From: a gamma proteobacterium HIMB55
GTDB lineage: Bacteria > Pseudomonadota > Gammaproteobacteria > Pseudomonadales > Halieaceae
Length of the DNA: 64,000 nucleotides
Assembly: GCA_000227505.4 (NCBI GenBank)
Contig: AGIF02000001.1
Location: 1,508,035 to 1,572,034, forward strand
Direction: 5' to 3'
Shown: positions 1-64,000 of the stretch, in pieces
Position numbering within the stretch: position 1 is the stretch's first letter
How the letters are laid out: each line of letters opens with the position of its first letter
The notes under the pieces: generated by a model
What the model was told of the DNA's origin: nothing
Database searches by the model: none
The model's input: only the letters and a program-made list of their open reading frames with translations
Position numbers and translations under genes: made by a program

Positions 1-465
<465 letters not shown>

Positions 466-505
466 CTAGCACACACAAATTGGAAAGAGCCGATTTTTGA
501 GCTGG

Positions 506-964
506 TCACTCGCAATCCTCTGGGCTCGTTGTAAACGTTTGCCAAAGAGTATCGTCGTAGCTGTGCCACCGTCGCATTTCGCTGACGCCATGACTCCGCA
601 CAAAGCCGTCAGACTTGCATGCCATATCATCTTGAATGGCTTTAAACGCAGCGAGTTCACTAGGGGACGATCGCTTGAGTAATCGATATGAAGCTTCCGC
701 AGTACCAGGCTTGAGCGAATAGATGACCGTTCCAGTGTCGCAGTCAAACCCTACCTGCATATAGGTCGTGGGCAACCACACAAGGGCGTTCGATTTATCT
801 ACTTTCCCGCGCGTCGCATTAGACGGCATGCTCACGGTCATCGGTAGCTTCGCACTGAACTCTGCCAATGCGTCAGTAAACGCGGTGCAGAGGGCCTCGC
901 TGACGGCAGCGTTCGCCTGCAAAGGCAGCAGCATGGAGAAAAACCCTACTAACACACCCTTCAT
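506..964 (-). CDS. Small exported protein of unknown function
   Basis: The product has 152 residues. It opens with a clear signal peptide (MKGVLVGFFSMLLPLQANA, cleavage likely after ANA near residue 19), so it should be exported to the periplasm. The mature part is short, has four cysteines that could form disulfides, and shows no domain I recognise. The frame is open further upstream to 1063, but the ATG at 964 is preferred because the signal peptide starts there and a GAGGAGA ribosome site precedes it. It is read toward lacZ with 82 bases between, so the two may be co-transcribed. No function can be assigned. Confidence 0.6.
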   Translation of the reverse strand: MKGVLVGFFSMLLPLQANAAVSEALCTAFTDALAEFSAKLPMTVSMPSNATRGKVDKSNALVWLPTTYMQVGFDCDTGTVIYSLKPGTAEASYRLLKRSSPSELAAFKAIQDDMACKSDGFVRSHGVSEMRRWHSYDDTLWQTFTTSPEDCE

Positions 965-1128
965 TCTTACCTGTCTCCTCGCCTGCGTCATTGCCCCAAT
1001 CAACTCCCCCAGCTGATAACTGCGCTTACCAACGGTAACCGAAGACTCACTTATTGAGAACATTCAGCCAAATCGAATCGCGCAAATCCTCTCTTCAGAT
1101 CCGCAATGCTTTATGGCATCGTCTCTCC

Positions 1129-2337
1129 ATGAAAGCTGAGCGCGATGAACTGGGATTTGATGCGCCTGCCCCCTTGGGGCATCCGGTGCGTGCAAGCATG
1201 CCCGAGCAACATGCCACGGGTCCCCAAATGGGAGAACGTCTCCCTGACTTCAGCGTAAACGACGCCTACGGGAATCGTGTTAACTTCCATGTAGATCGCG
1301 GTGACAGCAAGGCCGCGCTTGTATTCTATCGCTCCGCCGTTTGGTGACCCCCCTGCTGGACGCAGCTAGGTGAGTTGCGAGATTCTTACGCGAAGTTTGA
1401 AGCTGCTGGCATCAAGCTATACGCGCTGTCGTACGACGATCAGGAAACCTTAGCTGAATTTGCCGAAAATCAGCGCATTCCCTACACCCTGCTCTCGGAT
1501 ACGCGCTCGGCGGTTATCAAGCAGTATGGCCTGCTCAACGAGCAGCTAACGGAGGCAGACGGGCCGCTGTACGGAATTCCCTACCCGGGCGTTTACGTGT
1601 GTGACGAACAGGGCGTCGTAACGTCTAAGTTTTTCCACGACTCTTACAAAAAGCGCGAAAGCCCTGAAATGCTGATTGATGCGGCGCTTGGTAAAATTCA
1701 AATCGATGAGTCGGCGCCTAAAGTATCATCCACGGATGGCGGTATTGAAATCACGGCCGCGCTACATGGCGGTAACGGCAGCCTGCGCCAAGGCATTGTA
1801 AGACAGCTTGTCGTGTCCTTTGATTTACCCCAGGGACTGCATATTTACGGTGAGCCAGTGCCTAAAGGCCTGACAGCAACACATATCGAAGTTAAAGGCC
1901 CCGATGGTCTTGTTTTGCTGCCGATGCAGTCGCCTGCCACCCACTCCCTTCATCTCGCTTCGATCGGTGAGACACTTGAAGTCTGGAGTGGTCGGGTGGA
2001 TCTCGTCATCCCGCTTTATCCGGTCGGTGAGCTTGTCAGTGAATGCCGCCCCCTGGACGCACCGAACGTTGAAGTCACCGTTAATGTGACGTTCCAAGCG
2101 TGCAACCAGACCGAGTGCCTTTTACCGCAAACACGACAGCTCTCGTTAACTTTACCGCTCGATGTGGTTGATGTACCTAATCTCGCGATTCACACCGGTC
2201 ACGGCCAGCGAGAAGGTAATTACGACAGCACCCCGGCGATGAAGCGCCTCGTTAGACGAAAAACGCGCGGCAACCCTTTCCGCCTTGCGCAATTTTTATG
2301 GCGGCAGATGAAAATGCGCCGTCAGCTGAAGCGCTGA
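1129..2337 (+). CDS. Putative selenoprotein: redoxin (AhpC/TSA-like) domain fused to a DsbD-N-like domain
   Basis: The frame holds one in-frame TGA at 1345-1347, read here as selenocysteine, giving 402 residues with Sec at about 73. Residues 40-200 form a peroxiredoxin-like redoxin: FYRSAVW, then U-P-P-C-W, then a thioredoxin-fold body that remains fully conserved after the TGA. Family members normally have C-P-x-C there, so Sec replaces the first active-site Cys (C76 is the second). Residues about 220-350 resemble the N-terminal domain of DsbD, including the pair C325 and C330 in FQACNQTECLLPQ; the tail is very basic. No signal peptide is visible, which is odd for a DsbD-N domain. The start is uncertain: the ATG at 1129 is used, but an in-frame TTG exists at 1054. 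An automatic caller would split this gene in two or call it a pseudogene. Confidence 0.82.
1361..1379 (+). promoter_or_regulatory. Candidate bacterial SECIS hairpin of the first selenoprotein
   Basis: CGCAGC (1361-1366) pairs with GTTGCG (1374-1379), including one G-U pair, and encloses the loop TAGGTGA. The loop begins 20 bases after the TGA at 1345-1347. Published bacterial SECIS models expect a short stem whose loop, carrying a G near its start, lies roughly 16-37 bases after the UGA; the stem length and distance fit. A competing fold (CCTGCTG with CAGCTAGG, 1352-1370) places the loop closer to the TGA. The exact active structure is inference. Confidence 0.55.
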
Positions 2338-2470
2338 GTTTTCCAATCATTGAAAAGTCGCGATGCTGCTGAAGGCGTGGAGCAGTGATCTTCACAAAAT
2401 AGAATGACCACGTCTGGAATTAGCCTATGGCTCAGCGCAACTTTTGTGGCTGGGATATCGCCCGCGATTT

Positions 2471-3244
2471 TTACGGCAAAGTGTCGAAATGTGCTTCCAT
2501 AGCGGCCAGAACAACTGCAGGGTCCGAGCGGCGCTGATAGTTCTCAGAAAGATCGCGCCATAAAACCGTGCCATCGCGATCAACCAGTAGCGTTGCGGGC
2601 ACGGGCAAAGCCTTGGCGGGCTCGCTAGCTGGTGCTGAGTGGACGCCTTGGTTACGAAGACCAAACGCATCTGTCACCAATAAGGTCTGATCAGAAAGCA
2701 TTGTGGCTTGAATACCATGCAAATGCCGCTTTTCTGCAATGACCTCTGGCAAGTCGACACTCACGGTGACTACTTTGACGCCGCGCTTATCAAATTCTGG
2801 TCTTAACTCTTCCATTCGACGTAACTCGCCGATGCAGTAGGGTCACCAATGCGCCCTGAAGAATTTAATAAGCACCAGGTGGCCATTGAGTGATCGGGAG
2901 TCGAACTCGGCCCCACTATCATCAACGGACTTAAACCGGGGTATTGTCTCGCCCACATCGATCGCCACATCGCGAGCAACCACCTGCTCACTGATCATCA
3001 TCGTCGCAGGCAGAAATAGCCCTACCACAATGGCGAAGATCGGGGGAACGGCGCCCAGCCAACCCGTTCGCTTCACAAAAGCCAAAACACCAAGGCAAAC
3101 ACAGGCGAGAAAAACTACAACAAAGCCCGTTCGGTCCTCGGGCAGTGCAACCTCGCGGGTGAGATGAAACCAATACCACGCCGTAGATGCCGCGAGTACC
3201 GCCGCCAACAGTCCGATCTTTGTGCCTGGTTTCATATCATTCAT
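2471..3244 (-). CDS. Putative membrane-anchored selenoprotein, peroxiredoxin-like redoxin
   Basis: One in-frame TGA (2843-2845) interrupts an otherwise continuous frame of 257 residues, and is read as selenocysteine at position 134. The N-terminal 90 residues hold three predicted membrane helices (about 10-27, 42-58 and 64-84). A redoxin domain follows: VGETIPRFKSVDDSG, LIKFFRAHW, then U-P-Y-C-I-G-E-L. Many peroxiredoxin-like proteins have HWCPYC at this place, so Sec replaces the first Cys and C137 is the second. The conserved fold continues downstream (VVTVSVD, PVPATLLVDRDG). The protein probably reduces peroxides or disulfides at the inner membrane; topology is not certain. The start is ATG at 3242-3244, with a second ATG four codons in. 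It is convergent with the other selenoprotein gene, 133 bases apart. Confidence 0.82.
2816..2832 (-). promoter_or_regulatory. Candidate bacterial SECIS hairpin of the second selenoprotein
   Basis: On the minus strand TCGGCG (2827-2832) pairs with CGTCGA (2816-2821), six pairs with one G-U, around the loop AGTTA (2822-2826). The loop starts 17 bases after the TGA at 2843-2845, inside the window expected for bacterial SECIS elements. The neighbouring CAT/ATG triplets can extend the stem past a bulged A. This is a fold read by eye, not a computed one. Confidence 0.55.
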
Positions 3245-3394
3245 ACGATGACGCTACCGAAATCCTGTTCGATTCACCAGCAATTTTTTTCAATGTTCGC
3301 CAGGACATTCATCGTAATCTTAAGCGGCCGAGGCGCTTTAAATCGCTCAGCGTAAATCGCATTTCCTTTACGATAATCGGGTTAAGCTAGGGTT

Positions 3395-4888
3395 ATGTTT
3401 AGCGCTATCGACTGGACCATTGTTGGTCTGTACATCGCAATCACCACTTGGATTGGCCACCGGCTAAGAGGTCAGCAGGAGTCCACGCGTGACTTTTTTC
3501 TGGGTGGTCGAGACATCCCCTGGTACGCCGTCAGCGCTTCAATTATCGCAACGACGATTAGCGCCGTAACGTTCATTGGCGTTCCCGCGATCGCCTTCGC
3601 CGCAGATGGCAACTTCACTTACCTGCAACTTGCGGTAGGCGGCATCATCGCGCGATTACTGATAGCGCGGCATCTCCTGCCACGTTACTACGAGCAGGAG
3701 TACTACAGCCCCTACGACTTTATGAGCGATCGATTAGGCCTAGTGATTGGACGTGTCACAGCAGGACTTTTCATGGTGGGAGGCGTGCTAGGCCAGAGCG
3801 TTCGTGTCTATGCCACCGCATTGGTCATCGAATTACTCACTGGCTTGAGTATGGGACAAAGCATCCTCGTCATCGCCGCCTTCGCCATCTTATGGACCTG
3901 GATGGGTGGCGTGGCAGCGGTTATTTGGACTGACTTCGTGCAATTCTTCGTACTCGTACTCGGTGCCATCGGCGCGCTTGTTGTCATCCTTACGACACTG
4001 CCTGATGGCTGGAATACGCTTCAAACTGCTGGATCTGTTGCCGGTAAATTCAAGCTTCTTGATTTCACCACGGATCCGCGGATCGCCTTTACCTTTTGGG
4101 CAGCGCTTATAGCTTTACCCTTCCAAGGCGTTGCAGTCTATGGCACAGACCATCTATTTACGCAGCGGCTGATGTGCTGCAGAAATGTGATAGAGGCCAG
4201 AAAAGCATTACTTTGGAGCATTGTGGGCGAGTGCATACCTGCGCTCATGCTTCTTGTCGGTGTTGGTTTATTTGCGTTTTACGCTCTCTATCCGTTAGAC
4301 CCTTCGCTCGCAACACTGGTTGAGGAAAAAGGGGATCGCATTTTCCCCGTCTTCATACTTAACGAGATGCCTGCCGGCATGAAAGGTTTGTTGATTGCAG
4401 GCGTTCTGAGCGCAGCTATCTCCAGCCTTGATTCGATCCTCGCGGCGCTATCTCAGATTTCAGTCACCATGTTTTATCGTCCTTTCGTACACCCTGCTGG
4501 GAGTGAGATGCATTACCTCTCAGTCTCAAGAGTGCTCGTTATCTTTTGGGGATTGCTCTTAGCAGTGACCGCTTGGCAACTTTCTCAATCCCAAGGAGAT
4601 CTCATAACGCTCGCGTTTTCGATGACCACCTATACCCTGGGCCCTATGCTCGGGCTCTTTATCCTGAGCCTTTTAAGTACTCGATTGCGGGTGGGAGGCA
4701 TCGCCCCTGCCGTGTGCATCAGCGTCTTGGCTGTGCTCATACTGAACGAGCCAGAGTTGTTTACCGCAATCATCGATCACAGTTACACCTCACCCCTCTT
4801 GGCTTGGCCCTGGCTATTCCCGATCGGAACACTCGTTTGCGTCGCATTGGCCATCAGGGGACGTCGAGACGACCCGAGCCGCATTTAG
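3395..4888 (+). CDS. Sodium:solute symporter (SSS/SLC5 family)
   Basis: The 497-residue protein has about thirteen hydrophobic segments and begins with the family's typical first helices (IDWTIVGLYIAITTWIG, then RDFFLGGRDIPWYAVSAS and TTISAVTFIGVPAIAF). The LGGR and the SAVTFIG-like segment are hallmarks of sodium-coupled symporters of the LeuT fold, where the latter lies near the sodium site. It imports a solute across the inner membrane with sodium. The substrate cannot be read from the sequence; sugars, organic acids and amino acids are all known for this family. It stands alone on the plus strand, divergent from the membrane selenoprotein gene. Confidence 0.9.
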   Translation: MFSAIDWTIVGLYIAITTWIGHRLRGQQESTRDFFLGGRDIPWYAVSASIIATTISAVTFIGVPAIAFAADGNFTYLQLAVGGIIARLLIARHLLPRYYEQEYYSPYDFMSDRLGLVIGRVTAGLFMVGGVLGQSVRVYATALVIELLTGLSMGQSILVIAAFAILWTWMGGVAAVIWTDFVQFFVLVLGAIGALVVILTTLPDGWNTLQTAGSVAGKFKLLDFTTDPRIAFTFWAALIALPFQGVAVYGTDHLFTQRLMCCRNVIEARKALLWSIVGECIPALMLLVGVGLFAFYALYPLDPSLATLVEEKGDRIFPVFILNEMPAGMKGLLIAGVLSAAISSLDSILAALSQISVTMFYRPFVHPAGSEMHYLSVSRVLVIFWGLLLAVTAWQLSQSQGDLITLAFSMTTYTLGPMLGLFILSLLSTRLRVGGIAPAVCISVLAVLILNEPELFTAIIDHSYTSPLLAWPWLFPIGTLVCVALAIRGRRDDPSRI

Positions 4889-5088
4889 TATCACTGCATC
4901 CCACCAACTCTGCTTAAAGTAACAACGTTTTCGTTGGCGATGATCTTCGGCGGCAAGTAGTTGCTACTCCCATTAGCTAATCGAAGATAAAGCAAATTGA
5001 CCAGCTTCTAGCGAATGACTGTCATCGACCTTGATGACCACTCCGGCTAGACTCAGGCTCTTATTTAACAGAATGATCAAACCGCCCT

Positions 5089-6471
5089 ATGTACATCACA
5101 TCTCCCGAGTCGACTCTCACTGGAACAAGTTTCATCGATGATGGCGAAAACCCAACACCCATCGAGTTAGTAAAGACATCAGATTTTGATGCACATCAGG
5201 CATCTCTCGACGACTACCAAAAAGCGTCGCTCAAGCGACAAAGTTTTACCGCCAGCAAGGGGCAAGTCGCCTGGCTGAAGTGTGATGAAAAATTCAAGGT
5301 GCTCGTCGGGTGGGATGGGAACGATGATCTCGCCACACTCGGTGGTCTGCCAATGACACTGGTTGAGGGCGATTACAGTCTTGAGACGCCAGTGTCTGAT
5401 CTGCAACTCATTGGCTGGGGAATGGGGAGCTACCAGTTCAACCGCTACAAAAAAGCCTCACGATCGCCTGCTCGGCTGATAATGCCCACCGCGGCCAATA
5501 CAACACGTGTTACCAATAGCGTGCGAGCAGTCTCACTCTGTCGTGATCTTATCAACACGCCTGCGCAAGACATGGCGCCTTCACACCTCGAGGCCGAATC
5601 ACGCGAAATGGCTGCCTGCTTTGGTGCCAGCATCAATGTCACGGTTGGCGATGGCCTACTAGAGTCTGGCTGCGGTGCGATACACGCCGTAGGTCGCGCC
5701 GCGGAGGATGCACCTCGCCTTATTGACCTTACTTGGGGCGATGAAAATGCGCCGAAGGTCACGATCGTTGGCAAAGGCGTTACATTCGACAGCGGCGGCT
5801 TGGACATCAAACCCGGTTCTGCCATGCGCATGATGAAAAAAGATATGGGCGGTGCAGCCAACGCGATTGGCCTTGCCTATTTGATCATGGCGGAAAATCT
5901 GCCTGTTCGATTGCGCTTGCTAGTACCCGCGGCAGAAAACGCTATCGCCGGAAATTCTTTCCGTCCGGGTGATATTTTGCACACCCATAAAGGGTTGACG
6001 GTAGAGATTGATAACACCGATGCCGAGGGGCGATTGCTGCTCTGTGATGCGCTTTCTATTGCTACCGAAGACAAACCTGAGGCCATCTTCGATTTCGCCA
6101 CCTTGACAGGTTCTGCGCGCTCTGCCGTGGGTGCTGAACTCTCCGCCATGTTCTGCAATAACGACGCGCTTGCGGATGCAGTTTCGCAGTCGGGCAGAGA
6201 GGCCGACGACGCCGTGTGGCGAATGCCGCTTCACGGCGACTACAACCACATGCTTAATTCCAAGGTTGCTGACCTAGTGAATTGTGCGCCGTCGCCTTAC
6301 GCAGGCGCCATCACCGCTGCGCTCTTTTTGGAGCGTTTTGTCGATGACACACCGTGGATGCACTTCGATATCAACGCTTTCAACGTTCGAAATCGACCCG
6401 GGCACCCAGAAGGCGGCGAAGCCATGGCGCTTCGCGCTGTCTTTGATTATCTCAATCGTCGCTACGCGTAA
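5089..6471 (+). CDS. Leucyl aminopeptidase family M17 metallopeptidase
   Basis: The protein of 460 residues has a variable N-terminal domain and the M17 catalytic domain from about residue 150. GKGVTFDSGGLDIKPG near 229 supplies metal ligands and the catalytic Lys, and NTDAEGRL near 307 is the family signature, followed by DFATLTGSA. It cleaves N-terminal amino acids from peptides in the cytoplasm using two metal ions, probably as a hexamer. The N-terminal domain differs from E. coli PepA and the protein is shorter (460 versus about 500), so I do not give it the name pepA. The gene is monocistronic, about 200 bases after the symporter gene. Confidence 0.93.
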   Translation: MYITSPESTLTGTSFIDDGENPTPIELVKTSDFDAHQASLDDYQKASLKRQSFTASKGQVAWLKCDEKFKVLVGWDGNDDLATLGGLPMTLVEGDYSLETPVSDLQLIGWGMGSYQFNRYKKASRSPARLIMPTAANTTRVTNSVRAVSLCRDLINTPAQDMAPSHLEAESREMAACFGASINVTVGDGLLESGCGAIHAVGRAAEDAPRLIDLTWGDENAPKVTIVGKGVTFDSGGLDIKPGSAMRMMKKDMGGAANAIGLAYLIMAENLPVRLRLLVPAAENAIAGNSFRPGDILHTHKGLTVEIDNTDAEGRLLLCDALSIATEDKPEAIFDFATLTGSARSAVGAELSAMFCNNDALADAVSQSGREADDAVWRMPLHGDYNHMLNSKVADLVNCAPSPYAGAITAALFLERFVDDTPWMHFDINAFNVRNRPGHPEGGEAMALRAVFDYLNRRYA

Positions 6472-6600
6472 CTGAAATTCCACGCTGGGTCTTCCCGTCG
6501 TGAGTACAAACGCAAAGCGATTAGAGTTGCATTGCCCTCGTATGAAGTACGACAGCAAGCCAGAATGCGGCATATTGGGGTAGAATCCCGGCCCGTAACG

Positions 6601-6830
6601 TATAGAATGCGCGGTCCTTAGTCATGTACCCAAGGCGGCTCAGGCACAACTGAGTCCCTTTTAGATCGAGACTTGAGGAACCGTTAATTGCCGAATAGAG
6701 TGCTTGCGCGCTCAACCCAGTGAACCGCATCGGGCTTGGCGCTGTAAGGATGGCACCGAGCGGAGTGATTTAACGGGTCGGACTGAATTGTAAATAGGGT
6801 CTTTAGGCAGCTGAGCCTTAAGTGAATACG
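6601..6830 (+). ncRNA. Candidate structured RNA with a 6S-like rod fold, upstream of folE2
   Basis: The 423-base gap between the M17 peptidase and folE2 holds no convincing ORF but contains nested complementary segments: 6637-6643 with 6811-6817 (7 pairs), 6656-6662 with 6792-6799 (one bulge), 6681-6687 with 6770-6776 (7 pairs), and a terminal stem 6708-6718 with 6732-6742 (9 of 11 pairs). Between the third and the terminal stem an open bubble of about 20 and 27 bases remains. This long rod with a central bubble, some 180-220 bases long, is the architecture of 6S RNA. A TATAGAAT box at 6601-6608 could serve as a -10. I cannot match the conserved 6S bases with confidence, and a cis-acting folE2 leader is also possible. 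The strand is assumed. Confidence 0.33.
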
Positions 6831-6894
6831 AACGGCACTAGAGCGCATTTAGAAAGTGCAATCCGCTGCCAAACTTAGACTAGCGAAACGTTGA

Positions 6895-7791
6895 ATGAAC
6901 TCGGACGCTCTTCCTGACATTACCAGTGAAGCACTTGCCCAACGCGGTTTACCGCTGCAGTGGGTGGGTATGGAGCAGTTGGACCTCCCGGTGTCTGTCA
7001 CACTCGAAGACGGCAGTACTGTACAAGTGCCTGCTAAAGCCAATGTGTTCGTTAGCCTTGATGACACAGCGAGTAAAGGCATCCACATGTCTCGACTCCA
7101 TGCACTGGTTCAGAAACTGGGTCGTGAAGTGTGCAGCAGAGAGACACTTGATCGCTTTCTGGCAGATTGCATCGAGTCCCAAGCAGGCATTAGCACTAAC
7201 GCAAAGATCGAACTGAGTTTTGAGTTGCTGCTCGAAAAACCAGCCCTGCTGAGCGGTGAGGTCGGCTACCAAGCCTATCCAGTTTCCGCAGTAGGGACCG
7301 CTGTAGACGGCGAGTTCATTTACGAACTCGGATTGACAGTGCCCTACTCCAGCACTTGCCCTTGTTCAGCGTCGCTTGCGCGCCAGCTCTTCGCAAATGC
7401 CGTCGATGAGCAGTTCGAAGGCGATGTTATCGACAAAGCAAGTTTACTCGAGTGGATGCAGTCCGAATCGGGAAGCGTCGCAACACCCCACGCACAGCGA
7501 TCGTATGCTTACGTAAAGCTCATCTCCGAAGCTTCGACATGGCCGTCTTTTGATTCGCTTGTTCGCAACATCGAAAGCGTGATTGGGACGCCCGTGCAGA
7601 CCGCAGTAAAGCGTGTGGACGAGCAGGAGTTCGCGAAACTCAATGCACAAAACTTAATGTTCTGCGAAGACGCAGCACGGCGTATCAAGCAGTCATTAGA
7701 AGCGATGCCCGATGTCGTAGATTACTGGCTGAAAGTTGATCACCGGGAAAGTCTCCACGCGCATAACGCCGTAGCGATCGACCGCAAGTAA
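6895..7791 (+). CDS. folE2: GTP cyclohydrolase FolE2 (type IB)
   Basis: The protein of 298 residues converts GTP to 7,8-dihydroneopterin triphosphate, the first step of folate synthesis (and of queuosine-type tRNA modification). The metal-binding and catalytic segment YSSTCPCSAS is present with Cys at 155 and 157, along with the tunnelling-fold motifs DDTASKGIHMSRLH and NLMFCEDAARRIK. FolE2 does not need zinc specifically, and in many bacteria it replaces or backs up FolE under zinc limitation. I saw no obvious Zur operator upstream. The start is ATG at 6895, with a weak ribosome site. A non-coding region with extensive folding potential lies in front of it. Confidence 0.95.
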   Translation: MNSDALPDITSEALAQRGLPLQWVGMEQLDLPVSVTLEDGSTVQVPAKANVFVSLDDTASKGIHMSRLHALVQKLGREVCSRETLDRFLADCIESQAGISTNAKIELSFELLLEKPALLSGEVGYQAYPVSAVGTAVDGEFIYELGLTVPYSSTCPCSASLARQLFANAVDEQFEGDVIDKASLLEWMQSESGSVATPHAQRSYAYVKLISEASTWPSFDSLVRNIESVIGTPVQTAVKRVDEQEFAKLNAQNLMFCEDAARRIKQSLEAMPDVVDYWLKVDHRESLHAHNAVAIDRK

Positions 7792-7892
7792 CCCCGTTAT
7801 TCGCCACCTCGGAGAAATGTCTAGGGCGGGTTTCTGAGCAAACCGTGCAAAAGGCGTTCAGCGCCCCTACCTTAAGCGCTACTCAAGTAACC

Positions 7893-8486
7893 CTAGTGTC
7901 GATCAGGCTCTCTGAGGCCCGATGTAATGCCCCAACGGTTCACAAGATCGTTCTCAAGCTCAAACAAATCTAATACGCGTCCAACGCTGTGGTTAATGAT
8001 GTCATCCACACTTTCGGGACGGGTATACATGGCAGGAAGCGGTGGCGCGATAATCGCCCCCATCTCAGAGAGCGCTGTCATTGTTCTCAAGTGACCCGTA
8101 TGAAACGGTGTCTCGCGTACCATCAATACCAGTTTTCTTCGCTCTTTAAGGACAACATCAGCCGCACGGGTAAGGAGTGACGACGTAACACCCGTTGCAA
8201 TTTCAGACATAGTTCGCACAGAGCATGGCGCAATCACCATGCCTGCAGTCGGAAATGAACCGCTCGAAACCGCAGCGCCCACATCCTTCACCGGATACCA
8301 ATGATCAGCGAGCGCTTTGACGTCATCAGCGCGAAGATCACTTTCGTAGCTCAAAGTAAGTTCAGCAGACTTACTCATAACCAAATGTGTTTCCACATTC
8401 GATGCACGCAAAGCTTCGAGCATACGGATGCCGTAAATGATGCCGGAGGCGCCACTGATTCCTACGATTAGCTTCTGTTTACTCAT
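7893..8486 (-). CDS. ubiX: Flavin prenyltransferase UbiX
   Basis: The protein of 197 residues attaches a dimethylallyl group to FMN, making the prenylated flavin used by the decarboxylase UbiD in ubiquinone synthesis. The flavoprotein-fold start VGISGASGIIYGIRMLEAL (residues 8-26), APCSVRTMSEIATG and the VLMVRETPFH segment are typical of the UbiX/Pad1 family. The length fits the usual 190-210. The ATG at 8484-8486 is preferred over an in-frame start six codons upstream, because it places the glycine-rich loop at the family's usual distance. It stands alone and is convergent with folE2. Confidence 0.93.
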   Translation of the reverse strand: MSKQKLIVGISGASGIIYGIRMLEALRASNVETHLVMSKSAELTLSYESDLRADDVKALADHWYPVKDVGAAVSSGSFPTAGMVIAPCSVRTMSEIATGVTSSLLTRAADVVLKERRKLVLMVRETPFHTGHLRTMTALSEMGAIIAPPLPAMYTRPESVDDIINHSVGRVLDLFELENDLVNRWGITSGLREPDRH

Positions 8487-8972
8487 TGAGATAACTCTAC
8501 GCACAATTAAACGATGTAACGTCTTTTCGCAGAATCGGCTTGTTGAAGAGCCGGCTTAAATGCAGCCTACCCTCCGCTTCACCTGTGCGGGGCTAACGGC
8601 ACATTGTCCTGCCTTGAGACGACTGCGACTCTAACCGGAAATCCCCCGAACCGCCACAGACCAAGCTCTCGCAAGCGATCTCTGCTTGGACAGCTTCGTC
8701 TCGCTCAGACTGGGCTGCGCAAGACGTCGACAGGGGATGCGAAGAAAATACGCATCGCGGTAAGCGAGAGGCTTAAAAAGGACGCAGCGGCAGCCTATCG
8801 TTTTGCTTACGTCCACCTTCCTCTTTTAAGCGCTTGCGCTACCAAGTTTAAATTGCATCGATGTCAGTTATATCTGAGCGAGACCTCTGCCAAACGCGAT
8901 TGACCCGAGCGAGTGTTGCTCCTTATTGTGAGTACTGAAACGAAATCATTCAGAGGCTGGAGATAGTCGAAC
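8487..8972. other. 486-base non-coding gap with one inverted repeat
   Basis: This stretch separates the ubiX start from the DUF3604 gene and must hold both divergent promoters. Reading frames inside it are short and have no recognisable product. It contains an inverted repeat, CCAAGC and GCTTGG, around 8671-8699. I see no tRNA, riboswitch or known small RNA. Confidence 0.4.
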
Positions 8973-10688
8973 ATGCCGATTGAGCCGAGGAAGCGACACA
9001 GCATCTATTCGTTTTTGAACTTAATTTTACTTGGGGTCGCGCCTCTATCCGCAGCCTCTGAGCGATGTTATGAGTCGGAGAGTCGACCATTATGGGGTGA
9101 CCTTCACGTTCACACGAGTTATTCCCTCGACGCCAACGTCTTTGGCACCCTGGCCACACCGGCCGATGCCTACCGGTTTGCCAAAGGCGAGCCGCTCACC
9201 CGGGCCGATGGCACAACGGTAAAGCTTGCGCGCCCGCTCGATTTTGTTGCGGTGACTGAGCACGCTGAGTGGCTAGACTTCACCGCAATTTGCGACGGCC
9301 CAGACGCGCCTTCCTACCAGGACTGCCAGAACCTATTGTCCAACCGTTCACCCGCGAAAGGCTCAGAACTCTTCAGAGAGTACGTAGTCACAACAATAAC
9401 GGGACCTACGCCAAAACCACTCGCACTGTGTGACGATGAAAATGCGCAATGTACTGAAACTGCGCTAACGCGGTGGGAATCGATTCAGGCCCAAACGGAG
9501 GCAGCTTACGAACCCTGCGCCTTTACCACGCTACACGGATATGAATGGAGCCATACGCCCAACTTTAAACACGCGCACCGAAACATATTATTCAGAACGT
9601 CAGACGTCACTTATGAAGCGCTCGATTACATTCATTACCCCACTGTTGAGTCGCTTTGGGACGCACTCGATAAAACCTGTGTCGAGCAAGACGGCTGCAA
9701 AGCGCTCACAATTCCCCACAACACTAACATGGGCAACGGCATAAGCTTTGAGCTTGCTCAAGCGACTGTAAAAAGTCTCAAGCAGCGCGGGCAGTACGAA
9801 CGGCTTATCGAGATCACTCAAGAGAAAGGCACCAGTGAGTGCTTGCCCGAAGATCAAGCTGACCTGTCTAGCGACTGCGGCTTTGAGTTGTTTCTGACCC
9901 AGCAGTCACGGCCTACGCCACGAGAAGTTTTCTCTACAGAAGACTGGCAAACAATGCGATCAACCTATGGACGCTCGCTAGTTGGGAGTGGGCTTGCGTT
10001 TCCCGGAGATGCGGCACCACTGCGCTTGGGATTTATCGGCTCGACCGACACCCATGCCGCGACACCCGGTTACGTCGATGAGCGAACGTGGACAGGCAGC
10101 GCGCTAGCGGGCGCCGGCTTTGAGGGTGCCGTGCGAAGTAATGCATGGAGTGCTGGGGGCTTAGTGGGCGTATGGGCTGAGGAAAATACGCGAGAAGCGA
10201 TTTTTGATGCGCTTTACAGACGCGAGGTCTATGCAACATCAGGACCTCGTATTTCATTGCGCTTTGGTCTCACAACGCAGAATAAAAACACGTGCCAAGG
10301 AGATGAGTGGGCACCCGAGGTAAACATGGGCGGTATTTCTACACTCTCTTCGCAGCCCACTTTCTACGTACAGGCACAAGCTGATACCACGCCCTTATCA
10401 GAAATCGAGATTATCAAACTGACTCGCGTGGACGGTGAGACCAAAGAACAAGTGATTAGGGTCTGGCAAGCCGATGGCAATCGTATGACAGCCTGCATTA
10501 CTTGGACTGACACTGAGTTCAAACAGAATCACGCAACCGCCTGGTACCCAAGGGTGAAAGAAAAGTTAGTGCCACGCTGGAGCGCTATTCAATGCGAAAA
10601 AGCCGGGCGCTGCGATGAGTTTCCAGAGATGAATACCGAGATAGCCGAGAGGGCGTGGGGCTCTCCTATATGGCATATCCCTGAGTAA
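8973..10688 (+). CDS. Exported DUF3604 domain protein (PHP-like putative metallohydrolase)
   Basis: The protein of 571 residues starts with a signal peptide (hydrophobic FLNLILLGVAPLSAAS, cleavage near residue 29), so it is periplasmic or outer-membrane associated. DUF3604 proteins belong to the PHP-type metal-dependent hydrolase group. The motif WGDLHVHTSYSLDA near residues 41-54, the later TEHAEW, and the block GFIGSTDTHAATPGYV carry His/Asp residues placed like metal ligands. It is rich in cysteines outside the core, which fits an oxidising compartment. The substrate is unknown for the family. The ATG at 8973 follows a GGAGA ribosome site. Confidence 0.85.
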   Translation: MPIEPRKRHSIYSFLNLILLGVAPLSAASERCYESESRPLWGDLHVHTSYSLDANVFGTLATPADAYRFAKGEPLTRADGTTVKLARPLDFVAVTEHAEWLDFTAICDGPDAPSYQDCQNLLSNRSPAKGSELFREYVVTTITGPTPKPLALCDDENAQCTETALTRWESIQAQTEAAYEPCAFTTLHGYEWSHTPNFKHAHRNILFRTSDVTYEALDYIHYPTVESLWDALDKTCVEQDGCKALTIPHNTNMGNGISFELAQATVKSLKQRGQYERLIEITQEKGTSECLPEDQADLSSDCGFELFLTQQSRPTPREVFSTEDWQTMRSTYGRSLVGSGLAFPGDAAPLRLGFIGSTDTHAATPGYVDERTWTGSALAGAGFEGAVRSNAWSAGGLVGVWAEENTREAIFDALYRREVYATSGPRISLRFGLTTQNKNTCQGDEWAPEVNMGGISTLSSQPTFYVQAQADTTPLSEIEIIKLTRVDGETKEQVIRVWQADGNRMTACITWTDTEFKQNHATAWYPRVKEKLVPRWSAIQCEKAGRCDEFPEMNTEIAERAWGSPIWHIPE

Positions 10689-10723
10689 AAAATGGTTTGC
10701 TTTGAATGACAAAGGAACACGGC

Positions 10724-10813
10724 ATGCGCATTAGAAGTTTAGTTTTGCTGCTACTGGTGCCGCCAGGCTTGGCTGCTCTCGGCGGTTCGACTGCGAGGTA
10801 TCAGCACAAATAA
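10724..10813 (+). CDS. Possible 29-residue exported peptide or gene remnant
   Basis: A short frame, MRIRSLVLLLLVPPGLAALG and nine more residues, starts with ATG after an AAAGGA ribosome site and reads like a signal peptide with almost no mature part. It lies 35 bases behind the DUF3604 gene and its stop overlaps the tRNA-Ala terminator region. It may be a tiny exported peptide, but a truncated start of a lost exported-protein gene is equally likely. Confidence 0.25.
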   Translation: MRIRSLVLLLLVPPGLAALGGSTARYQHK

Positions 10814-10843
10814 AAAACCCCCACGCGTATGCGTGAGGGTTTT
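10811..10843 (-). terminator. Rho-independent terminator of tRNA-Ala
   Basis: Downstream of the tRNA on the minus strand, CCCTCACGC and GCGTGGGGG form a stem with a short loop, followed by a run of T. The flanking A run makes it usable in the other direction too. Confidence 0.8.
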
Positions 10844-10848
10844 ATGTT

Positions 10849-10924
10849 TGGTGGAGCCAGGCGGGATCGAACCGCCGACCTCAACACTGCCAGTGTTGCG
10901 CTCTCCCAGCTGAGCTATGGCCCC
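10849..10924 (-). tRNA. tRNA-Ala, anticodon GGC
   Basis: The 76-base gene on the minus strand starts GGGGCCA, has the D-loop motif AGCTCAGCTGGGAGAGC, an anticodon arm CAACA-CTGGCAG-TGTTG with anticodon GGC, the T-arm GGTTCGATCC, and ends TGGCTCC with an encoded ACCA. All four stems pair. It reads the GCC and GCU codons for alanine. Confidence 0.97.
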
Positions 10925-10940
10925 AAATCGAAGACGGCGA

Positions 10941-10969
10941 ACATTACGAGTCAGCAAGGCTGGTGTCAA
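10941..10969 (-). promoter_or_regulatory. Sigma-70 promoter of tRNA-Ala
   Basis: On the minus strand TTGACA (10964-10969) and TAATGT (10941-10946) are separated by exactly 17 bases, a near-consensus promoter. The -10 box ends 16 bases before the mature tRNA 5' end. Confidence 0.75.
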
Positions 10970-11019
10970 GGTAGAATAAGGTTTGCTAAGGTGTGGTTCG
11001 CAAATCTGGGAGGCGAAAA

Positions 11020-11448
11020 ATGTTTGGTCAATTACTGTTAGGTGTCACCGGCGCCATTTTCTTCGGTTTAGGTGTCATCAGCGTTTATGACCCAGAAATC
11101 CCTGCGGGTTGGTCGGGTTTATTCATTGCCTCTCAAGACGCTTATGCCGAGATCGCAGCCATGTACGGTGGTATGGAGATCGCTGTTGGCTCAATCTTGC
11201 TCGCCTCGGCCGTCATCAAGGAATACTTAAAGGCAGGCCTGTGGCTCCTGTTCGTCATTATCTTTTACATTGGTGCAGCGCGAGCCTTTACCGTTATCCG
11301 TGAGCTCGATTCAACGGTAGAGGTTGCGGGTAGCCAAGTCGGCATCGAGATGACCTCGAGCTTCACCAGCTACACTTGGGGTGTGCTGGCCTTCGAAATC
11401 GTGGTCGCCATATTAGCGCTTATCGCACTGCTAAATCGCCCGCGCTAA
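11020..11448 (+). CDS. DUF4345-like small membrane protein
   Basis: The product of 142 residues has four predicted membrane helices (about 3-20, 47-65, 70-95 and 110-138). The pattern, with a short YDPEIPAGWSG stretch after the first helix and GGMEIAVGSILL in the second, resembles DUF4345 inner-membrane proteins of unknown role. The ATG at 11020 is chosen because GGGAGG lies eight bases upstream; an earlier in-frame start at 10993 has no such site. It is divergent from tRNA-Ala and convergent with gltX. Confidence 0.65.
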   Translation: MFGQLLLGVTGAIFFGLGVISVYDPEIPAGWSGLFIASQDAYAEIAAMYGGMEIAVGSILLASAVIKEYLKAGLWLLFVIIFYIGAARAFTVIRELDSTVEVAGSQVGIEMTSSFTSYTWGVLAFEIVVAILALIALLNRPR

Positions 11449-11464
11449 CCACACACTGCATGTA

Positions 11465-11482
11465 GCGGCAGCGCGCTGTCGC
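11465..11482. terminator. Hairpin between convergent DUF4345 and gltX genes
   Basis: GCGGCAG (11465-11471) and CTGTCGC (11476-11482) pair around the loop CGCG, exactly between the two stops. There is no T run, so it may only slow or protect transcript ends. Confidence 0.3.
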
Positions 11483-12967
11483 TTATGCCAGCGCTGCGTA
11501 CTCTTTTTCCAGGCGCTTTGCCGCCTTCTTAGAAACGCCTCCCAAAACGCTGATCGCGTGCCTGAGTCGCGCGCGTGTAAGGTCTGGACCAAGAATCGCC
11601 ATCGAGTCGGGTATCGAGTAAGCGCTCGACTTACCCGAAACAGCTACGAAGAGTGGCGCGAACAACACCTTAGGCTTTAATTCCAAAGCGTCGGCTAAGT
11701 CTTTCAGTGTGGCAAACAACGCCCCACGCTCCCAATCTTGCTGTGCCTCGAGTCGCCACAATACGAACTGCAGCCGCTTAAGTAGCTCTTCGGGAGAATC
11801 TGCTGTGCCGTCGAAGGCATCAGCCGTCACGAGGACCTCACCCGACAGTAAATACGCTGACATCGGGACAAAGTCGGACATCACATCCATCCGCCCCTGA
11901 GCATGCGGCAAGATCTTATCGAGGGTTTCATCGTTCCAAAGCCACGCTTTGAGACGCTCCTTTAAAGTCTGGAGGTCGAAGTCTTCTCTCAGCCAAGCAC
12001 CGTTGAGCCACTTGAGCTTCTCCACGTCAAAGATGGGGCCACCGAGCGATACGCGATCGATATCAAACGCTGCCTGCATCTCCCCAAGCGAGAACTTTTC
12101 GCGCTCATCGGGCATAGACCAACCCATACGACCCAGGTAGTTAACCAGCGCCTCAGGGAGGAAGCCCATACGCTCGTAGTAAAGGATACTTGTGGGGTTT
12201 TTGCGCTTGCTCAACTTTGACTTGTCAGGGTTTCTAAGCAGCGGCAGATGACACAGCTCGGGCATCTCCCAACCGAAGTACTGATAGAGCAATTTATGCT
12301 TAGGTGCTGAGTTCAACCACTCTTCACCGCGAATCACGTGGGTAATACCCATCAGGTGATCGTCCACAACATTCGCCAGGTGATACGTCGGCATACCGTC
12401 TGACTTTAGAAGGATCTGCGCGTCTACCATGCTCCAGTCGAGTTCGATATCACCACGGAGGCGATCGTGAATCAGGCAGGCACCTTCCTCATCGGGCACA
12501 CGCATGCGGATGACATATGAGGCGCCTTCCGCTTTGCGCGACGCTTGGTCTGCTTCACTGAGCTCCAGATCAGCTGGCTTTAAAGCTGTCGATCGACCGT
12601 CGGCACGACGGGCTTCGCGGAGGATTTCTAGCTCCTCGGGCGTTCGGTAGCAAACAAAAGCATCGCCCTGCTCTACCAGTTGCCACGCGTACTGACCGTA
12701 AATCTCGCGCCGCTCACTCTGACGATAAGGTCCGTGATCACCACCGACGTCGGGACCCTCATCCCAATCGAGCCCTAACCACCTGAGCGAATCAAAAATC
12801 ATCTGCTCGGCGGCTGCCGTGCTGCGCGCTTGGTCTGTGTCCTCGATACGCAATATGAACTGCCCACCGTGCGCCTTTGCAAAGCATCGGTTAAACAACG
12901 CCATATAGGCGGTGCCTACGTGAGGGTCTCCCGTGGGAGATGGCGCAACGCGTGTTCTGACAGTCAT
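11483..12967 (-). CDS. gltX: Glutamyl-tRNA synthetase
   Basis: The enzyme of 494 residues charges tRNA-Glu with glutamate in the cytoplasm. It is a class I synthetase: the first signature is [14 protein letters not shown] (residues 8-21, the HIGH motif appearing as HVGT) and the second is KLSKR near residue 250, with the [15 protein letters not shown] block between. The C-terminal helical anticodon-binding part follows. The start at ATG 12965-12967 ([10 protein letters not shown]) matches the family; the frame is open 20 codons further upstream but without support. It is divergent from the oligopeptide transporter operon. Confidence 0.96.
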
Positions 12968-13131
12968 TTGGGTCTCGTCCGTTACCGAGTCATATAAGCG
13001 CGCCATGGTAACAGAACCCAGCCTCAATAAAGTCTCCGAGGCGGGCTTCTCGTAGGACTAATTACGTGAGTTTGTTACACCCCTACCGCAAAATTCGATA
13101 CGATGCGTCAAAGCCAAGAGCAAGAAGAATC

Positions 13132-14775
13132 ATGCGTTTTTTTCGATCGTTTTTAACTGTCAGTTCCCTCGCGTTACTGCTGACAGCCTGTGGTAGTGGT
13201 GAAAGTAATGTGGTGTCTGGAAACCGAGAGGGTTTACTCCACTACGGCAACGGCGCAGAGCCCCAAGGCCTCGACCCACACGTTGTAACAGGTGTCCCGG
13301 AAAACCACCTTATCCGCGCGCTTTTTGAAGGCCTTGCGGTAAAAAATCCGAAGACGCTCGAGCCTGAACCCGGTGTAGCCGAGCGATGGGAAATCAGCGA
13401 CGACGGCACCGTTTACACGTTCTACATCAACCCCAATGCGAAGTGGAGTAACGGTGAGCCGATCACTGCCTCTGACTATGTCTGGTCGTGGAATCGTGCG
13501 CTGCACCCTGATACGGGCTCGCTTTACGCTTACATGCTCTACCCAATTGCTAATTCAGAGGCCTACTCGAAGCGTGAAATCACCGACTTCAATGAGGTCG
13601 GTGTCAAAGCGCTCGATGACCTGACATTAGAAGTCACGTTAAACGCGCCAACACCTTATTTCCTGCAGCTCATGGATCACTACAGCAGCTTCGCGGTCCA
13701 CCCCGAGACGCTCATGAAGCACGGCAAGATGACCGATCGTTTCACGCCTTGGACGCGAGTCGGCAACATCGTGAGCAACGGCGCCTTCACCTTGGAAGAG
13801 TGGTCACTTAATCGCCGCATTATCATGAAAAAGAGCGAGCACTACTGGGATCGGGACAACGTGGAACTCAATGGCATCGTTTTCTATCCCACCGAGAACG
13901 TTGTCAGTGAAGAGCGCATGTTCCGTGCGGAGCAGTTGCACTACACGCAGGTAGTCCCACTGGACAAGATTCCCGGATATCGCGAAAGCGGAGACCCGAG
14001 TTACGTGCAGGCGCCCTACTTGGGCACCTACTACTACTTGGTTAATACCGATCGACCACCCGTGGACAACGTTCTCGTCCGCCGTGCGCTTTCGTTGGCG
14101 TTAGACCGCGAAAAACTTACGCGAACGGTACTCCAGGACACCGCCATCCCGGCCTTTAGCATCACGCCGCCGGATACCTTGGGCTACAACCCGCCAAAAC
14201 TTTTTGATCATGACCCTGAGCAAGCACGCCAGTTGCTTGCTGAAGCAGGCTATCCAAACGGTGAGGGGTGGCCAGGGCTTGAGATCATTTACAACACGCA
14301 GGAAGCGCATCGAAAAATCGCAGTAGCTGTACAGCAAATGTGGAAGAGCGAACTCAATATCGATGTGACGATCGCTAACCAAGAGTGGAAGGTTTACTTA
14401 GACTCCGTTTCGCAGCGTAACTTCCAAGTTGCGCGCCGCGGCTGGATTGGTGATTACGTTGATGCAAATAACTTCCTCGACCTCTTCATTACCGAGGGTG
14501 GAAACAACAACACTGGCTATGCCAACGACATCTACGACGACATCATTCTCAACCGAGCGCCCAAGGCTAAGACGCGTGACGAGCGATACGGTCTATTTTA
14601 CGAAGCAGAAACAATGCTGATGCAAGAGATGCCGATCATTCCCATTTACACCTACACCAGTAAGCATTTGGTGCATCCAAGTGTCGAAGGTATCTACCCC
14701 AACCTTATGGACTCATTGAATCTCAAATACGTGAAGCTTCATCCGGAACGTCGCTTAAACGGGGAGGCAAACTAA
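13132..14775 (+). CDS. oppA: Oligopeptide ABC transporter, substrate-binding lipoprotein (OppA-like)
   Basis: The protein of 547 residues is a family 5 solute-binding protein that captures peptides in the periplasm. The lipobox LLTAC places the lipidated Cys near residue 20. Typical segments include AEPQGLDPHVVTGVPE, WSNGEPITASDYVWSWNRAL and the late block ARRGWIGDYVDANNFLDLF. It is the first gene of a four-gene operon; the permease start follows after one base. The ATG at 13132, after AGAAGAA, is chosen over an open extension to 13066 because the signal sequence starts there. Peptide preference cannot be read from the sequence. Confidence 0.92.
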   Translation: MRFFRSFLTVSSLALLLTACGSGESNVVSGNREGLLHYGNGAEPQGLDPHVVTGVPENHLIRALFEGLAVKNPKTLEPEPGVAERWEISDDGTVYTFYINPNAKWSNGEPITASDYVWSWNRALHPDTGSLYAYMLYPIANSEAYSKREITDFNEVGVKALDDLTLEVTLNAPTPYFLQLMDHYSSFAVHPETLMKHGKMTDRFTPWTRVGNIVSNGAFTLEEWSLNRRIIMKKSEHYWDRDNVELNGIVFYPTENVVSEERMFRAEQLHYTQVVPLDKIPGYRESGDPSYVQAPYLGTYYYLVNTDRPPVDNVLVRRALSLALDREKLTRTVLQDTAIPAFSITPPDTLGYNPPKLFDHDPEQARQLLAEAGYPNGEGWPGLEIIYNTQEAHRKIAVAVQQMWKSELNIDVTIANQEWKVYLDSVSQRNFQVARRGWIGDYVDANNFLDLFITEGGNNNTGYANDIYDDIILNRAPKAKTRDERYGLFYEAETMLMQEMPIIPIYTYTSKHLVHPSVEGIYPNLMDSLNLKYVKLHPERRLNGEAN

Positions 14776-14776
14776 G

Positions 14777-15712
14777 GTGCTGCGTTTTATTTTTTGGCGA
14801 TTAATTCAAGCTATCCCTGTCATCTTTGTTGTCATCACCGCGACCTTCTTCTTGGTGCGTTCAGCACCGGGGGGGCCTTTCGATAGCGAGAAAGCGGTAC
14901 TTCCCGAGGTTAAGCGTGCGCTGGAGGCGCAGTACAAGCTCGACCTACCACTGCACGAGCAATACTTCGCCTATCTCAGTGATTTGAGTAATGGCGATCT
15001 GGGCCCCTCCTTCAAATACCCAGGGCGCAGCGTGAACGAGATTTTGGGAAGCGGCCTTCCTGTTACGGCAGAGCTTGGCTTGTACGCGCTGAGTTTCGCG
15101 TTGCTCATTGGTGTTTTGGCGGGGGTTTTCGCGGCACTAAAGCCCAATACTAGGCAAGACTACATCCCAATGGGGCTCGCGATGATAGGGATCTGTATGC
15201 CCTCCTTCCTGCTAGGTCCGCTACTTGTTCTGGTATTCGGTATTTACCTCGACTGGCTTCCAATTGCAGGCTGGGGTGATTTGCCGGGCGACAAAATTCT
15301 TCCATCGATCACGCTTGGATCTGCTTACGCCGCTTACATTGCGCGCTTAAGCCGCGCGGGGATGCTCGAAATTCTGTCGCAAGACTATATCCGAACGGCA
15401 CGTGCCAAGGGGTTACCGGAATGGCGGGTGGTCACCCAGCACGCACTTCGCGGCGGACTCATTCCCGTTATCGCCTTTCTCGGACCTGCTTTTGCCGGTC
15501 TGCTCGCGGGATCTTTTGTTGTGGAAACGATTTTCCAAATCCCTGGCTTAGGCCGCTTCTATGTACAAGCGGCGTTTAACCGCGACTACACAATGATTTT
15601 AGGCACCACCGTATTCCTCTCAACACTCATTGTGTTCTTCAACCTGATCAGTGACGTGATAGCCGCGTGGCTGAATCCGCGTCTCCGCGCGCAGTTCAAA
15701 GGAGCCGCTTGA
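14777..15712 (+). CDS. oppB: Oligopeptide ABC transporter permease (OppB-like)
   Basis: The product of 311 residues has six membrane helices and the family's N-terminal signature RFIFWRLIQAIPVIFVV with PGGPFDSEK. The EAA loop for ATPase contact, DYIRTARAKGLPEWRVV, is clear around residue 205. It starts with GTG one base after the binding-protein gene, which suggests tight coupling. It forms the channel with the next gene product. Confidence 0.94.
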   Translation: MLRFIFWRLIQAIPVIFVVITATFFLVRSAPGGPFDSEKAVLPEVKRALEAQYKLDLPLHEQYFAYLSDLSNGDLGPSFKYPGRSVNEILGSGLPVTAELGLYALSFALLIGVLAGVFAALKPNTRQDYIPMGLAMIGICMPSFLLGPLLVLVFGIYLDWLPIAGWGDLPGDKILPSITLGSAYAAYIARLSRAGMLEILSQDYIRTARAKGLPEWRVVTQHALRGGLIPVIAFLGPAFAGLLAGSFVVETIFQIPGLGRFYVQAAFNRDYTMILGTTVFLSTLIVFFNLISDVIAAWLNPRLRAQFKGAA

Positions 15713-16614
15713 TGAATACTGAAGAAATGAACGTATTGTCAGGCGCTGACCTTACAGATGCCGAAGATGGCTCATCGCTCTGGCAGGACGCGTGGCTGAG
15801 GCTCAAGAAAAACAGAGCTGCTGTGGCGGGCGGTGTGGTGCTCATCACCATGGTGATTTTGGCACTGCTTACACCACTGATTGCACCCTACAGCTACGAG
15901 GCACAGAACCTTGATTTAGGCGCGTCTCCACCGTCAGCGGCACACTGGCTGGGAACCGATATTTTCGGTCGAGACCTGCTTACGCAGATTTTGTATGGCG
16001 GGCGCATTTCGCTCGCGGTGGGCTTCATTGCTACCGCTGTCGCCTTGGTAATTGGCGTCACCTGGGGCGCGGTAGCAGGATATGTGGGTGGGCGCGTGGA
16101 TGCGGCAATGATGCGCTTCGTCGATATTCTCTACGCCCTACCCTTTATGATTTTCATCATCCTGCTGATGGTGGTGTTTGGCAGAAACATTCTTCTTTTG
16201 TTCCTCGCCATAGGTGCGGTCGAATGGCTCACCATGGCGCGGATTATGCGCACGCAGGTACAAGCCCTCCGGCAGCAGGAGTTTGTCGAAGCGGCCATCT
16301 CGCTGGGCCTGTCTCCGAGCGCCATTATCTTTAAGCACATCATTCCCAACGCGATTGGCCCGATCATCGTGTACACCACGCTAACCATACCGAGCGTAAT
16401 GTTGCTTGAGGCGTTTTTAAGCTTCTTAGGACTCGGCATCCAACCCCCGCAAACCAGTTGGGGACTGCTTATCAGCTACGGGGCGGAGACCATGGAAGAG
16501 TACCCATGGCTACTGATATTCCCGGGGCTTGCGCTGACAATTACCCTGTTTTCACTGAACTTCTTAGGCGATGGCTTGCGCGATGCGCTCGACGTTCGCG
16601 GCTCTAAGGATTGA
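15712..16614 (+). CDS. oppC: Oligopeptide ABC transporter permease (OppC-like)
   Basis: The product of 300 residues has the OppC N-terminal extension (WQDAWLRLKKNRAAVAGG), then six membrane segments. The LGTDIFGRDLLTQILYGGRIS signature near residue 83 and the EAA loop EFVEAAISLGLSPSAIIFKH are both present. The ATG shares one base with the stop of the preceding gene (TGATG) after a good AAAGGAG ribosome site. It pairs with OppB in the inner membrane. Confidence 0.94.
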   Translation: MNTEEMNVLSGADLTDAEDGSSLWQDAWLRLKKNRAAVAGGVVLITMVILALLTPLIAPYSYEAQNLDLGASPPSAAHWLGTDIFGRDLLTQILYGGRISLAVGFIATAVALVIGVTWGAVAGYVGGRVDAAMMRFVDILYALPFMIFIILLMVVFGRNILLLFLAIGAVEWLTMARIMRTQVQALRQQEFVEAAISLGLSPSAIIFKHIIPNAIGPIIVYTTLTIPSVMLLEAFLSFLGLGIQPPQTSWGLLISYGAETMEEYPWLLIFPGLALTITLFSLNFLGDGLRDALDVRGSKD

Positions 16615-16618
16615 TCGC

Positions 16619-18205
16619 ATGAGTTTATTAAACGTCAACGATTTGAGCGTCAGCTTCGTCACTCGAAATGGAACCACCCACGCGGTTCAGAACGTGAGTT
16701 TTACCGTCGAGCCTAAGTCCATTACCGCCATTATTGGTGAGAGTGGATCAGGTAAATCGGTTTCCTGTTATGCACTGCTTGGTTTGATTCCACAGCCGCC
16801 GGGGCGCATTGATTCCGGTACCGCTGAGTTTGAAGGGCGCGATCTGCTGCAACTGTCAGAGCGCGAATTACGGGGTATACGCGGGTCCGACATTGCCATG
16901 ATCTTCCAAGATCCAATGACTTGTCTAAACCCCTACATGCGTATCGGTGAGCAGCTGATCGAGCCCCTGTTGGTCCATGGCGTTGCAGACAAAGAGACTG
17001 CAACGGCACGCGCAACCGCGCTATTGGATGAAGTCGGTATTCGAAATCCCGAATCTGCCATGAATGCCTACCCCTTCGAATTCTCGGGTGGCATGCGCCA
17101 ACGGGTAATGATCGCCATGGCGTTGATTACTGAACCCAAACTACTTATTGCGGATGAGCCCACGACAGCCCTCGACGTCACCATTCAGGCCCAGATTCTC
17201 CAGCTGATCAAATCGTTACAGGAAAAGCGCGATATCGGCGTATTGTTCATTAGCCATGACCTTGCTGTTGTCTCGGATATCGCTGATCAGATTGTGGTGA
17301 TGGAGAAAGGTCACGTCGTTGAGCAAGGTTCTCCCACGGACATTTTTTCGAATGCGAAGCATCCTTACACGCAAAAGCTTCTTGCTGCGATCCCCAGCGG
17401 TGAGCCACCCGAGACAGATGCGTCGCGTACTCCATTCATCACTGCCAGTAACCTGAAAACCTACTTCACCAGTGAAAACAGCGATGAGCCGATTAAAGCG
17501 GTCGACGATGTCTCACTGACCATCAATCGCGGCGAGGTCCTGGGGCTTGTTGGCGAGTCCGGCAGCGGCAAATCAACCTTTGGGCGCTCGCTCCTGCGGC
17601 TGACACCGATTACGGACGGCAGCGTGGAATTCGATGGCCTCAACGTGGGTGAGCTCGACAAAGGCAGTTTGAAAACCCTGCGCCGACGCATGCAAATGAT
17701 CTTCCAGGACCCGTACGCGTCGCTTAATCCTCGCATGACGGTTTACGACACACTGGCCGAGCCTTTGTTACTCCACAAAATCGTCGATCGCGCAGGCTTA
17801 GATGGTGCCATCAAGTCGCTCATGGACAACGTCGGTTTGTCGCGCGCTTTCGCGAAGAAATATCCACACGAATTCTCTGGTGGTCAGCGACAGCGCATCG
17901 CGATTGGGCGGGCCTTGGCGACCAAGCCCGAATTCATTGTGGCGGACGAGCCGGTATCTGCGCTTGATGTGACCATTCAGGCGCAGATCCTCGACTTGCT
18001 AAAAGACCTGAAGGACGAATACGGGCTCACCATGCTGTTCGTATCTCACGATCTGGCGGTTATTCGCCAAATCGCGGATCGCGTTGCTGTGCTATATCAC
18101 GGGCAACTCGAGGAAGTGGGTGATACCGCGTCCGTCTTCAATAACCCTACGAGTGCCTACACCCAACGCTTGCTTGCTGCGATTCCGGGTAAAACCGCTG
18201 CTTAA
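16619..18205 (+). CDS. Fused dual ATPase of the oligopeptide ABC transporter (OppD-OppF fusion)
   Basis: The protein of 528 residues carries two complete ABC ATPase domains in one chain. The first has Walker A GESGSGKS near 40 and signature FSGGMRQR near 157; the second has Walker A GESGSGKS near 312 and signature FSGGQRQR near 418. Both have DEP-type Walker B and SHDLAV switch regions. In E. coli Opp these are two genes; single-chain forms occur in GsiA- and YejF-type systems. It energises peptide uptake. The ATG at 16619 lies five bases after oppC and follows AAGGA. Confidence 0.93.
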
Positions 18206-18211
18206 GTCAAC

Positions 18212-18238
18212 GATTGCTCTCGCAACGCGGGAGCGATC
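18212..18238. terminator. Strong hairpin between convergent oppDF and phoD genes
   Basis: GATTGCTCTCGC and GCGGGAGCGATC form a 12-pair stem (two G-U pairs) with the three-base loop AAC, six bases after the ATPase stop. No T run follows on either strand, so it is either a weak terminator or a 3'-end protecting structure. Confidence 0.4.
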
Positions 18239-18277
18239 ATATATACAAAGTGCGGCGACGCTTTCTCAGCCAAACGA

Positions 18278-19918
18278 TCAGCTAAACGCCTTATCACCCG
18301 CTTTGCAGACAATGGGCGTGCTCTCCGAGATCGAATAAGTACTCTCGAGAATTGTAGAGACGAAACGCCATGTTGACGTGGTTGTCTCGGGCGTGAATTC
18401 AATGTGGGTCCAGCCACGACGCGACGTATCGAGGTCGTAAAGCTCCTCACTGCTGGCTCTGAGTGATTGCTGCATCATTTCAGGTGGTGCCGGTAAATAC
18501 GCCTCCATGCCAGGACTCGTAATACCGGGCGTTCCAATCTCAACACCAATGGAATCTCCCTTTGCATCACGCATATTGAATGCCCAGCCGTTATGGGTAT
18601 CTCCAGCAAGCACCACAGGATTGCTCGCAAATTGCTTAAATACGGCGTGGATGCGCTCGCGGCACACAGGGTAGCCGTCCCATGCATCGAGATTCATGGG
18701 CAGACCGGCTTCACCAATCTGTCTCAAACCCTCTAAACGCTTGCGATAGCGCTCTGACAGCGAGCTCGTGTCGATGGCATCTTCATCAAGTACCGGCATG
18801 ATCAACTTACCCATTAACACCTGCTGACCAATGATCTGCCAGGTGGCGCCGCGATCTTTACCGGCCGCCAATTGAGATGCCAGCCAATTCTCTTGCTCTG
18901 CACCGAGAATGCTGCGGTTGGGATCCATCAACATCGTCTTAACAAAGGCCTCGGCACCGCCCGCTTTTGGAATATCTCGCTGATAAATTAGCTGCTCATC
19001 GCGGCCGTGGAGTCGCGTGTCGAGCATGATGAGATCAGCGAGATTACCGATCTGAAACTGGCGATAAATCGGTGCCTGGTCGGTTTGCGCCGCCGTTCGA
19101 ATGGGCATCCACTCGTGATACACCTTCCGAGCCATCGCTATCCGCTCGTCAAAGTCGCCCTCGCCCTCGTTGTGATTCTCCGCACCTGACTTCCAAGTGT
19201 TGTTCATCAATTCATGGTCGTCCCACACACAGATCCAAGGATGTGCGGCGTGTGCGGCCTGTAGATCTTTGTCAGAGCGGTAGGTGGCGTAGCGAGCGCG
19301 ATAGTCATCCGTGGTGAGAATTTCGTTCACGGGTTCAACAGCACGCCCCAGCGTCTCCTCAGCAATCGGATTCACATAGACGCCACGCGCGTATTCGTAG
19401 ATGTAGTCACCAAGGTGCAGAACAACGTCGACGTCGCTCTTTGCAATATCATCGTAAGCGTGGAAATAACCCTGCGGATAATTTGAACAAGACGCAACGG
19501 CCATACGAAAACGCGAAACATCTCCGGTAGGCAGTGTTTGAGTACTGCCCATAGGCGAGTAGTCACCGTTCACGATAAACCGGAAGAAGTAACGCTGACC
19601 CGCATCGAGACCGGTGACATCGACTTTTACGGTGTAATCACGATTCGAATGGGTGCCGGTAGTTCCGCTCGCTATGATCTTCTTAAACGATTTATCCGAG
19701 GAAACCTGCCAAACAATTTGATCCACTGAGTCAGCTGCGCTTTTAGGCAAGTAACGGGTCCAAAGGATGACGCGGTCAGAGAGTGGATCCCCTGAGGCAA
19801 TACCGTGAGTGAATCCATGCGACTCTGTGGACGCGAGACTAATGCGACCCGCGCTCATTGCGGTTGCACCGGCACCGATAGTCATTCCCTGTAAAACACG
19901 TCGACGGTTAATATTCAT
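18278..19918 (-). CDS. phoD: PhoD-type alkaline phosphatase/phosphodiesterase, Tat exported
   Basis: The protein of 546 residues begins with a twin-arginine signal (NRRRVLQGMTIGAGATAMSAG), as expected for a metal-loaded enzyme folded before export. An N-terminal fibronectin-like domain follows (FTHGIASGDPLSDRVILWTR), then the metallophosphoesterase core with FRMAVASCSNYPQGYF, VLHLGDYIYEY, WDDHELMNN and VLAGDTHNGWAF, which provide the metal ligands. PhoD enzymes release phosphate from phosphodiesters and monoesters in the periplasm and need calcium and iron in studied cases. Two direct repeats lie in its leader. It is convergent with the transporter operon. Confidence 0.93.
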   Translation of the reverse strand: MNINRRRVLQGMTIGAGATAMSAGRISLASTESHGFTHGIASGDPLSDRVILWTRYLPKSAADSVDQIVWQVSSDKSFKKIIASGTTGTHSNRDYTVKVDVTGLDAGQRYFFRFIVNGDYSPMGSTQTLPTGDVSRFRMAVASCSNYPQGYFHAYDDIAKSDVDVVLHLGDYIYEYARGVYVNPIAEETLGRAVEPVNEILTTDDYRARYATYRSDKDLQAAHAAHPWICVWDDHELMNNTWKSGAENHNEGEGDFDERIAMARKVYHEWMPIRTAAQTDQAPIYRQFQIGNLADLIMLDTRLHGRDEQLIYQRDIPKAGGAEAFVKTMLMDPNRSILGAEQENWLASQLAAGKDRGATWQIIGQQVLMGKLIMPVLDEDAIDTSSLSERYRKRLEGLRQIGEAGLPMNLDAWDGYPVCRERIHAVFKQFASNPVVLAGDTHNGWAFNMRDAKGDSIGVEIGTPGITSPGMEAYLPAPPEMMQQSLRASSEELYDLDTSRRGWTHIEFTPETTTSTWRFVSTILESTYSISESTPIVCKAGDKAFS

Positions 19919-19943
19919 AACTTCGCTTACCTTTCTTCACATA

Positions 19944-19974
19944 CTTCTGTTTTCAGCGGCCTTCTGTTTTCAGC
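19944..19974 (-). repeat. Two 14-base direct repeats upstream of phoD
   Basis: CTTCTGTTTTCAGC occurs at 19944-19957 and again at 19961-19974 (plus-strand reading), a 17-base period, 26-56 bases before the phoD start. It does not look like a canonical Pho box, whose repeat period is 11. Confidence 0.5.
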
Positions 19975-20120
19975 CTTCTTCTATTTTTGGCGTTCTTGAG
20001 CGTGCGTCTATATTGCTCTGAACTCATTTGAATACCGGCGTGCTGAACCTAGCTATTTTTTATTACCGGAACATTACCTGATTTTGGGGCTAGCCCAAGC
20101 CCTTGTGCGACAATAAGCGT

Positions 20121-21170
20121 ATGAACACCGAAACCATCTCAACCACAGTGTCACCTTGGCGATTCAGCACAGCCCCCTGCATGGATTGGACGGATCGTCA
20201 CTGTCGCTATTTTTGGCGATTGATGAGCCGTCATACACGGGTCTACACCGAGATGGTAACAACCGGTGCACTGATCCATGGTGACGCGGATAGACACCTG
20301 CGGTTCAATGAAGAAGAACATCCCGTTGCACTGCAACTGGGCGGCAGCTCGCCAAAAGATCTCGCTGTATCAGCGAGGATGGGGGCGGATTACGGTTACG
20401 ACGAGATCAATCTGAACTGTGGCTGCCCCTCAGATCGGGTTCAAAACGGCGCATTTGGTGCTTGTCTGATGCGCGAGGCCGAGTTGGTTCGCGACTGCGT
20501 TAGCGCAATGAACGAAGCCGTCGACATTCCTGTTACGGTCAAGCACCGACTCGGTATCGATGACGACAACAGCTACGATATTGTTCGCGACTTCGTAGGA
20601 ACCGTCGCAGAAGGTGGCAGCCAGGTGTTCATTGCACACGCGCGTAATGCGTGGCTAAAGGGCCTGTCCCCCAAAGAAAATCGTGAAGTCCCTCCGCTTA
20701 AATACGAATGGGTTTATCAGCTCAAACGCGACTTTCCAGACCTCACAATCGTGATTAACGGCGGAATCACCACCCTAGAGGAATGCCAAGCACATCTAGC
20801 GCATGTGGATGGGGTGATGCTTGGCCGCGAGCCCTATCAAAACCCATGGTTCCTCAGCGCAGTCGACGAGCTACTATTTCAGGAGACTCCAACGGGCGAT
20901 AAATCAAATACTTTGAAACAGAGCTCATCACCCTTATCTCGACGTGCAACGGCTGAGGCATTAATGCCCTACCTCGAAAAAGTCCTTTCTGAGGGTGGCA
21001 GACTCAATCACGTACTACGCCACGTATTGGGGCTGTATCAGAGACAGCCAGGCGGAAAACAATTCAGACGTATTTTGAGTGAAGGCATGCACTCGGAAGG
21101 TGCCGGCATTGAGCTGTTTGAACAGGCGATTTCACAGACCGAAGCACTGATTGAGCGGCGCCGAGCTTAG
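20121..21170 (+). CDS. dusA: tRNA-dihydrouridine synthase DusA (positions 20/20a)
   Basis: The enzyme of 349 residues uses FMN and NADPH to reduce uridines 20 and 20a in the tRNA D-loop. The N-terminal motif STAPCMDWTDRHCRYFWR and the YTEMVTTGALIHGD segment are specific for the DusA subgroup. NLNCGCPSDRVQNGAFGAC contains the catalytic Cys115. The ATG at 20121 fits the E. coli start region. The last four bases overlap the 3' end of the convergent mlaA gene. Confidence 0.95.
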   Translation: MNTETISTTVSPWRFSTAPCMDWTDRHCRYFWRLMSRHTRVYTEMVTTGALIHGDADRHLRFNEEEHPVALQLGGSSPKDLAVSARMGADYGYDEINLNCGCPSDRVQNGAFGACLMREAELVRDCVSAMNEAVDIPVTVKHRLGIDDDNSYDIVRDFVGTVAEGGSQVFIAHARNAWLKGLSPKENREVPPLKYEWVYQLKRDFPDLTIVINGGITTLEECQAHLAHVDGVMLGREPYQNPWFLSAVDELLFQETPTGDKSNTLKQSSSPLSRRATAEALMPYLEKVLSEGGRLNHVLRHVLGLYQRQPGGKQFRRILSEGMHSEGAGIELFEQAISQTEALIERRRA

Positions 21171-21922
21171 AACTCCTCGTCCCACTCCTCGTCTTCAAAG
21201 TCCGAGAAGGTATCGACGACAACGCCGTCATTCACCAGAGCCTCTCTGTTCTGCAAGTAAGCATCGCGAATGAATACGTAGCGATCCCCAGTAATGAGGT
21301 CCTCCGCGTCGAGCAGATCTGCACGGTACTCGAGTGCTCTCCAGCCCCGTGAACCCCAAGTGATCAGGTCATCATCGACCAAATAATCGTTGGCTGACAT
21401 AAAGCTGTCAGTAATGTCGCCAATGCCAGAGCGAATGGTGTACGGCCCAAGAAACGGCATCATGACATAGGGACCTTCAGGTGCCCCCCAACGGGCAAGC
21501 GTATGACCGAAGTCAGTTTTATAGCGCTCAAGCCCCATATCAGAAGCCACATCGATCGTGCCCAATAAACCCAGCGTTGTGTTCACCAATACGCGCCCCG
21601 TATTTTTTGCCGCTCTTCCTGGCCGACCTTGTAATACGGCATTGAGCGCACCGTTAACGTCGGTCAAGTTGTCGTAGGCATTCATCAATGCGCGACGAAT
21701 GGGCATAGGGACTGTATCGTCGTAAGCAACCGCGATGGGACGCAAAATCGCCGCGTCAGCCGCGTCATTAAACTCGAGGATCTCTCGGTTTATCGATTCG
21801 AAGGGATCGTCGTTAGCGTAAGCGAGGGTGGGTACGAGCAGCAAAGTAACCATCGCAGTATGTTTTGCGATCTGCTTTGTGAGTGCAGTTGTAAGCGTGT
21901 GTGTAAAAAGTAACTTGCGCAC
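21167..21922 (-). CDS. mlaA: MlaA-type outer-membrane phospholipid-trafficking protein, without a lipobox
   Basis: The protein of 251 residues matches MlaA/VacJ: DPFESINREILEFND after the signal, DNLTDVNGALNAVLQGRPG, NTTLGLLGTIDVASDMGL and MMPFLGPYTIRSGIG. MlaA sits with a porin in the outer membrane and removes misplaced phospholipids to the Mla pathway. Usual MlaA proteins are lipoproteins, but here the signal ends in VPTLAYANDD with no cysteine, so it would be cut by signal peptidase I. The acidic C-terminal tail (DFEDEEWDEEF) is also notable. The start is GTG at 21922. It is followed on its 3' side by the convergent dusA. Confidence 0.88.
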   Translation of the reverse strand: MRKLLFTHTLTTALTKQIAKHTAMVTLLLVPTLAYANDDPFESINREILEFNDAADAAILRPIAVAYDDTVPMPIRRALMNAYDNLTDVNGALNAVLQGRPGRAAKNTGRVLVNTTLGLLGTIDVASDMGLERYKTDFGHTLARWGAPEGPYVMMPFLGPYTIRSGIGDITDSFMSANDYLVDDDLITWGSRGWRALEYRADLLDAEDLITGDRYVFIRDAYLQNREALVNDGVVVDTFSDFEDEEWDEEF

Positions 21923-21972
21923 GATCTAAAGCTTCCGTTTCCGTTAGTTTACTGTACCAAAAAGTTGCCAGA

Positions 21973-24900
21973 TTAACGTGGATTATTCGTCATCCATTGC
22001 TCGACGGATTGCCACTGCTGATCCAATCGTTTGGCGGATACAGGCAGCTTAGTACCCAGCTGTTGAGCAAATAGAGACACTCTGAACTCCTCAAGCATCC
22101 ATCGGAATCTCACAGCCTCAGGAGATAAGACCTCAAGACCCGGATAATCCTTCGTGCCTTTAGCCAATCGATCGAGCTGAGGCTGCAACATCGCCATGGA
22201 TTTCTCGTCCTTACCTCCTTGAGCTGACAAACGCTCAGCACGATTCAAGAGGGCTTTTAAATAGCGCGGATAATAGGAGAGCCACTCCGTTGGCGTTTCC
22301 ACCAGCGCTTTGACGTCGAAAAGTGCTGTCATCTGCTTTTCCATGTCGTCTCGTGAAGCGACGTACTCCTTTGGCTGGTACTTCGCCAACATAGAACGGA
22401 CTTCGGCAGCCGCTTTTACTGCAAGCGTCAGATGGTTCCCCATCTCTAGGACGTGAGGCACCCAATTCGTTGTTACCTCTCGCTGAACCTTGCTGAACGC
22501 CTCAGGTGATCGAGGCAATTCAAGGCTATCAAGCAGCTGCCAAAGCCCGCCTTCGATCAATGCATCGACCAAAGGCTCGCGCTCCAATTTAGCGCCTGCA
22601 AGCGCAAGTTTTGCCGCGTTATCGACAAATAGCTGCTTTTTTAAATATTTTGCGGTTTTCAGGTCACCTTGAAGCAGTAGCCCTGCAACACCCAGTCTAT
22701 GCTGGCGATGTGCTTCGGAGGCGTAATCCAAAAGTCGCACTGATAACTGCCCCGAACCTTCCTTGATCACAGCGGGGTAGGCCATGACCTCAGTCCCTGC
22801 GGACTTCCCTCGCCACTCCTCGGGTAAGGCCTGAAAATCCCATCGCGTCACGTTGACGCGTTCAAGATTGTTCTTTGTCGTGACCACCTCAACGGGTGAC
22901 TCGCTACGAAACTCAGCAACAAGCTTTGCAAGTTCCCTGCCCTCGGCCAGCAATTTCCGTCGATCGTCTACGACGCGAATATTCATTTGATAGTAGGGCT
23001 CAATCACCACCTGCGCCCAATCGCCTGAGGATACGGACACGCCTCTGAGGTTTTTTAACTCGCGCGACAACGCCTGAGCCAAGGGCTCATCACCTGCGTT
23101 CAATCGCTCCAGCAAGGCGTCGGCCACATCCGGCGCAGGCACCAACTGCTTTCTAAGGCTCTTGGGTAGGCCTTTGATCATCGCAATCAACTTCTCCCGC
23201 AGGAGGCCAGGGACCAGCCACTCAAACCGATAACGGGGAGCGCGATTCATCAGAGCTCTGGGAATCGTAACCGTTACACCATCGCGGTTGCCGCCTGGCT
23301 CAAATTGATAGCTGAGCTCAAAGCTAACCTCACCCACCTTCAGCGCTTTTGGAAACTGATCTTCAACCTCACTGCCCGGATCGCGCGTCAGCACCTGCTC
23401 ACGCCGCATTTTGAGGATTTGCTGCGCACCTGCGTCACGACGCAGCCACTTATCGAGCGCGACACCGCTGGCGCAGTCAGGTGGCATACGCTCGTCGTAA
23501 AAACGGAACATCGACTCCTCGTCGACAAGCAGATCGCGACGACGCGTTCGTGACTCAAGCTCCATCACGTCACTGACAAGCTTGAGGTTGTGCTTCAAAA
23601 ACTCTGGAGGCTGACGGAAATTCCCTGACACTAATCCATCGCGAATCATGACTTCCCGCGAAGTTTTTTGGTCGATCCCGGCGAAATGAACGCGCTGCCC
23701 GTCGCTAATTGTTAAGCCAAACAAGGAGACACGTTCCTTGGCCATCACGCGTCCGGATCGCGCATTCCAAGCCGGCTCGTAGTGATGACGTTTCAACAGT
23801 TCTGGGTTTGTTTCGAGTAACCAACCCGGCTCAATAGCAGCACACTGCCGCAGGAAAACCTGTGAGGTTTCCACCAACTCTGCGGCAACCAACCACTTGG
23901 GTGGTTTTTTGTATTGGCCCGAGGCCGGAAAAACCTGCGCTTTTCGATTTCGCGTAGCATTGAACTTTCGCCCCTCGTCTTGTTGCGCGATGTTACCCAA
24001 CAGCCCAGTGAGGAGTGCTCGATGGATCGCCTCGTACTTATCGTCAGCGGCTTGCGCCGGCGTGACACGAAACTTCATTTGCCGGCAAGAAAGGACTAGC
24101 TGGTGGTGAACCTCGCGCCACTCCCGAATGCGCAGATAGGACAGAAACTCACGCTCGCAGAGCTTACGCAGCTGATTCTGACTCAGCGTCTGCCGCTGCT
24201 CTTCAACGTACTGCCAAAGGTTTACCCATGCGACGAAGTCAGATTTGGCGTTATTGAACCTCGCGTGCTGCTGATCGGCTTGCGCGCGTTTTTCCTGAGG
24301 TCGTTCCCGAGGGTCTTGTACCGACAAAGCACTCACAATTACCAGCGCCTCGTTCAGACAATCACGACTGGCGGCGTCTAAAAGAATCCGGCCGAGCTTT
24401 GGGTCCACGGGAAGCTTAGCCATTGCCCTACCTAGGTGTGTCAGTTTGGCATCGGTATCAACCGCCCCTAGTTCAGTGAGCAATCGGAAACCATCGCGGA
24501 CCATTTTAGATTCGGGTGGGTCGACGAAGGGGAATTGTCTGACATCGCCCAAACCCAGCTCCAGCATCCGCAAGATAACCGAGGCAAGATTGGTTCGCAG
24601 AATTTCTGCGTCCGTAAACTCGGGGCGCGAAAGAAAATCTTGTTCGGAATAAAGGCGGAAGCAGACACCTTCGGCAACCCGACCACATCGGCCTTTACGC
24701 TGATTCGCACTCGCTTGGGAGATGGGTTCGATGGGTAATCGTTGAAGCCCCGAGCGATGACTGTAGCGGCTGACACGAGCGTCGCCCGGATCAATCACAT
24801 AACGGATACCGGGAACCGTTAAGGAGGTCTCAGCGACGTTAGTTGCGAGCACGACTCGCATCCCCGAGCCGGAGCGATTGAAGACGCGGTTTTGCTCCGC

Positions 24901-25719
24901 GTTGCTCAAGCGCGCGTACAGCGGAAGCACTTGAATCCGGTCGCGACCGCGCAGCGCCTTGGCGAGATCTCGTATTTGCCGCTCGCCAGGGCAAAATACG
25001 AGCACGTCACCACGCGGACCGTATTTTTGAGCTTCGATCTCATCGATGAGCTCAGACACCTGCCTTTGAACCCCGCGGTCACGATCTTCAACCGCGTCTA
25101 GGTAATGAACCTCAACCGGATACGTCCGCCCAGAAACCTCGATAATGGGCGCGTCGTTAAAGTGCTTACTAAAACGCTCAACATCAATCGTCGCCGAAGT
25201 GATGATGACTTTGAGATCGGGGCGTTTAGGCAGTAGGCGTTTTAGGTAACCGAGAATAAAGTCGATATTGAGGCTGCGCTCGTGAGCCTCATCGATAATG
25301 AGGGTGTCGTAAGCCTTGAGCTGACGGTCTTTTGTGAGTTCTGTGAGCAAAATACCGTCGGTCATTACCTTGACCGCGGTTTGATCCGACACTTGATCGT
25401 TAAAGCGGACCTGATACCCAACAAGACCGCCGACATCCGTTCGGAGCTCTTCTGCGATTCGACTCGACACAGCCCGCGCAGCGATTCTCCGCGGCTGAGT
25501 GTGCCCAATGCGCTTTTCGCGGCCGCGACCCAGTTCGAGACACATCTTGGGGAGCTGTGTTGTCTTACCCGATCCCGTTTCACCGGCGACAACAACCACT
25601 TGGTGCTCAGCAATTGCGCGCATGATCTCGTCTTTGCGCGCAACAACCGGCAGTTGTTCTGGATAGGGAATGTGTTGAGGAACTAGCCGCTCGATACGGC
25701 CCTCATGGCTTTTACTCAC
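21973..25719 (-). CDS. hrpA: ATP-dependent RNA helicase HrpA
   Basis: The protein of 1248 residues is a DEAH-box RNA helicase close in size to E. coli HrpA (1300). Walker A GETGSGKTTQLPK lies near residue 45, DEAH near 142, and the helicase C-terminal motifs include VVLATNVAETSLTVPGI and QRKGRCGR. The long C-terminal part contains the HrpA-specific DUF3418-type region. In E. coli HrpA helps rescue stalled, collided ribosomes. The start is GTG at 25719 after GAGGAGC. It lies 50 bases upstream of mlaA on the same strand. Confidence 0.95.
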   Translation of the reverse strand: MSKSHEGRIERLVPQHIPYPEQLPVVARKDEIMRAIAEHQVVVVAGETGSGKTTQLPKMCLELGRGREKRIGHTQPRRIAARAVSSRIAEELRTDVGGLVGYQVRFNDQVSDQTAVKVMTDGILLTELTKDRQLKAYDTLIIDEAHERSLNIDFILGYLKRLLPKRPDLKVIITSATIDVERFSKHFNDAPIIEVSGRTYPVEVHYLDAVEDRDRGVQRQVSELIDEIEAQKYGPRGDVLVFCPGERQIRDLAKALRGRDRIQVLPLYARLSNAEQNRVFNRSGSGMRVVLATNVAETSLTVPGIRYVIDPGDARVSRYSHRSGLQRLPIEPISQASANQRKGRCGRVAEGVCFRLYSEQDFLSRPEFTDAEILRTNLASVILRMLELGLGDVRQFPFVDPPESKMVRDGFRLLTELGAVDTDAKLTHLGRAMAKLPVDPKLGRILLDAASRDCLNEALVIVSALSVQDPRERPQEKRAQADQQHARFNNAKSDFVAWVNLWQYVEEQRQTLSQNQLRKLCEREFLSYLRIREWREVHHQLVLSCRQMKFRVTPAQAADDKYEAIHRALLTGLLGNIAQQDEGRKFNATRNRKAQVFPASGQYKKPPKWLVAAELVETSQVFLRQCAAIEPGWLLETNPELLKRHHYEPAWNARSGRVMAKERVSLFGLTISDGQRVHFAGIDQKTSREVMIRDGLVSGNFRQPPEFLKHNLKLVSDVMELESRTRRRDLLVDEESMFRFYDERMPPDCASGVALDKWLRRDAGAQQILKMRREQVLTRDPGSEVEDQFPKALKVGEVSFELSYQFEPGGNRDGVTVTIPRALMNRAPRYRFEWLVPGLLREKLIAMIKGLPKSLRKQLVPAPDVADALLERLNAGDEPLAQALSRELKNLRGVSVSSGDWAQVVIEPYYQMNIRVVDDRRKLLAEGRELAKLVAEFRSESPVEVVTTKNNLERVNVTRWDFQALPEEWRGKSAGTEVMAYPAVIKEGSGQLSVRLLDYASEAHRQHRLGVAGLLLQGDLKTAKYLKKQLFVDNAAKLALAGAKLEREPLVDALIEGGLWQLLDSLELPRSPEAFSKVQREVTTNWVPHVLEMGNHLTLAVKAAAEVRSMLAKYQPKEYVASRDDMEKQMTALFDVKALVETPTEWLSYYPRYLKALLNRAERLSAQGGKDEKSMAMLQPQLDRLAKGTKDYPGLEVLSPEAVRFRWMLEEFRVSLFAQQLGTKLPVSAKRLDQQWQSVEQWMTNNPR

Positions 25720-25754
25720 TCGCTCCTCAACTCACATACAACGTCTACAATTTC

Positions 25755-27440
25755 CTAGCCGCGAGCTGCCTCGTCGCGAAGCTCGCGTCTGAGGATCTTA
25801 CCGACATTGGTTTTGGGTAGATCATCTTTAAAGACAATGGATTTTGGCACTTTGTAGGCAGTCACTTGCTCGCGCATGTAGGCAATGACAGCCTCTTCTG
25901 TGAGCTCAGGATCAGATTTCACAACATACATGCGAATACCCTCACCTGTGGCTTCTGATGCAAAACCCACAGCCGCGCACTCAAGAACACCCGGGTGCTT
26001 GGCACACACGTCTTCCAGTTCGTTAGGGTACACATTGAAGCCGGAGACAATGATCATGTCTTTAATGCGGTCCACGATCTTCACGTAGCCGTCTTGTTGG
26101 ATAACCGCAACATCACCCGTCGCGAACCAACCATCGTCGTCGAGGACCTCTGCCGTCGCCTCGGGACGCTGCCAATAGCCCTGCATCACCTGAGGACCTT
26201 TAATGCAAAGCTCACCCGCCTCGTCAAAGCCAAGCGTCTCACCTGACTCGCTCACGGTCTTCACGTAAGTCTGGGGAACAGGAATACCAATGGTGCCCAA
26301 CTGCCGGCCGTTACCGGGATTGCTCGTTGCCGTGGGTGATGTTTCGGTCAGGCCGTAGCCTTCGTACACGTTACAACCCGTCACCTCAGCCCAACGCTCC
26401 GCGGCTGCTTGTGTCAGCGCCATACCGCCAGACATTGTGAGTTGCAGGTTCTTGAAAGCAATATTTTGGAATCGCTCGTCATTACAGAGCGCCACAAACA
26501 AGGTATTCAAACCGCAAAACACCGTTGGCTGATACTTCTCAAAGGCGTCGACGACCGAGGGCAGGTCTCTCGGATTTGGAACAAATAAGGTATGCGCACC
26601 CTTTCGAAGCGAGTACATGGATACCGTGAACGCATAGATGTGATAAACGGGTAAGGGCTGCATAAACACAGCCCCCTCAGCCTCGATCCCGAAGGTTTCA
26701 AAGAAACCGTCTAGCTGCATAACGTTGGCCACGATATTACCGTGTGACAGCATGGCACCCTTCGCAACACCTGTGGTCCCGCCGGTGTACTGAAGCATCG
26801 CAAGGTCTGAGAGACTGACGTCGACCGGTGAAAACGCCTTTTGCGCGCCTTTTTTCAGGACATCGTTAAATTTGATGACGTTGGGCAAGCTAACCTTCGG
26901 CACCATCTTCTTGACGTGCTTGACGACAGCGTTAACCAGCCAGCGTTTGGGCGCCGGATGCAAGTCAGCGATTTCAGTGAGAATAATTCTCTCGATACCC
27001 GTTTTGTTGACAACGCGAGAGGCCGTTTCTGCAACGTTTGCTTGCACGACAAGGAGACGTGCGCCCGAATCATTGAGTTGATGCTCTAACTCGCGCTCTG
27101 TGTAGAGTGGATTGGTATTCACCACCACCATGCCGGCGCGCAACGTACCCAGACAGGCAACCAAGTACTGCATGAGATTGGGCATCTGAATAGCGACTCG
27201 GTCACCCTTAGAGAGCCCTGAATCACTTTGCAGCCAGCTTGCGAAATCAGCCGATAATTGATCGAGCTCACGATAGGAAATGCTGTGGCCCACGCTTGAG
27301 CAAGCAGGCAGGTCCGGGAAGCGCTGCATCGCGTCCTCAAACAGAGCGACAATTGATGGATAGGCTGTGACGTCTACGTCCCACTCGATATTGAGATCTT
27401 GATAGCGAGCGGCAATAGCGGCGCTTACATCTGCTTGCAT
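25755..27440 (-). CDS. fadD: Long-chain fatty acid-CoA ligase
   Basis: The enzyme of 561 residues activates imported fatty acids to acyl-CoA at the inner face of the membrane. The ATP/AMP signature YTGGTTGVAKGAML lies near residue 218, YEGYGLTETSP forms the second adenylate motif, and the FACS block WFATGDVAVIQQDGYVKIVD with DRIKDMIIVSGFNVYPNE is intact. The final KTNVGKILRREL holds the catalytic Lys. Length and order match E. coli FadD (561). It is divergent from the MaoC-type hydratase gene, 73 bases apart, which also points to acyl-CoA metabolism. Confidence 0.94.
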   Translation of the reverse strand: MQADVSAAIAARYQDLNIEWDVDVTAYPSIVALFEDAMQRFPDLPACSSVGHSISYRELDQLSADFASWLQSDSGLSKGDRVAIQMPNLMQYLVACLGTLRAGMVVVNTNPLYTERELEHQLNDSGARLLVVQANVAETASRVVNKTGIERIILTEIADLHPAPKRWLVNAVVKHVKKMVPKVSLPNVIKFNDVLKKGAQKAFSPVDVSLSDLAMLQYTGGTTGVAKGAMLSHGNIVANVMQLDGFFETFGIEAEGAVFMQPLPVYHIYAFTVSMYSLRKGAHTLFVPNPRDLPSVVDAFEKYQPTVFCGLNTLFVALCNDERFQNIAFKNLQLTMSGGMALTQAAAERWAEVTGCNVYEGYGLTETSPTATSNPGNGRQLGTIGIPVPQTYVKTVSESGETLGFDEAGELCIKGPQVMQGYWQRPEATAEVLDDDGWFATGDVAVIQQDGYVKIVDRIKDMIIVSGFNVYPNELEDVCAKHPGVLECAAVGFASEATGEGIRMYVVKSDPELTEEAVIAYMREQVTAYKVPKSIVFKDDLPKTNVGKILRRELRDEAARG

Positions 27441-27513
27441 TCGGTTAACCCCATTATTTTGGTTATGGTATTTTTAGAAAAATTTTATGTTGCCCTGACG
27501 CGAGGATCCCCCC

Positions 27514-28020
27514 ATGGAAATCACCAATATTACGTTTGATGAACTCGCGATTGGGGATGGTATCGAAGTTAGTCGCTTAGTCACAGCGCGGGATGTCGAA
27601 CTCTTTGCTGTCGTGTCAGGAGATCACAATCCACTGCACTTGGATCCAGACTACGGGGCCACGACCCAATTTGGTGAATGCATCGGGCACGGCATGCTCA
27701 TCGGGGCATTTGTGAGCGCCATGATCGGCATGGAGTTTATGGGCCCAGGCACTGTCTACTTAGGCCAAAACCTCGAGTTTCGGTCGCCCATTTTTCTCGG
27801 CGACACACTCACGCTCGCGCTTACAGTGACTGAGAAACACCCTCGAAAACCCTGGGTCACCATGGCACTGTCCGTCAAGAATCAGGACGGTAAAGAGGTG
27901 TCACGCGGTGAATCAAGAGTGATTGCACCTACAGAGAAACAGACACTGCAGGTGGTACCACCACCCTCGGTTGAATTACTCGATCACGACTCGCCGCGCT
28001 TAGATGGCGCGATGAACTGA
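27514..28020 (+). CDS. MaoC-like (R)-specific enoyl-CoA hydratase
   Basis: The product of 168 residues is a single hot-dog domain. The hydratase 2 motif VVSGDHNPLHLDPDYG gives the catalytic Asp and His, followed by GECIGHGMLIGAFVSAMIG. Such PhaJ/MaoC enzymes hydrate trans-2-enoyl-CoA to (R)-3-hydroxyacyl-CoA and link beta-oxidation to storage polymer or other acyl pathways. The divergent fadD neighbour supports an acyl-CoA role. The exact chain length preference is unknown. The 3' end overlaps the next, convergent gene by 37 bases. Confidence 0.85.
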   Translation: MEITNITFDELAIGDGIEVSRLVTARDVELFAVVSGDHNPLHLDPDYGATTQFGECIGHGMLIGAFVSAMIGMEFMGPGTVYLGQNLEFRSPIFLGDTLTLALTVTEKHPRKPWVTMALSVKNQDGKEVSRGESRVIAPTEKQTLQVVPPPSVELLDHDSPRLDGAMN

Positions 28021-28487
28021 TCGGCGTCCATATACATCAGCCCCATCAAAATCAGCGGCTCGCTCATAGACGGCGTCATCGTGCACATCAGTACATTGAT
28101 ATCGTCGCCGTGAACCGTAGGCCCCCGCGCACCGATTAAGACCTTATTCGTGGTTTGCTGATCGGGCCCCTGCTCCTGATAGGTTCTGAGCGCACCCTCT
28201 TCTTTCATGATCTCGATAAGATCCTGCAGGATGGCAACAATGCTGTCGCGGAAGCGTGAGTAGTTCAGATCACCTCGATACTGCGAGATATCCAGGGTCA
28301 TGTTCAGTTGAACCGTTTCATCACCCTCGAACTCAAGACGGGTCACGCCCACAGTCTCGCCCTCTTCTAGGCGGCGGAACAGTCCTTTTGACACGGTTCG
28401 GGTCGTTTCAATAAACGCCTTGTGCAACAAGTTGGCTGCCAAATTGCCCAACTGGTCGTATGTCATCGTAGAATTACCCAAGGCCAT
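27984..28487 (-). CDS. Conserved hypothetical cytoplasmic protein
   Basis: The product of 167 residues has no signal peptide or membrane helix. It is mixed alpha/beta, with a predicted helix in DSIVAILQDLIEIMKEEG and strands in TRLEFEGDETVQLNMTLDIS. I do not recognise the family. The start at ATG 28485-28487 has a good GGGGAGC ribosome site. It overlaps the maoC 3' end on the other strand, and both frames look real because both have proper starts and protein-like composition. Confidence 0.65.
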   Translation of the reverse strand: MALGNSTMTYDQLGNLAANLLHKAFIETTRTVSKGLFRRLEEGETVGVTRLEFEGDETVQLNMTLDISQYRGDLNYSRFRDSIVAILQDLIEIMKEEGALRTYQEQGPDQQTTNKVLIGARGPTVHGDDINVLMCTMTPSMSEPLILMGLMYMDADQFIAPSKRGES

Positions 28488-28610
28488 GATTGCTCCCCAA
28501 AAAAACTGTGCTAGTAACGATTACCCCAGAATCACCGCAGCTCCAACTCGAGGTTGTATTCACAACCGCGAACCCGGCACGGTCCAGCGTTGAGGCGAGA
28601 GCTTATCAGC

Positions 28611-30644
28611 ATGATTGACCGTGGCAACCAAGATTGGCGACTAATGTCGCGTCCAGCCGTTATTTTTGAAGCTGGGGCACCGAGATCGGGTCAATTTGAC
28701 GACGACTATTACTCGCCGGCCGACGGACTTGCAGAGAGTCACTACGTGTATGTCGAGGGTGGCAAGATCATCGAGCGGATCGAGGCACTGAAATCCGGCG
28801 AAACCCTCACCATACTCGAGCTAGGTATCGGTACGGGCTTGAATCTCGCGCTACTCATGCAGGCGTGGTCACTCCACGCACCAACGGGCGCGCACTGCCA
28901 CTACATTGGCGTCGAAAAATACCCGATGAGCCGCTTGCAATTAACCGCGGCTAACGCTCCGTGGGAGACCTTAGTCGATATAAACGACATTATCGTTTCG
29001 CGCTGGCCCCCACCCATACCCGGGTGCCACCGCCGGCGGTCAATGATGCACGGCTTTACCGCCGATTTTTGGTGGGGCGATGCTGCTGAGGTGCTAAGCG
29101 ATCTTGCGAGTTACCAAAACCGATGGATCGATGTATGGTTCTTGGACGGTTTCTCTCCCGCACGGAATGAATCGATGTGGGACGAGGCAGTCATGAAGCA
29201 ACTCAAGCCGCTGAGCAACCCCGGCGCAACAGTCACCACCTTTACTGCTGCAAGTCACGTACGTCGTGCCTTGGAGGAAGCAGGGTTTACAGTGAGTAAG
29301 CGCACGGGTTTTGGGCGAAAGCGGGAGTGCATGACGGCCGCTTTAGCGGACAATGTGAGCGTTCAGCAAAAGCCTCTGTTAACTGCATGGGATCAACCTG
29401 AAAACTGTCCTAACCCCAAGACCTGTCTCGTAATTGGCGCAGGTCTCGCGGGCGCTCACGTGGCACGCAAATTAGCGGAAAGCGGCTGTTACGTAACGCT
29501 ATTGGAGGGCAGAAGTCTCGCCTCGGGCGGCTCGAGTCAGCCTCAGGGCGTGATCTATACGCGCCCCTCGCATAAGCATGGAAAACTCGCGGATTTCTCC
29601 TTAACTGCCTACTGTTTTTCCACCGATCATCACCAGCAACTATTCGAAAACGAGCAGCTGTTAGACGGCGTCGACGGCGAAATGACCGGGTACATCCAGC
29701 TCAGCGACGAAGCAAAGCTCAGCCGCTTGGTTGCTGCTTTCGACGATGAGGAAAGTCCTGTCAGGATTGTCAGCGCAGACGAGGCGAGCAGTATTTCGGG
29801 CGTAGACCTCGATCGAGGTGGTATGCACTTCCCCGACTCAGGTTGGCTCAACCCAGCGGGCATCTGTAAAAAGCTGATCGAGCATCCAAATATCAAGCTG
29901 ATCGAGGGTGTCGGTATCGCCAAACCTCGATTGCTGGGCCCGGGCTTCTGGGCAGTTGAAAACGGACAGGGACAGACCATTGCAATCGGAGATGCCGCGG
30001 TCGTCACAACCGCCTGGCAGGCCTCAGAGAACCCGGCGCTAGAGTTTCTACCTCTGCAAGCGATTCGCGGACAAACAACCCAGCTCGAATCCGAGGGTGC
30101 ATTAGCCAATATGAAGTGCACCGTATGTCACGACGGCTATACCCCGCCCGCGCGCCAAGGACAGCACTGCATTGGCGCAACCTACGGGCTTAACGAAACA
30201 ACAACCGAGGAGCGAGCGGAGGATCACCAGCAAAATCTTGCACAGCTCGCTTCGAATGTGCCTTCCCTCTCTGCGTCATTACCTGCGCGATTAGATTCAG
30301 CAACAGAAAATCGGCGGCCAGTGAGCGGGATTGCTGCGGTGCGTTGTGCCACCAGTGACTACTTACCGATTGCAGGATCCGTGCCGGATAAAGATGCCTT
30401 CAATCGAGCCTTCGATGGATTACGACACGATCGAAAGCGGCAAATTCATGTGCAGCAACCCAATATCGAGGGGCTTTGGGTCTTAACCGGCCTAGGTTCG
30501 CGCGGGCTCACCTCGGCACCCTTACTCTCGGAAACCCTGGTTTCCATGATGCTTCAGCGACCACCGCCCTTACCCCGCTATCTTCTGCAGGCAGTATCCC
30601 CTGCCCGTTTTTTGAGGCGCGACTTAATCAAGGGAGGCTCATGA
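28611..30644 (+). CDS. mnmC: Bifunctional tRNA mnm5s2U biosynthesis protein MnmC
   Basis: The protein of 677 residues finishes 5-methylaminomethyl-2-thiouridine at the tRNA wobble base. The N-terminal SAM-dependent methyltransferase has LELGIGTGLNLALLMQAW and VWFLDGFSPARNESMWD. From about residue 265 a FAD-dependent oxidoreductase follows (CLVIGAGLAGAHVARKLAES) that removes the carboxymethyl group. The acidic block FDDDYYSPADGLAESHYVYV matches the E. coli start region. Two in-frame ATGs (28611 and 28644) fit; neither has a strong ribosome site. The stop overlaps the next start (ATGA). Confidence 0.93.
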   Translation: MIDRGNQDWRLMSRPAVIFEAGAPRSGQFDDDYYSPADGLAESHYVYVEGGKIIERIEALKSGETLTILELGIGTGLNLALLMQAWSLHAPTGAHCHYIGVEKYPMSRLQLTAANAPWETLVDINDIIVSRWPPPIPGCHRRRSMMHGFTADFWWGDAAEVLSDLASYQNRWIDVWFLDGFSPARNESMWDEAVMKQLKPLSNPGATVTTFTAASHVRRALEEAGFTVSKRTGFGRKRECMTAALADNVSVQQKPLLTAWDQPENCPNPKTCLVIGAGLAGAHVARKLAESGCYVTLLEGRSLASGGSSQPQGVIYTRPSHKHGKLADFSLTAYCFSTDHHQQLFENEQLLDGVDGEMTGYIQLSDEAKLSRLVAAFDDEESPVRIVSADEASSISGVDLDRGGMHFPDSGWLNPAGICKKLIEHPNIKLIEGVGIAKPRLLGPGFWAVENGQGQTIAIGDAAVVTTAWQASENPALEFLPLQAIRGQTTQLESEGALANMKCTVCHDGYTPPARQGQHCIGATYGLNETTTEERAEDHQQNLAQLASNVPSLSASLPARLDSATENRRPVSGIAAVRCATSDYLPIAGSVPDKDAFNRAFDGLRHDRKRQIHVQQPNIEGLWVLTGLGSRGLTSAPLLSETLVSMMLQRPPPLPRYLLQAVSPARFLRRDLIKGGS

Positions 30645-31474
30645 TGCTCGGACGTTTCCGCACACTGCTCTCTCGTTTCTCTCCGAGCGCCCTGCTTCCA
30701 GTCCTCTTGCTGAGCCCGCTGGCAGATCGGGCCTGGAGCGCTGAGACAGTTGAGCAGCGGATAGCGATCTATGACGTCAACGTTCTAGAGCGTCGCCCCT
30801 TTGACCGAGGCGTATTTACTCAAGGCTTCGCAATTGATTCAGGAAAACTGTGGGTAAGCTCAGGACTATACGGTAAATCTTTTGTTGAACGGTGGGGTTG
30901 GCCATTAGCTGAGAGTGACGGAGATAGCGGAACCGACAGAGCACGCCTTGAGCTACCCGACACAGTTTTTGCGGAGGGATTGGCAGCCCACAATGACGAA
31001 TTATTTTTACTCAGCTGGAAGTCGCAAAAGATGTTCGCCATCGATCCAAACCGGCTCGAGATTACCAAGAGCTATTCACTACCGGGTGAGGGCTGGGGCG
31101 TCACCAGCGATGGTGAGAGCCTATGGATCTCAGATGGAACACCGCGAATCCGCAAGTGGCGCGACGGGACGCTCCAACAGACCCTTTCAGTGACCTTACG
31201 AGGCAAGCCACTGCCGCGCCTGAACGAACTCGAGTGGATTGATGGGGAAATATGGGCGAACGTATGGCTTACGGATCAGATCGTCATAATATCGCCCACA
31301 ACGGGCAGAATAACCGGTATTGCCGATCTGACTAATTTGCTCCCAAAGCACCAGCGAAGGCGTAATACCGATGTCCTCAACGGCATTGCTCAGGATCCAG
31401 AGACAGGAGACATATGGGTGACCGGTAAACGCTGGCCGACTATGTTTCGCATAGAACTTGTTGAGCGTCGATAA
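30641..31474 (+). CDS. Exported glutaminyl-peptide cyclotransferase (beta-propeller type)
   Basis: The protein of 277 residues has an N-terminal signal (LLPVLLLSPLADRAWSAE) and a five-bladed propeller as in plant- and bacteria-type glutaminyl cyclases: FTQGFAIDSGKLWVSSGLYGKS, LFLLSWKSQKMFAID, GWGVTSDGESLWISDGT and LNGIAQDPETGDIWVTGK. These enzymes convert N-terminal Gln to pyroglutamate on exported proteins. The ATG at 30641 follows AGGGAGG and overlaps the mnmC stop by four bases, so translation is likely coupled, although the functions appear unrelated. Confidence 0.87.
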   Translation: MMLGRFRTLLSRFSPSALLPVLLLSPLADRAWSAETVEQRIAIYDVNVLERRPFDRGVFTQGFAIDSGKLWVSSGLYGKSFVERWGWPLAESDGDSGTDRARLELPDTVFAEGLAAHNDELFLLSWKSQKMFAIDPNRLEITKSYSLPGEGWGVTSDGESLWISDGTPRIRKWRDGTLQQTLSVTLRGKPLPRLNELEWIDGEIWANVWLTDQIVIISPTTGRITGIADLTNLLPKHQRRRNTDVLNGIAQDPETGDIWVTGKRWPTMFRIELVERR

Positions 31475-31786
31475 AGGGAAGATTCATTCGTAAGGCAGCT
31501 CGAAAGAGCACGAGCCGGCTACGCCACAATGCGCCGAACGATGAAAAACTCAGATTGTTTATTTGAGCGTGAGCGCAGATGTATAAGGTAATGCTGTGTG
31601 GTCGATATTAGATTGTCGCAACCTGCCGAGCCTTGACTAAGAGACCGCAAAACGCGCGGCGAAGGCCCAGACGAGAACAAAACAAAGATCCAGAACTAAA
31701 AGAAGAAAAACAGAGTAAAATCCAGAGACACAAGCGCACGTAAAGTCGAAACCGCCGGGCGCTGTTTGAAAAGCAAAAGGAATCCC
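31475..31786. other. 312-base gap between the cyclase and M16C protease genes
   Basis: The gap is A-rich in its second half and ends with an AAAAGGA ribosome site for the protease. No convincing gene, terminator or known RNA is visible. Confidence 0.3.
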
Positions 31787-34729
31787 ATGAACGCCGTTGT
31801 AAATCCATCGACTCACCCCGCTTTTGAGCTAATCCGCACTGTACCCATCGAGTCACTCGGTCTTGATGTTCACGAGTATGTGCATCGAGCGACCGGAGCG
31901 CGCCATCTACACATGGCCACTGACACCGATGAGAACGTTTTCATGGTGGCACTCAAAACGGTCCCCGAGGACTCAACAGGCGTAGCTCATATCCTTGAGC
32001 ACACCGTGCTCTGCGGCAGTGAAAAGTATCCTGTCAGAGATCCCTTTTTCATGATGCTGCGGCGCTCGCTCAATACGTTTATGAATGCCTTTACCAGTTC
32101 AGACTGGACGGCTTACCCATTCGCCACGCAAAACCCAAAAGACTTTGACAATCTCCTATCGGTTTATCTCGACGCGGTTTTCTTTTCACGTTTAGACCCC
32201 CTCGACTTTGCGCAGGAGGGACATCGAGTCGAATTGGAATCCGATGAGGCCGACGCGCCTCTGGTTTATAAGGGCGTTGTGTTTAATGAAATGAAAGGCG
32301 CCATGTCATCGATTTCATCGGTGCTGTGGGACCGACTTTGCTTCGAGCTTTTCCCAACCAACACCTACCACCACAACAGCGGTGGTGATCCTGAGGCAAT
32401 TCCGGATCTGAGTTACGAACAATTGATGGCGTTTTACAAAGGGCACTATCACCCCAGTAACTCAATCTTACTCACCTTTGGCAATCTCCCGGTGTCACAA
32501 CATCACGACGCTTTTGAGAGCCGTGCACTGCACCGCTTTGAAAAGTCTGATGAGGTCATCGAAGTGCACCTCGAGCAGTCATTTGAGGCCCCTAAAAAGG
32601 CAACGCATCACTACGCGCTAGACGACACTGACGCAGCTGAAAAAACTCATCTCATCATGGGATGGAAGCTTGGTGAGAGCTCTGACCTTGACGCCATGCT
32701 TGAGGCACAGCTTCTGTCTTCTGTGTTGATGGAAAACAGTGCTTCGCCCCTAATGAAGTGGCTAGAGACTAACGATCTGGGCACGGCACCATCACCCCTG
32801 TGTGGCCTAGAAGAATCCATGCGCGAAATGGTGATGTGCTGTGGTATCGAAGGTAGTGAAGCAAGCCGTGCTGATGATTTCGAAGCCAGCGTGCTAGACG
32901 TCATCCGAAAAACAGCTGAAGAAGGTGTTTCCCAGGAGAGACTTGAGGCGATTTTGCATCAAATCGAGCTTCATCAGCGCGAAGTAACGGGCGATGGCAT
33001 GCCCTACGGCCTCAATCTTATGCTGCGCGCGCTCGGTGCAGCGACTCACAACGGTGATGCAGTTGCAGCGCTTGACCTAAGTCCTGCGGTTGAGAAACTC
33101 CGTGAAAAAATGCGCGACCCTGACTTTGTTAAAAGTCGTCTGACGGACTTACTTCTCAATAACCCGCATCGAGTGACACTGGTAGTCGCACCGGATTCAA
33201 GCCTCGATCAGGAGCGAAAGGATAGAGAAGCAGCGCGACTTGCCACGATGCGTGCGTCACTTGACGAGTCTGCGCTCGAAAACATCCGAAAGCTTGCAAC
33301 CGACTTGGAAGCACGTCAAAACCAAGTTGATGATGCCAGCATCCTGCCAAAAGTCGGCATTCTAGACATTCCGAAAGATGTTTCGGCGCCGACACTGGGC
33401 CAACGAGAGCTCAAAGGCGGCCAGCGGCATTTTGTGGGGGCCAGTGGTACCAATGGTCTCGTGTACCAGCAAATCGCCATGGATCTGCCAGCGCTTTCTG
33501 CTGAGCAACAGTCTAGGCTCCCTCTACTCTGTGCACTCGCAACTGAGGTCGGTGTCGGTGACGCCAACTATTTGGAAATTCAGGACCGTCAGTCTTCGGC
33601 CGTTGGGAGTCTGAGTCTCAGTGTTTCGACACGCGCATCACGTGAAAGTGTCGATTCCTCGTCGGGGTATCTCGTAGCGTCCTCCAAGGCCTTAGCCAAT
33701 CGCATTCCCGATCAGGTGGCACTGATGATGGATACGCTTACAAAAGCCACGTTTAACGAGACTGATCGTATCAAGGAACTTATCAGCCAAATGCGTGCGC
33801 GCCGTGACCAGAGCATCTCGGGCGCAGGTCACAGCCTTGCTATGACCGCTGCCAGTGCAGGTATGAGCGCGCTCGCCAGCCTTTACCACAGTCAGAGTGG
33901 CCTGGCAGGTATTGCAAGTCTAAGAGCGCTGGATAGCAGTCTCGCTGATGGATCGGCACTTAATAGTCTGAGTGCAGAACTCTCTAGCCTGAGAGATCTT
34001 CTGCTCGCGTCACCTTCTGTGAATCTGCTGACCGTGAGCGACTCGCAAAGTCTCGACGCGGCGGCCGATGCGCTTGTGAGTGCAACGGGTGCGCTTGTAT
34101 CCGGTAGCGACACCTCGGTATGGACCCCAGGCGCCAAACAAGCGCAAACCAATCAAATATGGGTAGCGAATACGCAGGTCAACTTCTGTGCCAAAGCCTT
34201 CCCAACCGTCTCGAGCGGACACCCTGATGCACCAGCTCTCACGGTGCTCGGTGCCTATTTGCGTAATGGTTTCTTACACCGCGCCATACGTGAGCAAGGT
34301 GGCGCTTATGGGGGTGGTGCAAGCCATGATGCCAACGTTGGGGCGTTCCGATTCTTCTCATATCGTGACCCGCGCAACATCGATACGTTGGCAGACTTTG
34401 ATGCATCGGTTGAATGGTTGCTGGAATCTAAAGCTGATGAGCATGCACTAGAGGAAGCGATTCTCAGCGTGATCTCAAGCCTCGACAAGCCAGCATCGCC
34501 TGCAGGAGAGGTTAAGAAGGCATTCTACGACGCGCTTTACCAAAGAACCTTAGAGCAGAAGCGTCAGCTTCGTGAAGCCATTATCAGTACCAGCCACGAT
34601 GATCTGTGCAGAGTCGCGAGCACTTACCTCAAACCGGAGCTAGCCTGCTCGGTGGTACTGACTGATGCCAAAACGGCTGAGAGCGAGGCGCTGAGTAATC
34701 TTGGCTGGCAATACAACGACTTAAGCTGA
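31787..34729 (+). CDS. Insulinase-family protease, M16C (PreP-like)
   Basis: The protein of 980 residues has the two-part clam-shell plan of M16C peptidases. The inverted zinc motif HILEH lies at residues 68-72, followed by the family block CGSEKYPVRDPFFMM and FMNAFTSSDWTAYPFATQN; the third zinc ligand is expected in VVFNEMKGAMSS near 168. PreP-like enzymes degrade free short peptides such as targeting or signal peptides. No signal peptide is seen, so it acts in the cytoplasm. The ATG at 31787 follows AAAAGGA. It is convergent with the C39 peptidase cassette. Confidence 0.92.
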   Translation: MNAVVNPSTHPAFELIRTVPIESLGLDVHEYVHRATGARHLHMATDTDENVFMVALKTVPEDSTGVAHILEHTVLCGSEKYPVRDPFFMMLRRSLNTFMNAFTSSDWTAYPFATQNPKDFDNLLSVYLDAVFFSRLDPLDFAQEGHRVELESDEADAPLVYKGVVFNEMKGAMSSISSVLWDRLCFELFPTNTYHHNSGGDPEAIPDLSYEQLMAFYKGHYHPSNSILLTFGNLPVSQHHDAFESRALHRFEKSDEVIEVHLEQSFEAPKKATHHYALDDTDAAEKTHLIMGWKLGESSDLDAMLEAQLLSSVLMENSASPLMKWLETNDLGTAPSPLCGLEESMREMVMCCGIEGSEASRADDFEASVLDVIRKTAEEGVSQERLEAILHQIELHQREVTGDGMPYGLNLMLRALGAATHNGDAVAALDLSPAVEKLREKMRDPDFVKSRLTDLLLNNPHRVTLVVAPDSSLDQERKDREAARLATMRASLDESALENIRKLATDLEARQNQVDDASILPKVGILDIPKDVSAPTLGQRELKGGQRHFVGASGTNGLVYQQIAMDLPALSAEQQSRLPLLCALATEVGVGDANYLEIQDRQSSAVGSLSLSVSTRASRESVDSSSGYLVASSKALANRIPDQVALMMDTLTKATFNETDRIKELISQMRARRDQSISGAGHSLAMTAASAGMSALASLYHSQSGLAGIASLRALDSSLADGSALNSLSAELSSLRDLLLASPSVNLLTVSDSQSLDAAADALVSATGALVSGSDTSVWTPGAKQAQTNQIWVANTQVNFCAKAFPTVSSGHPDAPALTVLGAYLRNGFLHRAIREQGGAYGGGASHDANVGAFRFFSYRDPRNIDTLADFDASVEWLLESKADEHALEEAILSVISSLDKPASPAGEVKKAFYDALYQRTLEQKRQLREAIISTSHDDLCRVASTYLKPELACSVVLTDAKTAESEALSNLGWQYNDLS

Positions 34730-34770
34730 CCTAGTCTAAAGGGAAGCTAGCCAGCGATTCGGCCACTTAG

Positions 34771-35397
34771 CTAGTCAACGAATAGAACAATACCTGTGGC
34801 ACCCTTGTGCCACAGGCGGTCCCACATAGCCTTGCCAAGTCGAAGATAGCCGCGCGTCGGATCAGCTAGAGACGCCTCGCCGCCCTCAAAAGATTGAACA
34901 ACTGTGAAGTGACCATTACTACCAAGATCGATCCAAGCTAAGAGTGGAAATGTCAGCGACTGCAACTCTGCAGCGCCGATTCGTGCGGCGCGAAGAGATA
35001 TTCCATAGGCGCTCGCCAAAGACTGTAGCTCTCCTATCGAGTACCCCTCGGTCTTCCATCTTTGAGAGCTCGCGCTAAGCAGTATCGTCGCTGTGCGCTC
35101 GAGCGACGCCAGTGATACCGGTTTCTGCAAATAGTGAGAGAGCAGCATTGCAAGCGATGCGAGCCCGCAGTTCGAGGCAGTCGTTTGCAGAATCAGCGGT
35201 ACTTTTTGCTGAGGATCAGAAACTTTTCTGGGATCAGCGGCTTCCTTGGGATCAGCAACCCGTTTGGAATCAACAAGGCTCTGCCCCTCTGGTTTCAGCT
35301 CATCTGTATCAGGGTTGACCCTGTGCGTATTGGCTGCGACCAGTATTGTCGAGACCAACGCAGCCAAAAGCAGCGCTTTTAGTTTCGAGCTTTCCAC
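34771..35397 (-). CDS. Membrane-anchored C39 (bacteriocin-processing type) peptidase
   Basis: The product of 208 residues (GTG start at 35397) has one N-terminal membrane helix (LKALLLAALVSTILVAAN), a charged linker with an imperfect DP-x-x repeat, and a C39 cysteine peptidase domain. The triad is visible: Q71 and C77 in QTTASNCGLASL, H163 in NGHFTVV and D179 in LADPTRG. C39 domains cut leader peptides behind double-glycine-type sites, usually as part of an ABC exporter; here the peptidase stands alone, probably facing the periplasm. It overlaps the upstream small membrane-protein gene by 19 bases, and a small exported peptide gene lies beyond that. The longer TTG-started frame to 35448 is less likely. 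Confidence 0.8.
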   Translation of the reverse strand: MESSKLKALLLAALVSTILVAANTHRVNPDTDELKPEGQSLVDSKRVADPKEAADPRKVSDPQQKVPLILQTTASNCGLASLAMLLSHYLQKPVSLASLERTATILLSASSQRWKTEGYSIGELQSLASAYGISLRAARIGAAELQSLTFPLLAWIDLGSNGHFTVVQSFEGGEASLADPTRGYLRLGKAMWDRLWHKGATGIVLFVD

Positions 35398-35612
35398 GTA
35401 GCTAAACCCACCTGAAGCCCAAAAAGAGCCAACATAATGGCGCCCCAAGCAGCTGTATTTGGCGCTTCAGATTGCAGGCTGGCGTAAGTTGCGGCTATAG
35501 CGGCCCATGTAATGAGCGGGCTCGCAATCTCACCCAAAAACGTCCGATTTTTCTTCTTTTCGTTCTCTTGGTTAGACAACTTAGATTGCAATTGTTCGCT
35601 GGCAGACGACAT
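35379..35612 (-). CDS. Small two-helix membrane protein in the C39 peptidase cassette
   Basis: The product of 77 residues has a charged N-terminus (QLQSKLSNQENEKKKNR) and two membrane helices, about 30-46 and 51-72. The ATG at 35612 follows a perfect AAGGAG. The 3' end overlaps the C39 peptidase start by 19 bases, so the two are translated together. I do not recognise a family. Possible roles are partner, immunity-like or anchoring protein for the peptidase or its peptide substrate, but this is guesswork from position. Confidence 0.65.
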   Translation of the reverse strand: MSSASEQLQSKLSNQENEKKKNRTFLGEIASPLITWAAIAATYASLQSEAPNTAAWGAIMLALFGLQVGLATWKARN

Positions 35613-35870
35613 AACGCACTCCTTGTATTTATGATCTATTTCTATGTGGCTGTGTCTAGGTGATCTTTTCTCTAACCTATTCACACCAAGAAAAAATACA
35701 AGCCTCAAAACTGCCCGAGACCGTCCCTTCGACCATCGCCTTGCCCTTCTTGCCCTGTATTTTTTGAATCAAGTTGGCTTCAATTAGCGCTCAAACGCGT
35801 TTAGCTCTCGTTGTAAAAAGGATTACCGCCCTCAGACGATAATCCTAGTTTTGGCTCTCAGACTTGCTAA

Positions 35871-36128
35871 TCAGCCTCTTCGCGTTGAGGGCACATAGAC
35901 CCCGTAAAAATACGCTTGAAGTGCAAGATCAACCGCAACCACGCCGAATATGATCGGCCAAACTTCACCACGTACTTCAGAAATATCCGTATCGAGCATA
36001 ATCGACTTGGTCATTTCACCCGGAAGCGAGAGCTGATTATTGATAAGCGCATCAGGGGGTGCTGCCACGGCAGTAAGTGACATTCCCGTCGAAAGCGCGA
36101 GTACCGCTAAAGTTTTCATTTGCTTCAT
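35871..36128 (-). CDS. Small exported peptide, possible substrate of the C39 peptidase
   Basis: The product of 85 residues starts with a signal peptide (MKTLAVLALSTGMSLTAVAA). The mature part carries a polar stretch ending LDTDISEVRGE, then the hydrophobic WPIIFGVVAVDLALQAYFYG and a basic end STRRG. The ISEVRGE segment loosely recalls a double-glycine leader (L-x-x-V-x-G-G), but the second Gly is Glu, so the match is incomplete. AAGGAGG precedes the ATG at 36128. It lies 258 bases upstream of the two other cassette genes on the same strand. Confidence 0.6.
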   Translation of the reverse strand: MKQMKTLAVLALSTGMSLTAVAAPPDALINNQLSLPGEMTKSIMLDTDISEVRGEVWPIIFGVVAVDLALQAYFYGVYVPSTRRG

Positions 36129-36473
36129 TAAGACCCTCCTTGGTCATCTATTCACCGACCCCGTCTAGGGGTAAACAGAATCCCAAATGAAGCGAGGTCG
36201 AGAGAAGGTGCTAAACAAGCAGAAAAGATCGATTGCGCGAGATTTCAGGCTTCTCACGTCACTGACGAGTCGTCCTAGGTTCGGTGTGAAATGGCTTACT
36301 TCAGTCAAGTTAAGAAAAGGTCGGCCCCGTTAAAGAGCGAATAGTGCTTGCGAATAACACTGTAATCGCCTTCGTAGAAGCTCAAAAAAGATAGCGATTA
36401 AATCGCTGTAGCCGTTAGCGAGACTGTGTTATCCGCATCGACCTTACAGATACTGCTCTGATCGGTGACTAGA
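36129..36473. other. 345-base gap between the desaturase and the small exported peptide genes
   Basis: Apart from a terminator-like hairpin at 36384-36407 I see no gene or RNA here. The cassette promoter should lie in the lower-numbered part, but no consensus pair stands out. Confidence 0.3.
36384..36407 (-). terminator. Terminator-like hairpin downstream of the desaturase gene
   Basis: On the minus strand AGCGAT and ATCGCT form a six-pair stem with a three-base loop, followed after three bases by TTTTTT. It lies 66 bases after the desaturase stop. The stem is short and only half GC. Confidence 0.45.
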
Positions 36474-37379
36474 CTAATCAGCCACCGCGAGCTTAAGTAC
36501 TTGGCCATAACCCTTGACCTCAGGAACGTCATCGAGGAGACCTTTGGACTTCAATATCGCCCGTAATTTAGGCAGGTTGTAGCAAGGGACACCCGCCATG
36601 AAGTGGTGTTCCATGTGGAAATTCACATTGTTTGGTGCCAGTAAAAAGCGTTGCCAGAATGGCGCCTCAACCGTCCGTGTATTCATGCGCACATCTGGAT
36701 CATAAAGGTTAGGCACGACCGCGTGCTCGCCCACTTGGCGGAGTCGCACAACCCACATGTAAGACGTCAAGAAAGTCCCCATCCAAACGAACCATGTCCA
36801 ACCCACACCCAAAGCGATCAGAATCGATGCAAACAAAAGGTGCACAAGGACCTGTTTGGCCACTAAGTTAGACGAGCCGACGGTTTCTTTACTCATTTGA
36901 CTGCCGGCTCCGGTAGCCAAGGCAGCTAACAACTTGAATCCCGTTTGGCCCGTCAAATCGCGCGTCCATTTGCGATAGAGACTACTTTTCTTAATTGGGT
37001 AAGCCCGATAGTTGGGTAAATCAGGGTCTTCGTCTGTCCCTGCAAGGCGGTGATGCGCTGTGTGGCCGCGCGCGTATGCCGCAAGGTCGCCCAAGGTGGG
37101 AAGCGCACAGAGCCACTGCCCCACCCATGTATTTAAGCCTTTTGTTTTGAACAGGCTGCCATGACCCGCCTCATGCATTAACACAGCAAGACTCAACTGC
37201 CTGCCCGGAAGGACAATCCACGCAAATAGTAGGGTTATCACGCTTGGGAAATGACCCACGAGCAAAAGGATGCCAAAGGTAAGCGCCCAAGTGCTCAGAA
37301 CATGCACCCATGCCCTGAAGTCGCTGCGCTCGAGCAGCTGCTCACGCTCTTGCGCCGATAACACATCACTGGGTCTCAT
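36474..37379 (-). CDS. Membrane fatty acid desaturase
   Basis: The protein of 301 residues belongs to the membrane di-iron desaturase/hydroxylase family. The three histidine boxes are complete: HEAGH (69-73), HTAHH (106-110) and HMEHH (255-259), with an extra conserved His in GEHAVV near 219. Four membrane helices lie between them. It introduces a double bond into an acyl chain, most likely to adjust membrane fluidity, or modifies a related lipid such as a carotenoid. The position of the bond cannot be read from the sequence. It is a single-gene unit on the minus strand. Confidence 0.88.
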   Translation of the reverse strand: MRPSDVLSAQEREQLLERSDFRAWVHVLSTWALTFGILLLVGHFPSVITLLFAWIVLPGRQLSLAVLMHEAGHGSLFKTKGLNTWVGQWLCALPTLGDLAAYARGHTAHHRLAGTDEDPDLPNYRAYPIKKSSLYRKWTRDLTGQTGFKLLAALATGAGSQMSKETVGSSNLVAKQVLVHLLFASILIALGVGWTWFVWMGTFLTSYMWVVRLRQVGEHAVVPNLYDPDVRMNTRTVEAPFWQRFLLAPNNVNFHMEHHFMAGVPCYNLPKLRAILKSKGLLDDVPEVKGYGQVLKLAVAD

Positions 37380-37464
37380 AAATCATCGCTTCCTTTTCAA
37401 CGCGTTGAGTTGCGCAATTAAGTCGAGCGCGTTTAACAGCCGACTCATCGACGGTAAACCTCTC

Positions 37465-39192
37465 TTACGCTTGTGCAAAGTATACCGTATGCAGCATTGC
37501 CAATACGCCAACGGCATAGGCAATGGTAATAGGATAGCCAAAGCGCAGGTAGTCGCCACGGGTATAACCGGCGATGTTTTGCACGATGAGATTGGTCGCG
37601 TAACCGTAGGGCGTCAGAAACGAGCCGCTTGCCGCAAAAGCCACCGCAAGCGCGAACGGCATTACATCAACACCCGATGCCTCTGCCAGTGCGTAGCCAA
37701 TCGGGAACATAAGCGCAGCCGCCGCGTTATTCGTAATCAGCTCGGTGAGTATCAACGTCAACACAAAGACAATGACAAGCCCTAGGAACGGTGCACTACC
37801 AGACAGTAATGGCATGGCCGAACCGACCAAATTCGCAACAAGCTGACTCTCGATCATCGCGTCAGCAACAACCAAGGCAGAGGAAACCAATATCCAAATA
37901 TCGAACGGAAAACGACGCCGCAAATCATCAACACTCACAACATCTGCTGCCCAAAAGCCAACGAGCAATATTAAAAGACCCAGTGACAGCGGGATCGTTC
38001 CCAATGCAGCCATCACAATAACGGCTAACAAAGCGGCAGTGGCGAGAAACCCTGCCGTAGAGTCCATTAGGCGCACGTCCAAACTGTCTGACAGTAGGAT
38101 AAAATTGCGGCTAAGATTTTTTCGCTGTGCGAAGTCATCGCCAGTTGCCAGTACGAGCAAATCCCCTGATCGGAGTGGCAACTCACCCAACCTCCCTCCA
38201 ACATGCTTACCGTCACGTTGTACTGCAACGATTGCCGCATTGAATCTTGCCCGGAATCCGAGAGATTTGGCGGATCTACCGTCAAGAATCGAGCCAGGTG
38301 CAACAAGCACCTCAGTCAGCTCGCTCTGCATTAAACCCTCTCTTTTGGCAAACGTGCTGAGACCCTCCACTTGATCAATGCGCGCCACGTCAGAGACATC
38401 ACCGGTAAAAACGAGTCGGTCACCCGACAACAAGATATCCGTCGGGGAGACTGGTTTGATCTTTCGACCGTCGCGCAGGATCTCTGCGAGATAGAGCGTC
38501 TCTAGAGCCCTCAGGCCCGCAGCCTCGACTGTTCTACCAACCAAGGCACCCGCGTTATCCACCTCCGCCTCGAGTGTATATTCAGTCTCAACAACTTCGA
38601 AGTTTTCTCGAATCGGCAATCGTCGCGCTAGGACAACCAGCAAGCAGCCCACCAGTAGGACGACTGGCGCGGAAATAACAAAGAAATCCCCAAACCCCAT
38701 ACCAACGCCACGTTGATCCTCCAAAAAGCTGCTGACAATAAGGTTCGTCGAGGTCCCGATGAGCGTAAGCGTGCCACCCAGAATTGCGGCATACGATAGT
38801 GGTAAGAGTAATCGGGAGGACGCGTGGTACTCGCTACGGCGCAGAACATTTGCCAAGCTCGCAACAACAGCAGTGTTGTTGAGTAATGCGGACATGGGCG
38901 CTGTAAGAGCAACAATCTTCGCAACAGACCAATACAAGCGAGGTGAATCAATTAGGCGCGACAGCATTCCGAGCCATGGCAAGCGCTCAAGTGCTACAGC
39001 GCACAATATAAGCAGCACTAAGGTGACCAGTCCCTCATTGGTCGTTTTTGACCAAAAGGTATCGATGCTGACAAGACCAGCAACGAGGCAACACAAAGCG
39101 GCGCTTAAGAACAGCACGGTGGCATTTATCCGCGAAAACACGAGTGCGCCAATCAAACCGACCAAGGTCAGCCCGGCAAGCCATAGCTCCAT
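37465..39192 (-). CDS. SLC13-family permease with two RCK-C domains
   Basis: The protein of 575 residues has an N-terminal membrane half, two consecutive TrkA-C (RCK_C) domains at about residues 200-380 (LEAEVDNAGALVGRTV and VLVAPGSILDGRSAKSLG are typical), then a second membrane half with NNAAAALMFPIGYALAE and FLTPYGYATNLIV, signatures of the DASS/ArsB superfamily. Such proteins are sodium-coupled anion carriers, often for sulfate or dicarboxylates. The RCK domains probably bind a regulatory ligand. The real substrate is unknown. It precedes the desaturase gene on the same strand with 85 bases between. Confidence 0.88.
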   Translation of the reverse strand: MELWLAGLTLVGLIGALVFSRINATVLFLSAALCCLVAGLVSIDTFWSKTTNEGLVTLVLLILCAVALERLPWLGMLSRLIDSPRLYWSVAKIVALTAPMSALLNNTAVVASLANVLRRSEYHASSRLLLPLSYAAILGGTLTLIGTSTNLIVSSFLEDQRGVGMGFGDFFVISAPVVLLVGCLLVVLARRLPIRENFEVVETEYTLEAEVDNAGALVGRTVEAAGLRALETLYLAEILRDGRKIKPVSPTDILLSGDRLVFTGDVSDVARIDQVEGLSTFAKREGLMQSELTEVLVAPGSILDGRSAKSLGFRARFNAAIVAVQRDGKHVGGRLGELPLRSGDLLVLATGDDFAQRKNLSRNFILLSDSLDVRLMDSTAGFLATAALLAVIVMAALGTIPLSLGLLILLVGFWAADVVSVDDLRRRFPFDIWILVSSALVVADAMIESQLVANLVGSAMPLLSGSAPFLGLVIVFVLTLILTELITNNAAAALMFPIGYALAEASGVDVMPFALAVAFAASGSFLTPYGYATNLIVQNIAGYTRGDYLRFGYPITIAYAVGVLAMLHTVYFAQA

Positions 39193-39322
39193 TTCTCACA
39201 CACCCCCAAACTCAAACGATCATCGCTAAAGTGCAGCGGAAGATACACTGCTCCCTCACACTCGTACGAAGATCTGACTCGCGGTAAAATAACACATCAC
39301 TCACATAAGACAGGAATCAAAC

Positions 39323-39697
39323 ATGCTTGGCTACGTCACCCTCGGCAGCTCAAATTTACCCGCTGCCATAGAGTTTTATTCCGCACTCACAGCAGGAATG
39401 GGTTGGAAGAAATTGATGGGAACCGATCGTATCGTTTTCTTCGGTTCGTCAATGGAGCAGGCCGCTTTGGCTATCTGCACACCTTACGACGAACAAGCAC
39501 CCACGGCAGGCAATGGCACGATGGTGGCCTTCCACGGTGGAAGCCGCGAGGGTGTCGACGCACTTTATGCTAAGGCAATCGAGCTAGGCGCCACCTGTGA
39601 TGGCGAGCCCGGTGAGCGCGTTCCTGGTCTGTTTTACGGTGCTTACGTCAGAGATGCAGAGGGCAATAAGCTGTGCTTCTGCCACTTTACAATGTGA
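39323..39697 (+). CDS. VOC (glyoxalase/dioxygenase fold) family protein
   Basis: The product of 124 residues has one vicinal oxygen chelate domain. It starts MLGYVTLGSSNLPAAIEFYSAL and ends with the family segment GLFYGAYVRDAEGNKLCFCHF. Proteins of this fold bind a metal and act as glyoxalases, dioxygenases or resistance proteins; many small ones remain uncharacterised. No substrate is evident from the context. The ATG at 39323 follows ACAGGA. Confidence 0.85.
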   Translation: MLGYVTLGSSNLPAAIEFYSALTAGMGWKKLMGTDRIVFFGSSMEQAALAICTPYDEQAPTAGNGTMVAFHGGSREGVDALYAKAIELGATCDGEPGERVPGLFYGAYVRDAEGNKLCFCHFTM

Positions 39698-39818
39698 ATA
39701 AACGACAGAAACTGAGGGTGCGGCTCACTATGTAGTGAGTCGCGCACTCGCGAAATTTTTATCTCGGAATTTAGGAATCAATCGTGAGTAGGGGCCAACG
39801 AAATTGGGTCGCTTAAAA

Positions 39819-40379
39819 TTAGGATAGTTGCCACTCAAACCCTTCAGTGCTTTCCATCAATTGATCGACCGCCACACCCACACAATTGGGCTCAACCATG
39901 TGTGCAGCGTACCAAGTATGGAGACACCGGATTCTATCGGGCTCTTGGATACCGCCAATACCGCGATCGGATAAAGCGGTCATCATGCCTCGCGACTGAA
40001 GAAGCATACGTTCTTCTTCACCCAAAAACCCATCACGCAACTCATTATGCGCCACATGTGCTTGCTTCATTTGTAGCTTGATAGCACTGCTCTCGTTGAC
40101 CATCTGCTGAAGCTTTGCAATCCATCCGGCAGCTTCAAGACGATCTATTTTCAACGAGATTTCTGCATCGATGAGCCAAAACATAGTTGGAAACGGCTTT
40201 TCATCCACAACCGAGCTGACACGGATAACCGCTGGCTTTCCGTTGTCATTGAACGCAGAGACATCGCAAAAACCTCTCGGTTCGCGACCCAGTCGCTCGG
40301 TGACAAAGTCGTACCACTGGGTAACACGAGCCCTGCTCTCGCCAGCCATTTGTTCGGAGATTTTGTCGGAAAATTGCAT
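39819..40379 (-). CDS. DUF501 domain protein
   Basis: The product of 186 residues is cytoplasmic. The N-terminal half shows RLGREPRGFCDVSAFNDNGKP and PTMFWLIDAE, and the C-terminal half GIGGIQEPDRIRCLHTWYAAHM followed by CVGVAVD, which matches the DUF501 pattern (Gly-rich turn, R-C-L-H, then a Val-Gly pair). The molecular function of DUF501 is unknown. The gene is divergent from the B12 riboswitch-controlled operon; its ATG is at 40377-40379. Confidence 0.78.
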   Translation of the reverse strand: MQFSDKISEQMAGESRARVTQWYDFVTERLGREPRGFCDVSAFNDNGKPAVIRVSSVVDEKPFPTMFWLIDAEISLKIDRLEAAGWIAKLQQMVNESSAIKLQMKQAHVAHNELRDGFLGEEERMLLQSRGMMTALSDRGIGGIQEPDRIRCLHTWYAAHMVEPNCVGVAVDQLMESTEGFEWQLS

Positions 40380-40440
40380 GCGCGAACCCTAGCACAAAAT
40401 CTAATTGACTCAGACAAATCATGGGCGTATTGTCCGCGCC

Positions 40441-40556
40441 TCAGGTGCCTACAGGTGGAAACGCCCGGGTAGGTTAAAAGGGAAGTCTGGATGAACCAGC
40501 GCTGCCCCCGCAACGGTAAGTGCATGTCGTATGCAAAGCCCGATACCTGCCTGATA
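40441..40556 (+). promoter_or_regulatory. Cobalamin (adenosylcobalamin) riboswitch aptamer
   Basis: The leader before btuB has the ordered conserved elements of a cobalamin riboswitch: AGGTGCC near 40443, AAAAGGGAAGTCTGG near 40476, the B12 box GCTGCCCCCGCAACGGTAAG (40501-40520), and AGCCCGATACCTGCC near 40538-40552. Binding of the coenzyme is expected to switch off the downstream operon. The expression platform is annotated separately. Confidence 0.95.
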
Positions 40557-40578
40557 ACTAAAACCCGATGGCGCGGTG

Positions 40579-40659
40579 GGCTCCAGCAGGGAGTTCGCTT
40601 CGTGCTGTTTACGCTGTTGGCCTCTTTGCCCGCTTACTGCTCCAGATAAAAATGGAGCC
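40579..40659 (+). promoter_or_regulatory. btuB: Likely expression platform: hairpin hiding the btuB ribosome site
   Basis: GCTCCA (40639-40644) can pair with TGGAGC (40653-40658), which contains the GGAG ribosome site five bases before the btuB ATG. The upstream segment GGCTCCA (40579-40585) is complementary to the same TGGAGCC (40653-40659). Two mutually exclusive pairings with the ribosome site suggest translational control. This is a reading of complementarity, not a computed fold. Confidence 0.5.
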
Positions 40660-40662
40660 AAC

Positions 40663-42522
40663 ATGGCCGTAATCAAAAAATCTCTCCCTCTAGCGCTCTC
40701 CCTCGTGCTGTCTCCTAACTTTGCTATGGCTGATCAGGTTGAAGAGACCGTCGTCGTAGCCGATCGAGTCGAAACGGCGATCGAATCGCTTGCTGTTTCG
40801 GTCAACGTCATGGATCGCGAACTCATTTCAGCGCTCGGCTCAGCAACATTACCGCAACTTTTGCGTTCGCAAGTTGGCATCTCAACAACACAAACTGGCG
40901 GGATTGGCGCGGTCAGTGGGATTCGGGTCCGAGGACAAGATGGCTTCAGAACACGTGTATTAATCGATGGTATCGATATCAGTGACCCCTCCTCCCCACA
41001 AATCGCACCAAGAATGGAGCACATTGTCGCGGGCTCCCTCGAACGCGTTGAGGTACTGCGAGGCACTCAGGGCCTTCTATGGGGCGCGGATGCAGGAGGT
41101 GTTGTATCGCTGACCAGTCGTCGAGGCGGCGAGCAGGCCAGCATAGATATTTCTGCAGAACGTGGTGGCTATGGTTTTGAAACCGAGTCACTGGTGGCAA
41201 GCACCGGAACGATGGCTTTTGGTGAGGTCACGGCTGTTGTCAACCACGTCGGAATGGACGGTTTCAACGCTCTCAAAAGCGACACCCAGCTTGCTGATAA
41301 TGAAGGCTACGACAACGACAGCGTTCAGCTCAGCTATACGACACCTGAGTGGAATGGCTGGTCTGCGACCCTCAGCGCGAGAGACGTCGATGCAACCACC
41401 GATTACGACGGATGCGGTCGATTCGATGAGAACTTCAGCTTCATCTCGAGTAACGACTGCTCCGATGGGTACAAGAATGAGACCCAAGGATTAGTCGTAC
41501 GTCACGCAGGTGATGGGCACTCAACGCAGTTCAGTGTCAGCGAAAGTGACAGTGATCGAGCGTACTTTACAGATGGCATTTTTCAATTCGCACTAAAAGG
41601 CTCGAATGAGCAAATGTCCTTGTCTCACAATCGCTCTTTGTCTGAAGAAATGGACCTCACCGTGGGTCTTGATGTCGATGAGCAAAGCTACGACGACGGG
41701 TTTGGTACCGCGAGAAGTCGCGACAACGAGGCCATGTTCGTTAATCTGCGACGCGCAGGCGAGAGCACAACGCTCTCCGCCGCTGTTCGCAGCGATGACA
41801 ATGAGGACTTCGGCCGCTACACCTCTTGGCGCCTCACCGCCCTCACGGGGACAGGTCTTGAGGGTGTCGCTTTTAAAGCCGCCTACGGAACGGGGTTTAG
41901 GGCACCCTCTCCTTACGAGATCGGCTCTAACCAATCACCCTTTGCACTCCCGGAAGCCAGAGATAACGCGCTTAAAGAAGAGAAGAGCAAAGGCTGGGAG
42001 ATGGGGCTTCGCGGTCGTCAAAACGATGTTGCTTGGGAGCTGACCTATTTCGATCAAGAAGTGAGTGATGCGATCATTTATAGCTACAACCCGGCGTTGT
42101 TTGCCGGTGGCTACATTCAAGTCCCCGGAACCAGCCAATTCAGCGGTGTGGAAGCAACCGCTTCGTGGGCAGTTGGTGAAGGTGTGACTCTTGAGGGTTT
42201 CGTTAGCGATCTCTCAGCCGAAGATGCGTCCGGCAACGACCTTCCCTATCGCCCAGAGACGACGGCACAGGTCTCGGCACGGTTTGGTGGCGAAAAGATT
42301 AACTGGCTATTGCTTGCACGATACACAGGGGATCGCAGCGATGGCTTTGGCACAACGCTTGGTGAGTATACTGTCATGGACGGCTCCTTCACTTATGCAG
42401 TCACAGAAGACCTGAATGTTTCAGTACGTGCCGAGAACCTCACCAATGAAGGCTACTCTGATATCGTCGGTTATCGCAGCCCCGGTAGAACGCTTTACCT
42501 CGGTCTTAATGTATCAATCTAG
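40663..42522 (+). CDS. btuB: TonB-dependent vitamin B12 receptor BtuB
   Basis: The protein of 619 residues is an outer-membrane TonB-dependent receptor. A signal peptide (to about residue 23, FAMA) is followed by a TonB box EETVVVAD (28-35), a plug domain with VRGQDGFRTRVLIDGIDI and VEVLRGTQGLLWGADAGGVV, and a 22-strand barrel ending ERTLYLGL-like (GRTLYLGLNVSI). The riboswitch just upstream and cobO just downstream make cobalamin the expected ligand. The size matches E. coli BtuB (614). The ATG at 40663 follows GGAG; an open extension upstream runs into the riboswitch and is rejected. Confidence 0.95.
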   Translation: MAVIKKSLPLALSLVLSPNFAMADQVEETVVVADRVETAIESLAVSVNVMDRELISALGSATLPQLLRSQVGISTTQTGGIGAVSGIRVRGQDGFRTRVLIDGIDISDPSSPQIAPRMEHIVAGSLERVEVLRGTQGLLWGADAGGVVSLTSRRGGEQASIDISAERGGYGFETESLVASTGTMAFGEVTAVVNHVGMDGFNALKSDTQLADNEGYDNDSVQLSYTTPEWNGWSATLSARDVDATTDYDGCGRFDENFSFISSNDCSDGYKNETQGLVVRHAGDGHSTQFSVSESDSDRAYFTDGIFQFALKGSNEQMSLSHNRSLSEEMDLTVGLDVDEQSYDDGFGTARSRDNEAMFVNLRRAGESTTLSAAVRSDDNEDFGRYTSWRLTALTGTGLEGVAFKAAYGTGFRAPSPYEIGSNQSPFALPEARDNALKEEKSKGWEMGLRGRQNDVAWELTYFDQEVSDAIIYSYNPALFAGGYIQVPGTSQFSGVEATASWAVGEGVTLEGFVSDLSAEDASGNDLPYRPETTAQVSARFGGEKINWLLLARYTGDRSDGFGTTLGEYTVMDGSFTYAVTEDLNVSVRAENLTNEGYSDIVGYRSPGRTLYLGLNVSI

Positions 42523-42531
42523 GCAGGAAAC

Positions 42532-43131
42532 ATGAGTAAAGACGCCAAACATAAAGCTTCGATGGAAAAGCAGAAGACGAATGTCGACGCATCCATCGCA
42601 GCTGCAGATACTGAAAGAAGTCTTGTCCTGCTCCTGACTGGTAACGGAAAGGGCAAGACAAGTTCTGCGTTCGGGATGGTCATGCGAGCCATGGGTTATG
42701 GACATCGCGTAGGCATCGTCCAATTCATCAAAGGCGAGCAACTATCAGGCGAGGAGTTATTTGCTCGAGCCAACCTTCCTGACTCTGATTTTTATCAGAT
42801 GGGAACCGGCTTCACCTGGGATACACAAGATCGCCAATCAGATATCGAAGCCGCTGAGCGCACTTGGGGCGAAGCTCAGCGCATGTTGAATGACTCCGCT
42901 TACGATCTAGTCATTCTCGACGAGCTAACCTATATGCTGTCCTTCGACTATCTGGACGAGGCCACTGTACTGAACGCAATCCGTCAGCGGCCCGAGCAGC
43001 AAAGCGTCGTCGTCACAGGTCGTGGTGGTGGCGCAGCCTTGCAAGAGCTTGCGGATACGGTCTCGGAAGTAAAAGAAATCAAACACGCCTTTAGAGCAGG
43101 TATCAAAGCCCGCAAAGGCGTGGACTTTTAG
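42532..43131 (+). CDS. cobO: Cob(I)yrinic acid a,c-diamide adenosyltransferase
   Basis: The enzyme of 199 residues transfers the adenosyl group from ATP to reduced corrinoids, giving the coenzyme form in the cytoplasm. It is a BtuR/CobO/CobA-type protein with P-loop GNGKGKTSSAFGM near residue 28, then VQFIKGEQLSGEE and LDELTYMLSF; VVTGRGGGAALQELAD and HAFRAGIKARKGVDF end it as in the family. It lies nine bases after btuB in the same B12-controlled operon, consistent with uptake followed by adenosylation. Confidence 0.95.
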   Translation: MSKDAKHKASMEKQKTNVDASIAAADTERSLVLLLTGNGKGKTSSAFGMVMRAMGYGHRVGIVQFIKGEQLSGEELFARANLPDSDFYQMGTGFTWDTQDRQSDIEAAERTWGEAQRMLNDSAYDLVILDELTYMLSFDYLDEATVLNAIRQRPEQQSVVVTGRGGGAALQELADTVSEVKEIKHAFRAGIKARKGVDF

Positions 43132-43728
43132 GTGTCTGAGACCACCCACCCTGCCCTGAGACTTAAGCCTTTTATAGGCTACAAAGCAACGAACGCATTT
43201 TTTCAGGGCGTCTGGGGCACGGCCTATGTGGGACTGATGACGCCTCTGCCGCCAGAGGTGTTTTCTGCAGGCGGTATAGGCTTCAGCTTGGGCACGTGGC
43301 TTGTCGCACTGGGCTATTCGAAACTTTTCAATCTCACGGCTTTCTTTCGCATCTCACTAGGCGTTGAGCTAATTGCACTCATTAGCGTTCTCGCGATTCT
43401 GATTTATCCCGGAGGATTCGCACTCGCGGCAGGGATTTATCTCGGGTTTCAGCTTGCCCTGATCTTTGGTAGCTACCTTGGGCGACTGGAAACGCTCGTT
43501 GTTGCCAAAAACAACTTAAAGCACCTCGATATTGGTAAATCGATAGGTGCCTTATTAGGGCTAGCCTTTGCCGCCGCGTTTTATCAGTTCGCACGCATTT
43601 GGCTGAATACCGATGATGCAACCAGTCTCGTGCAGGTCATCCACTACCCGTTATTGATTGTTCAGGCGGCGAATGTTGGATTGCTACTCATCTCGTTTGA
43701 TCGTTCTCGATTCAGCGAGGCGCTCTAA
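43132..43728 (+). CDS. Unknown membrane protein in the B12 operon
   Basis: The product of 198 residues has about five membrane helices and begins with GTG directly after the cobO stop. The N-terminal part, LKPFIGYKATNAFFQGVWGTAYVGL, is polar-aromatic; FFRISLGVELIALISVLAIL and FQLALIFGSYLGRLETLVV follow. I do not recognise the family. Position behind a cobalamin riboswitch, btuB and cobO suggests a role in corrinoid uptake or handling, perhaps at the inner membrane. No btuCDF genes lie in the window. The link to B12 is inference from operon membership alone. Confidence 0.7.
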   Translation: MSETTHPALRLKPFIGYKATNAFFQGVWGTAYVGLMTPLPPEVFSAGGIGFSLGTWLVALGYSKLFNLTAFFRISLGVELIALISVLAILIYPGGFALAAGIYLGFQLALIFGSYLGRLETLVVAKNNLKHLDIGKSIGALLGLAFAAAFYQFARIWLNTDDATSLVQVIHYPLLIVQAANVGLLLISFDRSRFSEAL

Positions 43729-43951
43729 AGGTCGATATAAAAAGGTCGATGAAGTGCCCTGAAAAGCGGGCTCGGAATCTTGAGCGCTCGGCTAAAACGC
43801 CCAGCCTGGCGACACATCATAGCCATGCGGACACACAAGATGGTCATGCGGTCGAATAAAATCGCACGATTGGTATGCCAACTTCACTGCAGTAGCGGGT
43901 TTGAAACACGCACGAAGCGGGCAAGAACCCGCAACGTGGCGTAGATAAAGA

Positions 43952-44737
43952 TTAGTCTAAAAGCTCGGGCTGTTCGCTCAAGATGACATCGAATAACGGT
44001 TGTCCGCTAAACCAACCTGAGAGCGTACTGCCGACTTGCTTTTGAGTATGGACCGCCATCTCATGAGGGATAGGCTTAGTTTCACCTGCCGCCTCCGCGA
44101 GTAACTGTGCCTGGCAGGAACGCTCCATTGTTACGTACCACCAAGTCGCTTCTTCCACGGACTGCCCCACAGTGAGGTGCCCGTGATTTTTCAGCACAAT
44201 GGCTTTTTTGTCACCCAAGGTCGCCGCCAAGCGCTCACCCTCAGTCATATCAACCACTACGCCGGTGTAATCATCAAGAAGGGCGTGGTCACCATAAAAC
44301 GCACACGCGTCCTGAGTCAGGGGATCGAGCAGCCGACCCAGTGAAGACCATGTTTTCCCATAAATCGAGTGCGCGTGAGCCGCAGCGGTTACGTCAGGTC
44401 TCGCCGCATGAATTTGACTGTGAATCGTGAACGCAGCGCCATTCAATATCCCACTGCCCTCTACAATGTTGCCATCGTGATCAACCCGGATGAGATCTGA
44501 AACACGCATCATCTTGAACGAGCGGCCCATAGGGTTTACCCAGAAGGTCTCAGGATCGAGTGGATCTCGAACAGTGATGTGCCCTGCCACACCTTCGTCA
44601 AAGCCAAATCGACCGAAAATGCGAAGTGCCGCTGCAAGGCGTTGTTTTCGAAACAGCTGCTCATCCAAAGGCGAGCGCTCGACATTCCCCATATTTTCGT
44701 CTGCATTCATGATGAGACTGTTGACCTGTTGATTCAT
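43952..44737 (-). CDS. Class II aldolase/adducin family protein
   Basis: The protein of 261 residues has the single aldolase II domain. The zinc-ligand segments AAAHAHSIYGKTWSSLGR and NHGHLTVGQSVEEATWW are present, with the early GFDEGVAGHITVRDP typical of family members. Such enzymes act on small sugar phosphates or hydroxy-keto acids, but this branch is largely uncharacterised. The start overlaps the stop of the HxlR regulator gene upstream by four bases, so the two are one transcription unit and the regulator may control it. Confidence 0.86.
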   Translation of the reverse strand: MNQQVNSLIMNADENMGNVERSPLDEQLFRKQRLAAALRIFGRFGFDEGVAGHITVRDPLDPETFWVNPMGRSFKMMRVSDLIRVDHDGNIVEGSGILNGAAFTIHSQIHAARPDVTAAAHAHSIYGKTWSSLGRLLDPLTQDACAFYGDHALLDDYTGVVVDMTEGERLAATLGDKKAIVLKNHGHLTVGQSVEEATWWYVTMERSCQAQLLAEAAGETKPIPHEMAVHTQKQVGSTLSGWFSGQPLFDVILSEQPELLD

Positions 44738-45294
44738 CTAACCGCTCCTTTAGTCTTGGTTTTGCGATGCTCACCCGCCAGCTTCGGCAGCTCAGCATCG
44801 GTCGGTATTGGCAATCCGTGTTGCTTCAAGTGTGCCACATAATCACTGAGTTCCGCGCCATTCTTAGCTGAGACTTCTTCTGCCCGCAATGGCTCTCCAC
44901 ACTCGGTGCAAGCCAAGACCGCATGACAGTCACTGGCACAGCCACTGTGCCAATACTTTACCGGAGCACCGTGCTCATCACTCAACCACTGATCACCCCA
45001 CTGACTTAAGGTCATCAAAACCGGGTAAAGTCCCAACCCTTTTCGCGTAAGCCGATATTCAAAGCGCTCAGGGTGTGTGCTGTAAGGCACCTTGGTGAGT
45101 ACACCCTCATCAACCAGCATCGCCAGACGCTCAGCGAGGCGGTGACGTGTCACACCTAAATTCTTGTGAAAGCCTTCAAAGCGTCGTGTGCCCTTAAAGG
45201 CGTCGCGGATGATCAATAGAGTCCATCGCTCTCCCACGATAGAGAGCGCTCGAGCGACAGAGCACACCTGCTCATTGATATTTTCCCATTTCAT
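44734..45294 (-). CDS. HxlR-family transcriptional regulator with C-terminal Cys cluster
   Basis: The protein of 186 residues has an N-terminal winged helix of the HxlR type: CSVARALSIVGERWTLLIIRD, FEGFHKNLGVTRHRLAERLAML and EYRLTRKGLGLYPVL. After residue 115 comes an extra part with Cys spaced C-x3-C-x5-C-x2-C (HSGCASDCHAVLACTECGE), which could bind zinc or sense redox state or aldehydes. HxlR proteins often respond to formaldehyde, quinones or oxidants. It overlaps the aldolase gene downstream and probably regulates the pair. Confidence 0.88.
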   Translation of the reverse strand: MKWENINEQVCSVARALSIVGERWTLLIIRDAFKGTRRFEGFHKNLGVTRHRLAERLAMLVDEGVLTKVPYSTHPERFEYRLTRKGLGLYPVLMTLSQWGDQWLSDEHGAPVKYWHSGCASDCHAVLACTECGEPLRAEEVSAKNGAELSDYVAHLKQHGLPIPTDAELPKLAGEHRKTKTKGAVR

Positions 45295-45338
45295 TTTGGA
45301 ACTCTGCTATTAGGCTTGATAAATAGCAAGCGACAGGC

Positions 45339-45366
45339 AAAAAAAAGCCCGGTCATTAGACCGGGC
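45339..45366 (-). terminator. Rho-independent terminator of aceA
   Basis: On the minus strand GCCCGGTC and GACCGGGC pair around TAAT and are followed by a run of eight T, 20 bases after the isocitrate lyase stop. This is a textbook terminator. The HxlR gene starts behind it. Confidence 0.93.
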
Positions 45367-45386
45367 GCCTAGAACACTGGGCATGT

Positions 45387-46973
45387 TCATCCAAACTGGT
45401 TCATGGTGTTGTCTACACCGCCCGCTTTAAGGGCTGCGTCACCTGAGAAGTATTCCTTGTGGTCGTCACCCATATCGGAACCAGCCATATTCTGGTGCTT
45501 AACGCAGGCGATGCCTTGACGAATCTCCTTGCGTTGAACGCCCGCAACATAACCGAGCATGCCTGCTTCACCGAAGTACTCTTTCGCCAGGTTGTCAGTA
45601 GACAAGGCAGCAGTGTGGTAAGTCGGAAGCGTGATGAGGTGATGGAAAATGCCTGCCTCACGCGCAGCATCTGCTTGGAACGACTGGATTCTACGATCAG
45701 CTTCAATCGCCAGTTCAGTCTCATCGTAGTCAGCAGACATCAAACCATCGCGAGCATAGCTTGAGAGATCCCGTCCCTCTTCTGCCCACGAGTCGAATAC
45801 CTGCTGGCGGAAATTGAGCGTCCAGTTGAACGAGGGGCTGTTGTTGTAAACCAGCTTCGCGTTGGGCACCTGCTCGCGGATACGGTTAACCATACCGGCA
45901 ATCTGACCAACGTGTGGCTTCTCAGTTTCGATCCAGAGAAGGTCAGCACCGTTCTGCAGAGAGGTCACGCAATCGAGTACTACACGGTCCTCACCGGTAT
46001 TAGGCTTGAATCGGAACAGACCTGACGCAAGACGCTTAGGGCGTAGGAGCTGACCATTCGCCTTCACGACAACATCGCCGTTTGCCAAATCATCAGCACT
46101 TTGAACAACGTCGCCATCGAGGAAGCTATTGTATTGATCACCGAGGTCGCCTGGCTCGTTGGTAACAGCGATCTGCTTGGTGAGACCCGCTCCCAGTGAA
46201 TCGGTGCGCGCAACGATAATACCGTTCTCTACTCCGAGCTCGATGAATGCGTAACGCACGGCACGAATCTTCGCCAGGAAGTCCGCATGAGGAACCGTTA
46301 CCTTGCCGTCCTGGTGACCACACTGCTTCTCATCAGACACCTGGTTCTCGATCTGAATCGCGCAAGCGCCCGCTTCGATCATTTTCTTGGCTAGAAGATA
46401 CGTCGCCTCTTCGTTACCAAAGCCTGCGTCGATATCCGCAATGATCGGTACAACGTGTGTTTGGAAGTTATCTATCTGGTTGAGGATCGCACGCTCTTGA
46501 ACTTCGTTATTTGATGCACGGGCTGCGTCCAGTTCACGGAACAATCCACCCATCTCACGAGCGTCAGCCTGGCGCAAGAAGGTGTATAGCTCTTCGATCA
46601 AGGCTGGTACGGAGGTCTTTTCATGCATCGACTGATCGGGAAGTGGACCGAACTCAGAACGGAGCGCTGCAATCATCCAGCCCGAGAGATACAAGTAACG
46701 GCGGTTCGTGTCACCGAAATGCTTCTTGATCGCAATCATCTTCTGTTGGCCGATAAAACCGTGCCAGCAACCGAGCGACTGTGTGTACTGCGAGGTGTCT
46801 TGCTCGTAGTTGTCGATATCACGACGCATGATGTCGGCGGTATATTTCGCGACATCCAAACCTGTCTTAAATTGATTTTGAAGACGCATACGCACTGCGT
46901 GTTCCGCGTTAACGCCGTTCGCAGCTGTTCCGATACCGGCTAGTTTTTCCACTTGCTCGAGATAATGACTCAT
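45387..46973 (-). CDS. aceA: Isocitrate lyase (long form)
   Basis: The enzyme of 528 residues splits isocitrate into succinate and glyoxylate, the first step of the glyoxylate bypass used during growth on acetate or fatty acids. The length and sequence match the Pseudomonas/Acinetobacter-type long form rather than the 434-residue E. coli form. The catalytic loop is DEKQCGHQDGKVTVPH near residue 215, with DIDAGFGNEEATYLLAKKM upstream and VYNNSPSFNW downstream. The fadD and MaoC genes elsewhere in the window fit growth on fatty acids. The gene has its own terminator. Confidence 0.95.
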   Translation of the reverse strand: MSHYLEQVEKLAGIGTAANGVNAEHAVRMRLQNQFKTGLDVAKYTADIMRRDIDNYEQDTSQYTQSLGCWHGFIGQQKMIAIKKHFGDTNRRYLYLSGWMIAALRSEFGPLPDQSMHEKTSVPALIEELYTFLRQADAREMGGLFRELDAARASNNEVQERAILNQIDNFQTHVVPIIADIDAGFGNEEATYLLAKKMIEAGACAIQIENQVSDEKQCGHQDGKVTVPHADFLAKIRAVRYAFIELGVENGIIVARTDSLGAGLTKQIAVTNEPGDLGDQYNSFLDGDVVQSADDLANGDVVVKANGQLLRPKRLASGLFRFKPNTGEDRVVLDCVTSLQNGADLLWIETEKPHVGQIAGMVNRIREQVPNAKLVYNNSPSFNWTLNFRQQVFDSWAEEGRDLSSYARDGLMSADYDETELAIEADRRIQSFQADAAREAGIFHHLITLPTYHTAALSTDNLAKEYFGEAGMLGYVAGVQRKEIRQGIACVKHQNMAGSDMGDDHKEYFSGDAALKAGGVDNTMNQFG

Positions 46974-47104
46974 AGTGCACCCCCGTTATTCACGGATTCG
47001 TTTTTGATGTGCGAACTATGATCTACGACGCTTTATTTTTGAAATAAATGAGCTATATCTCTTTCATCAACAATATGAATATATGGTCGATTGCTGTCGT
47101 GAGC

Positions 47105-48526
47105 TTATGCCTGCGTTTTTTTGTTCTTGCGCTTTTTCTCAGACTTTTTGATATGAGACACCATTCGACGGCGGCGTTGGACCTGCCGCTCGGTGAGCTT
47201 GTTGCGACGTCCGGCATAGGGATTGTCTCCAGTACGCAGCTCGATGCGTATTGGCGTTCCCGATAGATCCAACTCGCGACGAAAGCTGTTCTCGAGATAG
47301 CGCACGTAGCTTTGTGGAAGGTTTTCAGTCGAATTCCCGTGTATCACGATGCGCGGCGGGTTATGGCCACCCATATGCGCATAGCGCAGCTTGACACGCC
47401 TACCGCTGACCATGGGCGGTGGATGACTCGCAATGATGTCTTCCAACAATTTGGTCAAACGTGGCGTGGTCAGTTTTCGGGTCGCCGATTCGTAGGCGCC
47501 ATGAATCGATTCGTAGAGGTGGCCAACGCCCGTACCATGGAGCGCAGAAATAAAATGAATATCCGCATAATCAACAAACAGCAATCGGCGTTGTAGCTCG
47601 ACCTTTACGCGCTCACGCTCGTCGGCATCCATGCCATCCCATTTATTGAGAGCAACCACGAGTCCCCGCCCGGCCTCGATGCACTGCCCTAGAAGATGCA
47701 AATCTTGCTCAACCACACCCTCGCGCGCGTCCATAAGTAGGATCACGACGTTTGCCTGGTCGATCGCTTTCAGTGTTTTGACGATAGAGAACTTTTCGAC
47801 CGTCTCTTTTACGTTCTTGCGGCGCCGAACACCAGCCGTATCAATTAACGTGTAAGCATGACCATGGCGCTCGAACTCAATAAAGACACTGTCTCGTGTT
47901 GTGCCTGGTTGATCGAATACAACCACGCGCTCTTCGCCGAGTAAGCGATTCACCAATGTTGATTTGCCGACGTTGGGTCGACCGACGATGGCCACACGGA
48001 TGCCGCTATCGAGTTCGATAGGTGGCTGCGACTCGCTGTCGAAAGGCTCGAGCACCTCAGTAATCATGGAGCGGACACCACGATTGTGCGTTGCCGCTAT
48101 CGTATGCAGGGCACCGATACCCAAGCTGTGAAAATCACTTGCGGCGACGTCTTCGCCGACACCGTCGATTTTGTTGACGACGAGTTCAAACGGTTTGTTG
48201 CGTTCGCGCAGCAAACGAACCAAGGTCTGATCACCCACCTGCAGTCCGGCACGACCATCAACCATGAGCAGTACAACATCCGCCTCGTCGATGGCGGCAA
48301 GCGACTGTGCTGCCATCGCTGCATCGATGCCTTGCTCCTCGCCCGTGATGCCACCCGTATCGATGACCATGAAGCGCTGCTCACCCAGCTTACCCTCGCC
48401 GTACTTTCGATCGCGGGTGAGGCCTGAGTAGTCGGCAACAAGAGCGTCACGCGTCTTCGTCAGCTGATTAAACAGCGTTGACTTCCCGACATTGGGTCGT
48501 CCAACCAGGGCGATGACAGGTATCAT
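47105..48526 (-). CDS. der: Ribosome assembly GTPase Der (EngA)
   Basis: The protein of 473 residues has two tandem GTPase domains and a C-terminal KH-like domain, the plan unique to Der. P-loops [14 protein letters not shown] (near residue 8) and [14 protein letters not shown] (near 185) are followed by DTGG and DTAG switch II motifs and NKID and NKWD specificity motifs. It acts in 50S subunit maturation. The tail is strongly basic ([14 protein letters not shown]). The start at ATG 48524-48526 is chosen because the first P-loop follows directly; it lies four bases after bamB. Confidence 0.96.
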
Positions 48527-48530
48527 TCGA

Positions 48531-49712
48531 TTAGTCCGCTGATTCCAGCTCAAATGCGGACAGCTTACCCTCATCATCCAAAATGAATAGGCGTCCATTC
48601 GCTGAAATCATGTCAGCACGAGCGGGCCCACCCGCGACCTTCGAGCGTCCAACGATCAGACCATCGACTTGTGAGAGCAGGTGCAAGTAACCCTCCAAAT
48701 CCACGGTAGCAACATAACTGTTTATAGGCGTGGGGCGAGAGAGTTCACGATAGCCAAGCTCGATATTCTGCCAACGGGCACCCTGTCCATTTCTAAGAAA
48801 TGCGCTGACCGTGCCGTCGACGTCTGCGACGTACACATTACCGAAGCCAACCGATGTCCCGGTGACCGAGGAAACATTTTGCTGCCAGATCTTTCGACCC
48901 GTTCGGAGGTCGAGTGCGGCAACACGGCCTTGATAACTGGAAACAAACAGCTCGATGCCTTGAATTGTCATCACACCGTCGATATCCACAATGCGATCGA
49001 TTTCAGAGCCACCTTGCGGTATGCCTATTCGAGATTCCCAGGAGGTATTGCCCGAGTCAACGTCGACCGCCACTACCTTACCGTCAGCGAACCCTGCAAT
49101 AGCGTTGTCACCGATGAGCAATGGTGTGGATGTACCGCGAATAGTGAGGACAGGAACGTCGCTCGTATAGGTCCAGGTGGGCTCTTCAGCACCGGTCTGA
49201 AAGCCAAGCAACTTTCCATCATAAGTTTGAACGATAACCCAATCATCGGAGACCGCTGGTGGCGCCAAGACCTCACCTGACACGGGCGCTTCCCATACGA
49301 CTGAGCCGTCGTCTGCGGACAGCTGCATGATTGAGCCATCGGCACCGCCGAGATACAAACTGCCCTCGTGGTATCCAACGCCACCCGAAATAGGCCTCTC
49401 TAGCGAGACATCCCAACGCTTGTCGCCATCGTTGGCGTCGATCGCAGCAACCTCACCCTCGCTAGACGCCACATAGATAACGCCGTCTTCCAATACAGGC
49501 GTGATTTTGAAGAAGCCATCACCTTGACCGTCGCCGATGGACGTAGACCATCGCTTTTTGACCTCAACCGTCGCATCGATGCGCTCTAGCTCTACAGGCG
49601 CAGTCAGGTCCTCACCCTCAGAAGAGAACCAATCCTGTACCGTGCTGAACGTGCTACAACCCGTCGTCGTAGCCGACAGCGCGGTAATTAAAAAGAGCCG
49701 CGATAATCTCAT
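48531..49712 (-). CDS. bamB: Outer-membrane assembly lipoprotein BamB
   Basis: The protein of 393 residues is the eight-bladed beta-propeller lipoprotein of the BAM complex, which inserts beta-barrel proteins into the outer membrane. The signal ends at a lipobox TTGC (Cys19). Propeller repeats recur as [39 protein letters not shown] and [13 protein letters not shown]. The start overlaps the yfgM stop by four bases (ATGA). Its place between yfgM and der is conserved in gammaproteobacteria. Confidence 0.95.
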
Positions 49713-50377
49713 TGAGACATATCCTCAGAGCCAGCCTGCTCGCCGCGAAGCGACAGTCCAGTCACCTTCAAATCGATAAGACCTGACTGGCCACCCAGCG
49801 CCAGTGAGGCCGTCTGGGCCGTCTGATACGCCTCGAGTGCGGCCGCTTCTCTTCCAGCAGCAAGGTGTATATCGCCCAATACCTGTGCGTAGCTCACGGG
49901 AAATGAATCGCTACCAAGCTCAAGAATGGCAATCGCCTCGTCTTCTTGCCCTAGAACGGCCTTTACCTTCGCAAGTCTAAGTTGCGCTAGCTGACCCAAC
50001 GTAGAGTCAAGCTCGACACCTGCCATTACCTTCTCAAGCTCAGCTTTGGCGAGCTCAAACTCCCCCTCCTCAGCTGCCGCTGCCGCGGTTTGAAGCGCGG
50101 CAAACTCAGCGAATGCGACCGAGCCGTTATCGTCACGAATCGACTGCGCGATAGCCGCAAGCTGGTCTGCAGGTACACCTGCGTCGCGCTCAATTAAAAT
50201 AGCATCGTAAGCATCGGCCGCAGCGATTGCATTTTCAGCCGTGTAATCCTGATACTGCGACCATCCGAATGAGCCGCCGAGCGCCAATACAACAGCACCC
50301 ATGATGGAGACTCTATTCTCCTGCCACCACTGCTTAATTGCGTCTAATTGCTCTTCTTCCTGAAGATGATCTGCCAC
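49709..50377 (-). CDS. yfgM: YfgM-like periplasmic chaperone-network protein (SecYEG partner)
   Basis: The protein of 222 residues has a cytoplasmic N-terminus (EEEQLDAIKQWWQENR), one membrane helix (VSIMGAVVLALGGSFGWSQY) and a periplasmic tetratricopeptide-like domain rich in Ala/Glu. In E. coli YfgM binds the SecYEG translocon together with PpiD and passes exported proteins to periplasmic chaperones. It lies between hisS and bamB, its conserved place, and overlaps bamB by four bases. Confidence 0.93.
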   Translation of the reverse strand: MADHLQEEEQLDAIKQWWQENRVSIMGAVVLALGGSFGWSQYQDYTAENAIAAADAYDAILIERDAGVPADQLAAIAQSIRDDNGSVAFAEFAALQTAAAAAEEGEFELAKAELEKVMAGVELDSTLGQLAQLRLAKVKAVLGQEDEAIAILELGSDSFPVSYAQVLGDIHLAAGREAAALEAYQTAQTASLALGGQSGLIDLKVTGLSLRGEQAGSEDMSQ

Positions 50378-50380
50378 ACC

Positions 50381-51667
50381 TTACTCCTCAACATCCTGCG
50401 CCCGCGCTTCGAGCTGGGCCAAAAACTGATTTAATCCTTCTCGGTCAACTGTCATTTGCTCGTCCTGAGATCTGAGTGGCTTCAAGGTAACTGTTCCTTG
50501 CGCTACTTCCTCAGAACCAAAGACCATCGCCCATGACGCACCACTCTTGTCAGCTCGCTTGAACTGACTTTTAAAACTACCACCGCCCAAGTGTTGGACA
50601 ACACCGAGCGCGGGAAATTCGGTGCGTATTCTATCTGCCTCGAGCATCGCTTTGCCAAGTGCATTTTCATCACTGCTGACAATGTACAAATCGGGGTCAG
50701 CTGATGCTTCGACTTCGAGTGTTTGTAACAACAGGATCAAGCGCTCCAGGCCCGCGGCAAAACCGCAGCCCGCCGTATCCCGACCGCCAAACTGACCTAC
50801 CATGCCATCGTAACGCCCGCCACCACAGACAGTTGCTTGCGCTCCGAGACGATCGGTAGTCCACTCGAAGACCGTCTTATTGTAGTAATCCAAGCCTCGC
50901 ACCAAATTTGGATTCGCTACGTAACTGACACCCGCGAGGGTGAGCAATTCACACAGTCTATCGTGGTGGGCTTGCGACTCATCATCCAAATAGCTTGTCA
51001 TGACCGGTGCGTCTGCCAACACCGCCTGCGTAGACGCGGATTTACTATCGAGAATACGCAAAGGATTCGTATCGAGACGACGCTGGCTATCCTCATCGAG
51101 CGAGTCAAAGTGGCCACGTAAGTAATCCGACAATGCTGACTTGTACTGTTGACGAGCATCGCTACTTCCAATCGTATTGAGCTCGAGCGTTAGAACGTCA
51201 TCAATACCCAACCGCTTCCACCATTGACGACACATCAACAATAACTCGGCGTCTAGATCCGGCGTAGGAATCCCAAAAGCCTCTACGCCCAATTGATGAA
51301 ATTGACGCTGGCGACCTTTTTGCGGGCGCTCGTAACGAAACATGGGACCCATGTACCAGACACGTTGCGGCGACTGGATTAAGTTGTGCTGCACCATGGC
51401 ACGAACGGTACTGGCAGTGCCTTCTGGGCGAAGCGATAGGCTGTCGTCGTTTCGGTCAGGAAATGTGTACATCTCCTTTTCGACAATATCCGTTACCTCG
51501 CCAATAGAGCGCGCAAACAAATCGGTGCTCTCAACGATAGGCGTTCGAATTTCTTGATAGCCATGAGCACCCAGCACATCACTCGCCGTCTGCTCTAGCA
51601 TCTGCCACAACGGGGTGTCGTCGGGGAGAATGTCCACCATTCCCCGAATCGCTCGGTACTGACTCAT
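50381..51667 (-). CDS. hisS: Histidyl-tRNA synthetase
   Basis: The enzyme of 428 residues is a class II synthetase charging tRNA-His. IRGMVDILPDDTPLWQ opens it; motif 2 is MGPMFRYERPQKGRQRQFHQ, the His-specific loops are RGLDYYNKTVFEW and AQATVCGGGRYDGM, and motif 3 is GCGFAAGLERL. The C-terminal anticodon domain ends it. The start at ATG 51667 lies 12 bases after ispG. Confidence 0.97.
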   Translation of the reverse strand: MSQYRAIRGMVDILPDDTPLWQMLEQTASDVLGAHGYQEIRTPIVESTDLFARSIGEVTDIVEKEMYTFPDRNDDSLSLRPEGTASTVRAMVQHNLIQSPQRVWYMGPMFRYERPQKGRQRQFHQLGVEAFGIPTPDLDAELLLMCRQWWKRLGIDDVLTLELNTIGSSDARQQYKSALSDYLRGHFDSLDEDSQRRLDTNPLRILDSKSASTQAVLADAPVMTSYLDDESQAHHDRLCELLTLAGVSYVANPNLVRGLDYYNKTVFEWTTDRLGAQATVCGGGRYDGMVGQFGGRDTAGCGFAAGLERLILLLQTLEVEASADPDLYIVSSDENALGKAMLEADRIRTEFPALGVVQHLGGGSFKSQFKRADKSGASWAMVFGSEEVAQGTVTLKPLRSQDEQMTVDREGLNQFLAQLEARAQDVEE

Positions 51668-51679
51668 TAACGTTTTGTC

Positions 51680-52807
51680 CTAGTGACTACTGGAGATAAT
51701 CTCCGCTTCCTCGCGGGCGCGCTGCGCTTCCAGATTCTCAGCACGCTTCCTAATAGTAGCCTCCAAGTGATCAACAAAGTTGTTGTTGCTCACCTTATGA
51801 TCAGGCTCACCATCCAGGTAGATCAAATTATTTGGTGTAGCGCCGGTCATACCAACGTCGGCTTCTCTCGCCTCACCCGGCCCATTAACAATGCACCCAA
51901 TAACGGCGACATCCATTGGGGTGCGGATATCCTCAAGCCGTCGCTCGAGTTCGTTCATTGTACCGATGACATCGAAGTTTTGTCGCGAGCAACTGGGGCA
52001 AGCAATAAAATTAATACCGTTTGCGCGCAATTTAAGGCTCTTTAGAATTTCAAAACCGACCTTTACCTCTTCTACCGGGTCGGCGGCCAACGACACGCGC
52101 ATGGTATCGCCAATGCCTTCCATGAGCAGCATGCCCAGCCCAACGGCAGACTTTACTGTTCCGCCTCGTAACGCACCCGCCTCCGTGATTCCCAAGTGCA
52201 AGGGTTGCTCGATCTGCGCTGCAAGCCCACGATAGGCAGCGACCGCCATGAACACCTCTGACGCCTTCACACTCACTTTAAAATCAGGGAAGTTGTGTCG
52301 ATCCAAGATATCAACGTTCTTCATCGCTGACTCAATCAACGCCTCGGAAGTCGGCTCTGGGTATTTGCGCATTAATTCTTTACCCAAAGAACCTGCGTTT
52401 ACGCCAATCCGGATAGGAATGCCCTTGTCTTTGCACGCCGCTATGACTTCACGAACCTTTTGCTCTTTACCAATATTGCCAGGATTGATTCGGAGACAGT
52501 CAACACCGTAGTCAGCCACCTTCAAGGCAATTTTGTGGTCGAAGTGGATATCGGCTACGAGTGGTACGGGCGATGCTTTTCGAATTTCTTTGAACGCCTC
52601 TGCAGCATCCATACTGGGAACAGAGACACGGACAATATCAGCACCCGCCTCTGCAATCGCATTGATCTGACCAACCGTAGCCTGAACATCGCAGGTCTCA
52701 GTGTTCGTCATACTTTGAACGCTTATGGGTGCGTCTCCACCCACAGGCACGTTGCCAACCATAATCTGACGACTTTTACGGCGCTTGATGGGCGAAGCCT
52801 GACTCAT
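51680..52807 (-). CDS. ispG: 4-hydroxy-3-methylbut-2-enyl diphosphate synthase IspG
   Basis: The enzyme of 375 residues makes HMBPP in the MEP isoprenoid pathway and holds a [4Fe-4S] cluster. The N-terminal TIM barrel starts with [17 protein letters not shown]. The C-terminal [12 protein letters not shown] and [16 protein letters not shown] supply the Cys and Glu cluster ligands. The cluster need fits the nearby isc operon. It lies between pilF and hisS; the rodZ gene often found here is missing. Confidence 0.97.
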
Positions 52808-52836
52808 GGAGAGTTCCCCTAAATATTTTTATCGTA

Positions 52837-53598
52837 TTATCGCTGCTCCAACTGCGCAGCTTTCCACACCTTGAAAATAGGCGCCTCAGCGTGGAGATTT
52901 CTCAGCGCCAGCAAGTTGCTGGCTTCTAAATCCGCGTCGCCTAATAGGCGCGCAATCTCGACACCAAGGATCAGCGCTCTCGCGCTTTGGACGCGAGTAC
53001 TCTGCCGGTAACTCCCATAATACCCACTCGCGGCCTCGACATCACCCTCGGTAAGCGAAATCTGCGTTAATTCGAGCAGTGCTGTGGGATTTCCTGAATC
53101 CATGAACAAGCTTCGTGTAAAAGCTTGACGAGCCCCATTGGTATCATTGAGCTGTAACAAAGCCAGGCCTAGGTTTACGAATGCACGGGGTCGTCCGCTG
53201 TAGAGCGTGTCCGCGGTTACCTGCCGAAACTCACCTGCTGACTCTTCGTAGCGCCCCTGAGAGAAGAGAAATGCGGCGTAATTGTTGCGAGCTCTCGCGC
53301 CAGCACCCAAATCGAGGGCGCGGGTGAAGTTGGCCTCAGCAAGCTCAAATTCCCCTGTGCTTTGAAATACGAGTGCAAACGCCTCTAAGACCTCGGGGTT
53401 ATTGTCATCGATGCTCGCGGCAAGTTCTAAGTTACGCTTAGCGTTATCCCAATCGCCCGCACCAATGTACTGACGCGCTAGGGCTACACGCTGAGAAATG
53501 GCTTGTTTTGGATCAACAACAACCGGTTCAGGCCCTTGAGTTTCAGTGACACAACCCGCAATCGCTGCGAGTAAGAAAACGATCAGTAGGTTTCTCAT
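52837..53598 (-). CDS. pilF: Type IV pilus biogenesis/stability lipoprotein PilF
   Basis: The product of 253 residues has a lipoprotein signal (IVFLLAAIAGC) followed by tandem tetratricopeptide repeats across residues 35-230. PilF (PilW) helps the pilus secretin assemble in the outer membrane. The conserved place between rlmN and ispG supports this. The ATG at 53598 is preferred over a GTG four codons upstream, because GAGGGG then lies at a proper distance. No other pilus genes are in the window. Confidence 0.9.
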   Translation of the reverse strand: MRNLLIVFLLAAIAGCVTETQGPEPVVVDPKQAISQRVALARQYIGAGDWDNAKRNLELAASIDDNNPEVLEAFALVFQSTGEFELAEANFTRALDLGAGARARNNYAAFLFSQGRYEESAGEFRQVTADTLYSGRPRAFVNLGLALLQLNDTNGARQAFTRSLFMDSGNPTALLELTQISLTEGDVEAASGYYGSYRQSTRVQSARALILGVEIARLLGDADLEASNLLALRNLHAEAPIFKVWKAAQLEQR

Positions 53599-53626
53599 TA
53601 GGAGTGCCACCCCTCTTGTTATCTGG

Positions 53627-54763
53627 CTACTCTATTTCTTCGTATTGTGCACGATAACGCGCTGAACGCTTCGTCCTATCGTTCACATCACCCACAAGCT
53701 GCCCACAGGCAGCGTCGATGTCGTCACCGCGGGTTGTTCGTACTGTGACGATGAAACCCGCTTCCATCAAGACCTTCCAAAAACGTGAAACCGCATTTCC
53801 GCTGGGACGTTCAAATCCGGAGTTTGGGAAATCGTTGAACGGTATGAGATTGATCTTACACGGATAGTCTTTCAGTAGCGCCGCCAACTCGTGGGCATGC
53901 TCTACCTGATCGTTAACGCCGGCAAGCAGTGTGTACTCGATAGTCACAACACGCTTTCGGTCGGTCTGCGCGTCTATATAAGCACGTGCCGAATCGAGCA
54001 GCTTTGCAATAGGATATCGTCGATTGATGGGTACGATTTTGTTTCGAATCGCGTCATTTGGCGCGTGCAGTGACACAGCAAGGCTGACATCGGAAAGCTC
54101 CGCGAGTCGATCCAAGGCAGGAACAACACCCGACGTCGATAAGGTGACTTTGCGCTTTGACAAACCATAGGCAAGGTCATCACACATGAGGTCCATGGAA
54201 CTAACAACATTATCGAAATTGAGCAGGGGCTCACCCATGCCCATCATCACAACATTCGTAACAACACGACCTTTGCCTGCCTGCCAACCGTCGTAGGAAT
54301 TTATAGCCAACCAAACCTGACCAATGATCTCAGCGGCGGTCAAATCGCGTTGAAATCCCTGCTTGCCGGTCGAGCAGAACTTGCAATCGAGGCTACAACC
54401 TACCTGAGACGAGACGCAGAGTGTTGCGCGATCACCCTCGGGAATCAGAACCGCCTCAACCAGTGCGCCGCCATCAACCTTGATGGCCCACTTACGGGTA
54501 CCATCGGCGGAATCTTGTTGGCTTTCGATTTGGGGAGGTGTGATCTCGGCACAGGACTCAAGACGATCTCTGAGGCCCTTGCCAAGATTCGTCATGGCTT
54601 GAAAGTCCCGAACGCCCTGGTGATGCATCCATTTCATCACCTGCTGGGCGCGAAACTTTTTTTCACCAATTTCGCCAAAGAAGGCTTCGAGCTGGGCACG
54701 AGTCATGCCCAGCAAGTTAACTTTGCTGGCCGGAGTGGACGTTGCGATTAACGCTTCCGGCAT
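53627..54763 (-). CDS. rlmN: Dual-specificity 23S rRNA/tRNA adenine-C2 methyltransferase RlmN
   Basis: The enzyme of 378 residues is a radical SAM protein that methylates A2503 of 23S rRNA and A37 of some tRNAs. The cluster motif CSLDCKFC lies near residue 125; [33 protein letters not shown] and the late [17 protein letters not shown] with its catalytic Cys are intact. It lies between ndk and pilF as in many gammaproteobacteria. Confidence 0.97.
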
Positions 54764-54775
54764 CTCAGCTCGTTA

Positions 54776-55201
54776 TTAGCGACTGCAGAGATCGCTTGCA
54801 GCAAAGAAATAGGCAATTTCGCGCGCTGCAGACGCGGGTGAGTCAGAGCCGTGGACTGCGTTCGCGTCGATCGAATTCGCAAAGTCGGCACGGATAGTGC
54901 CCGCGTCCGCTTCAGCTGGGTTGGTTGCACCCATGAGCTCACGGTTTTTAAGAATTGCGCCCTCACCTTCCAGTACCTGAACAACGACAGGACCAGAGGT
55001 CATAAAAGCGACGAGATCAGCATAAAAAGGCCGCTCTTTGTGCTCAGCGTAGAAGCCACCGGCAACGTCATCGGAGAGACGAAGCATTTTCTGTGCAACG
55101 ATCTGCAAGCCAGCAGCTTCGAAGCGTGCGTTGATCTGACCTGTAACGTTTTTTGCAACAGCATCGGGCTTGATAATTGAGAGTGTTTGTTCAACGGACA
55201 T
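54776..55201 (-). CDS. ndk: Nucleoside diphosphate kinase
   Basis: The enzyme of 141 residues balances NTP pools by moving phosphate through an active-site His, found here in [33 protein letters not shown] opens the ferredoxin-like fold. The ATG at 55199-55201 is used since GGAGATGATC precedes it and MSVEQTLSI fits the family; an in-frame ATG lies two codons upstream. Confidence 0.97.
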
Positions 55202-55316
55202 GATCATCTCCTGAAGATCGAAAGAATGAGAGGGCCGCTTTTAATCGCTGGGCCGCTAGCGCGCGCGGAGTATACGGACTTTGACCCACCCTGTCATGGC
55301 ACCAAAAGTGTGCTTA

Positions 55317-55655
55317 TTAATGCTTCTCAGATGCGTGATTGATTGTGTACTTCGGGATTTCAACCACGAGAGGTTCGTCACCTACGATCGCTTGGCATGA
55401 AAGACGAGACTCAGGCTCTAGGCCCCATGCTTTATCGAGATAGTCTTCCTCCAACTCGTCAGCCTCGCTGAGCGAGTCAAACCCCTCTCTGACGATGACA
55501 TGGCAGGTTGTACAGGCACAGGACATCTCACAGGCATGTTCGATATCGATATCGTTGGATAACAACACCTCGCAAACGCTCTGTCCGCTCTCTGCCTCGA
55601 CAGCAGCACCCTCTGGGCAAAACTCATGATGGGGTAATACGATTATCTGTGGCAT
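55317..55655 (-). CDS. fdx: ISC-type [2Fe-2S] ferredoxin
   Basis: The protein of 112 residues provides electrons for iron-sulfur cluster assembly. The four cluster ligands are C42, C48 and C51 in ACEMSCACTTC plus C87 in LSCQAIV, matching the E. coli Fdx spacing exactly. It closes the isc operon, 11 bases after hscA. The iscX gene usually found next is absent; a 115-base gap to ndk follows. Confidence 0.97.
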   Translation of the reverse strand: MPQIIVLPHHEFCPEGAAVEAESGQSVCEVLLSNDIDIEHACEMSCACTTCHVIVREGFDSLSEADELEEDYLDKAWGLEPESRLSCQAIVGDEPLVVEIPKYTINHASEKH

Positions 55656-55666
55656 TAGAACTCTCT

Positions 55667-57520
55667 CTACTCTGAGGCCTCGAGCTCTGCCACGGCAACA
55701 CCGCTAAGAGCACTCTTAATACTTCTATCCATACGACGCTCCGCGAAGGTCAGTGAGGCCTGTCCCAACACATCGGTACGATCGCGGACTGCCGCAATAT
55801 CGTCGCCTTCAATCACCGAGACAAGCTCGCCCGCGACCGACTCAAGCTCGGCACGCTCTTCATCGCTTAATAAATCACCATCCGCATCGAGAGCGCCCGC
55901 GAGGCCATGCAATAGCGCTTCAGCCTCCACTTTGGCTTCCCTCAACTGTCGCGCTTGCATATCCTCTGCCGCATTTTGCTGACTCGAGCGCAGCATGTGG
56001 GCAACCTCTTCATCCGACAGGCCGAACGAGGGCTTAACCACTAAACTCGTCTCGGTGCCTGTCGTCTCCTCGCGAGCAGACACCTCTAACAGACCATCTG
56101 CATCGACCTTGAAGGTAACGAGGATGCGCGCAGCGCCCGCAACCATCGGAGGAATTCCGCCGAGCTCGAAGCGGGCGAGGGATCGACAATCCTCTACGCG
56201 CTCGCGCTCGCCCTGGAGCACATGAACGACGAGGCCCGTTTGACCATCCTTGGCCGTTGTGAATTCCTGCGCCTTCGCAACGGGTAGCACCGAGTTTCGC
56301 GGAATGATTTTCTCGATAAGCCCACCGTAGGTTTCGAGTCCTAGTGACAGCGGGATGACGTCGAGTAACAGCGCTTCATCACCGTCGCCGTTACCCACCA
56401 AAACATCGGCCTGCATTGCAGCACCCAGCGCTACCACTTGATCAGGATCCAAAGTGCAGAGCGGCTCGCATCCGAAAAATTGCTCGACCTGAGCGGCGAT
56501 AATCGGCATTCGCGTCGAACCCCCTACGAGAACAACCTGCGCGACCTCGTTTACACCCGCATCTGACATAGCCTGGCGACAAGCTCCAAGGGTTCTATCA
56601 ACCAAAGCGTGGGTAATATCGTTGAACTGTTCCCTGCTCATTTTCAGGGAGCGGCACTCGCCACAGAATGAGGCCGGTGCAATCGAGACTTCATCGGATA
56701 GAGTCAGTGACTCTTTAATCTCACGGGCCAGTACTGAGAGTTCGCGACGCTCGGCATAATCCAAGCTATCCAGCGACCAAGACGTCGTTAGCCAGTCGAC
56801 GATACAGTCATCAAAATCATCACCACCTAGTGCGCTGTCACCACCCGTAGCGAGCACGCGGAGCAACCCGCGCTCCATGCGTAGTATGGAAATGTCGAAG
56901 GTGCCACCACCCAAGTCATAAACAGCAACAACGCTTGACTCTTCGATCGACTCATCAAGCCCATAAGCAACCGCCGCGGCCGTCGGCTCATTCAGCATTC
57001 GCAACACATTCAAGCCCGCAAGCTCAGCCGCCTGACGCGTCGCTTGACGCTGACTATCGTCAAAATACGCAGGGACGGTGATAACGACTCCGTCAGCCTG
57101 AGCCCCATCCGCTGCTGCTCTTTGCGCTAATGCTCGAAGGATCTCGGCTGACACCTCAACCGGTGTCTTTGCGCCACAGTCGGTGTCGAACGCGAGACGT
57201 TCAGAATCTACTAAGCCCAGTGTCTGAGCCTCAGTAAGGTCATCACGCGAACGCCCCATCAAACGCTTCGCTGACACAATCGTATTTTTTGGATCCGTGC
57301 TTGCAGTGGCTTTGGCCTCGTCGCCTACGGTTACCTGTTCTGAAAAATGCACGACAGAGGGGAGTAAGACGTTACCGCGATCATCAGGAATAACATCGAC
57401 CCCCGATATCGTTTTGACTGCGACCAGACTGTTAGTCGTACCGAGGTCGATACCAAGCCCGCGCTTGCGCTCTCGCTGGAGTGACTGACCGCTATCGGGT
57501 TCTGAAATTTGCAATAACAA
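55667..57520 (-). CDS. hscA: Fe-S biogenesis Hsp70 chaperone HscA (TTG start)
   Basis: The protein of 617 residues is the Hsp70 that releases clusters from IscU. GIDLGTTNSLVAV is the ATPase phosphate-1 motif, VYDLGGGTFDISIL and VVLVGGSTRMPII follow. The extreme N-terminus LLQISEPDSG matches E. coli HscA (ALLQISEPG), which shows that the start codon must be the TTG at 57518-57520; no ATG or GTG fits. It sits 12 bases behind hscB with only a weak ribosome site, so translation is probably coupled and tuned down. Confidence 0.96.
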   Translation of the reverse strand: MLLQISEPDSGQSLQRERKRGLGIDLGTTNSLVAVKTISGVDVIPDDRGNVLLPSVVHFSEQVTVGDEAKATASTDPKNTIVSAKRLMGRSRDDLTEAQTLGLVDSERLAFDTDCGAKTPVEVSAEILRALAQRAAADGAQADGVVITVPAYFDDSQRQATRQAAELAGLNVLRMLNEPTAAAVAYGLDESIEESSVVAVYDLGGGTFDISILRMERGLLRVLATGGDSALGGDDFDDCIVDWLTTSWSLDSLDYAERRELSVLAREIKESLTLSDEVSIAPASFCGECRSLKMSREQFNDITHALVDRTLGACRQAMSDAGVNEVAQVVLVGGSTRMPIIAAQVEQFFGCEPLCTLDPDQVVALGAAMQADVLVGNGDGDEALLLDVIPLSLGLETYGGLIEKIIPRNSVLPVAKAQEFTTAKDGQTGLVVHVLQGERERVEDCRSLARFELGGIPPMVAGAARILVTFKVDADGLLEVSAREETTGTETSLVVKPSFGLSDEEVAHMLRSSQQNAAEDMQARQLREAKVEAEALLHGLAGALDADGDLLSDEERAELESVAGELVSVIEGDDIAAVRDRTDVLGQASLTFAERRMDRSIKSALSGVAVAELEASE

Positions 57521-57532
57521 AGCGCTTATCCC

Positions 57533-58033
57533 CTATGATCGCGCACGCGCTAGCTCGTCGCTGAGCTTTTGCTGAAAGTGAAACTCCACCCAGGCCGCTG
57601 ACGCGGCTGCAATATCTCCAGCTCCGTAGTGCGCGGCAAATTTCGCTTGGGTACTAACGTATGCGTCCTCAATCTCAGATGTGAGGTCAGCTGCCTCGTC
57701 AGGGTTTAAATTGGTAAATTCCTGGACTTTCTCTCGCAACATCATTTGGTCGAATAAAAACTCGGGGGCCGCCGGTTGACGTTCTAGGGCCGGCAAGTCG
57801 ACGCCAGCGAGTTGCAGTAAGTGCCCTGCTCGGCTCACTGGCTGCTTGAGTACATTGAAAGCCTCGTTTATGTCAGCTGCGCGCTTTGCCGCCGCTCGCT
57901 GCTCAAATGCAGGGGCTGCAGCAAACCTGTCTGGGTGACAAATCGTCATAAGCTGCTCGTACCGCTCCTCGAGTATTGCAACATCAATACTGAATGCGGG
58001 ATCGAGATCAAATGACGAAAAATGATTGGCCAC
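57533..58033 (-). CDS. hscB: J-domain co-chaperone HscB
   Basis: The protein of 166 residues has an N-terminal J domain with HPD at residues 33-35 (TICHPDRF) and a C-terminal helical domain (EFLFDQMMLREKVQEF) that binds IscU. It brings IscU to HscA and stimulates its ATPase. It lies between iscA and hscA in the standard isc order. Confidence 0.95.
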   Translation of the reverse strand: MANHFSSFDLDPAFSIDVAILEERYEQLMTICHPDRFAAAPAFEQRAAAKRAADINEAFNVLKQPVSRAGHLLQLAGVDLPALERQPAAPEFLFDQMMLREKVQEFTNLNPDEAADLTSEIEDAYVSTQAKFAAHYGAGDIAAASAAWVEFHFQQKLSDELARARS

Positions 58034-58079
58034 GAGACCTCGCTTTGAAACCGTATATTCTCAGCGTTACGGGCGAGAG

Positions 58080-58403
58080 CTAAACAGTGAAACTCTCACC
58101 GCAGCCGCACTCACCAGCAACATTGGGATTCCTAAACTCGAGACCCTCATTGAGTCCCTCACGCGCAAAATCGACGATCGTACCGTCGAGATAAACCAGG
58201 CTCTTGGGGTCAACAAACACACGGACACCATCGGTTTCAAACACCGTGTCACTGGGGTCTTTGTCATCTACAAACTCGAGTACGTATGCAAGGCCGGAAC
58301 ATCCCGAGGTTTTTACCCCAATGCGGATGCCTTCGCCTCGTCCACGGGCAGCAAGCTGTTTGCCAACGTGCTCAGCGGCAGCGGCAGTGACACTGATGGC
58401 CAT
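58080..58403 (-). CDS. iscA: Iron-sulfur cluster assembly protein IscA
   Basis: The A-type carrier of 107 residues passes clusters to target enzymes. The three invariant cysteines are C35 (TSGCSG), C99 and C101 (GECGCGESF). The start shares one base with the iscU stop region, showing tight coupling. Confidence 0.97.
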
Positions 58404-58786
58404 TATTCGCCTCGCTTGTCTCGGAAGTTCTTAACTGCAGCCTTGATCGCATCTTCAGCGAGCACTGAGCAATGAATCTTCACTGGAGGCAAAGCAAGCT
58501 CTTGCGCAATCTCGGTGTTCTTAATGGCCTCAGCCTCCTCTAGCTTCTTACCTTTCACCCACTCAGTCAGTAGTGAACTAGAGGCAATTGCTGAGCCGCA
58601 ACCGTATGTCTTGAACTTGGCGTCCTCGATGACACCTTCGTCGTTGACTTGGATCTGCAGACGCATAACGTCGCCACACGCAGGTGCACCCACCATACCC
58701 GTACCGACACTGTCGCTGTCCGCGTCGAGTTTCCCTACGTTGCGAGGGTTTTCGTAGTGATCAATTACTTTTTCGCTGTAAGCCAT
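58403..58786 (-). CDS. iscU: Iron-sulfur scaffold protein IscU
   Basis: The scaffold of 127 residues builds [2Fe-2S] clusters. Ligand cysteines are C37 (GAPACGD), C63 (YGCGSA) and C106 (IHCSVL), at the same positions as in E. coli. LPPVK at 99-103 is the HscA recognition motif. It follows iscS by 29 bases. Confidence 0.98.
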
Positions 58787-58815
58787 AACCTACTCCTGTA
58801 AGCGCGAACCGCTAA

Positions 58816-60048
58816 TTAGTGCGCTGCCCATTCAATGGTGTCGAGATCAATGCCGTCTTGATACATATCCCAAAGCGGCGAGAGCTCACGTAATTTGTCG
58901 ACGGCGTGACGCACGCTCTGTGCCGCCTGGTCAACATCGTCTTCTGTCGTAAACCGTCCAAAACTAAAACGTAAAGAACTGTGCGCAAGCTCATCATTAA
59001 GCCCAAGTGCTCTCAGCACATAGGAGGGCTCAAGGCTTGCCGAGGTACAGGCCGAACCACTCGATATCGCGAGATCCTTGAGTGACATGAGCAGTGATTC
59101 ACCCTCTACAAATGCAAAGCTCACATTGAGGGCTCCGGGCAAACGATGATCACGCGAGCCATTCATGTGCACCTCAGGGATGTCGTTAATAGCATCCCAA
59201 AACCGCTGACGTAGTGCCTTCAGACGGTCGCCTTCTGCCTGCATTTCCGCATTGGCGATACGCGCCGCCTCGCCAAGGCCAACGATTTGGTGTGTAGCAA
59301 GCGTACCCGAACGCATACCGCGCTCATGGCCGCCACCGTGCATCTGCGCCTCAATCCGTACACGCGGCTTACGACGCACGTACAATGCACCAATGCCTTT
59401 GGGACCGTACATTTTGTGGGCCGAGATCGAGAGCAGATCGACTTTCATCGTCTCCATATCGAGTGGCAACTTACCCGTGCTCTGAGCAGCATCGACGTGA
59501 TAAATCACACCACGCTCGCGGCATATCTCACCAATTCCCGCAATATCGTTAACCACACCGATCTCGTTATTGGCGTGCATGACGCTTACAACCGAGGTGT
59601 CTTCGCGCATCGCTGCTGCAATCATTTCGGGCGTGGTTAGGCCATCTTCATTTGGCTCCAAGTAAGTAACATCGAAGCCCTCACGCTCGAGCTGACGGCA
59701 CGTATCCAGCACGGCCTTGTGCTCAATCTTAGAAGTAATGATGTGCTTACCCTTGCGCTGGTAGAAATGCGCGGCACCTTTGATCGCAAGGTTGTCAGAT
59801 TCAGTAGCGCCTGAGGTCCAAACAATTTCACGCGGATCAGCATTGATCAGTTCTGCAACCTGACAGCGCGCATTTTCAATCGCTTCTTCTGCCTTCCAGC
59901 CATATTGATGCGAGCGAGACGCGGGGTTTCCAAAAACGCCATCCATCGACAGGCACTGCGTCATAGCCTCGACAACGCGCGGATCCACAGGCGTGGTTGA
60001 CAGGTAGTCTAGGTAAATGGGCACGTTAATCGTTTCGGCCTTTCCCAT
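58816..60048 (-). CDS. iscS: Cysteine desulfurase IscS
   Basis: The PLP enzyme of 410 residues supplies sulfur for clusters and tRNA thiolation. The PLP-binding Lys is K212 in [10 protein letters not shown], and the catalytic Cys is C334 in [15 protein letters not shown], the mobile loop of group I desulfurases. [14 protein letters not shown] opens the fold. It lies 27 bases after iscR. Confidence 0.98.
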
Positions 60049-60075
60049 AACACTTTTTTCCTCAGACTCTAAGGT

Positions 60076-60543
60076 CTATTGATCTCTAATGGTCAATGGC
60101 TGCGCATCAACGATGCCTGCCATGTAACTACTTGTTCTAAATCCACCTCGCTTTACGAGGTCTTCCAAACTGATACCACTCAAAAATCCGTGTATCTGAT
60201 CAGACAGGTCTTGCCATAGGTGATGGGTCAGACACACCTCACCGTGGTTGCAATCCCCTCTGCCTTGGCAGTTGGTCGCATCAATCGACTCGTCAACTGC
60301 ATCAATAATTTGAGCGACGAAAATCGTCTCGAAACCCCTGGCCAGCTGATAACCACCACCAGGACCCCTGATACTGCGGACCAAATCTTCCCTACGTAAC
60401 TTTGAAAACAATTGCTCGAGATATGACAGCGAAATTTCCTGCCGCTGAGAGATATCGGCAAGTGTGATGGGCTGCCTGTCTCCATGGATGGCGAGATCAA
60501 GCATAGCTGTCACCGCATAGCGGCCCCGAGTGGTCAGTTTCAT
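60076..60543 (-). CDS. iscR: Fe-S sensing transcription factor IscR
   Basis: The Rrf2-family regulator of 155 residues starts [18 protein letters not shown], with a winged helix for DNA binding. C92, C98, C104 and H107 ([18 protein letters not shown]) match the [2Fe-2S] ligands of E. coli IscR. The cluster-loaded form should repress its own operon; a type 1 site lies 26 bases upstream of the start codon. Confidence 0.98.
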
Positions 60544-60568
60544 TCGTTTCGCATGACGCTCTTACGTA

Positions 60569-60593
60569 ATACCCGACTAGTTTAGTCAAGAAT
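60569..60593 (-). promoter_or_regulatory. iscR: Type 1 IscR operator in front of iscR
   Basis: The 25-base element centred on GACT-AAACT-AGTC (minus strand) fits the E. coli type 1 IscR consensus at all but two positions. It overlaps TTGACT, a possible -35 box. This predicts negative autoregulation by cluster-loaded IscR. Confidence 0.8.
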
Positions 60594-60617
60594 TATCCGC
60601 GCTACCAGCAGAACTGC

Positions 60618-61361
60618 TTATTTCGTGCGATTTTCCCGAATTACCCGTCGTGTCTCCTTCAAAATACCGCGCAGTATTTGGACTTCCATGTCGTCGAGAC
60701 GCACCCGGCTGTATAGCCGACGAAGTCGTGTCATTAACTGTCGCGGTGCCGATGGATTAAGAAACTCAAGCTCGACCAGGGTCTCTTCAAGATGCTCGTA
60801 GAAATATTCCATATCCTTTGAGGTCGCGAAGGGATTTTCCCAATGCGAATCCTCCTCGGGCGGCAGCGTCCCCTCGAGCTCGGCCATACGAATCTCGTAA
60901 CAGACGATTTGAACCGCCATAGACAGATTCAAAGACTCGTAGTCCGGGTGCGTTGGTATGTGGCAATGAAGATTGCATCGACGCAATTCTTCATTATTCA
61001 AACCGCTGTCCTCGCGCCCAAACAGAATCGATACCTTCTCGCTTTCGGCGTGCTCAACAATTCGATTCGCCGTCAATCGAGCGTCTTGCACTGGCCAAGG
61101 GATCCGTCGTTCACGCGCACTGGTACCCACGACAAACTGGCTGTCGCCTATCGCATCATCCAACGAAGAGACAACACGAGCACTCTGAATAATGTCTAGC
61201 GCGGACGCTGCACGCCACTCAGCCTCAGGATCGGGAAACTTGCGGGGATCCACCAAAACAAGATGGCGAAGACCCATATTTTTCATCGCTCGGGCGACGG
61301 CGCCGATGTTGCCAGGGTGCGAAGGGTTCACCAATACGACTTGGATGTTGTCAGAATTCAT
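60618..61361 (-). CDS. trmJ: tRNA (cytidine/uridine-32-2'-O)-methyltransferase TrmJ
   Basis: The protein of 247 residues is a SPOUT methyltransferase. VVLVNPSHPGNIGAVARAMK opens the domain, ILFGREDSGLNNEEL and PDYESLNLSMAVQI form the knotted SAM site. It methylates position 32 of the tRNA anticodon loop. The ATG at 61361 is chosen because NIQVVLVNPSHPGNIG must stand at the N-terminus. It is divergent from suhB, 98 bases away, and lies upstream of iscR on the same strand as in other gammaproteobacteria. Confidence 0.95.
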   Translation of the reverse strand: MNSDNIQVVLVNPSHPGNIGAVARAMKNMGLRHLVLVDPRKFPDPEAEWRAASALDIIQSARVVSSLDDAIGDSQFVVGTSARERRIPWPVQDARLTANRIVEHAESEKVSILFGREDSGLNNEELRRCNLHCHIPTHPDYESLNLSMAVQIVCYEIRMAELEGTLPPEEDSHWENPFATSKDMEYFYEHLEETLVELEFLNPSAPRQLMTRLRRLYSRVRLDDMEVQILRGILKETRRVIRENRTK

Positions 61362-61459
61362 AGAAGTGCCTGTAATAATGCGCGGCGAGTGTACCAAAAC
61401 CTGACGGCAACGCGCGCTTCTTGCTATGATCGCGCCCCCACGAACGCCCGGACACAATC

Positions 61460-62245
61460 ATGGAACCAATGGTCAACATCGCGCTCCGCGCAGCAAGAAA
61501 AGCAGGCAACCTGATTGTTCGGGCGTCTGATGACCTCAGCCGTTTGCGTTTCGAGGCAAAAGGCAAAGCTGACTTTGTCACCGAGGTCGACCTGGCCGCC
61601 GAACGCGAGCTGATCTACAACCTCCAGACTACCTACCCAGACCACGCTTTCATCTGCGAAGAGAGTGGACGGACAGGGCCTGATGATGCCGAACACGTCT
61701 GGGTTATCGATCCGCTCGATGGCACCAGTAACTTCATGCGAGGCATTCCTCATTACGCCATCAGCATGGCGTGTATCAAAGGCGGAAAGCTCGAGCACGC
61801 AGTGATTGTTGATCCAGTCAAACAAGAAGAGTTCACGGCGTCGCGAGGCAGAGGTGCTCAACTCAACGGCAGACGCATTCGCGTCTCTGATCGAAGCGAT
61901 ATGCGTGAGTGTCTTTTTGGCACAGGTGCGCCGTGGTTGGGCAACTGCGACGACCGTATGGATTGGTATGTTCAAGGCTTGGCCAAGGTTGCAGGAAGCT
62001 CAATGGGAATCCGACGCGCCGGTGCCGCAGCACTGGATCTGGCTTATGTGGCTGCTGGTCGACTCGACGGTTTCTGGGAAGCGGGCCTCAAACCCTGGGA
62101 TATTGCTGCGGGCACCCTACTGATTCGCGAGTCAGGTGGTTTGGTCACAAATTTCCAAGGAAGCGATGATGTTCTTGGGGGCAAGGGCGATATCGTTTGC
62201 GCCAATCCCAAGCTACTGAAGCAACTTGCAGCGGCAATTCGCTAA
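61460..62245 (+). CDS. suhB: Inositol-1-monophosphatase SuhB
   Basis: The protein of 261 residues is a magnesium-dependent phosphatase. Metal-binding motifs are EESG near 67, DPLDGT at 84-89 and WDIAAG near 213. SuhB also joins the NusA-containing rRNA antitermination complex in E. coli, which probably explains its conserved place. It is convergent with secF. Confidence 0.96.
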   Translation: MEPMVNIALRAARKAGNLIVRASDDLSRLRFEAKGKADFVTEVDLAAERELIYNLQTTYPDHAFICEESGRTGPDDAEHVWVIDPLDGTSNFMRGIPHYAISMACIKGGKLEHAVIVDPVKQEEFTASRGRGAQLNGRRIRVSDRSDMRECLFGTGAPWLGNCDDRMDWYVQGLAKVAGSSMGIRRAGAAALDLAYVAAGRLDGFWEAGLKPWDIAAGTLLIRESGGLVTNFQGSDDVLGGKGDIVCANPKLLKQLAAAIR

Positions 62246-62464
62246 ACCAAACACTCGCGATTCAGTGAACTAAGCGTTGGCTGTTTGCTGAATCACAGTC
62301 GGTAAGGCCCGCCTCGCGCTCCGAGTAGCTCAAAATTGGCTCTAAGCGCATGACACGCTGCCCTCATAAAGGGACAGACTACATAAAGCAGCTCACGCGG
62401 GGATCTTCTCGCTCGGCACTCTTTTTATCTGCTCTGAGCTCTCGTGACGCTCTCTCGTGACAAG

Positions 62465-63379
62465 TTATGGCGCAATCGCGTCCTGATCCTCGCCCTCTTT
62501 TACAGGGATAGCGACGTCTTCCTTCGTCACACCCAAGGCAAGTAAGGAAGTTGATGCCACGTAGATAGACGAATAGGTGCCGATCGTTACACCAACCAGC
62601 AGTGCAATCGCAAAGCCAAAGATCATATCGCCGCCCAACAGTGCCAACGAGGTCAGCACCAGCAAGGTGGTCAAAGATGTCACTAAGGTTCGTCCGAGCG
62701 TTTCATTGAGCGACACATCGATGACACCCATAGGATCCATCTTTCGAATCTTGCGCAGATTTTCTCGAATACGGTCCGACACAACGATGGTGTCGTTTAG
62801 CGAATAGCCGATGACCGCAAGGATTGCAGCGAGTACGGAGAGATCGAACTCCAATCGTGTAATCGAGAAGAACCCCAGAATAACGAGCACGTCATGCGCC
62901 AAGGCAATCACCGCGCCCATGGCAAACTTAATTTGGAAACGGAAACCGACGTAGATGAGAACCAATCCTAGCGCCAGCAGCATTGCGAGACCGCCCTGCT
63001 CCCTGAGCTCATCACCCACTTGTGGGCCGACGAACTCCATCCGCTGTAGCGTGATGTCTTGAGGGGTTGCTTGTCGTAGCACATCGACCATTCGAGCACC
63101 TTCAGCGTCTGAGTAGCTAATAGGTAATCGAACCAACACGTCGCGATCTGTGCCAAAACTAACAACCATGGCACCTTCGAAACCACTGCTCGCCAACTCG
63201 GTGCGAATGTCACCCAAGTCCGCACTTTGCTCATAATTGAGCTCTATCAGCGTGCCGCCTGTGAAGTCCAAGCCCCAATTGAGCTGCTGCGTTGCTAAAG
63301 AAACAACGGTGGCCAGCAGCAAAATGCCGGAGATAGCTGCCGCAACGAAGCGGCCGCGCATAAAGGCAATCGATGTCAT
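62465..63379 (-). CDS. secF: Protein translocase subunit SecF
   Basis: The protein of 304 residues has six membrane helices and a large periplasmic loop after the first. [14 protein letters not shown] marks the loop start, and the later block [20 protein letters not shown] is the conserved cytoplasmic D4-type motif. With SecD it uses the proton gradient to help late export steps. The start overlaps the secD stop by four bases. Confidence 0.96.
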
Positions 63380-64000
63380 GCGGAGGCTCCCCCTGCGTTT
63401 GCATTCGACTTCATCGCAACGCGACCAATGCTCAAGGACTGAACCCGTCTTCCCCCATACACAAGGTTAACCAGTGCCCGCGTGCCCATGATCGCTGTAA
63501 ACATCGAGGTGATGATTCCCACCGAGAGCGTCACCGCAAAGCCCTTGATGGGACCAGTGCCTACTGCATACAAGATAACCGCCACAATCAATGTCGTGAT
63601 ATTGGCGTCCAGAATCGTCGTAACCGCGCGCTCAAAGCCACTGTGGATAGCGAGCTGGTTGGAAGTACCTGCTGCCAACTCTTCACGGATTCGTGCAAAG
63701 ATCAGCACATTGGCATCTACCGCCATACCGACAGTGAGCACGATACCTGCAATACCAGGAAGCGTTAGCGTCGCGCCCAATAGTGACATGACGGCAACAA
63801 GCAGCACCAAGTTTGCAGTCAAAGCGACGACGGCAATCACACCAAAGACTCGGTAGTACACCATCATGAACAACACCACGAGTGCGAGACCTAACTGCAG
63901 TGATTTCATACCAAGTTCGATGTTTTCAGCACCTAGTGACGGACCAACCGTACGCTCTTCAACAAAGCTTATCGGTGCAGCAAGCGCACCGGCGCGGAGC
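63376..64000 (-). CDS. secD: Protein translocase subunit SecD, C-terminal part only
   Basis: The frame is open to the right window edge, giving the last 207 or so residues of SecD. It starts in [23 protein letters not shown], the end of the periplasmic domain, and continues with the membrane domain, [18 protein letters not shown] (with the functionally important Asp) and [12 protein letters not shown]. The N-terminal two thirds lie outside the window. Confidence 0.96.

What the first reader, a model, noticed from the sequence alone, without database searches (positions are those of the whole stretch)
1129..3244. Two adjacent convergent genes, each with one in-frame TGA at the redox-active Cys position: a selenoprotein pair
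Seen: both frames continue perfectly in phase across a single TGA, and in both the TGA stands between an aromatic-W context (RSAVW and RAHW) and P-x-C, where redoxins normally have C-P-x-C. A random nonsense mutation hitting the same catalytic codon in two unrelated neighbours is very unlikely. Known: Sec for Cys exchange in UxxC redoxins is described in marine bacteria. Inferred: both are expressed selenoproteins and may work together, one cytoplasmic, one membrane-bound.
Basis: partly seen in the sequence, partly recalled or inferred. Interest (0 to 1): 0.85.

Follow-up and report, generated by a model that had tools for sequence, protein, structure and literature searches.

The report
Convergent pair of selenocysteine redoxin genes
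Two neighbouring genes in a marine bacterium each carry a UGA stop codon that is almost certainly read as the rare amino acid selenocysteine, and one of the two belongs to a redox protein family that, in the relatives examined, was seen only in that form and not with ordinary cysteine.

Summary
P1 (1129-2337, +; redoxin plus DsbD_N domain) and P2 (2471-3244, -; three predicted membrane helices plus redoxin) each have one in-frame TGA at the first residue of U-x-x-C. The genome has selA-selB-selC 4-8 kb left of the window, and selD elsewhere. TGA stands at the column in all close relatives aligned across it: 18 of 18 P1, 70 of 70 P2 (MAG titles include Myxococcota, Acidobacteria, Binatia, Spirochaeta); 12 of 12 more distant redoxins read have Cys. 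A hairpin of bacterial SECIS type follows each TGA; in P2 a Gly/Ala codon and an Arg wobble base change together so that a stem pair is kept in 69 of 70. The convergent P1-P2 pair recurs in 13 of 67 named loci, once outside Halieaceae; in six other loci P2 follows a DsbD-like gene. UxxC selenoproteins of this fold are a known kind; this architecture, pairing and apparently Sec-only P2 look like a new variant. Se insertion itself, the substrates, and whether P1 and P2 interact are inferred; they are predicted on opposite sides of the membrane.

The parts
1129..2337 (+). P1: 402-aa selenoprotein, redoxin (AhpC/TSA) fused to a DsbD_N-like domain; no hydrophobic segment of signal-peptide or membrane type
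1345..1347 (+). Sec (TGA) codon of P1, first residue of the U-P-P-C motif
   Evidence: TGA in 18 of 18 P1 sequences aligned across the column; Cys in 12 of 12 more distant redoxin loci read
1361..1379 (+). P1 SECIS-type hairpin: 7-bp stem, loop AGGUG, loop starting 20 nt after the TGA, -7.9 kcal/mol
   Evidence: low synonymous diversity
1231..1623 (+). P1 AhpC/TSA redoxin domain (residues 35-165)
   Evidence: PF00578, 99.4 bits against cut-off 26
1801..2148 (+). P1 DsbD_N-like domain (residues 225-340) with Cys325 and Cys330 present in 15 of 15 rows that cover them
   Evidence: PF11412, 36 bits against cut-off 25; 15 of 16 members of A2 match
2471..3244 (-). P2: 257-aa selenoprotein, three N-terminal membrane helices and a redoxin domain
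2843..2845 (-). Sec (TGA) codon of P2, first residue of the U-P-Y-C motif
   Evidence: TGA in 67 of 67 named relatives, and in L090, L096 and the window
2815..2833 (-). P2 SECIS-type hairpin: 7-bp stem in the family (6 bp in the window), loop AGUUA, loop starting 16 nt after the TGA
2996..3229 (-). P2 three predicted membrane helices (residues 6-83)
   Evidence: model secondary structure, hydropathy and charge (the first helix is below the 1.6 hydropathy mark used there)
2558..2956 (-). P2 AhpC/TSA redoxin domain (residues 97-229)
   Evidence: PF00578, 87.3 bits against cut-off 26

Best explanation
P1 and P2 are selenoproteins. SelB with Sec-tRNA, guided by the hairpin just after each UGA, inserts selenocysteine at the first position of the redoxin U-x-x-C motif. 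They are thiol/selenol-disulfide oxidoreductases of the ResA/PrxQ-like redoxin kind: the selenolate attacks a disulfide or peroxide and the Cys three residues later resolves it. P1 is soluble, probably cytoplasmic, and carries a second Cys pair in a DsbD_N-like domain, which I take to pass electrons to or from the Sec site. P2 is held in the inner membrane with its redoxin domain predicted on the outer face. In six loci titled Myxococcota/Myxococcales/Deltaproteobacteria it follows a DsbD-like gene, so DsbD-type delivery of reducing power is the most likely source there. Shown (by sequence): machinery, TGA conservation, hairpins and the P2 covariation, domains, linkage. Inferred: Sec insertion in vivo, catalysis, electron source, location, and that P1 and P2 serve one pathway (I give that last step about 0.5).
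For: Machinery in the same genome: selB (389.7 bits against cut-off 242.25), tRNA-Sec (72.5 bits; anticodon TCA), selA (580.6 bits against 267.9), selD (405.8 bits against 125). TGA at the column in 18 of 18 P1 and 70 of 70 P2 sequences read by alignment, Cys in 12 of 12 more distant redoxin loci read. P2 hairpin: 98.2% of cells paired, covariation score 0.221 against 0.118 shuffled, 0 of 500 shuffles reach either; columns 17/27 change on both sides in 23 of 65 distinct sequences; codon pairs GCC-CGG 44, GGC-CGT 22, GGC-CGC 3, one exception. Codon diversity is low in the hairpin: Glu is GAG in 70 of 70 (P2) and 18 of 18 (P1). selB (PF09107) occurs in 28 of 35 Halieaceae genomes with P1 or P2 against 13 of 105 without. 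Adjacent and convergent in 13 of 16 family genomes with both, and in L154, titled Thermoanaerobaculia. DsbD-like genes upstream of P2 in 6 of 67 named loci (domains of two checked).
Against: No protein or Se evidence can be had here. G013 (listed 100% complete, 6 contigs) has a P2 with TGA but no selA, selB or tRNA-Sec was found. L096 breaks the P2 hairpin. The simple P2 stem in the window is -6.1 to -6.9 kcal/mol, short of the -7.5 of the published model. In one search two of the five measures (pairs with a change on both sides, 500 of 500; further pair types, 374 of 500) do not exceed the shuffles: the covariation rests on one pair, and related sequences can exceed shuffles without structure. 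The P1 hairpin shows no compensatory change and no excess over shuffles, and in the 48-nt fold of the window another fold wins. Neither 48-nt stretch folds better than shuffles (z -0.88 and -0.67; the 19-nt hairpins, chosen afterwards, give -3.13 and -3.72). Predicted locations of P1 and P2 differ, which speaks against direct electron transfer between them. P2 occurs without P1 in 17 of 33 family genomes, P1 without P2 in 2 of 18, one of these at a contig end.
Confidence: 0.88

Rival explanations
1. Both are pseudogenes broken by nonsense mutations at the catalytic Cys codon.
For: None specific; a TGA does interrupt each frame.
Against: TGA is at the column in 18 of 18 P1 and 70 of 70 P2 sequences read, down to 34% (P1) and about 40% (P2) protein identity, with the frame open on both sides in nearly all; one P1 relative (L028 = L124) has a further TAG. 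Sec machinery is present.
Confidence: 0.01
2. UGA is read as another amino acid (for example Cys or Trp by an unusual tRNA) rather than Sec.
For: Cys homologues exist, so Cys insertion would also give an active protein.
Against: tRNA-Sec, SelA, SelB and SelD are all present, SECIS-type hairpins follow the TGA, and Cys codons could simply be used. A genome-wide scan for other tRNAs that read UGA was not run.
Confidence: 0.03
3. They are selenoproteins but functionally unrelated: P1 and P2 merely sit together in a Sec island near selABC.
For: selB lies within about 15 kb on the same contig in 8 of 35 Halieaceae genomes with P1 or P2 (read off; in most others the genes are on different contigs). 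P2 is often alone. Predicted compartments differ. Convergent genes do not share an operon.
Against: The same convergent order is found in L154, titled Thermoanaerobaculia, at 57% (P2) and 34% (P1) identity, with no selA, selB or tRNA-Sec seen in that 8-kb locus. P1 carries a DsbD_N domain, and a DsbD-like gene is the neighbour of P2 in six other loci.
Confidence: 0.4
4. They are peroxidases (Sec peroxiredoxins) rather than disulfide oxidoreductases.
For: PF00578 and best folds include Bcp/PrxQ and AhpE.
Against: The TxxU motif that the 2026 review gives for Sec peroxiredoxins is absent (Ala at -3 in both); U-x-x-C and ResA/TlpA-like matches point to thiol-disulfide exchange.
Confidence: 0.25

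Closest known systems
Prx-like thiol:disulfide oxidoreductase selenoproteins (PF00578, UxxC); 'Prx-like 1/3' of the Global Ocean Sampling survey
   Same: PF00578 domain with U-x-x-C, marine bacteria, predicted from TGA/Cys pairs (PMC13188914: passages, and section 9; PMC9312934: passages; PMC2398784: passages, and section 9; PMC1088965: passages)
   Different: P1 has a C-terminal DsbD_N domain; P2 has three N-terminal membrane helices and was found only in Sec form; the two form a recurrent convergent pair. I could not check the sequence sets of those surveys, so single members may already be counted there.
[quoted passage not shown]
   Same: UxxC redoxin fused to a domain with conserved Cys
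   Different: That text gives a CxxC in the fused domain; P1 has C-x4-C (Cys325, Cys330). The published alignment was not available.
DsbD / protein-disulfide reductase
   Same: P1's C-terminal domain matches DsbD_N; P2 follows a DsbD-like gene in six loci
   Different: P1 has no DsbD membrane domain and no signal peptide; P2 is a separate protein.
ResA / TlpA membrane-anchored redoxins
   Same: P2: membrane anchor, redoxin domain predicted outside, redoxin active-site motif; ResA among the top sequence and fold matches
   Different: Three helices, Sec instead of Cys; NCBIfam scores far below cut-offs (ResA 49.8 against 170, TlpA 31.4 against 230).
SelL-related redox protein (NF040769) and WAxxUGC_long (NF041054)
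   Same: Redoxin selenoprotein-related families
   Different: P1 34.8 and P2 24 bits against 120; P2 23.1 bits against 300
Selenoprotein operons (Grd, Prd, SAO, Tso; Prx/SelW neighbours)
   Same: Neighbouring selenoprotein genes (PMC13188914 section 9; PMC2398784 section 9)
   Different: Those are described as operons or read-level neighbours; here the genes converge.

Membership tests
Bacterial selenoprotein gene | In-frame TGA at a column that is Cys in homologues | tested here: met
   TGA in 18 of 18 P1 and 70 of 70 P2 sequences read by alignment; Cys in 12 of 12 more distant loci read, L032-L043
Bacterial selenoprotein gene | selA, selB, selC, selD in the genome | tested here: met
Bacterial selenoprotein gene | bSECIS model (loop 3-9 nt, stem 4-16 bp, G in first two loop positions, 16-37 nt from UGA, at most -7.5 kcal/mol; model from PMC13188914), P1 | tested here: met
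   Window P1: loop AGGUG, 7 bp, 20 nt, -7.9; 16 of 18 P1 sequences reach -7.5 as a plain stem, L118 and L122 do not; a competing fold wins in the 48-nt stretch
Bacterial selenoprotein gene | bSECIS model, P2 in the window | tested here: inconclusive
   Loop, stem and spacing (16 nt) met; plain stem -6.1 to -6.9; the 48-nt fold, which keeps most of the stem, is -10.2. 65 of 70 P2 sequences meet all points as a plain stem
Bacterial selenoprotein gene | Selenium in the protein | not testable with these tools
   needs 75Se labelling or mass spectrometry
Prx-like thiol:disulfide oxidoreductase selenoprotein | PF00578 domain and UxxC | tested here: met
Sec peroxiredoxin (Prx) | TxxU motif | tested here: not met
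   Ala at -3 in both
SelL-related redox protein NF040769 | score over curated cut-off 120 | tested here: not met
   34.8 (P1), 24 (P2)
DsbD | DsbD_N domain | tested here: met
   P1: 36 bits against 25; no solved nDsbD was found with the domain profile
DsbD | DsbD membrane domain and C-terminal thioredoxin domain in one chain | tested here: not met
   No PF02683 match in P1, no membrane segment
[quoted passage not shown]
   C-x4-C; the published alignment itself not seen

The most novel reading that the evidence does not exclude
P2 founds a Sec-obligate membrane redoxin family: TGA in all 70 sequences read, from several phylum labels, and no Cys form of the full architecture found. Its recurrent neighbours carry a DsbD_N module (P1 in one setting, a DsbD-like protein in another), so that selenium sits at one fixed step of an electron path across the bacterial inner membrane, a step at which Cys does not suffice.
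Probability: 0.3. Interest if true: 0.72.

Novelty: new variant of a known kind. Interest (0 to 1): 0.58.

Why it matters
[quoted passage not shown] A redoxin family with no Cys form seen would be a clean test of what Sec does that Cys cannot. The Gly/Ala-Arg covariation looks like a natural record of the SECIS being maintained against protein-level change. The pair would give marine Halieaceae, called abundant in coastal seawater in the abstract of PMC10100682 (listing), a concrete selenium demand; gene callers that read TGA only as stop would truncate both (inference).

Tried and rejected
Looked for Cys forms of the full architectures. Family search (140 genomes): among the P2 hits only G024 (30% identity) has no stop; the 40 genomes whose best P1 match is weak match over the redoxin part only. 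Twelve of those weaker loci were read and have Cys; seven unfetched weaker rows show a TGA inside and were not read, so they may be further Sec forms or end stops. Class search (369 genomes): nothing but the own genome at strict thresholds (1e-30, 1e-40), so weaker relatives would be missed. Genome contigs with A1: 67 of 67 relatives have TGA, but its two peptide patterns limit what can be found. Plasmids: only partial hits under 60% identity (59 and 56 records); their active sites were not read. PHROGs: one weak hit for P2, none for P1.

Looked for nDsbD structures with the P1 C-terminal profile: none; the fold search of P1 gave peroxiredoxins and ResA in the 50 rows shown. Other shared neighbours of P2 (by eye DUF3604, sulfatase and others) vary and suggested nothing.

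Literature: no paper found for selenocysteine with Halieaceae or for the motifs UPYC/UPPC with selenoprotein; the listings (20 of 43 shown) gave nothing on this pair. This covers only the held open-licence library, without supplements.

Full report
What is there. P1 runs 1129-2337 (+) and P2 2471-3244 (-), convergent, 133 nt between the two stop codons. Each frame has one internal TGA at the first residue of a redoxin motif: RSAVW-U-PPC in P1 (1345-1347) and RAHW-U-PYC in P2 (2845-2843). P1 matches AhpC-TSA (99.4 bits, cut-off 26) and DsbD_N (36, cut-off 25); P2 matches AhpC-TSA (87.3). Models: P1 mean pLDDT 86.1, P2 90.7 with helices at 6-30, 39-57 and 63-83 before the redoxin fold. P2's best folds are Bcp/PrxQ and ResA.

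Machinery. The window lies at 1,508,035-1,572,034 of a 2.74-Mb single-contig genome. selA (1,500,227-1,501,588), selB (wing domain at 1,503,421) and a tRNA-Sec (1,503,638-1,503,727; anticodon TCA) lie 4-8 kb to its left. selD is at 983,776-984,717 and by eye has Cys at what I recall as its active site; beside it is a rhodanese-domain gene that I take, from recall, for the tRNA selenouridine synthase mnmH. The family is Halieaceae by its named relatives, and HTCC2080 appears to be of the same genus: its contig of 308,854 bases has the length of that of G059.

Conservation. In 140 family genomes, 58 match P1 at 1e-15: 18 by a clearly stronger match (about 270 bits or more), the other 40 weakly, over the redoxin part. 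34 match P2; 33 carry a TGA and one (G024, 30%) has no stop. Read by alignment, the column is TGA in the 17 of 18 P1 genomes whose match covers it and in 32 of 33 P2 genomes (G129 not read), and Cys in the 12 more distant loci read, L032-L043. Seven unfetched weaker rows also list a TGA and were not read. A scan of 84,980 named genomes returned 67 P2 relatives, 67 of 67 with TGA, 40-85% identical, titled Halieaceae, other Gammaproteobacteria, Myxococcota/Deltaproteobacteria, Acidobacteria/Thermoanaerobaculia, Binatia and Spirochaeta. These are mostly MAG titles and may include misbinning; many of the Halieaceae are the same genomes as in the family search. In 369 genomes drawn from the class no other genome matched at the strict thresholds. 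P1 totals 18 with L154; P2 totals 70 with the window, L090 and L096.

SECIS. Seventy P2 sequences (65 distinct) and 18 P1 sequences (16 distinct) were collected by a TGG-TGA pattern and aligned from the TGA on. In P2 a 7-bp stem with loop AGUUR starts its loop 16 nt after the TGA; 98.2% of cells pair (shuffle mean 91.5, 0 of 500 reach it), and no slid version exceeds 69.2%. The Ala/Gly codon and the wobble base of the Arg codon three codons on change together: GCC with CGG 44, GGC with CGT 22, GGC with CGC 3, and GCC with AAA once (L096, stem broken). The Arg-side change is synonymous, so protein constraint does not easily explain it. It is one pair only: the counts of pairs with a change on both sides and of further pair types do not exceed the shuffles (500 and 374 of 500), and cells count sequences, not events. 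In P1 the stem holds in 97.3% of cells, with no compensatory change and no excess over shuffles. Codon diversity in the hairpin is low in both genes (P2 7-codon windows starting at +3/+4: 0.23-0.24 against a background of 0.60; P1 at +3/+5: 0.20-0.26 against 0.49; in P1 a 4-column window at +16 is as low, 0.19). Against it: window P2's plain stem is weaker than the published cut-off, and neither 48-nt stretch folds better than shuffles, though the chosen 19-nt hairpins do (z -3.13, -3.72).

Linkage. Of 16 family genomes with both genes, 13 have them adjacent and convergent with 17-178 nt between the match ends (178 in G073, where the P1 match ends early and holds a TAG); in the other 3 they lie on different contigs. 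Among the 67 named loci, 13 have a convergent P1-like neighbour: 12 of the Halieaceae group and L154, titled Thermoanaerobaculia, whose P1 is 34% identical and also has TGA and DsbD_N. In six other loci (L128, L130, L131, L143, L148, L152) a DsbD-like gene lies directly upstream of P2 on the same strand; the two scanned (L143, L128) have DsbD_N, DsbD_TM and thioredoxin domains. So 19 of 67 loci have such a neighbour; in a number of others the flank is short, so this is a floor. In 8 of the 35 family genomes with either gene, selB is within about 15 kb on the same contig (G000, G040, G058, G059, G084, G088, G092, G122); in G114 it is on the same contig but far away, in the rest with selB on another contig (read off).

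Trait link. selB (PF09107) is found in 28 of 35 genomes with P1 or P2 and in 13 of 105 without (Fisher p 2e-13; related genomes are not independent). Of the 7 exceptions, G103 has most of selB, G118 has selA and tRNA-Sec, and G064 has part of selA; for G076, G087 and G117 (79-89% complete) and G013 (100%) none was found, their tRNA-Sec candidates, where any, being tRNA-Ser. The G013 gene keeps an intact hairpin and no other stop in the match, so loss is recent or the locus is unassembled.

How it most likely works. Sec insertion directed by the hairpins is well supported; the rest is inference. U-x-x-C without TxxU favours thiol/selenol-disulfide exchange over peroxidase chemistry. P1 shows no hydrophobic segment of signal-peptide or membrane type, so its DsbD_N-like pair Cys325/Cys330 (15 of 15 rows) would act in the cytoplasm, unlike DsbD's own (recalled). 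P2 charges favour N-in, redoxin-out (mean net +1.94 at the N-terminus, -0.41 in loop 1, +1.41 in loop 2, -1.88 after helix 3; 32 sequences), where DsbD could reduce it. The two redoxin domains would then be on opposite sides of the membrane. I keep 'one pathway' at about one half.

Third case. The own genome has another TGA redoxin at about 302-303 kb (FYRGFW-U-PPC), with a hairpin CUCCG-AGUUG-CGGAG after the TGA by eye. PF00578 gives 34.1 bits; SelL_rel_redox only 18.8 against 120. So at least three redoxins in this genome appear to use Sec; the whole genome was not scanned for more.

Novelty. UxxC Prx-like selenoproteins are known, as are selenoprotein operons. Not found in the library searched: this pair, the DsbD_N fusion with Sec, or a Sec-only three-helix redoxin. 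Supplements of the surveys were not open to me. Verdict: new variant of a known kind.

Noticed in passing
L081:895-2088 (-), own genome about 302.1-303.3 kb: A third redoxin with one in-frame TGA (FYRGFWUPPC) and a SECIS-like hairpin after it by eye; below the NCBIfam SelL-related cut-off.
   Followed up: partly
L090 (G013), 4400-5161 (-): P2 relative with TGA and intact hairpin in a genome listed as 100% complete in which no selA, selB or tRNA-Sec was found: recent loss of the Sec trait or an assembly gap.
   Followed up: partly
L143:3518-5971, L128:3465-5852 and neighbours in L130, L131, L148, L152: A DsbD-like gene directly upstream of P2 on the same strand in six Myxococcota/Myxococcales/Deltaproteobacteria-titled loci.
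   Followed up: partly
L129:6001-6923: P2 ends about 70 nt from a convergent tRNA-Sec gene, with selB and selA behind it.
   Followed up: partly
family genomes G010, G034, G042, G046, G056 (C16), G125, G131 (weaker rows): Seven weaker redoxin matches list a TGA inside; they may be further Sec redoxins or end stops.
   Followed up: no
L098:3561-6006: selD next to a rhodanese-domain gene, probably mnmH (selenouridine in tRNA): the genome seems to use selenophosphate in two ways.
   Followed up: no
window 40426-40568 (+): Cobalamin riboswitch (Rfam RF00174, 51.7 bits).
   Followed up: no
L096:9107-9154 (G114): P2 relative with TGA whose hairpin is broken in the shared register (Lys instead of Arg codon); another SECIS form may be used.
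   Followed up: no
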